Shown here piece by piece: positions 1 to 41,321 of a stretch of 41,321 bases of DNA (within the stretch, counting starts at the first letter, position 1; every line of letters starts with the position of its first letter). The translations under genes were made by a program, and so were the position numbers. The notes beneath the pieces are model-generated. The model did not search any database. It saw only the letters and a program-made list of their open reading frames with translations, and was not told where the DNA came from. The DNA is from Oscillospiraceae bacterium (GTDB taxonomy: Bacteria > Bacillota > Clostridia > Oscillospirales > Ruminococcaceae), in contig JAKSPK010000020.1 of the NCBI GenBank assembly GCA_024404875.1, positions 1 to 41,321 on the forward strand, written 5' to 3'.

Positions 1-597
1 AAAAGAGCCGAGCTCAATGCCAAGCCACTGCTCCTTGAACTCCGGCACGCGGAAATAGAGCAGCTGATCTTTCATATCCGCGGCGGTTTCCGCCGAGATG
101 ATCTGCTCCCCGTTCAGCTTCAGACCAATGCTCTGTTGATAGCTGTTGCCTTTTTCGGAAATATCGGAAGTAATGCCGATATCTTCCAGATTTGCAAGTA
201 CATTGACTGCCTGCTGTTCAATGATCTGACCGACCAGATTACCGGAAGTCAGCGAACGCTGCGGCAGATCCGCCTGCATCGCATTGCGGCCCTCCTCTGT
301 CAGTATGACCTGTGCCTCCGCGTGTGTGTGCATCCCCTGAGAGCGGGCATCCAGCACCTGCTGATAACTGCCTGCAAAGGCTTCTGAAAAATCATCGGCG
401 TTCTTCTCACAAACCCATGTGAAATAGTCCTGCGGGGATGAGAACGCGAGCTTGACCTGATTCTTGACAGTGTCGGATAACGCATAAGCTGCGACACATC
501 CGCCTGCGAGAACAGCAGCAACACCGACGATCCCGCCCAGCTTCAGACCGATGCGCTTCCGGCGCTCACCGTACATATCACCGTAAAATGTACTCAT
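1..597 (-). CDS. Membrane-anchored hypothetical protein, 3' end outside the window
   Basis: The frame is open from an ATG at 597 to the first base of the window, so 199 codons are visible and the C-terminus is missing. An AACGGAGG ribosome site lies 6 bases before the ATG. The protein starts with a short basic cytoplasmic segment (MSTFYGDMYGERRKRIG), then one hydrophobic helix at about residues 18-42. The rest is hydrophilic and probably extracytoplasmic, as expected for a type II anchored protein. I do not recognise the outer domain and assign no function. It has its own promoter (658-687) and a leader hairpin (627-646), and the TetR gene behind it is insulated by a terminator, so the two are not obviously one operon. 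Confidence 0.75.
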   Translation of the reverse strand, partial: MSTFYGDMYGERRKRIGLKLGGIVGVAAVLAGGCVAAYALSDTVKNQVKLAFSSPQDYFTWVCEKNADDFSEAFAGSYQQVLDARSQGMHTHAEAQVILTEEGRNAMQADLPQRSLTSGNLVGQIIEQQAVNVLANLEDIGITSDISEKGNSYQQSIGLKLNGEQIISAETAADMKDQLLYFRVPEFKEQWLGIELGSF

Positions 598-657
598 TTC
601 TAACCTCCGTTTCAGTACATTGCCCCAAGCCGCAATCCGGCGGCTTTCCTTGACTGC

Positions 658-687
658 ATTATATCACAAGCACAATCATTTTGTCAA
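658..687 (-). promoter_or_regulatory. Promoter of the partial membrane protein gene
   Basis: On the minus strand TTGACA (682-687) is followed after 18 bases by TATAAT (658-663) with an extended TG motif. The leader carries a 7-bp hairpin, AAGCCGC/GCGGCTT, at 627-646. Confidence 0.8.
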
Positions 688-732
688 TCATCCGGCGGTG
701 TCAGTTTGATGAAAGCTTTATAACAAAAGGAT

Positions 733-767
733 AACAAAAAGCAGCCGGCGCATCCAGCACCGGCTGC
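733..767 (-). terminator. Terminator of the TetR gene
   Basis: GCAGCCGG and CCGGCTGC (741-748 and 760-767) form an 8-bp hairpin followed on the minus strand by TTTTTGTTAT. It lies 7 bases after the TetR stop codon. Confidence 0.85.
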
Positions 768-773
768 CTGTCA

Positions 774-1433
774 TTATGCTCCCGTATTTTCAACACGCAG
801 ATAGTTGACCCCAATATTGGCAAGCATTTCCAGCTCGGCTCTGCCGTCAGAAAAATCGTCCGAGGGCAGCAGCTCTCCGCCGAGCATTTTCGCGCAGAGC
901 TGAAGCATCGAATGGCCGAAAGTCAGATAGAACAGCTTAAAATTGACATCCTTGCGGACGGTGCCGTCTGCTGTGCCGGCGAGATACGCCGCTTCGAAAT
1001 ATGGATAAAAATTGACGATCGAGCGTTCATATTCAAAAAGCGCGGCCTTCGGCACATTCTCTCGCTGAAGCATGAGATCGAATTCGCCAACGAGCTTCAT
1101 GAAATCTCTGTGTTTATCATAAAGAGCCAAATAAATATGCATGAGATCGGAAAGCCGCTTGATACCTGTCTGCTTGAGAAAATTCTCCGACTCAAACACA
1201 TTTTCATACATACCGCGAAGTCTTGTCCAGAGATGTGTCATCGCTGAAATCGTGATTGCAGTTTTTGTGCCGAAATAGCGGTAAAGCGTTGCAACACCGA
1301 CGCCGCAGGCATCTGCGATATCGGTCATTTTAACGGTCTCGATGCCGTTTTTCAAAAACATTTCCGCACTGATCTCCACAGCGCGTTCGATGCGCTTGGC
1401 CCTCAGGCTTTCCGGTACAATGTAATTATCCAT
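774..1433 (-). CDS. TetR family transcriptional regulator
   Basis: This is a 219-residue one-domain regulator of usual TetR length. The N-terminal helix-turn-helix is clear: residues about 17-60 contain EISAEMFLKNGIETVKMTDI and then ACGVGVATLYRYFGTK, the classic TetR recognition helix with YRYF. The remaining 150 residues are the helical ligand-binding and dimer domain, which gives no clue to the ligand. I chose the ATG at 1433 (MDNYIVPES) because AGGAGA lies 8 bases before it; an in-frame TTG at 1463 has no such site. It has its own promoter (1556-1584) and terminator. A 7-base inverted repeat, CGTCAGA/TCTGACG, flanks the start of the transcript and could be part of an autoregulatory site. 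The target genes cannot be told from the context. Confidence 0.9.
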   Translation of the reverse strand: MDNYIVPESLRAKRIERAVEISAEMFLKNGIETVKMTDIADACGVGVATLYRYFGTKTAITISAMTHLWTRLRGMYENVFESENFLKQTGIKRLSDLMHIYLALYDKHRDFMKLVGEFDLMLQRENVPKAALFEYERSIVNFYPYFEAAYLAGTADGTVRKDVNFKLFYLTFGHSMLQLCAKMLGGELLPSDDFSDGRAELEMLANIGVNYLRVENTGA

Positions 1434-1458
1434 AGCTGCGTCTCCTATGCTGAATGAA

Positions 1459-1476
1459 GGCAATACCGCACAGAGC
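1459..1476 (+). repeat. Short dispersed repeat, copy 1
   Basis: GGCAATACCGCACAGAGC here recurs at 25273-25290 with one mismatch, in an intergenic position both times. Similar intergenic sequence seems familiar from Ruminococcus genomes, but that is from memory. Confidence 0.35.
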
Positions 1477-1555
1477 TGGTGGTACAGATGCGCAGTCAGA
1501 TTCTTCGTCAGATTGATATAGAAATGATGCCGACGGACTCTGACGCCTTTTTATT

Positions 1556-1584
1556 AGTTTATCACATTATTTCGCTTTTGTCAA
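1556..1584 (-). promoter_or_regulatory. Promoter of the TetR gene
   Basis: Minus-strand TTGACA (1579-1584), 17-base spacer, TAAACT (1556-1561). Confidence 0.75.
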
Positions 1585-1765
1585 GTTTGCAGCAGCAGAG
1601 AGAACACAGTCAATCGAAACTACAGCATTTTAGTGCTGGCGATATCATCCGGAGCCTGAAAGCAAACTGTATTTATTCACATATTTTCGATTATTCTGTT
1701 CCAGCTGCAAACACTGCAAGTACGACACATATCCGATTGCTGTATTTCTCATGTGCAGAACGCAT

Positions 1766-1796
1766 AAAAACCCGGCCACTTTCAAAAGCGGCCGGG
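1766..1796 (-). terminator. Terminator of metY
   Basis: A G+C-rich hairpin with arms 1771-1779 and 1788-1796 (CCCGGCC core) is followed on the minus strand by TTTTT. It lies about 50 bases after the metY stop. Confidence 0.9.
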
Positions 1797-1847
1797 AAGA
1801 TGGAAAAACGATTCAGCAAAGATTTACCGAACAATCGGAGCAGAAAA

Positions 1848-3137
1848 TCACAGTGCTGCCACAGCCGCAAAGCCCTTTTCGAGATCTGCAATGATATCAT
1901 CAATATGTTCGGTGCCGATCGACAGACGGATCGTTGCCTGTGTGATGCCCTGATCCGCAAGCTCCTCATCATTGAGCTGTGAATGCGTAGTCGTTGCCGG
2001 ATGAATCACCAGCGACTTCACATCTGCAACATTCGCGAGCAGCGAGAAGATCTCCAGATGATCGATGAATGCGTGTGCTTCCTTCTGTCCGCCCTTGATT
2101 TCAAAGGTAAAGATGCTGCCGCCGCCGTTCGGGAAATATCTCTCATAGAGCGCATGATCCGGATGATCCGGCAGCGAGGGATGATTGACCTTCGCGACCA
2201 GCGGATGCTGCTTCAGATACTCAACAACCTTTTTGGTGTTCTCGGCATGGCGCTCCAGACGCAGGGAAAGTGTTTCCGTACCCTGCAGAAGAAGAAATGC
2301 TGCAAACGGGGAAATGGCTGCACCCTCATCACGCAGGAGAATTGCGCGAATATAAGTCACGAATGCTGCCGGTCCGACTGCATCCGCAAAGGAAATGCCG
2401 TGATAGCTCGGATTCGGTGCGGCAATCGGCGCATACTTGCCGGAGGCCTTCCAGTCAAATTTTCCGGAATCAACGATGATGCCGCCGAGCGTTGTGCCGT
2501 GTCCGCCGATGAACTTTGTAGCGGAGTGCACGACGATATCTGCACCGTGTTCAATCGGACGAATCAGGAAAGGCGTACCGAATGTATTGTCGATCACGAG
2601 CGGCAGACCGTGACGGTGCGCAATCTCCGCGATCGCGTCAATATCCGGAATATCGGAATTCGGATTGCCGAGCGTTTCAAGATAGATCGCCTTGGTATTC
2701 GGACGAATCGCCGCTTCCACCTCCGCGAGATCATGTGCATTCACGAAGCTTGTCTCAATGCCGAACTGCGGCAGAGTATGTGCAAGCAGATTGTAGCTGC
2801 CGCCGTAGATCGTTTTCTGTGCGACAATATGCTCACCGGCCTGTGCCAGTGCCTGAATGGTATAGGTAATCGCTGCTGCGCCCGATGCGAGTGCCAGTGC
2901 CGCGACGCCGCCCTCCAGCGCAGCAATACGCTTCTCAAAGACATCCTGTGTGGAGTTCGTCAGTCTGCCGTAGATATTGCCTGCATCTGTCAGTCCGAAA
3001 CGCGCTGCGGCGTGTGCGGAATCGCGGAACACATAGGAAGTGGTCGCATAGATCGGGACGGCTCTTGCATCGGAGGCCGGATCCGGCTGCTCCTGACCGA
3101 CATGAAGCTGGAGTGTTTCAAATTTATAATTGCTCAT
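1848..3137 (-). CDS. metY: O-acetylhomoserine sulfhydrylase (aminocarboxypropyltransferase)
   Basis: This 429-residue PLP enzyme makes homocysteine from O-acetyl-L-homoserine and sulfide, the direct sulfhydrylation route to methionine, in the cytoplasm. The Cys/Met metabolism PLP-enzyme fold shows throughout: ETLQLHVGQEQPDP at residues 7-20 is typical of MetY rather than of cystathionine synthase. The PLP lysine is K208 in HSATKFIGGHG, and DNTFGTPF (residues 183-190) supplies the PLP-contacting Asp. Length matches MetY (about 425-430), longer than the roughly 380 of MetB. The start is fixed by TGAGG 8 bases upstream. The gene is monocistronic, with a near-perfect promoter, a 175-base leader holding a small ORF (3213-3269), and its own terminator. 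The leader points to control by methionine or sulfur status. Confidence 0.95.
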   Translation of the reverse strand: MSNYKFETLQLHVGQEQPDPASDARAVPIYATTSYVFRDSAHAAARFGLTDAGNIYGRLTNSTQDVFEKRIAALEGGVAALALASGAAAITYTIQALAQAGEHIVAQKTIYGGSYNLLAHTLPQFGIETSFVNAHDLAEVEAAIRPNTKAIYLETLGNPNSDIPDIDAIAEIAHRHGLPLVIDNTFGTPFLIRPIEHGADIVVHSATKFIGGHGTTLGGIIVDSGKFDWKASGKYAPIAAPNPSYHGISFADAVGPAAFVTYIRAILLRDEGAAISPFAAFLLLQGTETLSLRLERHAENTKKVVEYLKQHPLVAKVNHPSLPDHPDHALYERYFPNGGGSIFTFEIKGGQKEAHAFIDHLEIFSLLANVADVKSLVIHPATTTHSQLNDEELADQGITQATIRLSIGTEHIDDIIADLEKGFAAVAAL

Positions 3138-3212
3138 TGTTATTTCCTCATTTCATATTATTAGCGGCATGGCCGCGATATTTCATTTATAATTCAGCGG
3201 ATAAAACAGGGG

Positions 3213-3269
3213 TTACATTCGTCCGAACCGGTAATTTGCGCGGTTTAGTCTCGGAAATAGCCTTGCCAT
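3213..3269 (-). CDS. Putative leader peptide of metY, 18 residues
   Basis: The small ORF reads MARLFPRLNRANYRFGRM and stops with TAA. Its ribosome site, TAAGGAGG 5 bases before the ATG, is stronger than that of metY itself, 75 bases further on. It begins about 40 bases after the expected transcription start. Five of 18 residues are arginine and the last sense codon is Met directly before the stop. The ORF lies in potential secondary structure: AACCG and CGGTT inside it can pair, as can CCGA and TCGG outside them. I infer a regulatory leader peptide (attenuation or ribosome arrest); the signal sensed is unknown. No cysteine codons are present, so it is not a simple cysteine attenuator. Confidence 0.6.
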   Translation of the reverse strand: MARLFPRLNRANYRFGRM

Positions 3270-3318
3270 ATCGGCCTCCTTACTACTATTATTTCGGTAG
3301 GTTTACTGGGTTGATGCT

Positions 3319-3347
3319 ATTATAGCACAAAGCGGAACGCTTGTCAA
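3319..3347 (-). promoter_or_regulatory. Consensus promoter of metY and its leader ORF
   Basis: Minus-strand TTGACA (3342-3347), 17-base spacer, TATAAT (3319-3324): a perfect sigma-A-type consensus. Confidence 0.95.
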
Positions 3348-3359
3348 GCATTCTGCTAT

Positions 3360-3382
3360 AATTCTATCAAATTTGTAGGATT
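3360..3382. promoter_or_regulatory. Candidate operator upstream of the metY promoter
   Basis: An imperfect palindrome of two 11-base arms around one central base (8 of 11 positions pair; arms AATTCTATCAA and TTTGTAGGATT) lies 13 bases upstream of the -35 box. A sulfur-responsive regulator such as the Rrf2 protein encoded at 36348 could bind here, but nothing in the sequence shows this. Confidence 0.3.
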
Positions 3383-3593
3383 TGACAAACAAAGCGGCTG
3401 AAGGCGGGGATTGTTTCACTGTTTTCATCATATGTATCGTGTATTTCGCAAAATAATAGTATGTTCGCATGATGTTCCATTCCTCATTGATTGTTTGATT
3501 TATCTCGCAGGCACAAAGAGAACCCACAAGAAATAGAAGGGGCATACTGCGCGGTGGAAAGATAATTGTGCAGGATTTCCGGAGGATTGGTCA

Positions 3594-3622
3594 TTGAAAA
3601 AAGCGAAAAAAAACAGTATAAT
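3594..3622 (+). promoter_or_regulatory. Promoter of the pectate lyase gene
   Basis: TTGAAA (3594-3599), 17-base A-rich spacer, TATAAT (3617-3622). The untranslated leader is about 130 bases. Confidence 0.85.
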
Positions 3623-3759
3623 AAAAACAGAAGCAGAGCATGATTGCCCTGTGCACACATCCGGATCGCCGGAGCATGACGATCCGATCATTCCATTTTT
3701 TCAGCCAAATCTGAATTCGGAAAGAAAGCGGAACCGATTCCGCTGAGGGGGAAAACACA

Positions 3760-6159
3760 ATGAAAATACAGAAATACGAGAAGATCGCAGCGTTTCTTTG
3801 CAGCGCGGCACTCGCCGTAAGCGCAGTCTCGGCAACAGGCAGCCTGGGATCCGCCGCCGCAGATGCCGTATCCTTTACAGTTGCGGACGGCTGGTTCGAG
3901 ACCGCTTATGCGGAATGGGCACCGGTCAGCAACGCCTCCGGCTACAATGTATACGCCGATGGCAAGCAAATTGACAGTATGCTCATCCGCCAGTACAACG
4001 GCTATTACCGCGCTGATGTCCCCGGTCTCAAGGCGGGCAGCCATACGCTCAAGGTCGTTCCGCTGATCTCCGGCAAGGAAGACGCATCCAAGGCCAAAGA
4101 GCAGCAGATCACTGTCAAGGCACATGACCGCTCCGGCTTCGGCTGGGTCGGCGGATCGTCCTCCGGTGCATATAACGATGACGGCACACTGAAATCCAAC
4201 GCAGTCGTTCTCTATGTCAACGAGCAGACAAAAGATACCGTTTCCATGGAAGTGGCCACCGATTCCAAGGGTACAAGGACCAAAGAGACCGGCATCCAGA
4301 ACATTCTCAATGCATATCAGAAAGGTGCTGAGACGCGTCCGCTCGATATCCGCTGCATCGGCAATATTACCGATCCGGCTACACTCGAAAGCGGAGACCT
4401 GCTTGTCAAGGGCAGCGGATCCAGCAAGCGCCTCTCCTGCGGCGTGACGATCGAGGGCATCGGCACGGATACCGTATTCAACGGTTTCGGCCTGCGCATT
4501 GCGAATACCTCCGGCATGGAAGTGCGTAATATCGGCTTCATGAACTGCAACAGCACCGAGGGCGACGATGTCGGACTTCAGCAGAATAACGACCATGTCT
4601 GGGTACATCACTGCGATCTGTTCTACGGTGATGCGGGCTCCGACAAGGATCAGGTCAAGGGTGACGGCGCGCTCGATACAAAAACCTCCAGCTACATTAC
4701 ACACAGCTATAATCATTTCTGGGATAACGGCAAGTGCAATCTTCAGGGCATGAAATCAGAATCACCAGAAAACTATATTACATATCACCACAACTGGTAC
4801 GATCATTCCGATTCGCGGCATCCGCGCATCCGCACCTGCTCCGTTCATATCTACAATAACTATTTCGACGGCAATGCGAAATACGGCGTCGGCGTAACAA
4901 TGGGCGCATCTGCATTCGTGGAGAACAACTATTTCCGCAACTGCCCCAAGCCGATGATGAGCAGTCTGCAGGGCTCCGATGCACTGGGCGAGGGTACATT
5001 CTCCGGTGAGAACGGCGGAATAATCAAGGCATACAACAATATCATGGTGAATGCCAAGAGCTATATCACCTACAAGGACAACGCATCCAGCTTTGATGCA
5101 TATGAAGTCGCAGATGCAAAAGACAGCGTTCCGGCATCTGTCAAGACGCTCTCCGGCGGCACAGCCTACAACAATTTCGATACCGGCAGCAAAATGTATA
5201 CTTATAAGGCAGACGCTCCGGCGGATGTTCCCGCGATCGTGACCGCAAATGCCGGAAGAGTCCAGGGCGGCGATTTCAAGTGGCAGTTCGACAATTCTGT
5301 GGACGATGCCAGCTATGAGGTCAATACCGGACTGAAATCCGCGATTGTGAACTACAAGACCAAGCTGCTCGCTGTCGGAAGCGGCGAATACATCGGTTCG
5401 GATGTACCTGACACGCCGATTGTAACGACAGCAGCAACCTCGAAGCCGTCACAGAACACCACGACAGCTGCGGTCACCACAAAGCCGGCCGTCGTAACCG
5501 ATACACCGTCCGTTCCGGCCTCCGGCTATGTGCATAACTTCACAAAGAACGGACTCAACAGTGATTTCTTCAGCATCTCCGGCAACCTCTCGACCTCCAA
5601 GGGTACGGCAAGCTATGCCGGTCTGACGCTGACACAATGCCTGAAAATGGAATCCGCGACCTCGATCGAATTCACGGCGCCCACTGACGGCACGCTGACA
5701 CTCGTATTCGCAGAGCCCGCCGCGACTGCCGCACTCGACGGCAAGAAGCTCAGCGCTTCCGATGGTATCATCACCACTCAGGTCAGTGCCGGCTCACATA
5801 CAATCAAAAAAGCAGATACCTGCAATCTGTTCTATATGGCACTCATCACCGGCTCTGCTCCGCAGCCTGAGACGACGACCGTAACCGCTCCTGAAACGAC
5901 AACCACAACATTCACAACAGCAACGGCCACCCCGACAACATCTGCACCGGCAGAACAGCAGGTCTCACTGCGCGGCGATGCAGATTGCAGCGGCAATGTC
6001 GATGTCAGCGATGTTGTTCTGACTGCGCGCTATCTCGCAGAGGACAGCAGTGCAGTGCTCTCGGCGCAGGGCAAGATCAATGCGGATATTGACGGTATTC
6101 CTGGCATCAGCACCGAGGACACATCTATGATGCTCCGAATCATCGCAAAGCTGATCTGA
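3760..6159 (+). CDS. Secreted dockerin-bearing pectate lyase, family PL1, with CBM-like module
   Basis: The enzyme cleaves polygalacturonate by beta-elimination outside the cell and should attach to a cellulosome scaffoldin. Residues 1-36 are a signal peptide. Residues about 37-130 look like a fibronectin III-type module. Residues about 135-540 form the PL1 right-handed beta-helix, with WVHHCDLF, NHFWDNG, and HHNWYDHSDSRHPRIR around residue 350 that carries the catalytic Arg. A Thr-rich linker follows, then a module at about 585-690 (FTKNGLNSDFFSISGNLSTS start, NLFYMAL end) that I believe resembles the pectin-binding CBM77 family. A second Thr linker leads to a type I dockerin from about 738, with two calcium loops (DADCSGNVDVSD and NADIDGIPGISTED). 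AGGGGG precedes the ATG. The gene stands alone with its own promoter and terminators. Confidence 0.95.
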   Translation: MKIQKYEKIAAFLCSAALAVSAVSATGSLGSAAADAVSFTVADGWFETAYAEWAPVSNASGYNVYADGKQIDSMLIRQYNGYYRADVPGLKAGSHTLKVVPLISGKEDASKAKEQQITVKAHDRSGFGWVGGSSSGAYNDDGTLKSNAVVLYVNEQTKDTVSMEVATDSKGTRTKETGIQNILNAYQKGAETRPLDIRCIGNITDPATLESGDLLVKGSGSSKRLSCGVTIEGIGTDTVFNGFGLRIANTSGMEVRNIGFMNCNSTEGDDVGLQQNNDHVWVHHCDLFYGDAGSDKDQVKGDGALDTKTSSYITHSYNHFWDNGKCNLQGMKSESPENYITYHHNWYDHSDSRHPRIRTCSVHIYNNYFDGNAKYGVGVTMGASAFVENNYFRNCPKPMMSSLQGSDALGEGTFSGENGGIIKAYNNIMVNAKSYITYKDNASSFDAYEVADAKDSVPASVKTLSGGTAYNNFDTGSKMYTYKADAPADVPAIVTANAGRVQGGDFKWQFDNSVDDASYEVNTGLKSAIVNYKTKLLAVGSGEYIGSDVPDTPIVTTAATSKPSQNTTTAAVTTKPAVVTDTPSVPASGYVHNFTKNGLNSDFFSISGNLSTSKGTASYAGLTLTQCLKMESATSIEFTAPTDGTLTLVFAEPAATAALDGKKLSASDGIITTQVSAGSHTIKKADTCNLFYMALITGSAPQPETTTVTAPETTTTTFTTATATPTTSAPAEQQVSLRGDADCSGNVDVSDVVLTARYLAEDSSAVLSAQGKINADIDGIPGISTEDTSMMLRIIAKLI

Positions 6160-6179
6160 TAAATCAAATGATTCCACAA

Positions 6180-6208
6180 GAGGGAAGATGCAGCACGCAT
6201 CTTCCCTC
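6180..6208 (+). terminator. Hairpin after the pectate lyase gene
   Basis: GAGGGAAGATGC and its complement form a 12-bp hairpin 20 bases after the stop codon. The downstream sequence has few T residues, so termination may depend on the second hairpin. Confidence 0.6.
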
Positions 6209-6223
6209 AGTCTGTTCACAGGC

Positions 6224-6257
6224 ACCGCCGGCATCCGAAAATGCCGGCGGTAATTTT
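6224..6257 (+). terminator. Second hairpin with short T tract
   Basis: ACCGCCGGCAT and ATGCCGGCGGT (6224-6234, 6241-6251) form an 11-bp stem with a 6-base loop, followed by AATTTT. Confidence 0.7.
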
Positions 6258-6266
6258 GAAAAAAAC

Positions 6267-6295
6267 TTGCATATTCTTGTACAATCGTGTATACT
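6267..6295 (+). promoter_or_regulatory. Promoter of the aldo/keto reductase gene
   Basis: TTGCAT (6267-6272), 17-base spacer, TATACT (6290-6295). Confidence 0.75.
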
Positions 6296-6309
6296 GTATT
6301 CATAAAACG

Positions 6310-6324
6310 CTGACAGACTGTCAG
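6310..6324. promoter_or_regulatory. Operator-like palindrome CTGACAG-A-CTGTCAG
   Basis: A perfect 7+7 inverted repeat with one central base begins 15 bases after the -10 box, between the expected transcription start and the ribosome site. This is where a repressor would block transcription. No partner regulator is adjacent. Confidence 0.55.
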
Positions 6325-6337
6325 AGAATGGAGCAAT

Positions 6338-7522
6338 ATGATGCAATACCGCAAATTACGCAATGGAAAAAAAGTATCCGTTTTGGGATACGGATGTATG
6401 CGCTTTACCAAGAATGCCGGCCGTATTGATTTGCCAAAGGCCGAGCGTGAAATCCTTGCCGCAATCCGTTACGGTGTGAACTATTTCGATACCGCCTATA
6501 TATATCCGGGCAGCGAAGCGGCACTCGGTGAGATCCTTGCGCGGAATCACTGCCGCGAGAAGGTCATGATCGCGACAAAACTGCCGTATTATCTGGTGAA
6601 ATCACCAGCCATGATCGACCGTTTCTTCAATGAAGAGCTCTCGCGCCTGCAAACAGATTATATCGACTGCTACCTGATGCATATGCTCAGCGATATCAAA
6701 TCGTGGGAGCGCATGAAGGGCTACGGCATTGAAGAATGGATCACCGCACGGAAAAAGGAGGGCAGCATCCGGCAGATCGGCTTCTCGTTCCACGGTGATA
6801 CCGATACTTTTATTGAACTGCTCGATGCCTATGACTGGGACTTCTGTCAGATCCAGTATAACTATCTCGATGAGCATACACAGGCAGGCAGACGCGGCCT
6901 GCAATATGCCGCGAAAAAGGGTATCCCAGTCATCATCATGGAGCCGCTGCGCGGCGGCAAACTTGTGTCGCATCTGCCGGCGCTGGCCCAAAAGGCAATC
7001 GCTGATTTTCCGGAAAAACGCTCGGCAGCGGCATGGGCACTGCGCTGGCTCTGGGATCAGCCGGAGGTTACGGTCGTGCTGTCCGGCATGAATTCTATGG
7101 CGATGCTGCGTGACAATGTTCGAACCGCAATCCAATCGGAAGCGGGCTGCTTCACCGAAGATGAAAGAAAGGTCATCCGGCAAGTGCGCGGCGCAATCCG
7201 GAAAAGCGCGAAGGTCGGCTGCACCGGATGCAGCTATTGTATGCCGTGTCCGCAGGGCGTGGACATCCCGACCGCTTTCAGCTGCTATAACAAAATGTTC
7301 CTGGAAAAGAAGAAAAACTCTGCCCGGCGGGAATATTTCCAGGTCACATCGTTCAAAAAGAACCGCAGCGACATGACAAAATGCATCGGCTGCGGCAAAT
7401 GCGAGCGGCACTGCCCGCAGCATATCGAAATCCGCAGAGAGCTGAAAAATGCAGAAAAAGCACTGCTTCCGGCACCGATCAAGCTCATCATGCGCATCGC
7501 AAACAAGATCGCGAACCGCTGA
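6338..7522 (+). CDS. Aldo/keto reductase with C-terminal 4Fe-4S ferredoxin domain
   Basis: This 394-residue cytoplasmic oxidoreductase joins an NADP-binding (beta/alpha)8 aldo/keto reductase barrel (about 1-270) to a C-terminal iron-sulfur domain. The barrel shows VLGYGCMRF, the catalytic Asp/Tyr in NYFDTAYIY, the Lys in MIATKLP, and the His in the YLMH strand. The tail has CTGCSYCMPCPQG (about 287-299) and CIGCGKCERHCPQ (about 345-357), typical of anaerobe aldo/keto reductases predicted to pass electrons to or from ferredoxin. The substrate is unknown. GGAG lies 4 bases before ATG 6338; the next codon is also ATG, so the start could be 6341. Transcribed alone, behind a promoter with a perfect palindrome. 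Confidence 0.92.
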   Translation: MMQYRKLRNGKKVSVLGYGCMRFTKNAGRIDLPKAEREILAAIRYGVNYFDTAYIYPGSEAALGEILARNHCREKVMIATKLPYYLVKSPAMIDRFFNEELSRLQTDYIDCYLMHMLSDIKSWERMKGYGIEEWITARKKEGSIRQIGFSFHGDTDTFIELLDAYDWDFCQIQYNYLDEHTQAGRRGLQYAAKKGIPVIIMEPLRGGKLVSHLPALAQKAIADFPEKRSAAAWALRWLWDQPEVTVVLSGMNSMAMLRDNVRTAIQSEAGCFTEDERKVIRQVRGAIRKSAKVGCTGCSYCMPCPQGVDIPTAFSCYNKMFLEKKKNSARREYFQVTSFKKNRSDMTKCIGCGKCERHCPQHIEIRRELKNAEKALLPAPIKLIMRIANKIANR

Positions 7523-7539
7523 CAAAGCTGCATCCGGCA

Positions 7540-7568
7540 TTGACAAAACTGTAAAATTGTGTTAAAAT
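7540..7568 (+). promoter_or_regulatory. Promoter of the GGDEF-EAL/plsY operon
   Basis: TTGACA (7540-7545), 17-base spacer, TAAAAT (7563-7568). Confidence 0.85.
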
Positions 7569-7583
7569 AATACTGAATAAGAA

Positions 7584-7600
7584 TCGCCGGCTGCCGGCGA
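7584..7600. promoter_or_regulatory. Perfect palindrome TCGCCGGC-T-GCCGGCGA
   Basis: An 8+8 perfect inverted repeat with one central base starts about 15 bases after the -10 box and 30 bases before the start codon. It could be a repressor operator or a leader hairpin. Confidence 0.5.
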
Positions 7601-7631
7601 ACAAATCCCGATAGGAAAGGGGGGCGTATCC

Positions 7632-10600
7632 ATGCTTCAGGAGCGTCCGGTTTTTGCTCTTTGCACATCCCGCATCCATGATCCGGAGATACTGGAAAGC
7701 GTAAAGGCATTCATCGCCGAAGCACATAAGCGCGGCTATGCAGTGCTGGTCTTTAACGCTGGACTCAGCCAGTCACCGGCCAGCGGCCGTGACCGCAGCT
7801 GCTACAGCGTCTATGATCTGATCCCCTTCCGCATCGTTGATATGATCGTGATTATGAATGAGACGATCGGTGACAATGTCGTTGCAGAAACAATCTCTGC
7901 GATTGCCAAAGAACACCGTATCCCGATCATGGCGTATGACGGCAAAATGGAAAATGTGCCGTCTGTTTTTTCATATTCCGATCTGTCATTCAGCCGGGTG
8001 CTGGATCATATCTTCGGCGAACACGGATGCAAACGTGTTAATCTGCTGACCGGTACCCGCGGCCATTACGCTTCGGAAAGCATGGTCATGGCATATATCG
8101 AAATGCTCCGCAAACACGGCCTCCCCTTGGAGGAGGACCGCATCGGCTACGGCCTGTTCGCTGAACAGCCGACAGCCGATGCCGTTGCGCGTTTTCTCAG
8201 CAAGGACACGCCGGAGGCGATCGTCTGTGCCAATGATATCATAGCAATGACTGTCTGCGCAGTTCTGAACAGCCACGGCCTGCGCGTCCCGGAGGATGTG
8301 ATCGTTACCGGCTTGGACGGCAGTGTCAAGGAGCGCTTCCACAGCCCCCGCCTGACGGCCTGCCAGAAGGACTATGAGCGGCTCAGCGCTGTCGCGCTGG
8401 ATACCGCTGAACTGATTCTCGACGGCGAAGATGTCAGCTTGAATATCGAGATCGAGCCGATGCTGCGCATCTCCGAATCCTGCGGCTGCCATGTCACGGA
8501 GCACCGCGACCAGAACTTCGCAATCCGCGACCTGACACATCGCCTCGACATCATGATCAATCAGGAAGAGGAGGAGCACTGGCTGCTCGGTGAAATGCTC
8601 GAACGCAAGCAGCCAACCGTCATTGACTATCTGGATGTACTCGTGCCGAATATGCCTGACCAGTCCTATCTCTGTCTGCGTGATTCGCTGAGTCCGGATC
8701 TGGATGAAAATGTCCTGCACAGCTTCGGCGAGAGCGGCGAGCTGATGAGCGCCGTCACGCATAAGGGCAAGGAGAAGCAGTTCTCGATCCTCGCACGGAA
8801 CGGTCTGATCCCGGAGCTTGACAACATCCTCGTGACAGGAAAAGCAGTCTTTTTCTGTTCAATCTATATGTTCGATGAGATCTACGGCTACTACTCTTAT
8901 TTCGGCGATGAACTGGATGAGGAATCCTTTAAGCTGCCGAAATATATCCATACCGCCGGCAATGTCATCGGCTCCAGTCTTGCAACCTCACGGCTCCAGG
9001 CGCTCAACCAGAAGCTTATGGTCGCCCGTGTCCGCGATTCACTGACCGGTCTGCTCAATCTGCACGGTGCTCTTAAAGTGCTGCATGAGCGCGTCGCTGC
9101 AGAGCCAAAGGGCGGCGAGCTGATGATGATCGTCATCGGCCTGAACCGCCTCAGCCAGATCAACAGCATTTTCGGACGCGCTGAAGGCGATCAGGCCCTG
9201 CTGAGCCTTGCCTCCGCGATCACGGACAGCATCGACAGCGCTGCTGTTTCCGCCCGAATCGGCGGCGATGAATTTCTCATTGCATTTCTCGGCAAAGGCA
9301 GCCATAACAATACTGCAGAAGCGCTCATCAGTGTGCTGCGCAAGCGCATGGAAAGCTACAATCAGGTCTCCGGCAAAAGCTATACTATGGAGATCTCCGT
9401 CGGCAGAGTTGCTGCACCGGTCAACAGTGCGCTTTCCATCGAGCAGCTCCTCAATGAAGCGATCACACTGAAAGATGCACAGCACATTAACGAGGATCCC
9501 GATGCAAAGCCTGCGATCCCGGACGATGAAGCTGCGCAGATGGAGCGCGTCATCAGCGAGAATCTGCTGACATATCATTTCCAGCCGATCATCAGCGTCA
9601 AGACCGGCCAGATCTATGCTTATGAAGCACTCATGCGCACGGCAGGCGGTATTCATATTTCCCCGCTGACGCTGCTGAACTATGCAACCTATGCCGGACG
9701 GCTCTATGAGATCGAATGGCTGACCTATAACAATATTCTGAAATATATCGCGGCGAACCGCGAACAATTCACGGACAAGCGTATCTTTATCAACAGCATT
9801 CCCGGACACTTCCTCAAAGAAACAGATTTTCTCAAGATCCGCGCGAAGTACGGTGACATCCTCTCCCAGCTCGTAGTGGAATTCACTGAACAGGCGGAAA
9901 CTGAAGGCGAAGAGCTGCGCACAATGCAGATGCGCTGCCGCGACAATAAAATGGATATCGCAGTCGATGACTACGGCACCGGCTATTCCAATATCTCCAA
10001 TCTGCTCCGGTATTCGCCGAATTATGTAAAGATCGACCGCAGTCTGATCTCCAGCATCCATGAGGAACCGAAGAAGCAGCATTTCGTCACGAACATTATC
10101 GAGTTTGCCCACGCAAATGGCTTTATGGCGCTGGCGGAGGGTGTCGAAACGATCGAAGAGCTGCGTGCAGTCGTCCGCTTTGGCGCAGATCTCATTCAGG
10201 GCAATTTCACTTCCCTGCCGTCGCCGATCCCGCTGGAGACGATCCCCGGCCGGATCAGCTCGATGATCCTTAAATTTGCTGCGAATGCAACAAAGCAGAT
10301 CATCCAGAAGACCTATATGCTTTCCGGCGAAGAATCCGTCAGTCTGCCGCAGCTCGATGCGGAGCATTATACGGATCTTTTCGTATCGCAGCCGCGGCTG
10401 GAGATCATCGGCGATTTCCACGAATCCAGCGCGGTGCATATCAAGATCCAGGACAACACTGACTGTCACCTGATCCTGCGCAATGTGCATTTCAGGCTGC
10501 CTGTGCAGAATGCTTCACCGGCAATCATGCTCGGCAAAAATTCTCATGTGACACTGGAATTTCAGGGCGACAACCGCATGGACAACGGCGGCATTCTCGT

Positions 10601-11342
10601 ACCGGAGAGCAGTACGCTCCATCTCACCGGCAAGGGCAATCTCAGCATCCGTGCGGATGACACCAAAGCTTTCGCAATCGGCAACGATCCTGACCTTGCC
10701 TGCGGCGATCTGAATATCGACCTTGCAGGATGTCTCACGATCCTTTCCAATGCCAGCCAGTGCATCGGCATCGGCTCCGGCAGCAGCAAGGGACAGTCCA
10801 TTTCCATTACCGGCACCAAGCTCTTCTTCGAGATGACTGGTAAAAACGGTGTCTGCGTCGGCACGCTGGAAGGTAATCCGAAAATCCGGCTTTCCGGCTG
10901 CGAGGCTGTTTTCTCGCTTTGTATGGCAAACAGCATTGCGCTCGGCTCGGCCGAAGGCAAACCGGAAATCCTCTGCAATACCGTTAGCCTGACAGTTCAC
11001 GGCTCCGGTTCAATGATCTGCTGTGTCGGCTCAGAGCAGGGCGGCGCCGACATCGTTCTGCGCGATTCGATGATCTGCGCAGAGCTGACCGGACAGTGCA
11101 TCCTCATCGCCGGCTCCAGCAACGGTACGCCGAAGATCGCGCTCCACCAGTGCAAAGCAGAGGTTCGGATCGAGGGCACAACGGCAATGGACTTCGGAAG
11201 CTGTGAAGGTGATGCCGAGCTGCTGCTCGTAGACTCTCATTTTGACATAGCAATTCAAAGCGCAAAAGCAATGCATTTCGCTGCAGCTCCTAATCATCTC
11301 GTACAGACGGGCGGCAGCTCCAAGGTGGCGATCAATCAATGA
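7632..11342 (+). CDS. Cyclic-di-GMP protein: LacI-like sensor, GGDEF, EAL and C-terminal solenoid repeats
   Basis: The 1236-residue protein has no signal peptide or membrane helix, so it should be cytoplasmic. Residues about 5-285 resemble the ligand-binding domain of LacI-type regulators (AIVCANDIIAMTVCAVLNSH, PEDVIVTGLDG) but lack the DNA-binding headpiece. A linker region follows. The GGDEF domain has an intact IGGDEF at about 543-548 (diguanylate cyclase) with no evident RxxD inhibitory site. The EAL domain (about 640-880) keeps YEALMR, VVEFTEQ, DDYGTG (about 779), KIDRSLI and AEGVET, so phosphodiesterase activity is plausible. The last 350 residues contain about seven repeats of 28-31 residues built on the pattern hydrophobic-GS-x-x-G-x-P-x-I, a likely beta-solenoid. 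The ribosome site is AGGAAAGGGG. The stop overlaps the plsY start (ATGA). Confidence 0.92.
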   Translation: MLQERPVFALCTSRIHDPEILESVKAFIAEAHKRGYAVLVFNAGLSQSPASGRDRSCYSVYDLIPFRIVDMIVIMNETIGDNVVAETISAIAKEHRIPIMAYDGKMENVPSVFSYSDLSFSRVLDHIFGEHGCKRVNLLTGTRGHYASESMVMAYIEMLRKHGLPLEEDRIGYGLFAEQPTADAVARFLSKDTPEAIVCANDIIAMTVCAVLNSHGLRVPEDVIVTGLDGSVKERFHSPRLTACQKDYERLSAVALDTAELILDGEDVSLNIEIEPMLRISESCGCHVTEHRDQNFAIRDLTHRLDIMINQEEEEHWLLGEMLERKQPTVIDYLDVLVPNMPDQSYLCLRDSLSPDLDENVLHSFGESGELMSAVTHKGKEKQFSILARNGLIPELDNILVTGKAVFFCSIYMFDEIYGYYSYFGDELDEESFKLPKYIHTAGNVIGSSLATSRLQALNQKLMVARVRDSLTGLLNLHGALKVLHERVAAEPKGGELMMIVIGLNRLSQINSIFGRAEGDQALLSLASAITDSIDSAAVSARIGGDEFLIAFLGKGSHNNTAEALISVLRKRMESYNQVSGKSYTMEISVGRVAAPVNSALSIEQLLNEAITLKDAQHINEDPDAKPAIPDDEAAQMERVISENLLTYHFQPIISVKTGQIYAYEALMRTAGGIHISPLTLLNYATYAGRLYEIEWLTYNNILKYIAANREQFTDKRIFINSIPGHFLKETDFLKIRAKYGDILSQLVVEFTEQAETEGEELRTMQMRCRDNKMDIAVDDYGTGYSNISNLLRYSPNYVKIDRSLISSIHEEPKKQHFVTNIIEFAHANGFMALAEGVETIEELRAVVRFGADLIQGNFTSLPSPIPLETIPGRISSMILKFAANATKQIIQKTYMLSGEESVSLPQLDAEHYTDLFVSQPRLEIIGDFHESSAVHIKIQDNTDCHLILRNVHFRLPVQNASPAIMLGKNSHVTLEFQGDNRMDNGGILVPESSTLHLTGKGNLSIRADDTKAFAIGNDPDLACGDLNIDLAGCLTILSNASQCIGIGSGSSKGQSISITGTKLFFEMTGKNGVCVGTLEGNPKIRLSGCEAVFSLCMANSIALGSAEGKPEILCNTVSLTVHGSGSMICCVGSEQGGADIVLRDSMICAELTGQCILIAGSSNGTPKIALHQCKAEVRIEGTTAMDFGSCEGDAELLLVDSHFDIAIQSAKAMHFAAAPNHLVQTGGSSKVAINQ

Positions 11343-11986
11343 ATACTGAACTTGTTATTCTATGCTATGCCGGTGCAATCCTGACCGGATATCTGTTCGG
11401 CAATATCAATACTGCTGCGATTCTGGCAAAGCTGAAAGGTTTCGATATCCGGAAAAAGGGCTCAGGCAATGCCGGCGCATCGAATGCTTATCTGACAATG
11501 GGCAAATCGGCGGCGACGTTTTCCGCGATCGTAGATATTTTCAAGGCATTCATCCCGGTCTGGTTCACGCTGCACATCCTGCATTTGCCGGATGAACTGC
11601 GGCATATCCCCGTCGTTACCGGCTTCTCGGTCATTATCGGGCATATATTCCCGTTCTGGATGAAGTTCAGGGGCGGCAAGGGCTTCGCCTCTCTGCTCGG
11701 CATGAATCTCGCGCTGAACTGGAAATTCTTCTTCTTCTGCGTCGGAATCCTTGCAGTCATCATGCTGTTCACACGCTATATTGCGCTGGCAACCGTATGC
11801 TGCGCAATCGCGCTGCCGATCTGGTGGTTTTCCCGGACGGGTGATGTGCCGGAAACGGTGCTGTTCAGTCTGGTGACGGTCATCGTCATCTGGAAGCATA
11901 TCCCGAATTTCAAGCGCATCATGAGCGGAACAGAGCTGATCCCCGCCTCCCCTGTCAATTCGGAAAAGGAACAGGAATCAGCCTGA
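11339..11986 (+). CDS. plsY: Acyl-phosphate:glycerol-3-phosphate acyltransferase
   Basis: PlsY transfers an acyl group from acyl phosphate to glycerol-3-phosphate, the first step of phospholipid synthesis in most Gram-positives, in the cytoplasmic membrane. The 215-residue protein has the multi-helix PlsY layout and its three cytoplasmic motifs: GSGNAGASNAY (about 42-52), GHIFPFWMKFRGGKGFAS (about 102-119), and the third near NFKRIMSGTEL at the C-terminus. The hydrophilic tail after residue 200 is short. The ATG overlaps the stop of the cyclic-di-GMP gene by 4 bases and has no strong ribosome site of its own, so translation is probably coupled. A terminator follows directly. Confidence 0.95.
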   Translation: MNTELVILCYAGAILTGYLFGNINTAAILAKLKGFDIRKKGSGNAGASNAYLTMGKSAATFSAIVDIFKAFIPVWFTLHILHLPDELRHIPVVTGFSVIIGHIFPFWMKFRGGKGFASLLGMNLALNWKFFFFCVGILAVIMLFTRYIALATVCCAIALPIWWFSRTGDVPETVLFSLVTVIVIWKHIPNFKRIMSGTELIPASPVNSEKEQESA

Positions 11987-12008
11987 GCATCCCGCTAATC
12001 CTATACAA

Positions 12009-12049
12009 AAAACAGGCAGATACACCGATAACGGGTATCTGCCTGTTTT
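12009..12049. terminator. Bidirectional terminator between plsY and the VanY-like gene
   Basis: Arms 12009-12023 and 12035-12049 (AACAGGCAGATAC and complement) form a long stem with A tracts on one side and T tracts on the other. It can serve both convergent genes. Confidence 0.9.
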
Positions 12050-12065
12050 ATTTGCAGTCCTGCGT

Positions 12066-13103
12066 TCAGCTGAGTCCGCTTGTCCATGTGTCCTGATTAT
12101 CCCAGCCAAGCTCTGCAGTAATGAAGAAGCCGTGCTTGTTGTTGCCGGAAATCTTATATTTGCATTCGGCAGGGCAAGGGACATCTGTTTCCAACGCGGG
12201 GTTATTCGGATCAACGGAAACATAGTAGATTTCATAAGACCGGCCGAGCTGATCCTTGACGGCCAGATGTGCCCCGTCTGCGGGACTCGATTCCAACAGA
12301 TCGAGATATTCCTCCAGACAGAGATTATTCTTATACATATACCACGAATGCGGCACGCCGACATAGCGCAGGATACACGGCTGATTGTCAACATGTGTAT
12401 AATCGGACTTGCCCTCCGGATAACGCTGAATGAAGCCGTATTCTGCGCAATGCTCCAGGATCCAGCCGGTATCGCCCTCGGTAGAATACTCCATAAACAT
12501 TCCGTTGACATAAAGCCCCAGTTCAAAGGAATAACCGGATTCCAGCTCATTACCGCCGGGAATCGCTGCCGAAACACCGCTTGTCGTGCCGGCCGCTGCT
12601 AATTCGGTTTCATAGCGCTGCTTCTGTTCCTCATAGGAGACATAGGCATTACGGACAAGCAGATCTCTGCGGCCGGTCGCCTCGAAATATTTCGCGGCAA
12701 GCTGATTCAGCGCCAGCGTCGCTTCATCCATGAGATAAACCTGCATATCACGCGTCGTGATGTATTCATTCTTCTGCTCGAAAACCGAAACAAGTCCCTC
12801 GTCAACCTCTGTGGTCGGAAAATCGGAATTGATCATAACGAGCGGTCCGTGATGGAGCTTTGCAGTCTCATAAAGAAAAGTCGTGAGCTTCAGTGCATTG
12901 GGATCCTCGGAACTTTCCGCTTCGGAATCCGACACGCTGATCTCAGCCTCGCTGACCGGCTCCGGCACGAGCGACTCCATGCCGTTTAAGACCATGCGCA
13001 CACCGAATGCGCCGGCGGCGAGAAGCGCGATCAGAATCAGTCCGGCGATCACTCCCTTCGGAGATTTGCGCAGTTCTTTTCCGGATGAACGATAGTGAGC
13101 CAT
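12066..13103 (-). CDS. Degenerate VanY-like (M15 peptidase family) membrane-anchored protein
   Basis: This 345-residue protein has a cytoplasmic N-terminus, one membrane helix (about 18-40), an acidic Ser-rich linker, and an outer domain whose order of motifs follows VanY D,D-carboxypeptidases: NAYVSYEEQ, SGYSFELGLYVN, WILEHCAEYGFIQRYPEGK, and QPCILRYVG. In active family members these read SYRS..Q, SxHxxGxAxD and EPWHYRYVG. Here the zinc ligands His and Asp of the first metal motif, and the Glu and His of the last, are replaced. I infer a catalytically dead relative that may bind peptidoglycan stems or regulate another enzyme. AAGGAG lies about 29 bases before the only sensible ATG, and a hairpin GCGGC/GCCGC lies between them. 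The C-terminal 60 residues are unrecognised. Confidence 0.8.
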   Translation of the reverse strand: MAHYRSSGKELRKSPKGVIAGLILIALLAAGAFGVRMVLNGMESLVPEPVSEAEISVSDSEAESSEDPNALKLTTFLYETAKLHHGPLVMINSDFPTTEVDEGLVSVFEQKNEYITTRDMQVYLMDEATLALNQLAAKYFEATGRRDLLVRNAYVSYEEQKQRYETELAAAGTTSGVSAAIPGGNELESGYSFELGLYVNGMFMEYSTEGDTGWILEHCAEYGFIQRYPEGKSDYTHVDNQPCILRYVGVPHSWYMYKNNLCLEEYLDLLESSPADGAHLAVKDQLGRSYEIYYVSVDPNNPALETDVPCPAECKYKISGNNKHGFFITAELGWDNQDTWTSGLS

Positions 13104-13294
13104 ATGTATTTTCAGCGGCAGCTTCGCCGCATCTCCTTTCCTTGTGTATGGACATCGGATATATTCTATTGATGTATCAATTTAATCGTGAATGATGGAT
13201 GCGCTTTCTTCCGTGAAACAAGACATGGTGATCTATCGCAGTATCACGGCAAAAAGACAAACAAACAACATCAGAATATCGTTTGCACCTCAAT

Positions 13295-13300
13295 ATTATA
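13295..13300 (-). promoter_or_regulatory. Extended -10 box of the VanY-like gene
   Basis: The minus strand reads TGGTATAAT, an extended -10 element, without a good -35 box. Confidence 0.5.
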
Positions 13301-13501
13301 CCATAGTATATTTGAAAAATGGAACTGCCGCTTCAAACTTTGTCAGGAATGCCAAAAAACGCAGGCCGCGTTCCGAAAATGCTAACAAAAATGCCCTTCC
13401 TTTTGTGTACTGGCGGACAAACATAGAAATGATTGTGAAAAACATGTGAAAAACAAAGATTAATTTCGTAAATACTCACAAATGCAATTTTTACGCTGAT
13501 G

Positions 13502-13510
13502 TGTTATAAT
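13502..13510 (+). promoter_or_regulatory. Extended -10 promoter of mscL
   Basis: TGTTATAAT is a perfect extended -10 element; no clear -35 box is at 16-18 bases. Confidence 0.65.
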
Positions 13511-13562
13511 AGAGGTATACTACTGCGGAGATGTACCGCATAAAAGAAAGGATGTATACATT

Positions 13563-13967
13563 ATGGGTTTTCTGAAAGAATTTAAGGAATTCGCACTCAA
13601 GGGCAATGTCATGGATATGGCAATCGGTGTTATCATCGGCGGCGCATTCCAGGGCATCGTTACCTCGCTGACCGAGAATTTCATCAACCCGCTCATCGCA
13701 GTCTGCACCGGCGGCGCAGGTGAGGACGGCGTGCAGATCGGCGGCAAATTCACGATCCGCGGCGTTGATTTCGGTTACGGCGCATTCCTTTCGTCTATCG
13801 TCAATTTTCTTATCATTGCACTGATCCTGTTCATCATGCTCAAGGCAGTCAACAAGGCAATGGAGATCGGCAAGAAGAAAGAAGAGGCGAAGCCTGCAGA
13901 GCCTCCGAAGGAAGAAGTCCTGCTCACTGAGATCAGAGATCAGCTCGTCGCACTCAACAAAAAATAA
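13563..13967 (+). CDS. mscL: Large-conductance mechanosensitive channel
   Basis: MscL opens under membrane tension to release solutes on hypo-osmotic shock. The 134-residue length is normal. The N-terminal amphipathic helix and first pore helix read GFLKEFKEFALKGNVMDMAI and then GVIIGGAF, the signature of the family. A periplasmic loop (about 50-70) leads to TM2 (about 72-95, LSSIVNFLIIALILFIMLKA). The C-terminal EEVLLTEIRDQLVALNKK helix is the usual cytoplasmic bundle. An AAAGGA ribosome site precedes the ATG. It is monocistronic, with an extended -10 promoter and a strong terminator. Confidence 0.97.
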   Translation: MGFLKEFKEFALKGNVMDMAIGVIIGGAFQGIVTSLTENFINPLIAVCTGGAGEDGVQIGGKFTIRGVDFGYGAFLSSIVNFLIIALILFIMLKAVNKAMEIGKKKEEAKPAEPPKEEVLLTEIRDQLVALNKK

Positions 13968-13980
13968 TCCTGCATATCAA

Positions 13981-14020
13981 CGAAGCGCTACACAAAATGT
14001 GCAGCGCTTCGTTTTGTTTT
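13981..14020 (+). terminator. Terminator of mscL
   Basis: CGAAGCGCT (13981-13989) pairs with AGCGCTTCG (14003-14011), followed by TTTTGTTTT. It abuts the end of the convergent sbcC gene. Confidence 0.9.
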
Positions 14021-16980
14021 CAGTAATCGACTGAGGCGGTTGAGCCGCTCTGCGTTTTGGTAATAAGAATCTTTCGGTCGATGCGTGTCTTCAGTTCCTC
14101 GACATGGCTGATGATGCCGATGAGACTGCCGCCGTCATGCGCAAGCTCATCGAGTGCGGTCATGACCAGGTCCAGCGAGGTCTCGTCGAGTGAGCCGAAG
14201 CCCTCATCAATAAACATGGAATCGATCCGGATGCCGCCGGAGATTGCCTGCACTTCCTCTGAAAGTCCCAGTGCCAGCGAGAGCGCCGCGAGGAAAGATT
14301 CGCCGCCGGAGAGCGATTTCACATCGCGCTCGGTGTCGTTCCAGTGATCCGTGATGCAGAGGTCCAGTCCGACATTTTTTGAACGGTTAGCTTCAACGGC
14401 CATTTTCAGCGAATAGTGCCCGTCTGTCATCCGGCGAAGCTGCTCCGATGCCCGCGCCGCCATACGCTCGAAATAGAACCTCAGCACATACTTCTCAAAG
14501 GCGAGCTTATCCTGCTTGTCGATGCGGCCCGCAGCGGTATTGTAAAGCTCGGTGATTTCCGTCAGCGATGCTTCCGCAGCTGTCAGATGCCCTCCCTGCT
14601 TTGCGATATCCTTTGCTGCACGCTGATTTTGCTCTATACGCGATTCCCGCTTGCTGACCGCATTCTTGTAATCATTGACAATCCGGTCGCACTGATTCTT
14701 CCATTCGAGCGCCTTCTGTTCCGCTTCCGGAGAGTCGTCGAAATCAGGCTTACTTCTGAGTGCTTCCATTTCCGATATAGATTGCCCGATCAGCGCTTGG
14801 GAATTGGAAAGCTTTGTTTTGATATCATGCAGCTGCTCGTTCAGCTTTTCTGCATCCTGCTGCAATGCCTTCACACGCTTCTCTGCATGCTCTGCCTGCC
14901 GGATACGGTCTTCCGCCTGTGTCAAGGCAGACTTCGCCGCATCATGCTTCCTCTTTGCATCGGCAATAATCGCAGCAATCGCTGCTGCGGGATCGTCTAG
15001 GTTTTCCGCACCACGCTTCTGCAGCGCCTTTGCGAGTGCATCGCGGCGTTCCGCAGCCTGTGCCTTTGCAGCGGCAAGCAATTCGCCGGTTTTCTGCGCT
15101 TCCTGCACAGCGACTTCGGCATCTGCCTTGATCTTCTCACAGAGCGCCTGCTGCTGCTTGATCAGCTTTTGCTTATCATCACGCTCTTTCAGCAGTGCAT
15201 CGGTTTCCCTGATCGCGGCATCGAGCGCCCGGAGCTGTTCTGAGCATTTTGCATCCGCATCGGCGATTTCTTCTGCGATGTCGCCGCAATCTGTGCCAAG
15301 CAGCGCTGCAGCATCCTGCATGAGCTGACTGTATGCAGTCTCATATATGCCGCCCAGTTCTTTCGCAATGCCGCTTTGCTTCTCGCGCTTTGCATTTGCA
15401 TCGGCGGCTCTTTTCTGTGCTGCATCAAGCTGTGCCTGCGACGGAACATCCGGTTCCTTTTCAGCAAGCACCGGATGATGCACCGAACCGCAGACCGGGC
15501 ACTTCTGTCCCTCTGCCAGCGTTTCCGCAAGAATGCCCGCCTGCCCGCGCAGGAATGCGGAATGCAGCGTTTCATATACAGTATTCAGCTTCTGATATTC
15601 CGCATCAGCAGCGAGATATGCCTGCTGTAAATTCTGCCAATCAGCTTTCTGCTTTGCACATTTTTGATTGCTTTCTGCGAGCTTTTTCAGGCGCTCACGG
15701 CGCTCGGCAGCCTTCATCCGCTCGCCGTCCAGACGGATGCGCTCGGCATCCTGCGGATTCAGCGCTTCGATCCGTTCCTGCAATTTCCCGATCTCCGCAT
15801 CGGCAGCCTTTGCCTTTTCCGTGAGTTTTGTGCTGGCGGCCTGATGCGTTTCGAGCGCCGCAAAATGTGATCTAACTTCGGATTCCGCCTGGTCACATTG
15901 TGCAAGCTGATCCTGCAATGCCTTTGCCTCCATGCATACCTGTGCGGCAGCCTGCTCTGCAGCTCGGCATTTTTCAAACGCGGCAGGTGCATCCTTCAGT
16001 GCATCGCGTTCCTGCTCCGCTTGGGCTATATTGGCTTTCAGATGCTCGATCGCGGCATTCTGCTGTTCCAGTCGGGCCTGCTGTGCGGCGGTTTCTTTTT
16101 CCTGTTTCGCGATCTCACTTTGCAGCTTGCCAAGCTGCTCCCGCTCCTGCTGGATACGCTCCAGCCGCCGAACGGCTTCCTCATACTGCCTGTCGATGCT
16201 ATCCTTCTGACCGGAGAGAGCTTTCAGCGCTGCTTCATCAGCACGGATCAGTGCTTCCGTCTCAAGAAGCAGATCCCGGGTATTGCCCGCCTGTGCATAT
16301 TCGGTGATCTTCGCCATTGTTTCCGGCGCATCCTCGCAGCGAATGCCCTCCGCATACTGCCGGATCGCGGTTTGTGTCCTGTCCACATCCTGTTTCAGCA
16401 GATCGCGCATTTCCTTGAGCCGCTTTTCGAGCAGATTGAAATTTTCCGTTCCAAAGAGTGTCCGCAGCAGCTTTTCGCGATCATCAGCCTTTGCATGAAG
16501 CAGCCGAAGAAATTCACCCTGCGCAAGCATCATCGTCTGCCGGAACTGATCGGCAGTCAGCTTGATGATATCATTCTGAATGCGGTCGTTCGCCTCTTTG
16601 GTGTCATAAGTCGCACCGTCCGGCATGGTAAGAACTGCGCTTGCATTCTCGGTTGTCATGCCGTCTCCGCGCTTTTTTCTGCGTTCATAGGTCGGATTTC
16701 GACGGATCATATAGACCATGCCGCCGCATTCAAAGGTCAGTCGGACATAGGTCTCCGCATCCTCCGCGGCATATTTCGAGCGCATCATATTTGCCTTGCG
16801 GTTCTCGCCGCTGAGGTCGCCGTAGAGTGCAAAGGTGATTGCATCGAAGATTGTGGTTTTGCCGGCGCCGGTATCGCCGGTCACAAGGAACAACCCAGAG
16901 GTTCCGAATGCAGTGAAGTCGATATTGCAGCACCCGGCGTAGGAGCCGAATGCCTGCATTTCCAGTGTCAGCGGTCTCAT
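14020..16980 (-). CDS. sbcC: Exonuclease subunit SbcC (Rad50-like ATPase)
   Basis: SbcC is the SMC-like ATPase of the SbcCD nuclease, which opens hairpins and trims DNA ends. The 986-residue protein has MRPLTLEMQAFGSY and the Walker A motif GDTGAGKTT near residue 36. Long coiled coils follow, interrupted near residue 490 by the zinc hook CPVCGSVHH, and the C-terminus has the ABC signature LSGGESFLAALSLALGLSEE and Walker B SMFIDEGFGSLDE. I chose ATG 16980, with GGAGG 7 bases upstream and an ATGA overlap with the end of sbcD. An in-frame start 21 bases earlier lies inside sbcD and has no such site. Translation is coupled to sbcD. Confidence 0.96.
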   Translation of the reverse strand: MRPLTLEMQAFGSYAGCCNIDFTAFGTSGLFLVTGDTGAGKTTIFDAITFALYGDLSGENRKANMMRSKYAAEDAETYVRLTFECGGMVYMIRRNPTYERRKKRGDGMTTENASAVLTMPDGATYDTKEANDRIQNDIIKLTADQFRQTMMLAQGEFLRLLHAKADDREKLLRTLFGTENFNLLEKRLKEMRDLLKQDVDRTQTAIRQYAEGIRCEDAPETMAKITEYAQAGNTRDLLLETEALIRADEAALKALSGQKDSIDRQYEEAVRRLERIQQEREQLGKLQSEIAKQEKETAAQQARLEQQNAAIEHLKANIAQAEQERDALKDAPAAFEKCRAAEQAAAQVCMEAKALQDQLAQCDQAESEVRSHFAALETHQAASTKLTEKAKAADAEIGKLQERIEALNPQDAERIRLDGERMKAAERRERLKKLAESNQKCAKQKADWQNLQQAYLAADAEYQKLNTVYETLHSAFLRGQAGILAETLAEGQKCPVCGSVHHPVLAEKEPDVPSQAQLDAAQKRAADANAKREKQSGIAKELGGIYETAYSQLMQDAAALLGTDCGDIAEEIADADAKCSEQLRALDAAIRETDALLKERDDKQKLIKQQQALCEKIKADAEVAVQEAQKTGELLAAAKAQAAERRDALAKALQKRGAENLDDPAAAIAAIIADAKRKHDAAKSALTQAEDRIRQAEHAEKRVKALQQDAEKLNEQLHDIKTKLSNSQALIGQSISEMEALRSKPDFDDSPEAEQKALEWKNQCDRIVNDYKNAVSKRESRIEQNQRAAKDIAKQGGHLTAAEASLTEITELYNTAAGRIDKQDKLAFEKYVLRFYFERMAARASEQLRRMTDGHYSLKMAVEANRSKNVGLDLCITDHWNDTERDVKSLSGGESFLAALSLALGLSEEVQAISGGIRIDSMFIDEGFGSLDETSLDLVMTALDELAHDGGSLIGIISHVEELKTRIDRKILITKTQSGSTASVDY

Positions 16981-18107
16981 GCTTTCCCCTCCTCTGTCCA
17001 AATCTCATTGATGAGATCATGCATGGTATCTGCCTGTGAGCCAGACATTTCCTTGCCGTTCATAGCGCGGAAGAATCCCGCGAACATGGCCAGCGGATCC
17101 TCACGAACGGACTCGACAGTCTTCTCCGCAATCTGATGCGGTGCGCGCTCTGTTTCAGCGATGTATTCAATACTCATGATCTGCGGATATTTCGTGCGCA
17201 GCTTCTTGATCGCATCTGGAATACGGCTGCTGTCCGTCAGACGGATATGCAGATAATCCTCCGAAGCATCCTGCATAACCGTCTCAAAATCGCCGGTGAG
17301 GATGCGCATATCACGGAGCGGTGTCAGCGGGATGCATCGAATCTCCGGTGCTGTTCCCTTTTCACCCAGCTCGCAGACAGTCACGGACTTTTTCTGCGTT
17401 GCCTCAGAAAAGGAATACTTCAGCGGAGAGCCGCTGTACCGCACGGCAGGGCTGCCGATCTGCTGCGGGCCATGCAGGTGACCGAGTGCAGCATAATCGA
17501 AATCCGCATAGACCTCCGGCGGAACGCTGTCTGTTCCGCCGACTGCATTGCGCTCGGAATCGCAGGTCGCGCCGCCCATGACGAACTGATGCGAGAGAAT
17601 GATGCTGCGGCGGCTTCGGTCAAGCGGGAGCGCGGAAATTGCTGTCCGGACAGCTCCGGCTGTATCCGTGATGACGGCATCCGGAAAGAATCGCCGCACC
17701 TCCGCTGCCCGAAGGTAAGGAAGCAGATAGACATCTGCTTCGCCATGGGCATTGGTCAGGGTGAATCTTTGCGGTCTGCCGTCATAGACAGCCGAAAAAT
17801 GGATTCCGCTCCGGTCCATGATCCGGCCGCCGAACGCAATGCGCTCTGCAGAGTCGTGATTGCCGGCGATCAGAAAGGTCTCGATCCGGCGTGCCGTGAG
17901 CGCATTGAGGAAGCTGTCCAGCAGCTGTACGGCTTCAGCGGGCGGGGTGAGCTTGTCGTAGATATCGCCTGCGATCAGGATCGCATCTGGCTTCTCTGCA
18001 TCAATGATCTCAAGGATGCGGTCGAGGATCCAGGCCTGATCCTCCTGCAAAGAGAATCCAGAAATGCGTTTGCCAAGATGCAGATCGGCGAGGTGCAGCA
18101 GTTTCAT
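16977..18107 (-). CDS. sbcD: Exonuclease subunit SbcD (Mre11-like nuclease)
   Basis: SbcD is the Mn-dependent phosphoesterase subunit of SbcCD. All calcineurin-like metal motifs are visible in the first 220 residues: LLHLADLHLGK (about 3-13), LIAGDIYDK, AGNHDSAERIAF, ILSHQFVMGGA and LGHLHGPQ. The capping and SbcC-binding region fills the rest of the 376 residues, a normal length. AAGGAG lies before ATG 18107. The stop overlaps the sbcC start by 4 bases, the usual operon order. A TATAAT box on the minus strand at 18176-18181 with a small inverted repeat (ACAAC/GTTGT) just upstream is the probable promoter, but its -35 box is poor. Confidence 0.96.
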   Translation of the reverse strand: MKLLHLADLHLGKRISGFSLQEDQAWILDRILEIIDAEKPDAILIAGDIYDKLTPPAEAVQLLDSFLNALTARRIETFLIAGNHDSAERIAFGGRIMDRSGIHFSAVYDGRPQRFTLTNAHGEADVYLLPYLRAAEVRRFFPDAVITDTAGAVRTAISALPLDRSRRSIILSHQFVMGGATCDSERNAVGGTDSVPPEVYADFDYAALGHLHGPQQIGSPAVRYSGSPLKYSFSEATQKKSVTVCELGEKGTAPEIRCIPLTPLRDMRILTGDFETVMQDASEDYLHIRLTDSSRIPDAIKKLRTKYPQIMSIEYIAETERAPHQIAEKTVESVREDPLAMFAGFFRAMNGKEMSGSQADTMHDLINEIWTEEGKA

Positions 18108-18600
18108 GATGTGACTCCTTTCGTCAATGCGTTCACGGTGGAGCAGCGGATCGGCTCCCTTGCTGCTCTGCCGATATTATACAACATCAGTTGTTCAAAA
18201 ATAATATATCTGTAAAATTTCGGCAGATTGCTGCATTTCTGCCCGCCGGATTTCACACTTTATGATTGCGTATTCCATACTTTCACCAAGACTGCAGCAT
18301 GATTATCAATACATTATCACGAGGGATTGTCTGCAAAAGGTGAAATGGAATCAATTCTCTCTTTTTCCCGCGATCATTTTTTTGCTGAACCGAAGCGACA
18401 CGGCTTTATCCTGATGACAGACCGCCTTGCTGACAGAATATACGATACTGGGGGACCGTTTCAGCAGCTGACATTTCCATTTTCATATTATCTCCGGTTC
18501 TTTCAAAGAATACATAATGTGTTGACAAACGCATGGAATCGAATTATAATGAAAGCAAATCCGGCAAGACAATGACAACAACCGAAGGAGGACAATTTGG
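18108..18600. other. Divergent intergenic region between sbcD and the accessory cluster
   Basis: It holds a likely sbcDC -10 box (18176-18181) with the inverted repeat ACAAC-ATCA-GTTGT next to it, and the consensus promoter of the next gene at 18522-18550. Between 18200 and 18520 I recognise no gene, RNA or repeat. Confidence 0.5.
18522..18550 (+). promoter_or_regulatory. Consensus promoter of the kinase/STAND cluster
   Basis: TTGACA (18522-18527), 17-base spacer, TATAAT (18545-18550). Confidence 0.92.
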
Positions 18601-19734
18601 ATGAATCGGGATTCTTTTTCTGAAGTGCTGCGGAATGAGCAAACAGAGCACATATATGATGCGGCCTGTTTCGGCGCGCCGATCAATCCGCAAAGTGCCG
18701 GGGAGATAACTGACGGCATTGCCCGCGCACTTGAATTGGATGCATATCCGTTTTTTTTAGTAGGACTCGCTGAAAAGCTGACGCAGCTCGGTACAGCCTG
18801 TACCGCCGCTGATACGGAAATCATGCTTGCCGAAATCAAGCGGCGATACAGAACAAAAATCGGTAAATCCTGTCCGCGCACGGTGCAGGAATGGATCAAG
18901 GGACAGACGCCGGGTGTCACGAGCCGTCAGAATCACTATGAGCTCTGCTATGCGCTGGAAATGGATCATCAGCAGACGGCGGCCTTCTTCCAGAAGCATT
19001 TTCTCACGCTGCCTTTCAATGTGAAAGCAAAGGAAGATGCGGTGTTTTTCTATTGCTTATTCAACAGGAAACCGTATGCAGCAGCGGCAAAGATGCTGGC
19101 AGAAGCCAGGTGCTATGTATCGCAGGATAACGCACATACAGCGACCGCACAGATCATGGCAGCGATCACGCAGCAGAATGATGATGCCGCGTTCCTGCGA
19201 TATTTGTCTGTGCATTGCTATGACAACGCGCAGCAATTCCAGCTTGCTCGGCAGAAAATCAATACTGAGATCGAACAGGTCAAAGAGCATATCAAAAAGT
19301 TTCAGCCAGACACGATTCTTTCGCCTGACCGTCTGAACAGCGCGACGATCGCGGAGCTGCTCGGTTATCGGTATCAAAGCCGCGAAAAGGACGAAACACT
19401 TGATAAGCTCCCGAAGCGTTTTCGGGAATCACTGCCGAATGATGTGACGCTCGGCAGGATCATCAACGGCGATACGGCATCTTATGAACTTTTGAGAAAG
19501 ACATTGATGCTGCTGCATTTTTATAACTTCTTTGATGATGCGGACAATGAAGACAGAAACACTGTCGCGCAAAATTTGATGGACTTTTATGACGAACTGG
19601 ATGCACTTCTGCTGTCCTGCGGGTTCGCACAGCTTTATGTCCGGCATCCGTTTGACTGCCTGCTGCTCCGGTGCGCGAACTCCTACGAGCCGATTGTTAC
19701 GCTGTATTCCGTGCTCGAATACGGGCGGAATTGA
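18601..19734 (+). CDS. Conserved protein of unknown function, first gene of the kinase/STAND cluster
   Basis: The 377-residue protein is soluble with no signal peptide. I recognise a recurrent pattern in unannotated Firmicutes proteins. The N-terminal third (about 70-150) is a helical segment, RQNHYELCYALEMDHQQTAA followed by FFQKHFLTLPFN and DAVFFYCL. The C-terminal segment reads LLSCGFAQLYVRHPFDCLLL. The first segment could be a helix-turn-helix-like DNA-binding unit, but I see no firm domain. AAGGAGG lies 9 bases before the ATG and the promoter is consensus. The kinase gene starts 56 bases downstream on the same strand without a terminator, so they are likely co-transcribed and work together, perhaps as regulator or substrate of the kinase. 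Confidence 0.85.
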   Translation: MNRDSFSEVLRNEQTEHIYDAACFGAPINPQSAGEITDGIARALELDAYPFFLVGLAEKLTQLGTACTAADTEIMLAEIKRRYRTKIGKSCPRTVQEWIKGQTPGVTSRQNHYELCYALEMDHQQTAAFFQKHFLTLPFNVKAKEDAVFFYCLFNRKPYAAAAKMLAEARCYVSQDNAHTATAQIMAAITQQNDDAAFLRYLSVHCYDNAQQFQLARQKINTEIEQVKEHIKKFQPDTILSPDRLNSATIAELLGYRYQSREKDETLDKLPKRFRESLPNDVTLGRIINGDTASYELLRKTLMLLHFYNFFDDADNEDRNTVAQNLMDFYDELDALLLSCGFAQLYVRHPFDCLLLRCANSYEPIVTLYSVLEYGRN

Positions 19735-19790
19735 TTTTTATATCCGTCGCTGCGGCTCCTGTATAATATGGATGAAAGGAGGCATATGCC

Positions 19791-22514
19791 ATGCTGCAGA
19801 TCGGTGATACATTACAGACTGACGAACGTACATACACGGTGTTGCAGATGCTCGGAAAAGGCGCGAATACTGCTGCGTACCTTGCGGAATGTCAGCATAG
19901 CGGCCTGAGTGCCAAGTGCATTCTGAAAGAATATGCGCCGCAGAATCCGGATGATTCTGCGCGCGGAAAAGCGCGGTTTCTGGACTCCGGCAGAACGCAG
20001 AATGCGATACGGCAAATGTCGGTGCTGAACAACCAGACGCCGCCTGTCAGCCATATTTTTGAAGCAAATGGTACGGCGTATATTGATGTTGCCTGCTTCG
20101 GCGGCACAACGCTCGACCGGCTCAAGGGTCTCTCGCTGCCGCATTCTATGGAGATCTGTCAGACGATAGCGAAGACAGTCGGATATTATCATAATGCAGG
20201 CTTTCTGTGCCTCGACCTGAAACCAGAAAACATATTTGTTTTGCAGAACGCGCCGGATGACACACTTACACAGATAGTGGAATTCATCGACTTCGACAGC
20301 ATCCGCAGCATTGCCGAGCTCAATGACAGCACTTCGTTTTCATATACGAAAGAATGGGCAGCGCCGGAGCAAATGAATCCATATTCTACTAGTCCCATCG
20401 GCATGACCGCGGATATTTATTCGCTCGGTGAAATTGTATTTTATCTGCTGTTCGAGCGGCATTCCACAGAGCAGGAACACCGCGGATTTTCAAAATATCC
20501 GTTCAATGAGGTCAAACGCGAATACCGCAAATATACTGACAGACCGGATGTGCAGGCGCTGTTCACAAGGCTGTTCCGCAGCACGATCCGTTCTGCAGCA
20601 TCGAACCGGTTTCAAAATATGGCAGATGCAGAAAAGCTGCTCAAATTGCTGTGCGAGGAACTGAACAAAAAGGATTATGTCATCCCGAAGCTGCCCGCGG
20701 TATCGCCACATTTTGTCGGCAGAGATACGGAGGTGAAAGCGATCGCGGAGTGTTTGCAAGATAACCGCGTGCTGTATCTGACAGGTATCGGCGGAATCGG
20801 GAAAAGCACGCTGATACGTAATTATATTATCCGAAGCCAACCGGATTATGATGTAATCGTATATCTGGAATTTGACGGAGATTTCAGGCGCACATTCTGT
20901 GATGATATGCAGCTGCAAATCAGCACAATCAGCCGTTCCGGCAGCGAAAGTGCGGACGACTATTTTTTGCGCAAGCTGGCATATTTGCGCAATATCTGCG
21001 TTGAAAAACGCGTGCTGTTTGTACTGGATAATTTCAGCGGAACGGTCACAAAGGAAATGAGCCGCGTAATCGACTGCGGATATGATACGGTTATCGTCAC
21101 GCGGAGTCAGCCGCCGAAAAACAGCTTTGCGTTTCTCGAAGTCGGCGCGATTACGAATGATGCTGAACTGTTCCGTTTGATTGCGCTAAATCTGGAACGT
21201 CCTGTCACAAAGGATGAACGGCTTTGCTTTGCAGAGATCATTGCACTGGTGCAGGGGCATACGCTTGTGATCGAATTGATTGCACGTCAGATGGCAGCAG
21301 GCAGGCTCAGTATCCGAACAGCGCTGGAACTGATTCAAAAGCACGGCTTTTCGCATTTTTCAGATGCAAAGATTGGTAACTACAAGGATGGTGAAGAAGT
21401 TTACGATACGCTGTCGGGCATTATCACAGCGCTGTTTGCTGCAAGCGGATTATCCGGTGAATCCAGACTCACGCTGCAAGTGCTGTCGCTGCTGAATGTG
21501 CGCGGTCTGGAATCAGATCTGATTCGGGACATTGTAAAGCCCAATCTGAGCAATCTGCCGCAGCTTTCCGCCGAGGGCTGGATTTATTCAGGCAACATAA
21601 TCCGCGTACATCCGGTCATTGCGGAAACGGTGCGGAACTGGGCGTGGACGGCGGATGATATATCCGTCATGACATATCATCAGAAAATGATTGACATCTA
21701 TGTCGGCATGGCGAATGCGGAGCAGATTCGTTTGATTGTACGAGATGCGGAACGGTACAGCGAGCAGCATCCGCGGCACATCATCCGTGCGATGTATTAT
21801 GATATGCTCGGATGCTGCCATGACACGCTGACTGCCGGAAACTATGTGCCGCAGAACGCAGAGGAAGCTGCACAGTTTCTGAGACGGGTCGAAATTGCTG
21901 AATATGCGATTCAGGAAGCGGAGCTCTCGGAAATACCGGAACACGCGCATTATCTTGCAAAATACTGTCTTTCGCTTGCAAGTATTCTGATTCGCAGTAT
22001 GTATCAGGAATATACAGATTATGCCAGTGATCTGCTGCTGAAAGCGCATGATCTGATCGAACAAAGCGAGCCGGAGAACTGCGAAAACCGCTGCTATTTC
22101 TGCATGGTCACAGCCTGGTATTTCACGCTTGCTGAGCATGACCGTGAACAAACCGAAGTCTATACAAAGCAGGCCGCAGAGATTGCTTGTCGGGTATTTC
22201 CGACTGCTTTGGAGCTCATTGACATTATTTATATCCCAACGGCAAATATGCTGTTTTATCATGATGATATGCAGGCGGCGGCCGGCAAACTGGAGGAAGC
22301 CGTTGAGATTTGTCAAAAGAATCCTTGCCTTCTGCCGTATATCGACAAGCAGGCAGAACTTCTCAACTGTCTGCTGGATGTTTACGCTGCACAATATGAC
22401 TGGGCAAAGTGCCGTATGCTGATCGCAGAGATTGACCGCATCAATGAAGCGTACAGGGAACAGGGCGTTTTTCGTGAAGTTTCGCCTGAAATCAGAGAAA
22501 AAGCAGACGCATAA
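19791..22514 (+). CDS. Ser/Thr protein kinase fused to a STAND (NB-ARC-like) NTPase and TPR-like repeats
   Basis: This 907-residue cytoplasmic protein has three parts. The kinase domain (about 10-275) has the glycine loop LGKGANTAAY, the ATP-binding Lys in CILKEYAP, the catalytic loop CLDLKPEN (HRD reduced to CLD, Asp kept), IDFDS in place of DFG, and the APE motif as AAPEQ. The NTPase domain (about 310-640) has RDTEV, Walker A GIGGIGKSTL (about 328-337), Walker B VLFVLDNF (about 411-418), and VIVTRSQ as sensor, followed by a winged-helix-like segment. The remainder is helical, like TPRs. This plan matches bacterial NLR-like sensors: ligand binding to the repeats would drive ATP-dependent oligomerisation and activate the kinase. 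AAAGGAGG lies 8 bases before the ATG. The role is inferred, not shown. Confidence 0.9.
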   Translation: MLQIGDTLQTDERTYTVLQMLGKGANTAAYLAECQHSGLSAKCILKEYAPQNPDDSARGKARFLDSGRTQNAIRQMSVLNNQTPPVSHIFEANGTAYIDVACFGGTTLDRLKGLSLPHSMEICQTIAKTVGYYHNAGFLCLDLKPENIFVLQNAPDDTLTQIVEFIDFDSIRSIAELNDSTSFSYTKEWAAPEQMNPYSTSPIGMTADIYSLGEIVFYLLFERHSTEQEHRGFSKYPFNEVKREYRKYTDRPDVQALFTRLFRSTIRSAASNRFQNMADAEKLLKLLCEELNKKDYVIPKLPAVSPHFVGRDTEVKAIAECLQDNRVLYLTGIGGIGKSTLIRNYIIRSQPDYDVIVYLEFDGDFRRTFCDDMQLQISTISRSGSESADDYFLRKLAYLRNICVEKRVLFVLDNFSGTVTKEMSRVIDCGYDTVIVTRSQPPKNSFAFLEVGAITNDAELFRLIALNLERPVTKDERLCFAEIIALVQGHTLVIELIARQMAAGRLSIRTALELIQKHGFSHFSDAKIGNYKDGEEVYDTLSGIITALFAASGLSGESRLTLQVLSLLNVRGLESDLIRDIVKPNLSNLPQLSAEGWIYSGNIIRVHPVIAETVRNWAWTADDISVMTYHQKMIDIYVGMANAEQIRLIVRDAERYSEQHPRHIIRAMYYDMLGCCHDTLTAGNYVPQNAEEAAQFLRRVEIAEYAIQEAELSEIPEHAHYLAKYCLSLASILIRSMYQEYTDYASDLLLKAHDLIEQSEPENCENRCYFCMVTAWYFTLAEHDREQTEVYTKQAAEIACRVFPTALELIDIIYIPTANMLFYHDDMQAAAGKLEEAVEICQKNPCLLPYIDKQAELLNCLLDVYAAQYDWAKCRMLIAEIDRINEAYREQGVFREVSPEIREKADA

Positions 22515-22553
22515 AAGCCTGCGAATCCATTTTTATAACCTTCTTTTTTTGTG

Positions 22554-22562
22554 TGCTATACT
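22554..22562 (+). promoter_or_regulatory. Extended -10 promoter of the zinc-ribbon gene
   Basis: TGCTATACT after a T-rich stretch; no clear -35 box. Confidence 0.5.
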
Positions 22563-22605
22563 GATAACAGCAAAGTCCCGAACACAAAATAAGGAGGTTA
22601 TCATT

Positions 22606-23493
22606 ATGAACGAACCAATCAATCCGCAAGGGGTATTACTACCTGCCAAATGTCCGAATTGCGGCGGTGAGTTTCCGGTGAATCCGTCGCAGGAATATAC
22701 CGTCTGCCAATATTGTCAACAGCCGGTCATCACGGTGAATGCGATTCAGAATTATCAGGCAAATCACAGCAATGACCGCGCAGGATTTTTCGCAGCTCCG
22801 CCTGTACCGCAGCCGGAACCGCCGAAGAAAAAACATACGCTGCTCTGGATTCTCGGCTGGCTCTTCTGCTTCCCGGTTCCGCTCACGATTCTGATGCTCC
22901 GAAAAAAGGACATGAATCCCAAAGTAAAATACGGAATCATCGCGGCAGGATGGCTCATTTTTCTGGTTCTGATGATCTCCGCTCAGATACAAAACAAGCA
23001 GCTGGAAGAGAATCCGCCGGAGGTACCTGCCGCTGTGGTTACAACAGTACCGGATAAACAGAAAGAGACAAAGCCTCAGACTACAGCGACTGTTCCTGCC
23101 AAAACAGAAGCGCCGAAAACCGATCTGACGGAAACGAAACCCGAACCGGAAGAAACAGAGCCGATCGAAACTTCTGCTCCGGAACCCACGGCCGCGAAAA
23201 TTCAGCAAATGATCAAAGAAGGCAACTATTCGCTTGTCACACCGGAATTCAAGAAGACAATGGATGCTTACGAAGCGTTCTATGACGACTACATCGCATT
23301 CATGAAGAAATACAATTCCGGCGAAGGGGACATGATGGCAATGCTGAACGACCTTTTGACGATGACATCCAATCTTGAAGAGTGGTCCAAAAAAATCGAT
23401 GCAATTGATGAAAGCACGCTGTCAGCTGCCGATGATGCATACTTCCTTCTGGTGACGCTGCGTGTCGAGCAGAAGCTGCTGAGCATTATTTGA
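22606..23493 (+). CDS. Zinc-ribbon membrane protein with a C-terminal DUF6591-like domain
   Basis: The 295-residue protein begins with a zinc ribbon (C16, C19, C34, C37 as CPNC and CQYC). Two membrane helices follow (about 78-98 and 107-126), separated by a short basic loop. A Pro/Thr/Glu-rich linker (about 135-200) leads to a compact helical domain (EFKKTMDAYEAFYDDYIAFM, 225-244, to the end) that I recall as DUF6591. The topology suggests cytoplasmic zinc ribbon and extracytoplasmic linker, but both ends could be on one side. I chose ATG 22606 because AAGGAGG lies 8 bases before it; the frame is open further up but overlaps the kinase gene. It sits 91 bases after the kinase gene and is followed by a terminator. 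Confidence 0.88.
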   Translation: MNEPINPQGVLLPAKCPNCGGEFPVNPSQEYTVCQYCQQPVITVNAIQNYQANHSNDRAGFFAAPPVPQPEPPKKKHTLLWILGWLFCFPVPLTILMLRKKDMNPKVKYGIIAAGWLIFLVLMISAQIQNKQLEENPPEVPAAVVTTVPDKQKETKPQTTATVPAKTEAPKTDLTETKPEPEETEPIETSAPEPTAAKIQQMIKEGNYSLVTPEFKKTMDAYEAFYDDYIAFMKKYNSGEGDMMAMLNDLLTMTSNLEEWSKKIDAIDESTLSAADDAYFLLVTLRVEQKLLSII

Positions 23494-23556
23494 ACTTCTG
23501 TCGTGTATATCGTGACACAAACGGCTGCTGTGAAGCAATAGAAATATTGAATCCGA

Positions 23557-23597
23557 ACACCCGCCCGATAAGATTTCAGGCGGGTGTATTGTTTTTC
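23557..23597 (+). terminator. Terminator of the zinc-ribbon gene
   Basis: ACACCCGCC (23557-23565) pairs with GGCGGGTGT (23579-23587), followed by ATTGTTTTT. It ends directly at the next -35 box. Confidence 0.9.
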
Positions 23598-23626
23598 TTG
23601 ACAGAAAACAATGTTCGGTGTATAAT
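23598..23626 (+). promoter_or_regulatory. Consensus promoter of the ExbB/ExbD-like operon
   Basis: TTGACA (23598-23603), 17-base spacer, TATAAT (23621-23626): perfect consensus. Confidence 0.95.
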
Positions 23627-23660
23627 ATGGTTATGTCGAATCTTGACGGGAGGTGTCGCT

Positions 23661-24089
23661 GTGGAAAACGGGTTCTGGCAGAAGCTCATGGACAGCATCG
23701 CCGCAGAGAATACCTATATCCTTATCTGGGCGATCTTCATGGTGGTTTTCTGTATTATCCTGTTCATTCGTATAAGCAGTAAACAGCCGCTTGCGAACAC
23801 AAAAAAAGATACAATCATGCGCATACTCTTTGAAGTATTCCAGACCGGTATCTCGATCTTTCCGCTGCTCGGTATGTTCGGAACGGTCAAGGCATTGCTG
23901 AGCATGGATTTTACCAACGATCTTGCCGGTGCACAGCTCCGCTTCTTTGATGCACTGACCTCAACGGCATGGGGCATCATCTTCGCAGTCATTTTCAAGG
24001 TCGTCAATGCCGTGCTGGCACCGTTCATGGAGCCGCTGCTCGAACAGCAGCCGCAGCCGGACGGAAAGTCCAAGAGGAATCTGAAATGA
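23661..24089 (+). CDS. MotA/TolQ/ExbB-like proton channel protein, short form
   Basis: The 142-residue protein has three membrane helices (about 18-37, 55-78, 96-120). The last two carry the family core: ISIFPLLGMFGTVKALL, then a FFDALTSTAWGIIFAVIF helix, matching the conserved P-x-LGLLGTV and L-x-T-TAxG segments of ExbB/TolQ. In relatives a pentamer of this protein surrounds an ExbD dimer and couples proton flow to motion. I chose GTG 23661, with GGGAGG 7 bases upstream and a consensus promoter ending 35 bases before. The frame is open further upstream, but those starts precede the promoter. The stop overlaps the next ATG (ATGA), so it is coupled to the ExbD-like gene. Confidence 0.85.
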   Translation: MENGFWQKLMDSIAAENTYILIWAIFMVVFCIILFIRISSKQPLANTKKDTIMRILFEVFQTGISIFPLLGMFGTVKALLSMDFTNDLAGAQLRFFDALTSTAWGIIFAVIFKVVNAVLAPFMEPLLEQQPQPDGKSKRNLK

Positions 24090-24664
24090 AACGGATCCGC
24101 GAGATCATTCTCGATTTCACCCCGCTGCTCGATGTGACGCTTATCATCCTGTTTTATTTCATATTGTTCAGTCATATGGGCGCTGCGGAAGCGCAGCAAA
24201 AGGCCGAACGCGAACGGGCAGATGCTGCTGCCGCACAGACTGCTGCTGCACAGCATATGGAGGAAGCCAGGCAGCTGATGCAGCAGGCGGAATTTGAACG
24301 CCGTGTACTGGCGGAAGCAAACGAAAACGGCGCCTTGCTCGAACAGGCGGTCGAGGACTATGCTGCCGGGCGAAACATCAAGCTGCTGCTCACGATGAAC
24401 GGCAAAAGCTGGACGCTCCGTGTCCGCCGCGGCAATGCGCGGGATCCCCTTGCAGAGCTGCATTCCGCAGAGGATCTCTCCCTGCTGACTGCGGCACTGC
24501 GGAAAGCGGAGTATCAAAAAGATGACATCATTCTCTGCGAGCTGATCTATGATGCCGATGAGGACGGCACAAATCAGGCCTATCAGGATGTCAGACAAAT
24601 CCTCGAACAGGTGCGGGAGGCGTTTCCGCATATCTATATCTCAGAGACCGATCTCTCAAAATGA
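24086..24664 (+). CDS. ExbD/TolR-like protein with coiled coil
   Basis: The 192-residue protein begins MKRIREIILDFTPLLDVTLI, followed by a hydrophobic run to about residue 30. This matches the ExbD/TolR single helix with its proton-carrying Asp (D16 in PLLDVT). An Ala/Glu/Gln-rich coiled coil (about 33-75) takes the place of the usual short linker. The outer domain (about 80-192) has the weak ExbD-like pattern of strand, helix and final ILCELIYDADEDGT with a QAYQDVRQILEQV helix. The start overlaps the stop of the channel gene by 4 bases, and the end overlaps the next gene in the same way. The pairing with an ExbB-like protein makes the assignment firm; the target of the motor is unknown. Confidence 0.85.
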   Translation: MKRIREIILDFTPLLDVTLIILFYFILFSHMGAAEAQQKAERERADAAAAQTAAAQHMEEARQLMQQAEFERRVLAEANENGALLEQAVEDYAAGRNIKLLLTMNGKSWTLRVRRGNARDPLAELHSAEDLSLLTAALRKAEYQKDDIILCELIYDADEDGTNQAYQDVRQILEQVREAFPHIYISETDLSK

Positions 24665-25164
24665 AAGGTAGAATCATTATGGCATCGAAGCAAAAAAAGA
24701 GCAAGGCACCTGCTGTCGCTGGTGTCGGCGTCCTCGGCGCACTGATCGCCGGACTGATTTTCATGAACGGCAAGGGGCTGGGCTTTGGCAACGGCTTCGG
24801 TATGTTCGGTCAGAATTCCGGCAGCGGCAGTTCTGTCGTTGAAGAATCAGCATCAGAATCATCCGTACAGGAATCATCGGTTGAGGAATCCACTGAGGAA
24901 TCTTCTGAGGATTCCTCCGAAGAAGCATCCTCCGCAGCGGAAACGACCGTTGAGGAAAAGACCTATGTTGAGGTAACCGTCAAGGGCAATGAGTATCTGT
25001 ATCAGAATAATACGATCGAGCTGACCGCGCTGACAGATGAACTGCAAAAGTTCGGCGAGAGTATCACCGTTCGCATCACAGATGAAAGCGCATCGAAGAA
25101 TGCATACGATGATCTGACCGCAGCGCTCGATGAAGCAAAGCTCGCCTACGAAAAAGCGGAATAA
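24661..25164 (+). CDS. Anchored protein with an ExbD-like outer domain
   Basis: The 167-residue protein has a basic N-terminus, one membrane helix (about 17-36), a Gly-rich then Ser/Glu-rich linker (about 38-98), and a C-terminal domain of about 65 residues. That domain (YVEVTVKGNEYLYQNNTIEL then TALTDELQKFGE) follows the pattern of the ExbD periplasmic fold, where a strand and glycine turn lead into a xLxxxL helix and a final DxxxxAYDDLxxALDEA helix. I infer a second ExbD-fold subunit, without the proton-carrying Asp in its helix. Start 24661 overlaps the previous stop (ATGA). An alternative ATG at 24679 has AAAGG 11 bases upstream. Last gene of the operon, followed by a strong hairpin. Confidence 0.82.
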   Translation: MKGRIIMASKQKKSKAPAVAGVGVLGALIAGLIFMNGKGLGFGNGFGMFGQNSGSGSSVVEESASESSVQESSVEESTEESSEDSSEEASSAAETTVEEKTYVEVTVKGNEYLYQNNTIELTALTDELQKFGESITVRITDESASKNAYDDLTAALDEAKLAYEKAE

Positions 25165-25210
25165 GCGCTGCTTCCGGAATGGCGGCAGTACTGCGCCTGA
25201 ATAACACACA

Positions 25211-25250
25211 ATGCCCCTGAGCGTTTCAAAGCGCTCAGGGGCATCATTTT
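25211..25250. terminator. Terminator after the ExbB/ExbD-like operon
   Basis: ATGCCCCTGAGCG (25211-25223) pairs with its complement at 25232-25244, a 13-bp stem followed by CATTTT on the plus strand. It lies between convergent genes and may also serve clpB. Confidence 0.85.
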
Positions 25251-25272
25251 GAGAAAAATACGGTTTATTTGA

Positions 25273-25290
25273 GGCAATACCGCACGGAGC
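25273..25290 (+). repeat. Short dispersed repeat, copy 2
   Basis: GGCAATACCGCACGGAGC matches 17 of 18 bases of the copy at 1459-1476. Confidence 0.35.
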
Positions 25291-25338
25291 AGATATGCCG
25301 GCAAGCCGTCAGGCGGACTATATGCAGTGTTGTCCTGA

Positions 25339-27933
25339 TTATTCGCAGACGAATGCGCCGTCACGGAAATCGACGGTCACGGTGCTGCCCTGCGGGAACA
25401 GGCTGCTGAGCAGCTTCTTCGCTAGGAGCGTTTCGATCTTCCTCTGGATCAGACGCTTGAGCGGACGCGCACCGAAATTCGGATCATAACCCTGTTCGAT
25501 AACGGCGTCCTTCGCCGCAGCGGTCAGCGTGACATTCAGCTGCTGATCCGCGAGCCGCTTTTGCAGATTCGCAATAAGCAGATCAACAATCCCGCCAATC
25601 TCCTGCTTGGTCAGAGGCTTGTAGAGAATGATCTCGTCCAGACGGTTGAGAAATTCCGGACGGAACCGCTGATGCAGCAGTGCTTCGGTCTGCTTCTTCG
25701 CTGTCTCGGAGATCGTGCCGTCAGGCTGAATGCCCTCGAGCAGCGCATCCGCGCCGAGATTCGAGGTCAGGATGAGAATGGTATTTTTGAAATCAACGGT
25801 TCTGCCCTGTGAATCGGTGATCCGGCCGTCGTCCAGCACCTGCAGCAGCAGATTGAATACATCCGGATGCGCTTTTTCAATTTCATCGAGCAGGATCACG
25901 CTGTAAGGCTTTCTGCGAACTGCTTCCGTCAGCTGACCGCCCTCCTCATAGCCGACATATCCGGGAGGCGCTCCGATCAGGCGGCTGACGCTGAATTTCT
26001 CCATATATTCGGACATATCAATGCGGATGAGGTTGCGCTCGTCATCGAACAGCGCCTCTGCGAGTGTCTTTGCAAGCTCAGTCTTTCCGACACCAGTCGG
26101 ACCGAGGAACAGGAAGGATCCAATCGGCCGGTTCGGATCCTGAATGCCTGCACGCGAACGCAGGATTGCTTCACTGACCTTTTCGACTGCTTCATCCTGA
26201 CCGATCACGCGGCGGTGCAGCGTATCATCCAGATGCAGCAGCTTTTCACGGTCGCCCTCCATAAGCTTTGTGACAGGAATCCCCGTCCAGCGGGCAACGA
26301 TCCGCGCGATCTCATCTTCTGTGACGGCATCACGCAGCAGGCGGGCATCGGAGCTGTTCTGTGCGGAATTCTCCGCGCTTTCGAGTTTCTTTTGCAGCTC
26401 CGGCAGCTTTCCGTATTTCAGCTCAGCGGCCTTGTTGAGATCATACTGCCGCTCGGCGTTCTCGATCTCAGCCTTGAGCTGTTCCATCTGCGCACGGAGA
26501 TCCTGCACGCGGCTGATACCGCCCTTTTCGTTCTCCCACTGTGCCTTCATCTGCGCAAAGCGGTCGCGCTGATCAGCCAGCTCCTTTTGCAGATCGGCCA
26601 GATGCGCCGCCGAGACAGAATCGGTTTCCTTTTTCAATGCGGCTTCTTCAATCTCCAGCTGCATGATCTTTCTGGCGATCTCATCCATTTCAGTCGGCAT
26701 GGAATCCATCTCTGTGCGGATCATCGCGCAAGCCTCGTCCACGAGGTCGATCGCCTTATCCGGCAGAAAACGGTCGGAAATATAGCGGTTCGAGAGCGTT
26801 GCCGCCGCAATCAGCGCCGTATCGTGGATCTTGACACCGTGATAGACTTCGTAACGCTCCTTCAGACCTCTGAGAATGGAGATCGTATCCTCGACGGTCG
26901 GTTCGCCAACCTGCACCGGCTGAAAACGGCGTTCCAGTGCGGCATCTTTCTCGATATATTTGCGATATTCGTCGAGTGTCGTCGCACCGATGCAGTGCAG
27001 CTCACCGCGTGCAAGCATCGGCTTGAGCAGATTGCCTGCGTCCATCGCGCCGTCGGTCTTGCCGGCGCCGACGATCGTATGCAGCTCATCAATGAACAGC
27101 AGGATCCGCCCTTCAGATTTCTTGACCTCCTGCAAAACGGCCTTGAGACGCTCCTCAAATTCACCGCGATACTTCGCACCGGCAACCAGTGCGCCGAGAT
27201 CAAGCGAGAAAATTGTGCGGTCACGCAGAGATTCCGGTACATCGCCGCGGGCGATTCGCTGTGCAAGCCCCTCTGCAATCGCGGTCTTGCCGACACCCGG
27301 TTCACCGATCAGCACGGGATTGTTTTTCGTCTTGCGTGAGAGGATGCGGATAACATTGCGGATCTCTGCATCTCTGCCGATGACCGGATCCAGCTGATGC
27401 TTCTTGGCACGCTCTGTGAGATCCTGACCGTATTTTTTCAGGACATCATAGGTTGCTTCGGGCGTTTCATTTGTGACACGCGCATTGCCGCGAATATCTT
27501 TGAGCGCACTCAGCACCTTCGGTTCATTGACTGAGAATTGCTGAAACAGCTTTTTGACATTATATTCCTGCGAGTGCAGCAACGCGAGGAACAGATGCTC
27601 GACCGAGACATATTCATCCTGCATCTGCTTTGCAGTCTGCTCTGCCTGTGAGATGACCTGCTCCGCCGCATTGGAAACATAGACCGTACCGGCCTGTCTG
27701 CCGGAGCCGGTCACATGGGGAAGTGCAGCGACCTCCTTTTCAGCGCCTTTGGCAAAGGCATCTGCGTCAATGCCGATGCGCTGCATGAGCTGCGGGATCA
27801 AACCGTCTGCCTGCTGCAGCAGCGCGGTGAGAATATGCACCGGCTCGATCGCATTGTTCTGATAGCCGATGCATAGCGACTGCGCATTCTGCACAGCCTC
27901 AATGGATTTCTGTGTCATCTTGTTCGCGTTCAT
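25339..27933 (-). CDS. clpB: ATP-dependent chaperone ClpB
   Basis: ClpB is a hexameric disaggregase that works with DnaK to recover aggregated proteins. The 864-residue length is normal. In order: Clp N domain (about 1-150), first AAA+ module with [18 protein letters not shown], the ClpB-specific coiled-coil M domain (about 410-520), and a second AAA+ module with [20 protein letters not shown] and [17 protein letters not shown]. The M domain separates it from ClpC and ClpA. AAGGAGG lies 9 bases before the ATG. I see no CIRCE element and no CtsR heptad repeat upstream. It may be transcribed with the ribbon-helix-helix gene, whose stop is 156 bases away with no terminator between. Confidence 0.97.
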
Positions 27934-28055
27934 AGAAATGCCTCCTTCGTTCGGATAGAAATGATGCCGCTTCTCTGATTCTGATATTCGATCACGGCAT
28001 TTTCCGATTGCTGCTTCACGCCGAATACGGCAATCATCGCTTTGATCTGCCGCAT
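27930..28055 (-). CDS. Possible 41-residue ORF upstream of clpB
   Basis: The frame starts [16 protein letters not shown], lies in the 156-base gap between the ribbon-helix-helix gene and clpB, and its TGA overlaps the clpB ATG (ATGA). The overlap suggests translational coupling. Against it, no ribosome site precedes the ATG and the protein resembles nothing I know. It may be chance. Confidence 0.3.
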
Positions 28056-28089
28056 CAGATAATTCTGTCAGACTTTCTGTATTTCTTGA

Positions 28090-28710
28090 CTATGTCACAA
28101 AGTATTTTTCAGCTGCTTCTCTCGCAGCAATCTGATCGGGCAGTGCTGCGAAATAGGCTTTCAGCGCCGCATCAACGCGCTTGATATACTGCCCGATTGC
28201 CGCGCCGAGTTTATCAGATGCGGTATCCGTACCGGCGAGGATCCGGAAACGCCTGTCCCAGCAGCCGTCCGCGATCTTGTAATCCTCCGGCGAACAATGT
28301 CCGGCGACGCATTCACATTCTGCCCATATCCGGAAGAACCGCTCTGCGTCTTCAATCAGTGAGCGGCTTTGCGTCCGGAAGGATGCGTGCAGCACGCCGA
28401 GCGCCTGCTCCGGCTGACGATAAAGCTCCACGCGATAGCGAATTGTCGGTTTATATCGGTAGCGCAGCGGACTGCGGATCGTCAGCATTCCGTCCGTCGC
28501 CTGCTCCTGGAGCTGATAGAGTCCGGTCATCTGCTGTGCGAGCGTGTCAAGGATCTCCGCCATTCTGCGCTCCGGCGTGACATAGCCGACAGCCTCGGCG
28601 AGAATCTGATTGATGAGGTTGGAACGGCTCGTTCCGCGGGCATAAGCCATCCTGTCAACAGCATCAACAACATCCTCAGACAGCACCAGACTGTAAACTG
28701 CCTTTTTCAT
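28090..28710 (-). CDS. Ribbon-helix-helix protein upstream of clpB
   Basis: The 206-residue protein begins with a CopG/Arc-like ribbon-helix-helix: a strand KKAVYSLVLSEDVVDAVDRM, then ARGTSRSNLINQILAEAV (to about residue 42), the SRSNLIN turn being typical. The remaining 160 residues are mainly helical with a YRYKPTIRYRVEL strand, and I do not recognise them. The DNA-binding half suggests a regulator, and its place just before clpB on the same strand without a terminator suggests it controls itself and clpB. That is inference. GGGGG lies 7 bases before the ATG, and the promoter is strong. Confidence 0.85.
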   Translation of the reverse strand: MKKAVYSLVLSEDVVDAVDRMAYARGTSRSNLINQILAEAVGYVTPERRMAEILDTLAQQMTGLYQLQEQATDGMLTIRSPLRYRYKPTIRYRVELYRQPEQALGVLHASFRTQSRSLIEDAERFFRIWAECECVAGHCSPEDYKIADGCWDRRFRILAGTDTASDKLGAAIGQYIKRVDAALKAYFAALPDQIAAREAAEKYFVT

Positions 28711-28740
28711 CCTTTGCCCCCTTTCTTATCGTCTAATAAC

Positions 28741-28768
28741 ATTATACTCAGATTATAGAATTTGTCAA
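28741..28768 (-). promoter_or_regulatory. Promoter of the ribbon-helix-helix gene and probably clpB
   Basis: Minus-strand TTGACA (28763-28768), 16-base spacer, TATAAT (28741-28746). Confidence 0.85.
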
Positions 28769-28807
28769 TGGGATTATATAACTTCTCACACAACTTTCAC
28801 ATTAGGA

Positions 28808-28836
28808 TTGACGGAGCGCCGAAATTGTGATATACT
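28808..28836 (+). promoter_or_regulatory. Promoter of the AlaX-type gene
   Basis: TTGACG (28808-28813), 17-base spacer, TATACT (28831-28836). Confidence 0.85.
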
Positions 28837-28917
28837 ATAAATGAAAGCGAAACCGGACTTCCCAGCATTGGCGTGAAATGATCCGGCCGAGCGATTCCGA
28901 ACCAAAGGAGCAAGACC

Positions 28918-30093
28918 ATGCAGACAGAAAAGATATATGAAAATGACGCCTATCTGCGCAGCTTTACCGCAAAGGTATTGTCCTGTGAGCCGCTGGCGGA
29001 TGCAAAAAAACGCAGCGACGGCGCAGCATTCGGCGTAATTCTTGACCGTACCGCATTTTTCCCGGAGGGCGGCGGTCAGACAGCCGATCGCGGCACTCTC
29101 GGAAATGCGGTCGTATCCGATGTACAAGAAACCAGCGGCGAGATCGTGCATTTCACGGATGTGCCGCTGCCTGCCGGTGCAGAAGTCCGCGGTGAGCTGA
29201 ACTGGGAGGAGCGCTTTCGCAAGATGCAGAACCATACCGGTGAGCATCTGATCTCCGGCATCGTGCATACGCAGTTCGGCTATGTCAATGTGGGCTTCCA
29301 CCTCGGTACAGACGGCGTAACCGTTGATTTCAGCGGAGTACTGAATGCGGCAGAGCTGGAATTTGTTGAGTATATCGCGAACCGTGTCATCGGGCAGGAT
29401 GTGCCGGTCACGGTCTCTTATCCGTCTCCGGAGGAATGCGCGGCGATGGATTATCGCTCCAAGCTCGACCTGACCGAAAATATCCGCATCGTGACGATCG
29501 AGGGCTGGGATGTCTGCGCCTGCTGTGCACCGCATGTCAGCACGACCGGCGCGGTCGGCGGCATTAAGATCCTTTCCTGCGAAAACTGGAAGGGCGGCGT
29601 CCGAATCCGGATGCTCTGCGGTCTGGATGCAGTTGCCGATTATCACAAGCGCCTGACGCAGACAGTGCGCATCTCAAATCTGCTCTCCTGCAAGCAGCTC
29701 GAAACGGCGGATGCGGTCGAGCGTCTGATGAAACAGGGACAGGCCGAGCGTGAAGAGACTGCAAAGCTGCGCCACGCCCTGCTGGGCATGAAAATTGCCG
29801 CGCTGCAGAAAACAGACGGCGACCTTGTGATCTTTGAAGATATGCTGGATAACAGCAGTCTGCGCGCCCTTGTCAATGCCGGCGTCGATCTGGCAGGCGG
29901 TGTCTGCGCGGCATTTCAGGGCAATGATACGGACGGCTACCGCTATATTATCGGCAGCCGCTCAGTGAAGCTGCGCGCATGGGCAAAGGAGTTTAATGCG
30001 GCAATCGGCGGAAAGGGCGGCGGCTCTGAGGAAATGATTCAGGGAACTGCCAAAGCCTCCGCTGAAACCATCCGCGGCTTTTTTGCACGGTAA
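28918..30093 (+). CDS. Alanyl-tRNA editing hydrolase of AlaX type, long form with DHHA1-like tail
   Basis: The protein clears Ser or Gly wrongly attached to tRNA-Ala. The 391 residues follow the editing half of alanyl-tRNA synthetase without the synthetase core. FFPEGGGQTADRGTL (about 48-62) is the N-terminal signature, then zinc ligands in NHTGEHLISG (HxxxH, about 104-113) and CACCAPHVSTTGAVG (CxxxH, about 200-215), the second additional domain. Residues about 240-391 resemble the DHHA1 domain, ending GGKGGGSEEMIQGTA, the Gly-rich motif that contacts the tRNA elbow. AAAGGAG lies 8 bases before the ATG. It is monocistronic. Its stop codon overlaps the T tract of a minus-strand terminator. Confidence 0.92.
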   Translation: MQTEKIYENDAYLRSFTAKVLSCEPLADAKKRSDGAAFGVILDRTAFFPEGGGQTADRGTLGNAVVSDVQETSGEIVHFTDVPLPAGAEVRGELNWEERFRKMQNHTGEHLISGIVHTQFGYVNVGFHLGTDGVTVDFSGVLNAAELEFVEYIANRVIGQDVPVTVSYPSPEECAAMDYRSKLDLTENIRIVTIEGWDVCACCAPHVSTTGAVGGIKILSCENWKGGVRIRMLCGLDAVADYHKRLTQTVRISNLLSCKQLETADAVERLMKQGQAEREETAKLRHALLGMKIAALQKTDGDLVIFEDMLDNSSLRALVNAGVDLAGGVCAAFQGNDTDGYRYIIGSRSVKLRAWAKEFNAAIGGKGGGSEEMIQGTAKASAETIRGFFAR

Positions 30094-30241
30094 AAAAAGC
30101 GGCCCTGCCGATGGAAGCGGCAGAGCCAAATTCTTGAAGGTTGCAACAATGGATTGGAGATACATTCGCCAGAAAAACATTTCCACAAGATCCGCGATCC
30201 CTTTGCTGCGCCTGACACGCTGCGCCGGTTTCGTTTCCCTT
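30092..30241 (-). ncRNA. Putative small RNA of about 150 bases, ending in a strong terminator
   Basis: A minus-strand promoter (30248-30276) is followed by about 115 bases without a convincing coding frame and then a textbook terminator. Its 10-bp stem GGCTCTGCCG/CGGCAGGGCC (30127-30118 and 30110-30101, one G-U pair) is followed by GC and seven U. No minus-strand gene lies upstream that this terminator could serve; both neighbours are on the plus strand. The sequence starts about AAGGGAAACGAAACCGGCGC. I could not match it to 6S, SRP, tmRNA or a known riboswitch. A short peptide starting MFFWRMYLQ is open but has no ribosome site. Confidence 0.6.
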
Positions 30242-30247
30242 GATGCA

Positions 30248-30276
30248 AGTATACATGATACCGGCGAAAAAATCAA
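30248..30276 (-). promoter_or_regulatory. Promoter of the putative small RNA
   Basis: Minus-strand TTGATT (30271-30276), 17-base spacer, TATACT (30248-30253). Confidence 0.65.
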
Positions 30277-30390
30277 CATCAAAATGCAATCTGTCACAGG
30301 ATTGCACCCGGATTGAGAACGCAATGTCACCTAATTGCAACTTTTCCCGTCAGTTGTAACAAATCTATGATAAACGGGAGGCGAACGCCT

Positions 30391-31323
30391 ATGATACATA
30401 TTTATAAATCCGTAGACGGAAAGCTGAAGCAAACCGATACGGCTGAGCCAGGCTGCTGGATCTCCGTCTATGAGCCGACACAGGATGAAATACAGATCCT
30501 GACAGAAGAATTCGGGCTGGATACCGGCTTTGTCCGCTCCTGTCTCGATGAGGAGGAATCCTCGCGCATTGAGCGGGAGGACGGCCAGACGCTCATCATC
30601 GTCGATACCGCGGTTGCAGAGAAACTGGAGTCAAGCGATACCTTCCAGTTTTACACCGTTCCGCTCGGTATCATTAACACAGAAAACTATATCTTTACCA
30701 TTTCGCTCCGGCGCAATCAAGTACTGGGCGCTATGGCAGACGGCCGCATCTCCAATATCCAGACACAGTTCCGGACGCGGTTCATTTTACAGGTACTCAT
30801 GCAGATCTCCGCAGGCTTTGTCTATTACCTCAAGCAGATCGACAAGATTTCCTATTCCATGGAGCAGAAGCTCAGCGGCGCGATGAAGAATCAGGAGATC
30901 GTGCAGCTTATGGGACTTGAAAAATCGCTCGTCTATTTCACAACATCGCTGAAGGCGAATCTTGTGACGATCGAAAAGATTCAGCGCGGCAGGGCACTCA
31001 AGCTCTATCCGGAGGACGAGGATCTCATGGACGATGTCGGAATCGAATTCCGGCAGGCGGTCGAGATGGCAACAATCTACAGCGGCGTTATCTCCGCGAT
31101 GATGGATGCCTTTTCCTATGTCATCGCCAACAATCAGAACTCCGTTATGTGGCGCCTGACCATTATCACCGTTATCATCGAGATCCCGAATATCATGTTC
31201 GCGTTTTACGGCATCAATACCGACACACTGCCCTTCCGGAGCAGCTGGGTATATGCCGTTCTCATCACGGCTGTCCTTACGATCATCACGGGAATCATAC
31301 TCCTGAAGCGCAGAAAATTCTGA
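30391..31323 (+). CDS. corA: CorA-family divalent metal ion transporter
   Basis: CorA pentamers carry Mg2+ (or Co2+/Ni2+) through the membrane. The 310-residue protein has the large cytoplasmic funnel (about 1-245) and two C-terminal helices (about 250-272 and 284-304). The loop between them has FYGINTDTLPF where the family normally has YGMN, so Met is replaced by Ile. The final basic KRRKF is usual. I chose ATG 30391 (MIHIYKSVDGKL): GGGAGG lies just upstream and the longer frame begins in non-conserved sequence. A 12-base inverted repeat, AGGCGAACGCCT, spans the end of the ribosome site and the ATG (30379-30390) and could mask it. I see no M-box riboswitch. Confidence 0.92.
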   Translation: MIHIYKSVDGKLKQTDTAEPGCWISVYEPTQDEIQILTEEFGLDTGFVRSCLDEEESSRIEREDGQTLIIVDTAVAEKLESSDTFQFYTVPLGIINTENYIFTISLRRNQVLGAMADGRISNIQTQFRTRFILQVLMQISAGFVYYLKQIDKISYSMEQKLSGAMKNQEIVQLMGLEKSLVYFTTSLKANLVTIEKIQRGRALKLYPEDEDLMDDVGIEFRQAVEMATIYSGVISAMMDAFSYVIANNQNSVMWRLTIITVIIEIPNIMFAFYGINTDTLPFRSSWVYAVLITAVLTIITGIILLKRRKF

Positions 31324-31448
31324 CTGGTCCGAGACCGGTCACGATGTGAGATCAGGTAGTAAGGCCGATCATGATATTTGGCTGCATCCATTTTTTTCAT
31401 CACAATACTATGCCCCCATTACAGCAAGACAATCGAATCTATCATGTT

Positions 31449-31478
31449 ACGCCCGTCAAAAGAATATTTGACGGGCGT
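31449..31478. terminator. Long hairpin between corA and coaE
   Basis: ACGCCCGTCAAA (31449-31460) pairs perfectly with 31467-31478, a 12-bp stem with a 6-base loop. It is followed by GCCTTTATG, a weak T tract. It may end corA transcripts. The rest of 31324-31553 shows only a small hairpin at 31322-31340. Confidence 0.5.
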
Positions 31479-31553
31479 GCCTTTATGACCGCAAACCATA
31501 AAATCCGCCTGACGGCCTGGCGGTATCCATGGATACAAGTATCATGCATCCAC

Positions 31554-31582
31554 TTGCAAAATGGCGGATCATATGTTATAAT
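31554..31582 (+). promoter_or_regulatory. Promoter of coaE
   Basis: TTGCAA (31554-31559), 17-base spacer, TGT-TATAAT with TATAAT at 31577-31582 (extended -10). Confidence 0.85.
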
Positions 31583-31619
31583 ATGGTTAACGCATCTGCA
31601 AGCAGGAGGTGAAAACCGG

Positions 31620-33674
31620 ATGCATCCTGAGATCTTTCTTATCGGCCTGACCGGTCAGACCGGCGCCGGAAAAACAACAGTCAGTACGCTCTTGCAAAAT
31701 GAAGGCTTTGCCGCCATCAATGCGGATACTGTTGCGCGGGCGGCCGTGCAGCCCGGTTCGCCCTGCCTGAATGCGCTGTCACGAATCTTCGGCCAGCAGA
31801 TCATGCAGCCGGACGGCACGCTCGACCGCGCTGCGACTGCCGCACTGATCTTCACCGATGAAAATGCCAGGGCACGGTATGAAGCCGTGATCTATCCCTA
31901 TATCACGCGGCTGATCCGACAGGAAGCCGCTGCACTCGCTGCTGCCGGAAATCGCCTGATCCTTCTCGATGCACCGACACTGTTCGAGAGCGGTATTTTC
32001 CGCAGCTGTCATGCGATTGTTTCGGTGGTTGCTGATGCGGAGCTCCGGAAATCGCGCATTACAAAGCGTGACGGTCTGACCGAGGAACAGGCGCTCCGCC
32101 GCATGAATGCACAGTATCCGGAGTCTTTCTTTCGGACGCATTCGGATGCGGTCATCGAAAACAACGGTGATGCCGCGCTGCTCCGGCAGGCGGTATCCGA
32201 AACGGCACAATGTCTGCGCAAATGTGCAGAGCTATTTTCAACAAATAAAGCCATTCACAAGGAGGTACCCGTAATGGAAACAAAGGATAAGCTGAAAGAA
32301 CTGAAGGAATCGCTGCTGATGCAGAAGAAAAATGCAGGTCTGCTGCTCAGTGAAGAGGATATCGCAAAGTGCGATGCATTCTGCGAAAGCTATAAGCAAT
32401 TCCTCGATCAGAGCAAGACCGAGCGCGAAGGCGCAGCTGCAGCTGCGGCTCTGCTGGAAGCAAAAGGCTTCCGGAAATGGCAGCGCGGTGATGCACTCAA
32501 AGCCGGTGATAAGATCTACACCTGCAACCGCGGCAAGGCGATTGTCGCTGCGGTCATCGGAACCGATCCGCTGGAGGACGGCATTCGTCTTTCCGCAGCA
32601 CATATCGACTCGCCCCGCCTGGATCTCAAGCAGGTGCCGCTTTACGAGGATAATGAGCTTGCACTGTTCAAAACGCATTATTACGGCGGCATCAAGAAAT
32701 ATCAGTGGACAGTCCTGCCGCTGGCGCTGCACGGTGTCATCGCAAAAAAAGACGGCAGCACCGTGACGGTCTGCGTCGGCGAGGATCCGACGGATCCGAT
32801 CTTCTGCGTGACCGATCTTCTGCCGCATCTGGCACAGGAACAGTCGACGCGCACGCTCGGTCAGGGCATCAAGGGTGAGGAGCTGAATCTGCTGATTGGT
32901 TCACGGCCGTTCCGCTGCGATGAGGGCAGTGATCTCGTCAAACTGCGCATCATGCAGATCCTCAATGAAAAATACGGCATCACAGAAGCGGATTTCCTTT
33001 CTGCGGAGCTGGAGATCGTTCCGGCTGGCAAATCGCGTGACCTCGGCTTTGACCGCAGCATGATCGGCGGCTACGGCCATGATGACCGTGTCTGCGCTTA
33101 TCCGGCACTGGCTGCACTGCTCGATACGGAGCATCCACAGCATACTGCCGTCGTAATCCTGACCGACAAAGAGGAAATCGGCAGCGAAGGCAATACTGGC
33201 CTGCAATCAGCATATTTCTATCACTTCATGAAGGATCTTGCAGCTGCCTTCGGCACTGAGGCGCATACGGTCTTTGCAAAGTCCCAGTGCCTTTCTGCGG
33301 ATGTCACGGCTGCATTTGATCCGACCTTCGCCGATGTCAACGACCGCCGGAACTGTGCATATCTGAACTACGGCGTCTGCATGATGAAATTCACCGGTGC
33401 CCGCGGAAAGAGCGGTTCCTCGGATGCATCTGCGGAATTCATCGGAAAGATGCGCACGCTGTTTGACAATGCAGGTGTGATCTGGCAGACCGGTGAGCTT
33501 GGAAAGGTTGATCTCGGCGGCGGCGGAACGGTCGCGGCCTATCTCGCAAATCTGAATATTGATACCGTTGATCTCGGCGTACCGGTGCTTTCGATGCACG
33601 CGCCGCTGGAGGTCGTCAGCAAGATTGATGTTTATATGTGCTATGCGGCCATCGCAGCCTTTAATGCATCATAA
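31620..33674 (+). CDS. coaE: Dephospho-CoA kinase reading in frame into an M18 aminopeptidase
   Basis: The first 200 residues are dephospho-CoA kinase, which phosphorylates dephospho-CoA in the last step of CoA synthesis: P-loop GLTGQTGAGKTT (about 9-20), INADTVAR, and LLDAPTLFES. AGGAGG lies 10 bases before the ATG. No stop codon follows the kinase domain. The frame runs through a 12-15 residue segment (TNKAIHKEVPV) straight into the M18 aminopeptidase, giving a 684-residue open frame. Because the segment encodes a perfect ribosome site and an ATG at 32274, the cell could make a fusion, a separate peptidase, or both. A TAA lies one frame away at the junction, so a small deletion (or sequencing error) may have removed the original stop. 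Confidence 0.85.
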   Translation: MHPEIFLIGLTGQTGAGKTTVSTLLQNEGFAAINADTVARAAVQPGSPCLNALSRIFGQQIMQPDGTLDRAATAALIFTDENARARYEAVIYPYITRLIRQEAAALAAAGNRLILLDAPTLFESGIFRSCHAIVSVVADAELRKSRITKRDGLTEEQALRRMNAQYPESFFRTHSDAVIENNGDAALLRQAVSETAQCLRKCAELFSTNKAIHKEVPVMETKDKLKELKESLLMQKKNAGLLLSEEDIAKCDAFCESYKQFLDQSKTEREGAAAAAALLEAKGFRKWQRGDALKAGDKIYTCNRGKAIVAAVIGTDPLEDGIRLSAAHIDSPRLDLKQVPLYEDNELALFKTHYYGGIKKYQWTVLPLALHGVIAKKDGSTVTVCVGEDPTDPIFCVTDLLPHLAQEQSTRTLGQGIKGEELNLLIGSRPFRCDEGSDLVKLRIMQILNEKYGITEADFLSAELEIVPAGKSRDLGFDRSMIGGYGHDDRVCAYPALAALLDTEHPQHTAVVILTDKEEIGSEGNTGLQSAYFYHFMKDLAAAFGTEAHTVFAKSQCLSADVTAAFDPTFADVNDRRNCAYLNYGVCMMKFTGARGKSGSSDASAEFIGKMRTLFDNAGVIWQTGELGKVDLGGGGTVAAYLANLNIDTVDLGVPVLSMHAPLEVVSKIDVYMCYAAIAAFNAS
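32274..33674 (+). CDS. M18 family aminopeptidase (internal start in the coaE frame)
   Basis: The 466-residue peptidase is a cytoplasmic zinc aminopeptidase of the DapE/aspartyl aminopeptidase type and forms tetrahedral dodecamers in relatives. Motifs: SAAHIDSPRLDLKQ (first zinc His and Asp, about 113-126), TDKEEIGSEGNTG (catalytic Glu, about 300-312), DVTAAFDPTF, and VLSMHAPLEVVSKID near the C-terminus with the last His. This pattern fits the bacterial M18 group annotated as aminopeptidase 1. AAGGAGG lies 8 bases before ATG 32274, so independent initiation is likely even though the frame continues from coaE. Ends with a strong terminator. Confidence 0.88.
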   Translation: METKDKLKELKESLLMQKKNAGLLLSEEDIAKCDAFCESYKQFLDQSKTEREGAAAAAALLEAKGFRKWQRGDALKAGDKIYTCNRGKAIVAAVIGTDPLEDGIRLSAAHIDSPRLDLKQVPLYEDNELALFKTHYYGGIKKYQWTVLPLALHGVIAKKDGSTVTVCVGEDPTDPIFCVTDLLPHLAQEQSTRTLGQGIKGEELNLLIGSRPFRCDEGSDLVKLRIMQILNEKYGITEADFLSAELEIVPAGKSRDLGFDRSMIGGYGHDDRVCAYPALAALLDTEHPQHTAVVILTDKEEIGSEGNTGLQSAYFYHFMKDLAAAFGTEAHTVFAKSQCLSADVTAAFDPTFADVNDRRNCAYLNYGVCMMKFTGARGKSGSSDASAEFIGKMRTLFDNAGVIWQTGELGKVDLGGGGTVAAYLANLNIDTVDLGVPVLSMHAPLEVVSKIDVYMCYAAIAAFNAS

Positions 33675-33765
33675 GAAGTCATCAGACCAGTGATCCGGAT
33701 ATGCAGGAGACGGCCGTCTGCGGCCGCTGCTGATATAGATTATGCTATCGGATAGCTTGAAAAAG

Positions 33766-33799
33766 AGCGATGCTCTCCAACATTGAGAGCATCGCTTTT
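33766..33799 (+). terminator. Terminator of the aminopeptidase gene
   Basis: AGCGATGCTCTC (33766-33777) pairs with 33785-33796, a 12-bp stem followed by TTTTC. Confidence 0.9.
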
Positions 33800-33800
33800 C

Positions 33801-33847
33801 TGTCCCCCAAGCCCCCTGGCTAATTCGCCAGCGGGACTTGGGGGACA
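33801..33847. repeat. Long G/C-rich palindrome downstream of the reverse transcriptase gene
   Basis: TGTCCCCCAAG (33801-33811) pairs perfectly with CTTGGGGGACA (33837-33847). Inside, CTGGC/GCCAG with CCC/GGG continue the stem around a TAATTC loop, about 19 bp in all. No T tract follows on either strand, so it is not a plain terminator. It looks like a REP-like dispersed element. Confidence 0.6.
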
Positions 33848-33902
33848 TACCTTCCATTCTGATGGTATTTCTTGCGCTGTATTCTTTTTCCCGGCGTATC
33901 AC

Positions 33903-35114
33903 TTACAGGTCGTATCCGAACGGTGCATAGTATTCATGCACAAGGCTGCGGTATCCCAACTGTTTCAGATCTGCATACCGGACATTGAAGCGTGCCTTTG
34001 TCCGGCAGCCGCTGATGAGAAACCGCAGGCAGTCCTGCGCATAGCGGTCGATTTCCCGCAGGCTCTCGACCGTATTGATGACCGGAAAATACCACAGGCT
34101 CCATGAGAGTATATGATCCTGATCCTCCGGCTGTTCAAATAGCTTGCGGTTGAAAATGCGGATAAATGCAGCTGCAGCCTTTTCGCCGGGAATCTGATTC
34201 CGTTTTGCCCAGCGGTCCAGAGCGCGTGTTTTCCGGCGCATTTTTGCTTTCAGTTTCCGGACGGATACCGGCGCGATATCGACCGTATCGCCGCAGACGG
34301 TGAATCCCAGAAAGCACCATCCCTCCGCCGGTGACTGAAAGCATTCCTTTGCCGGATTGACATTCAGCCGATGCTTTGCGAGAAAACTGCGGATAATTTC
34401 CGCATATGCAGCGGTCTGCTCCGGCGTATCACCAAAGACGATGATATCATCGGAATACCGTGCGTATGGGATGCGGCGATCATGGAAATATGCATCCAGT
34501 TCCCGCAGAAATAGATTTGCATAAAACGCGGAGAGCGGTGTTCCGGCCATAATGCCTTTCTGCTCAGCGACGGGCGTACCATTTTCCAATGCACAGGGCT
34601 CAGCCAGCAATTCACGAAGAAACCGATAAAGCGCCGGATCCTCTGCGGTGATTGTTTCAAGATCATCCAGCAGCAGTTCGACCGGAACAGAGTTAAAATA
34701 ATTGCTGATATCGACCTTATAGGAATACATCCGCTCCGTATGGAGATAATGCAGACGGCGGATCGCATCCTTGGCCGTACGCCCCGGCCGGAAGGAATAA
34801 AGCTCTGGACAGAACAACCGGTCATATTTACGCAGAAGCAAATGTGTCAGCAGCTTCAGAACAATATTCTCATCCTGCGGATAGGTGTAGACCACACGCT
34901 TTTTCTGTGCGCTGACCTTGCTTATGACCGATCTGCGCGGAAGCGGAAACGGCTTTCCAGCCTGCATATTCGCACGGACTGCCGTCCAGCCTGCACGGTC
35001 GATCCATGCGCGAAGCTGTTTTTGTGTCTCACGCGAGCAATGCCGTTCGGTTTTGTATTGATAAAAGCGCTCCCAGGATTCCGGCTGGAAGAGCTGATCA
35101 AGCAAAGAAAACAT
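33903..35114 (-). CDS. Stand-alone reverse transcriptase of an unassigned group
   Basis: The 403-residue protein is almost entirely polymerase domain. It has the group II-like start (ISKVSAQKKRVVY, SFRPGRTAKDAI), motif A KVDISNYFNSVP (D135), motif B GIMAGTPLSAFYANLFLREL, motif C ARYSDDIIVFG (YSDD 220-223), and LNVNPAKECF with GWCFLGF. The C-terminal 120 residues (RIFNRKLFE, HILSWSLWYFPVINT, KARFNVRYADLKQLGYRSLV) are helical, like a thumb extension. There is no maturase HNH domain and no protease or integrase. The YSDD motif and lack of VTG argue against a retron. I infer an 'unknown group' or defence-type reverse transcriptase. GAGG lies 6 bases before the ATG, which overlaps a 36-codon ORF. 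Confidence 0.9.
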   Translation of the reverse strand: MFSLLDQLFQPESWERFYQYKTERHCSRETQKQLRAWIDRAGWTAVRANMQAGKPFPLPRRSVISKVSAQKKRVVYTYPQDENIVLKLLTHLLLRKYDRLFCPELYSFRPGRTAKDAIRRLHYLHTERMYSYKVDISNYFNSVPVELLLDDLETITAEDPALYRFLRELLAEPCALENGTPVAEQKGIMAGTPLSAFYANLFLRELDAYFHDRRIPYARYSDDIIVFGDTPEQTAAYAEIIRSFLAKHRLNVNPAKECFQSPAEGWCFLGFTVCGDTVDIAPVSVRKLKAKMRRKTRALDRWAKRNQIPGEKAAAAFIRIFNRKLFEQPEDQDHILSWSLWYFPVINTVESLREIDRYAQDCLRFLISGCRTKARFNVRYADLKQLGYRSLVHEYYAPFGYDL

Positions 35115-35208
35115 GATGCGCCTCAGCTTTCAGCATTCTGGACAGAGACCATTTCTTCGTCAAGAAAAGCGCGGTCAGAGCGACTGCTGATTTTGTTGAA
35201 ATATGCAT
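35098..35208 (-). CDS. 36-residue ORF overlapping the start of the reverse transcriptase gene
   Basis: The ORF starts MHISTKSAVALTALFLTKKW and ends AHHVFFA. AAAGGA lies 8 bases before its ATG, and its end overlaps the polymerase ATG by 17 bases in another frame. It should couple translation of the polymerase to its own. The product could be a small accessory protein or just a leader; it resembles nothing I recognise. Confidence 0.5.
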   Translation of the reverse strand: MHISTKSAVALTALFLTKKWSLSRMLKAEAHHVFFA

Positions 35209-35298
35209 AATGCAGTTCCTTTCAGGCAATATTGAGAACAAACCATTTCCTGCGCTTATTTGCTTGTCTTTTTGCCGTAATACTACATTCGGGATGCC

Positions 35299-35312
35299 TT
35301 GTCTCACGACAA
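35299..35312 (-). other. Short hairpin with a GTGA loop upstream of the reverse transcriptase operon
   Basis: On the minus strand TTGTC-GTGA-GACAA can fold into a 5-bp stem capped by a GNRA tetraloop. It lies between the structured element (35356-35496) and the 36-codon ORF and may belong to the same RNA. Confidence 0.4.
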
Positions 35313-35355
35313 AAAAACGCGCATCTATTCTTCAAAATTTCATTGATACATCAAT

Positions 35356-35496
35356 AAAAAAACAGAAAGAGAAACCGTTAAATCCTTGAAATTCAAGGAT
35401 GTACCGGACCGTACACGGATCGGCTGCCTGCGAAGCGCATAGGAAGATCCGTGCCTGGCCCACCGCAGGCGCTGTGCGTTCTCTTTCTGTTTTTTT
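35356..35496 (-). ncRNA. Structured element closed by a perfect 18-bp inverted repeat, upstream of the reverse transcriptase
   Basis: The arms at 35356-35373 and 35479-35496 (AAAAAAACAGAAAGAGAA and its exact complement) enclose 105 bases that fold into a row of hairpins. These are 35382-35400 (ATCCTTG/CAAGGAT, 7 bp), 35401-35414 (GTAC/GTAC), 35414-35453 (8-bp CACGGATC/GATCCGTG capped by an inner CCTGCG/CGC..AGG stem) and 35453-35470 (GCCTG/CAGGC). The whole resembles a multi-branched RNA. Strand is set by the polymerase gene it precedes, but the element is symmetric and ends in seven U on either strand. No promoter is evident; it starts 21 bases after the stop of the 35518 gene. It could instead be a small mobile element with terminal inverted repeats. 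Confidence 0.6.
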
Positions 35497-35517
35497 CAAA
35501 TTTGGATCGCCTGCAAA

Positions 35518-35988
35518 TCAGAGCGTTTGCAGTGCAGAGCGAATGCGGCCGACAACATAGCTGCGCACATTCCACCAGCCCAAATGGTCATAGTAGAAAC
35601 GCAGATAGGGCGTGCCCTCCGCCTGGCAATTGCTTCGGAGCTTCCTGCTGCTGCATCGCTCCGACATCAGCTCGATGACCAGCATCTTTCTGCCGTTTTC
35701 AAAGAGCGTCAGCACTGTGCCGGTTCCTTCGCGGACAGTCTCGGTTGTAAAGGTGAACTGCCGAAAATCCTCGCGAAGAATACTTTCAAAATACTCTGTA
35801 TACGTCCCGCCGAAATTGAACTGGTTCGGTTCATTCGGCATACGCTTGCTGTAATTGTCTGCGCTGTCCTGCGGCGCAGAGATCTCCGTGCCTGATCCGT
35901 TATCGTTGGTCTCGAACATAGCCTTAACCTTTTCAAGCGCATTTTGTGCGGCTTCATCCGAGCCGAACAGTTTAGAAAGCAGTCCCAT
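35518..35988 (-). CDS. Conserved hypothetical protein, 156 residues
   Basis: The protein has no signal peptide. The N-terminus (MGLLSKLFGSDEAAQ) is amphipathic, the middle is polar and variable, and residues about 70-156 form the conserved part, ending in YLRFYYDHLGWWNVRSYVVG. I recall similar endings in hypothetical proteins of many Clostridia, but no function is known to me. GGGGGAAG precedes the ATG. It has a good promoter. No terminator follows; instead the 18-bp inverted repeat element begins 21 bases after the stop, so its transcript may run into the reverse transcriptase locus. Confidence 0.85.
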   Translation of the reverse strand: MGLLSKLFGSDEAAQNALEKVKAMFETNDNGSGTEISAPQDSADNYSKRMPNEPNQFNFGGTYTEYFESILREDFRQFTFTTETVREGTGTVLTLFENGRKMLVIELMSERCSSRKLRSNCQAEGTPYLRFYYDHLGWWNVRSYVVGRIRSALQTL

Positions 35989-36017
35989 AGAACAACTTCC
36001 CCCTTTCCTTTTTACAT

Positions 36018-36046
36018 ATTATAACATATTATCCCCAAAAGTGCAA
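36018..36046 (-). promoter_or_regulatory. Promoter of the 156-residue hypothetical gene
   Basis: Minus-strand TTGCAC (36041-36046), 17-base spacer, TATAAT (36018-36023) with an extended TG motif. Confidence 0.85.
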
Positions 36047-36278
36047 TGGATAAAATAAAATTTCAGTATTCGGCTGCCTGATCTCGCCTTTCCGTGCTCT
36101 CAGTATACGCTATAGCGCTGTGCCATAGTCAAATGAATCATGACATACTGCACACCCTGCGTATTTCACTGACCATATACCCCTGCATTCCCTTGTTTGC
36201 ATAGGAATTTTGTATGATTCGCGTAAACTGAGCCTTTATTCCACCCGAAAAAACGGTAGAATGCCGAGCCTGTTTTCC

Positions 36279-36307
36279 TTGCAAAAGCGTACGGAATATG
36301 TTATAAT
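36279..36307 (+). promoter_or_regulatory. Promoter of the Rrf2 gene
   Basis: TTGCAA (36279-36284), 17-base spacer, TATAAT (36302-36307) with an extended TG motif. Confidence 0.88.
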
Positions 36308-36347
36308 AAATGTAACAGTAATAATTTACAGCAAAGGGGTGCACCAC

Positions 36348-36782
36348 ATGAAAATTTCAACCAAAGGCAGATATGCCCTTCGGATGCTGTTTGAGCTGGC
36401 TCGGCATCAGGAAAACGGCTATATGTCGCTCAAGGAGATCTCCGATCGCCAGAATATTTCAAAAAAATATCTGGAGCAGATCGTACCGATGCTCAATAAA
36501 AGCGGCATCCTGCGAACGAACCGCGGCAACAAGGGCGGCTATATGCTCGCTAAGCCTGCTTCGGAATGCACAGTCGGTGATGTGCTGCGCGCAACAGAGG
36601 GCAGCCTTGCGCCGGTCTCCTGTCTCGATCAGGAATATAACGACTGCCCGCGTGCAGGATTCTGCGTAACGCTCTATATCTGGGAAGGACTCAATAAGGC
36701 CGTCTCCGATTATCTTGACAGCATCACGATCCAGGATATCCTCGACCGCAGCAGCGAAGCCGACGATCAATACTGCATATAA
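36348..36782 (+). CDS. Rrf2 family regulator with three conserved-position cysteines
   Basis: The 144-residue protein has the Rrf2 winged helix: MKISTKGRYALRMLFELARH, then ISDRQNISKKYLEQIVPML (recognition helix) and RGNKGGYMLAKP (wing). After it come C92, C100 and C106 (C-x7-C-x5-C), at nearly the spacing of the 2Fe-2S ligands of IscR (C-x5-C-x5-C). CymR-type cysteine regulators lack such a triad. An Fe-S, redox or nitric oxide sensor is likely; the ligand is not certain because of the longer first gap. I chose ATG 36348, the family-typical start, with AAAGGGG upstream. It is not next to isc/suf genes. A TGTAA/TTACA inverted repeat in its leader may be for autoregulation. Confidence 0.93.
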   Translation: MKISTKGRYALRMLFELARHQENGYMSLKEISDRQNISKKYLEQIVPMLNKSGILRTNRGNKGGYMLAKPASECTVGDVLRATEGSLAPVSCLDQEYNDCPRAGFCVTLYIWEGLNKAVSDYLDSITIQDILDRSSEADDQYCI

Positions 36783-36785
36783 ACG

Positions 36786-36822
36786 AACAGCGTCTCCTTT
36801 CTGATAAGAGACGCTGTTTTTT
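36786..36822 (+). terminator. Terminator of the Rrf2 gene
   Basis: AACAGCGTCTC (36786-36796) pairs with GAGACGCTGTT (36808-36818), followed by a run of T. It also lies at the end of the convergent MATE gene. Confidence 0.92.
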
Positions 36823-36858
36823 CTTTTATCATGATCCGCATCGCAAGTCTGCCATGCT

Positions 36859-38199
36859 TTACCTGCTCTCCTTACCGTAACTTCGCATATCCCCACCGCG
36901 GCTGAAGAACACCGAGAGGATCATTGAGACCGTCCAGCCGATCGGCCATGCCGCCCAGATACCCGTCGTACCGAAATACGCCGAGAGCAGCTTTGCTAAC
37001 ACCACGCGCAGGATCAGGTCGGTGAAGGTCGCGATCATGAAGGTCTGCATCCGTCCCGCGCCCCGCAATACTCCGTCCGAGACAAGCTTCACGGATACCA
37101 CAAAGAAGAACGGCGAGACGATCTGCAAAAAACGGATGCCGACATCCATTGCCGTGCCGGTCGGATGATCCAGAAAGACATAGACCAGCCAGCGTCCTGC
37201 GAAAAAATACAGCACCGCCGCCGGCACGCAGACGATCCACACAAGCTGCACACCGGCGCGGAATCCTTCGCGGATGCGGCTGAGCTTGCCAGCGCCGAGA
37301 TTCTGCGCGGTGAAATTGGAAACGCCGTTGCCGAGTGTCGTCAGCGAAGTGATAACCAGATTATTGAGCTTAACCGCAGCTGCATATCCGGCTGTTACGG
37401 CAGAGCCGAAATCGTTGATGATACCCTGAATCATGATATTTCCAATCGAAATAAAGCTCTGCTGCAAAATGCTCGGAATCGCGATGACTGCGATCCGGCG
37501 GAGCAGATGCAGCGAGAACAGCGGTGTATAGCCGACCGTGCTGATCCCCTGAAGACGCCGAAGCACGACCGCCATTGCCAACAGGCAGCTGATGCCCTGA
37601 CAGATAAAGGTCGCCCATGCGACACCTGATACGCCCATATGAAACGCCGTCACAAACAGAATATCTGCGCCGATATTCGCAATGGATGATGCCGCGAGAA
37701 AATAGAACGGTGTCTTGGAATCGCCGATTGCCGCGAAAATGCCCGTTGCGATATTATAGAAAAATACGAATGGAATTCCCCAGATATAGATATCGAGATA
37801 GCGCTGAGAATCCGCCATGATGTTCTCCGGCGTATGGATCAGACTCAGCAGATCCGACGAAAACAGCAGTCCGCCTCCCATGAGCAGCAGACACAGCACA
37901 CCGGTCGCAATCAGTGTCGTATAGACGGCCGTTTTCATGTCGTTCAGGCGCTTGGCGCCGAAAAGCTGCGAGACCGTTACCGAGCAGCCAACATTGCAGC
38001 CGAAAGCGAATGCAAGAAAGATCAGCGTAATCTCATAGCTGTTGCCGACTGCCGCGAGCGCATCCTCACCGACGAATTTTCCGGCGGTAAAGCTGTCTGC
38101 CAGATTGTAAAGCTGCTGAAAGATGATGCTGCCCAGCAGCGGGATACAGAAGCTTTGCAGTGCTTTTGCGGGATCGCCGACAGTCAAATCTTTTGTCAT
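36859..38199 (-). CDS. MATE family efflux transporter
   Basis: This 446-residue exporter has about 12 membrane helices in two repeated halves, as in MepA/NorM/DinF drug:cation antiporters. It begins MTKDLTVGDPAKALQSFCIP, a start typical of the Firmicutes MepA-like branch. The first half shows LYNLADSFTAGKFVG followed by ALAAVGNSYE, the second NFTAQNLGAGKLSRIREG, where G-x-x-N-x-x-A-Q-N-x-GAG matches the family repeat signature. The substrate is unknown. AAGGAG lies 8 bases before the ATG. The probable promoter is 250 bases upstream (38454-38482), leaving an unusually long leader. Confidence 0.93.
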   Translation of the reverse strand: MTKDLTVGDPAKALQSFCIPLLGSIIFQQLYNLADSFTAGKFVGEDALAAVGNSYEITLIFLAFAFGCNVGCSVTVSQLFGAKRLNDMKTAVYTTLIATGVLCLLLMGGGLLFSSDLLSLIHTPENIMADSQRYLDIYIWGIPFVFFYNIATGIFAAIGDSKTPFYFLAASSIANIGADILFVTAFHMGVSGVAWATFICQGISCLLAMAVVLRRLQGISTVGYTPLFSLHLLRRIAVIAIPSILQQSFISIGNIMIQGIINDFGSAVTAGYAAAVKLNNLVITSLTTLGNGVSNFTAQNLGAGKLSRIREGFRAGVQLVWIVCVPAAVLYFFAGRWLVYVFLDHPTGTAMDVGIRFLQIVSPFFFVVSVKLVSDGVLRGAGRMQTFMIATFTDLILRVVLAKLLSAYFGTTGIWAAWPIGWTVSMILSVFFSRGGDMRSYGKESR

Positions 38200-38453
38200 T
38201 CAGATATCTCCTTGCTGTTTTGAATTGAAAAGGGAATTTTTCATAAAGAGGAAAAATCGGTATTTATGACGGAACAGCCGGTTGCTTCCTTGAATATAGA
38301 AACTAAAATTGACGCCGCCGACAAGAATCGTCGTGCGAAACAGGAGTACCTGTCCGATGCAGTATCCGAGATCCTGAAAGCGGTCTGGAATGTGTCGATC
38401 TGTCTCAAATCCGTCTCCCTTTTCTGGGACACGGCCCTTCCGCCTGTATTTCC

Positions 38454-38482
38454 ATTATATCACATTCCCCTCAAAAAGTAAA
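38454..38482 (-). promoter_or_regulatory. Probable promoter of the MATE gene
   Basis: Minus-strand TTTACT (38477-38482), 17-base spacer, TGA-TATAAT with TATAAT at 38454-38459. Confidence 0.6.
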
Positions 38483-38753
38483 GCCCGATCGTCAGAGCCG
38501 GCATCCGTTTCCCTACATCGAAGGGTTCGCGAAGCAGATCAAAACTGTCGCTGTTTCAAAGCTGATCGCGCCTAATTTATGATCTGGCTTTCATCCCACT
38601 GAATATTTATACGCTTCCTGAGACCTTCGATCTTTTGAATCCGGCTGCGGCACTTCCGCCGGATTCTATCCGCCGGTCAGTGCATAACAATGCAAAAACT
38701 CACTCGTTTTCATCAGAAATTCAACATATATCTATAAAAGTACAGACCAGCTA

Positions 38754-38782
38754 TTGCGAAACGGATAAAAACAGAGTATAAT
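38754..38782 (+). promoter_or_regulatory. Promoter of the P-type ATPase gene
   Basis: TTGCGA (38754-38759), 17-base spacer, TATAAT (38777-38782). Confidence 0.82.
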
Positions 38783-38819
38783 AATACAATAATCAAAAAA
38801 CGCCAAAGGAGAGCCGAAA

Positions 38820-41210
38820 ATGCCACAAATTGACAATCCGTCACCGGAAGCCACGGAGCTGAAGGGACTGTCCCCGCAAGAGGTCGCATCGCGGATCAGT
38901 CAGGGACAGGCCAATACCCCCGTCGAGCCGCCATCAAAATCTATCGGCCAGATCATCTTCAGCAATGTATTTACATACTTCAACCTGATCTTCGCAATCC
39001 TCGCAGCGATGCTGCTGACAGCGGGACTCTATAAAGATCTCGTATTCCTCCCGCTCATCATCTGCAACTCTGCAATCGGTATTTTCCAGGAGCTGCGTTC
39101 CAAGCGTCTGCTTGATCAGCTCACTGTGCTGAATTCCCCGACCGCAAAAGTCATCCGTAACGGGCAGGAGCAAAAGATTGCCTCCGATCAGCTCGTGCTG
39201 GATGACATCGTCCTGTTCAAGGCCGGCGACCAGATCCCTGCGGATGCAGAGGTCATTTCCGGAAAGGCCTCCGTCAATGAATCACTGCTGACCGGAGAAT
39301 CCGATGAGATCATCAAAGAGCCCGGCGCAGAGCTGATGAGCGGCAGCTTCATCGTTTCAGGCTCCTGCTATGCAAGACTCACACATGTCGGTGCGGAATC
39401 CTATATCTCCAAGCTGACGCTTCAGGCAAAGACTGTCAACGGCGCTGAGGAATCGGAAATGCTGCGCTCGATGAACAAGCTGCTCAAGATCGCCGGTGTG
39501 ATTCTCATCCCGCTTGGCGGCCTGATGTTTTATCAGAATTTCTTTATCACTCATCTCACATTCGCGCAGAGTGTCAAAACGACCGTCGCTGCCGTAATCG
39601 GCATGATTCCGGAAGGACTGTTCCTGCTGTGCAGCGTAACGCTGGCGCTCAGTGCAATGCGTCTGGCAAAGCAGAAAGTTCTCGTCCACGATATGAAATG
39701 CATCGAAACGCTTGCCCGCGTCAATGTGCTTTGCGTCGATAAGACAGGTACAATCACCGAGAACACCATGTGCGTTACGGATGTCATCCCGCTCGGCGAT
39801 ACAGATAAGGCCACACTGACCGGACTTCTGAGTGACTTTGCCGCGGAGCAGTCCGCCGACAATATCACCATGTCCGCACTCAAGCAGTATTTCACAACAC
39901 CGACCGGCGCGAAGATCGTTTCCCATACGGACTTCTCCTCGGAATTCAAATATTCCAGTGTGACTTGTGAAAAGGCTGCCTATATACTCGGTGCACCGGA
40001 ACGGATCCTGCGCGAAAAATACGAGCAATTCCGCGAGGAGATCGAGTTCGACAGCCGCAAGGGCTACCGTGTTCTCGCATTTGCGCGTTACAGCGGCAAG
40101 CCGGACGGCAAGGCGCTGACAGAGGACTGCGAACCGCTCGCACTTGTTCTCATTACAAATCCGATCCGCGAATCCGCACCCACAACCTTCAAATTCTTCG
40201 AGAATGAGGGTGTTGAGGTCAAGGTCATCTCCGGCGACAATCCGATTACTGTTTCGGAAGTTGCAAAGCAGGCCGGCGTTGCAAACGCAGATAAATATGT
40301 CGATGCCTCCACGCTGACAACTGATGAGTCCATTGCAGAGGCGATGAAGAATTACACGGTCTTCGGCCGCGTAACACCGGATCAGAAGCGCAAATTCGTC
40401 CGGGCACTTCAGGCGCAGGACAAGACCGTTGCGATGACCGGAGACGGTGTCAACGATATCCTTGCGCTGAAGGATGCGGACTGCTCCGTCGCAATGGCAT
40501 CCGGAAGCGATGCGGCGGTGCATACGGCGCAGCTAGTTCTCCTGGATTCCGATTTCTCTCACATGACCGATGTCGTCATGGAGGGCAGACAGTGCGTCAA
40601 CAATCTGGAGCGCTCTGGCTCGCTGTTCATGGTCAAGAATATCTTTTCCGTCCTGCTCACGATCGTGGCGCTGATTCAGGGCATCACCTATCCGCTGACG
40701 CCTTCGCAGATCACGCTTATCAGCACCTTTACGATCGGCCTTCCGGCTTTCCTGCTTTCGCAGGTGCCGGATCACTTCATGATAAAAGGCAAATTCGCAC
40801 AGAATGTCGTACAACGGGCGCTGCCGGGTGCGCTGACGGATCTGATCGTTGTCATGGCAATGGTGACCTTCGGCAAAATCTTCGAAGTCTCGCAGGAGGA
40901 GATCACGACAGCATCCACGCTTCTGCTTTCAATCGTCGGATTTCTGTTCCTGCGCCATATCTGCAAGCCGCATACCGCGTTCAAATCCTCCGTCCGGCTG
41001 CTTTGTATCGCCGGTCTGCTGTTCGCCTTCCGTATATTCGACAGCGTCTTTGATATGGAGCCGCTCTCGACGCAGGGCTGGCTGCTGACCATTAACTTCG
41101 GCATTATGGCAGACACCTTCATGCGGCTGATCCGTTATCTGCTCTACAATGCAGAAAAGATGCTGCTGAAAATGAACATCGCCAAAAAGGAAAGCGGAAA
41201 CTTTGTTTGA
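38820..41210 (+). CDS. CtpE-like cation-transporting P-type ATPase
   Basis: The 796-residue pump couples ATP hydrolysis to cation movement across the cytoplasmic membrane. Visible in order: N-terminal cation ATPase segment (GLSPQEVASRISQGQANT), TM1-2, the actuator loop with LLTGES (about 157), TM4 with MIPEGLFLL, the phosphorylated Asp in CVDKTGTIT (D307), a short nucleotide domain with KGYRVLAFAR, the hinge MTGDGVNDILALKDADCSVAMA, and six C-terminal helices. TM4 with IPEGL and the following ALSAMRLAKQKVLV resemble the CtpE branch, reported in mycobacteria to take up Ca2+, so calcium is my best guess for the ion. No heavy-metal CPC motif is present. AAAGGAG lies 8 bases before the ATG. Confidence 0.93.
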   Translation: MPQIDNPSPEATELKGLSPQEVASRISQGQANTPVEPPSKSIGQIIFSNVFTYFNLIFAILAAMLLTAGLYKDLVFLPLIICNSAIGIFQELRSKRLLDQLTVLNSPTAKVIRNGQEQKIASDQLVLDDIVLFKAGDQIPADAEVISGKASVNESLLTGESDEIIKEPGAELMSGSFIVSGSCYARLTHVGAESYISKLTLQAKTVNGAEESEMLRSMNKLLKIAGVILIPLGGLMFYQNFFITHLTFAQSVKTTVAAVIGMIPEGLFLLCSVTLALSAMRLAKQKVLVHDMKCIETLARVNVLCVDKTGTITENTMCVTDVIPLGDTDKATLTGLLSDFAAEQSADNITMSALKQYFTTPTGAKIVSHTDFSSEFKYSSVTCEKAAYILGAPERILREKYEQFREEIEFDSRKGYRVLAFARYSGKPDGKALTEDCEPLALVLITNPIRESAPTTFKFFENEGVEVKVISGDNPITVSEVAKQAGVANADKYVDASTLTTDESIAEAMKNYTVFGRVTPDQKRKFVRALQAQDKTVAMTGDGVNDILALKDADCSVAMASGSDAAVHTAQLVLLDSDFSHMTDVVMEGRQCVNNLERSGSLFMVKNIFSVLLTIVALIQGITYPLTPSQITLISTFTIGLPAFLLSQVPDHFMIKGKFAQNVVQRALPGALTDLIVVMAMVTFGKIFEVSQEEITTASTLLLSIVGFLFLRHICKPHTAFKSSVRLLCIAGLLFAFRIFDSVFDMEPLSTQGWLLTINFGIMADTFMRLIRYLLYNAEKMLLKMNIAKKESGNFV

Positions 41211-41250
41211 TGCATGATGCAGCGCGCCTGCCTCTCAGGAATTATCATAT

Positions 41251-41268
41251 AAAAAACGCCCGAAGGCT
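41251..41268 (-). terminator. Possible minus-strand terminator at the right edge
   Basis: On the minus strand GCC-TTCG-GGC is followed by GTTTTTT. The stem is short, so support is weak. It could end a gene beyond the window. The last 110 bases contain no gene I can recognise. Confidence 0.3.
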
Positions 41269-41321
41269 TATGCCGGATACCCTTAAAGAAGTTTTAAATC
41301 TTTGAAGAAAAGGTTGTGTAA

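Follow-up and report, generated by a model that had tools for sequence, protein, structure and literature searches.

What kind of system is formed by a reverse transcriptase (RT) gene and the structured RNA element that lies just upstream of it? The locus that raises this question comes from Oscillospiraceae bacterium, a Ruminococcus-like host, and was analysed within a window of 41,321 nt (GCA_024404875.1, contig JAKSPK010000020.1, positions 1-41,321; here "window" denotes this whole stretch of DNA). A preliminary description had proposed a new member or a new class of RNA-templated system. The part of this proposal that stands is an RT of a UG group with a structured RNA, while a new class is ruled out by matches to PADLOC RT_UG26 and Rfam RT-5, both the RT group and the RNA being catalogued already. 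The RT, the RNA (RF03026) and an accessory protein (RTasCOG2852) each match their models at high score. Together, these catalogued parts look like a relative, functionally unstudied, of the RNA-guided machines that make DNA and defend bacteria against viruses; a search for functional studies of UG26, RT-5, RF03026, RTasCOG2852 and DRT11-DRT15 gave none among the matches listed (Weinberg 2017 and Mestre 2022 lie outside these), and the single apparent match to DRT15 proved to be DRT1 followed by the citation number 5.

The locus and its reverse transcriptase

On the minus strand of the window, the order of the components is accessory gene, RNA and RT (Table 1). Two features go beyond the preliminary description: the RTasCOG2852 gene, which immediately precedes the RNA, and a pseudoknot within the RNA.

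Table 1. Coordinates in the window of the genes, the RNA and its structural elements.
Feature	Position	Strand	Description or basis
UG26 RT gene	33903..35114	-	403 aa, YSDD; PADLOC RT_UG26; Pfam RVT_1
36-codon ORF, probable remnant of a lipoprotein gene start	35098..35208	-	DNA similarity to L016/L017; no tblastn match
RT-5 ncRNA with terminal stem P1 and U-run	35356..35496	-	RF03026, 18-bp repeat, covariation
P1 5' arm	35479..35496	-	terminal repeat; covariation
P1 3' arm ending in U-run, terminator-like	35356..35373	-	terminal repeat; covariation
Pseudoknot P2 5' strand	35464..35470	-	covariation
Pseudoknot P2 3' strand	35426..35432	-	covariation
P5/P3 5' strands	35446..35462	-	13/15 pairs change on both sides
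P3/P5 3' strands	35405..35421	-	covariation
Hairpin P4	35382..35400	-	pairing kept, sequence free
J4/1, near-invariant UUUAA 3' of P4, candidate template	35375..35382	-	column conservation
RTasCOG2852 accessory gene	35518..35988	-	156 aa; PADLOC, AF2 model, structural matches, residues

The RT ORF with its YSDD motif is as originally described. Its product is matched by the PADLOC RT_UG26 profile at 555 bits (1.7e-167) and by Pfam RVT_1 at 7.2e-25. The next profile reaches 118 bits, and those following UG26 are general RT, UG27, Cas1-fusion, UG17 (= DRT10), Drt9, UG4 and Drt3a. Placing the RT in a tree with its relatives, as had been suggested, gave a clear result for the group itself, in that the window RT and seven other UG26 RTs (eight in all) form one side of a branch with support of 100/99. 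The wider placement of UG26 with two UG17 RTs and one DRT9 RT (on a long branch), as against group II and DGR RTs, has support of 91/94, which is below the starred level, in a midpoint-rooted tree that leaves out class 1 and class 3 UG RTs.

In the structure-based comparison, the predicted fold of the RT is nearest to the group II intron RTs, which rank above DRT9 and DRT2, and for this reason we refrain from an outright assignment of the RT to class 2. One feature of the class 2 UG RTs (the DRT2/3a/9/10 type), namely a dedicated structured partner RNA, appears to be present, as judged from co-occurrence and covariation. With respect to group II introns, the window RT scores far under the maturase cut-off (118 vs 300 bits), and a cmscan of positions 33800-36400 (E <= 1) found no intron RNA, the only match being RT-5.

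The preliminary description had also pointed out a 36-codon ORF that overlaps the RT start. The ORF exists, with AAAGGA before its ATG and a 17-nt overlap, but as a part of the system it was rejected: its enclosing 69-residue frame had no tblastn match at E <= 0.01 in any of 44 loci, a search for which so short a query is insensitive, and it resembles instead the start of a lipoprotein gene. The spacer separating RNA from RT, 256 nt long in the window, varies among the loci, and in two of them (L016 and L017), with RTs 91-92% identical to the window RT, it contains a gene of 269-270 aa. From its lipobox we take the product to be lipoprotein-like; a Pfam search of the L016 protein gave no match. 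The window ORF aligns, in its ribosome site and its start, with the ribosome site and signal-peptide start of this gene, and the score of the DNA similarity to the L016 and L017 starts was reached by 0/1000 and 1/1000 single-base shuffles. At the peptide level the similarity is weak (42/1000 and 23/1000 shuffles). Judging from the DNA comparison, the ORF is a probable remnant of the lipoprotein gene start. Other spacer genes are SAP/DUF6434 in L042, similar genes in L043-L045, and a possible DinB-like gene, under the Pfam cut-off, in L004.

Several further observations concern the surroundings of the cassette. In the window, a single plus-strand frame at 31371-33674 joins a dephospho-CoA-kinase-like part to an M18-aminopeptidase-like part (names read from the sequence), and the same joined frame is found in L016 and L017, its two parts being ~88% and ~98% identical to those of the window. 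When window positions 33674-36350 are compared with these two loci, the flank past the RT (the aminopeptidase side) is common to them, while that past the accessory gene differs. In L043 and L044 there are two Gut-1 RNAs (RF01706), each less than 2 kb from the UG26 cassette, and in L036 and L035 a gene of ~800 codons ends touching the RT start, with an HD domain in the L036 gene.

Structure and conservation of the RT-5 RNA

The 141-nt element and its perfect 18-bp inverted repeat, with 105 nt between the arms, are present as first described, and the genome assembly, with a completeness of 87%, yielded a single copy. Rfam RT-5 (RF03026) matches positions 35474..35370 on the minus strand with 88.8 bits (E 1.1e-17; gathering cut-off 45.7). 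The minus-strand RNA has a folding energy of -60.8 kcal/mol (z -5.5; 0/200 shuffles as low), but folding alone gives no strand because the plus strand folds better still (z -7.5). The strand of the RNA was set by the minus-strand Rfam match together with the comparison with relatives.

Covariation was examined in an alignment (A1) of 46 of the 48 RNAs extracted, leaving out L019, a duplicate of L018, and L031, whose 3' half has diverged; L029 and L090-L095 were never added, and L031 and L029 would count against some pairs. For the whole structure (P1, P2, P5/P3, P6 and P4), 86.5% of the cells are paired, and 46 of the 51 pairs change on both sides, with none of 500 shuffles as high. Slid versions of the structure have 37-49% of their cells paired. 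Because the search for RNAs used the Rfam model (104 positions), which contains P5, P3, P6 and P4, the pair counts for these helices lean towards the model. P1 and the pseudoknot P2 are absent from it.

In the main helix of P1, 15 of the 17 pairs change on both sides and 79.6% of the cells are paired; the helix weakens outwards, and its outermost pair is 48.8% paired. P2 is paired in 97.5% of the cells, with both-side changes in six of its seven pairs, and its shuffles give 0/500 on the covariation score and 86/500 on the count of pair types. The main helix of P4 is paired in 83.5% of the cells, and both-side changes occur in all seven of its pairs. RNAalifold, being unable to draw P2, assigns part of the P2 5' strand to a different pairing, in which there is little both-side change. 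We consider the RNA structure, including the pseudoknot P2, to be strongly supported. The preliminary description had named absence of the element from related loci, lack of covariation, or its occurrence elsewhere as an unlinked repeat as outcomes that would speak against it, and none of these was seen.

Two unpaired runs of the RNA are nearly invariant. One is the UUUAA of J4/1, whose five columns are conserved in 45, 45, 43, 46 and 45 of the 46 sequences, and of which the first U may close P4; the other is a GUA before P4. A test for a DRT10-like A-B-A' template repeat gave no covariation support. In L029, the RT-5 RNA has an enlarged P4 region in its 3' half and scores 39.5 bits, under the Rfam cut-off.

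Association of the RNA with the RT and the accessory protein

A scan with the RT as query gave 44 loci, in records titled Ruminococcus, Lachnospiraceae, other Clostridia, Bacilli and one Deltaproteobacteria MAG. RT-5 RNA was found for 43 of these 44 UG26 loci: in 37 as an Rfam match at the locus, in one (L029) as a sub-threshold copy that adjoins the RT, and in five (L026, L032, L035, L055 and L056) on another contig of the genome. No RNA was found for L053, where the RT is cut by the contig end. In 36 of the 37 loci the RNA shares the strand of the RT and precedes it by no more than 856 nt, the distance being 15-85 nt in 27 of the 37; in L036 there are 3.7 kb between the two. Most orthologous RTs have a structured RNA with covariation upstream, in agreement with the preliminary description. 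As for the separated copies, the L035 RNA stops 10 nt short of a contig end, the L055 RNA lies beside the front part of a broken RT gene, and both separations may be assembly breaks.

A similar association is seen in 150 related genomes, where the RNA occurs in 14 and a UG26 RT (>500 bits) in 16, and all 14 overlap (Fisher p 6.7e-18). The 36 other genomes with an RT match score 135 bits or less and were taken to contain other RTs. The RTs of the two genomes without the RNA (G017 and G026) are 152 and 4 nt from the upstream-side contig end, and in G029 the RNA and RT are on two contigs, each near an end, which we take as an assembly break. In three genomes, G150 (L026), G151 (L032) and G022, the RNA and its preceding accessory gene are on a different contig from the RT, with at least 25 kb of contig after the RNA that is free of an RT. 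The contig upstream of the RT extends without RNA for 6 kb in L026 and 72 kb in G022, and for only 0.5 kb in L032; these are draft assemblies, whose contigs do not give the true distances between RNA and RT. With the RNA on a separate contig, it is not an RT leader in these three genomes. Their RT and accessory proteins have largely the same nearest neighbours, which speaks against both binning errors and a role of the RNA as leader alone. Over 24 genomes, the distance matrices of the two proteins have an r of 0.90 (0/2000 permutations), to which shared descent contributes. These comparisons strongly support that RNA and RT are kept together even when unlinked, and equally that RT-5, with its long terminal stem and pseudoknot fold, is a partner RNA dedicated to the UG26 RT.

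The accessory gene of the window matches PADLOC RTasCOG2852 at 152 bits. An iterated profile, applied to the window, the 44 loci and ten others, identified 33 accessory ORFs, of which 30 have their ends at -11 to +56 nt relative to P1. The other three are a second copy in L031, an ORF between RNA and RT (L057), and one with no RNA coordinate (L029). The second RTasCOG2852 gene of L031 (L031:5773-6507) is downstream of the RT and has an N-terminal zinc-ribbon-like stretch. Among the 150 relatives, all 14 RNA genomes have the accessory gene (12 by PADLOC, and G110 and G127 by the iterated profile), ending at most 56 nt before P1, and the PADLOC model found none in the other 136; three of the 14 contigs are those of L016, L017 and L041. 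In 17 of the 18 genomes whose locus is without an accessory gene, none was detected anywhere, and we therefore regard the RNA and RT as the core.

An AF2 model of the accessory protein has a mean pLDDT of 79 overall, with residues 53-156 well modelled, and its C-terminal part resembles PD-(D/E)XK nucleases at moderate Z. The two acidic residues of the PD-(D/E)XK motif, by which the alignment (A4) was read by eye, occur together in none of 13 sequences (E in seven, D in four others), and the PD-(D/E)XK-like fold is probably inactive. The N-termini vary, and include an MGLLSKLFG-like helix, a probable membrane helix (L046) and zinc ribbons.

Possible functions and alternative explanations

Of the known systems, DRT10 (UG17) is nearby in the RT tree and, like part of the UG26 loci, has a third protein. 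In the portions of its description available, its RNA is also similar, with ~140 nt, one large stem-loop plus smaller ones, and a single-stranded stretch after a stable stem-loop. The differences are that the DRT10 partner is a SLATT protein rather than a nuclease-like one, that its loop is variable whereas the loop here is near-invariant, that its RNA is upstream of the accessory gene rather than between accessory gene and RT, and that UG26 is without defence-gene neighbours (30 proteins tested). As far as the accessible text goes, the DRT9 and DRT10 templates have a position comparable to that of UUUAA after P4. DRT9 (UG28) differs in having a U-rich tract instead of UUUAA and an RNA of 188 rather than 141 nt, according to the same partial text, and in the length of its RT (488 positions in the Drt9 model vs 403 aa here). 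DRT2 (UG2) likewise consists of an RT with an adjoining pseudoknotted RNA, but, in the sections available, its 120-nt template is too long for a 141-nt RNA and its RNA layout differs (PMC12039810).

We lean towards reading the UG26 locus as a UG/DRT-type RT ribonucleoprotein, a particle of two parts (RT and RNA) and often of three. That RT and RNA form a particle is very likely. The RT would bind the RT-5 RNA and copy a short single-stranded stretch of it, for which the surroundings of the invariant UUUAA, next to the 3' side of P4, are the most likely place; the copying may be repeated, giving a short-repeat or homopolymer cDNA. By analogy, the RT may well make a short templated cDNA, and UUUAA itself is tentatively predicted to be the template. 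Infection would alter or release the activity of the particle, and the RTasCOG2852 protein, where present, would serve as partner or effector through nucleic-acid binding by its dead nuclease fold and not through DNA cleavage, possibly with its N-terminus touching the membrane. Templated cDNA and anti-phage action are both proposed because of the precedents of DRT2, DRT3, DRT9 and DRT10, as described in the available parts of the sources (PMC12039810, PMC13174585, PMC12483538, PMC12632851).

Several alternatives to such a ribonucleoprotein can be considered. If the system were a retron, the 18-bp repeat would be a1/a2, the RNA would be msr-msd, and the RT would make branched msDNA; an RNA upstream of the RT and closed by inverted repeats suits this explanation, as does a size of 141 nt, which we take to be in the retron range. 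The RT itself does not, in agreement with the preliminary description: it scores 57 bits with NCBIfam retron St85 (cut-off 235) as against 555 with UG26, it has neither of the retron RT motifs VTG and NAxxH in a motif scan (among 37 UG26 RTs, VTG occurs in one, L033, and NAxxH in none), and by predicted fold the retron RTs rank beneath those of group II, DGR, DRT9 and DRT2. Since the RNA is moreover unlinked from the RT in three genomes, a retron is highly improbable. We give as little credence to an RNA that has no partner role and only regulates expression of the RT in cis, as a leader or attenuator, for although the short distance to the RT in most loci and the terminator-like stem and U-run before it are what such an element would have, in G150, G151 and G022 the RNA is beside the accessory gene on another contig with RT and RNA both kept, and in L036 it is kilobases away. 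The close spacing of accessory ORF and P1, and the fact that these two stay joined when the RT is elsewhere, might instead point to a separate unit, e.g. a toxin with an RNA antitoxin, having the RT as a secondary partner; the 17 of 18 genomes with RNA and RT and no detectable accessory gene make this very unlikely.

Other alternatives concern what the particle does. The RNA could be only a scaffold or activator, with the RT making untemplated DNA as class 1 UG RTs do (PMC13174585, in the part available), and the failed A-B-A' test is in line with this. The grouping of the RT with UG17 and DRT9 by sequence, and the place of one of the two most conserved unpaired runs at what the accessible text gives as the DRT9/DRT10 template position, count against it, and we think it unlikely. 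A role outside defence, as a domesticated particle with a housekeeping or stress function resembling a bacterial cousin of telomerase, deserves some weight, though we doubt it. In its favour, the locus does not lie among defence genes: of 30 neighbouring proteins examined (from 50 listed, in 17 loci other than the window), 29 have no PADLOC match at 1e-8 and the other has a weak PDC-S33 match. No relatives were found in phage, plasmid or viral collections, and the parts are kept though unlinked. On the other side, the distribution is patchy, with a UG26 RT of >500 bits in 12 of the 30 genomes of the genus; the genus does not form a single group in the RT tree, although one clade is not rejected (p-AU 0.12); and the UG relatives with an RNA (DRT2, DRT3, DRT9 and DRT10) are anti-phage systems according to the portions available of PMC12632851 and PMC13174585. 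By analogy with these relatives, we regard an anti-phage role of the UG26 particle as somewhat more likely than not.

A broader and doubtful possibility is that UG26/RT-5 is a trans-acting, telomerase-like particle for RNA-templated DNA synthesis in Clostridia-like bacteria, with a pseudoknotted RNA, a fixed template after a boundary hairpin, a dispensable linkage to the RT, and a dead-nuclease partner that binds membrane or DNA; it would be located outside defence islands and might serve the host and not only act against phage. In the parts of the sources available, UG RTs with partner RNAs are linked to telomerase in one preprint (PMC12632851), while the resemblance is argued to be convergence in another paper (PMC12039810).

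The UG26 locus adds one more UG RT lineage, in which the boundaries, pseudoknot and invariant loop of the RNA are sharply defined and a candidate template is at hand, and the natural splits between RNA and RT are evidence for action of the RNA in trans. The dead-nuclease partner, if true, would be a type of partner different from the SLATT protein of DRT10. If the UUUAA model is true, the product in the window would be short AT-rich repeats, e.g. CCGTTAAA or TTAAA units, or dA runs.
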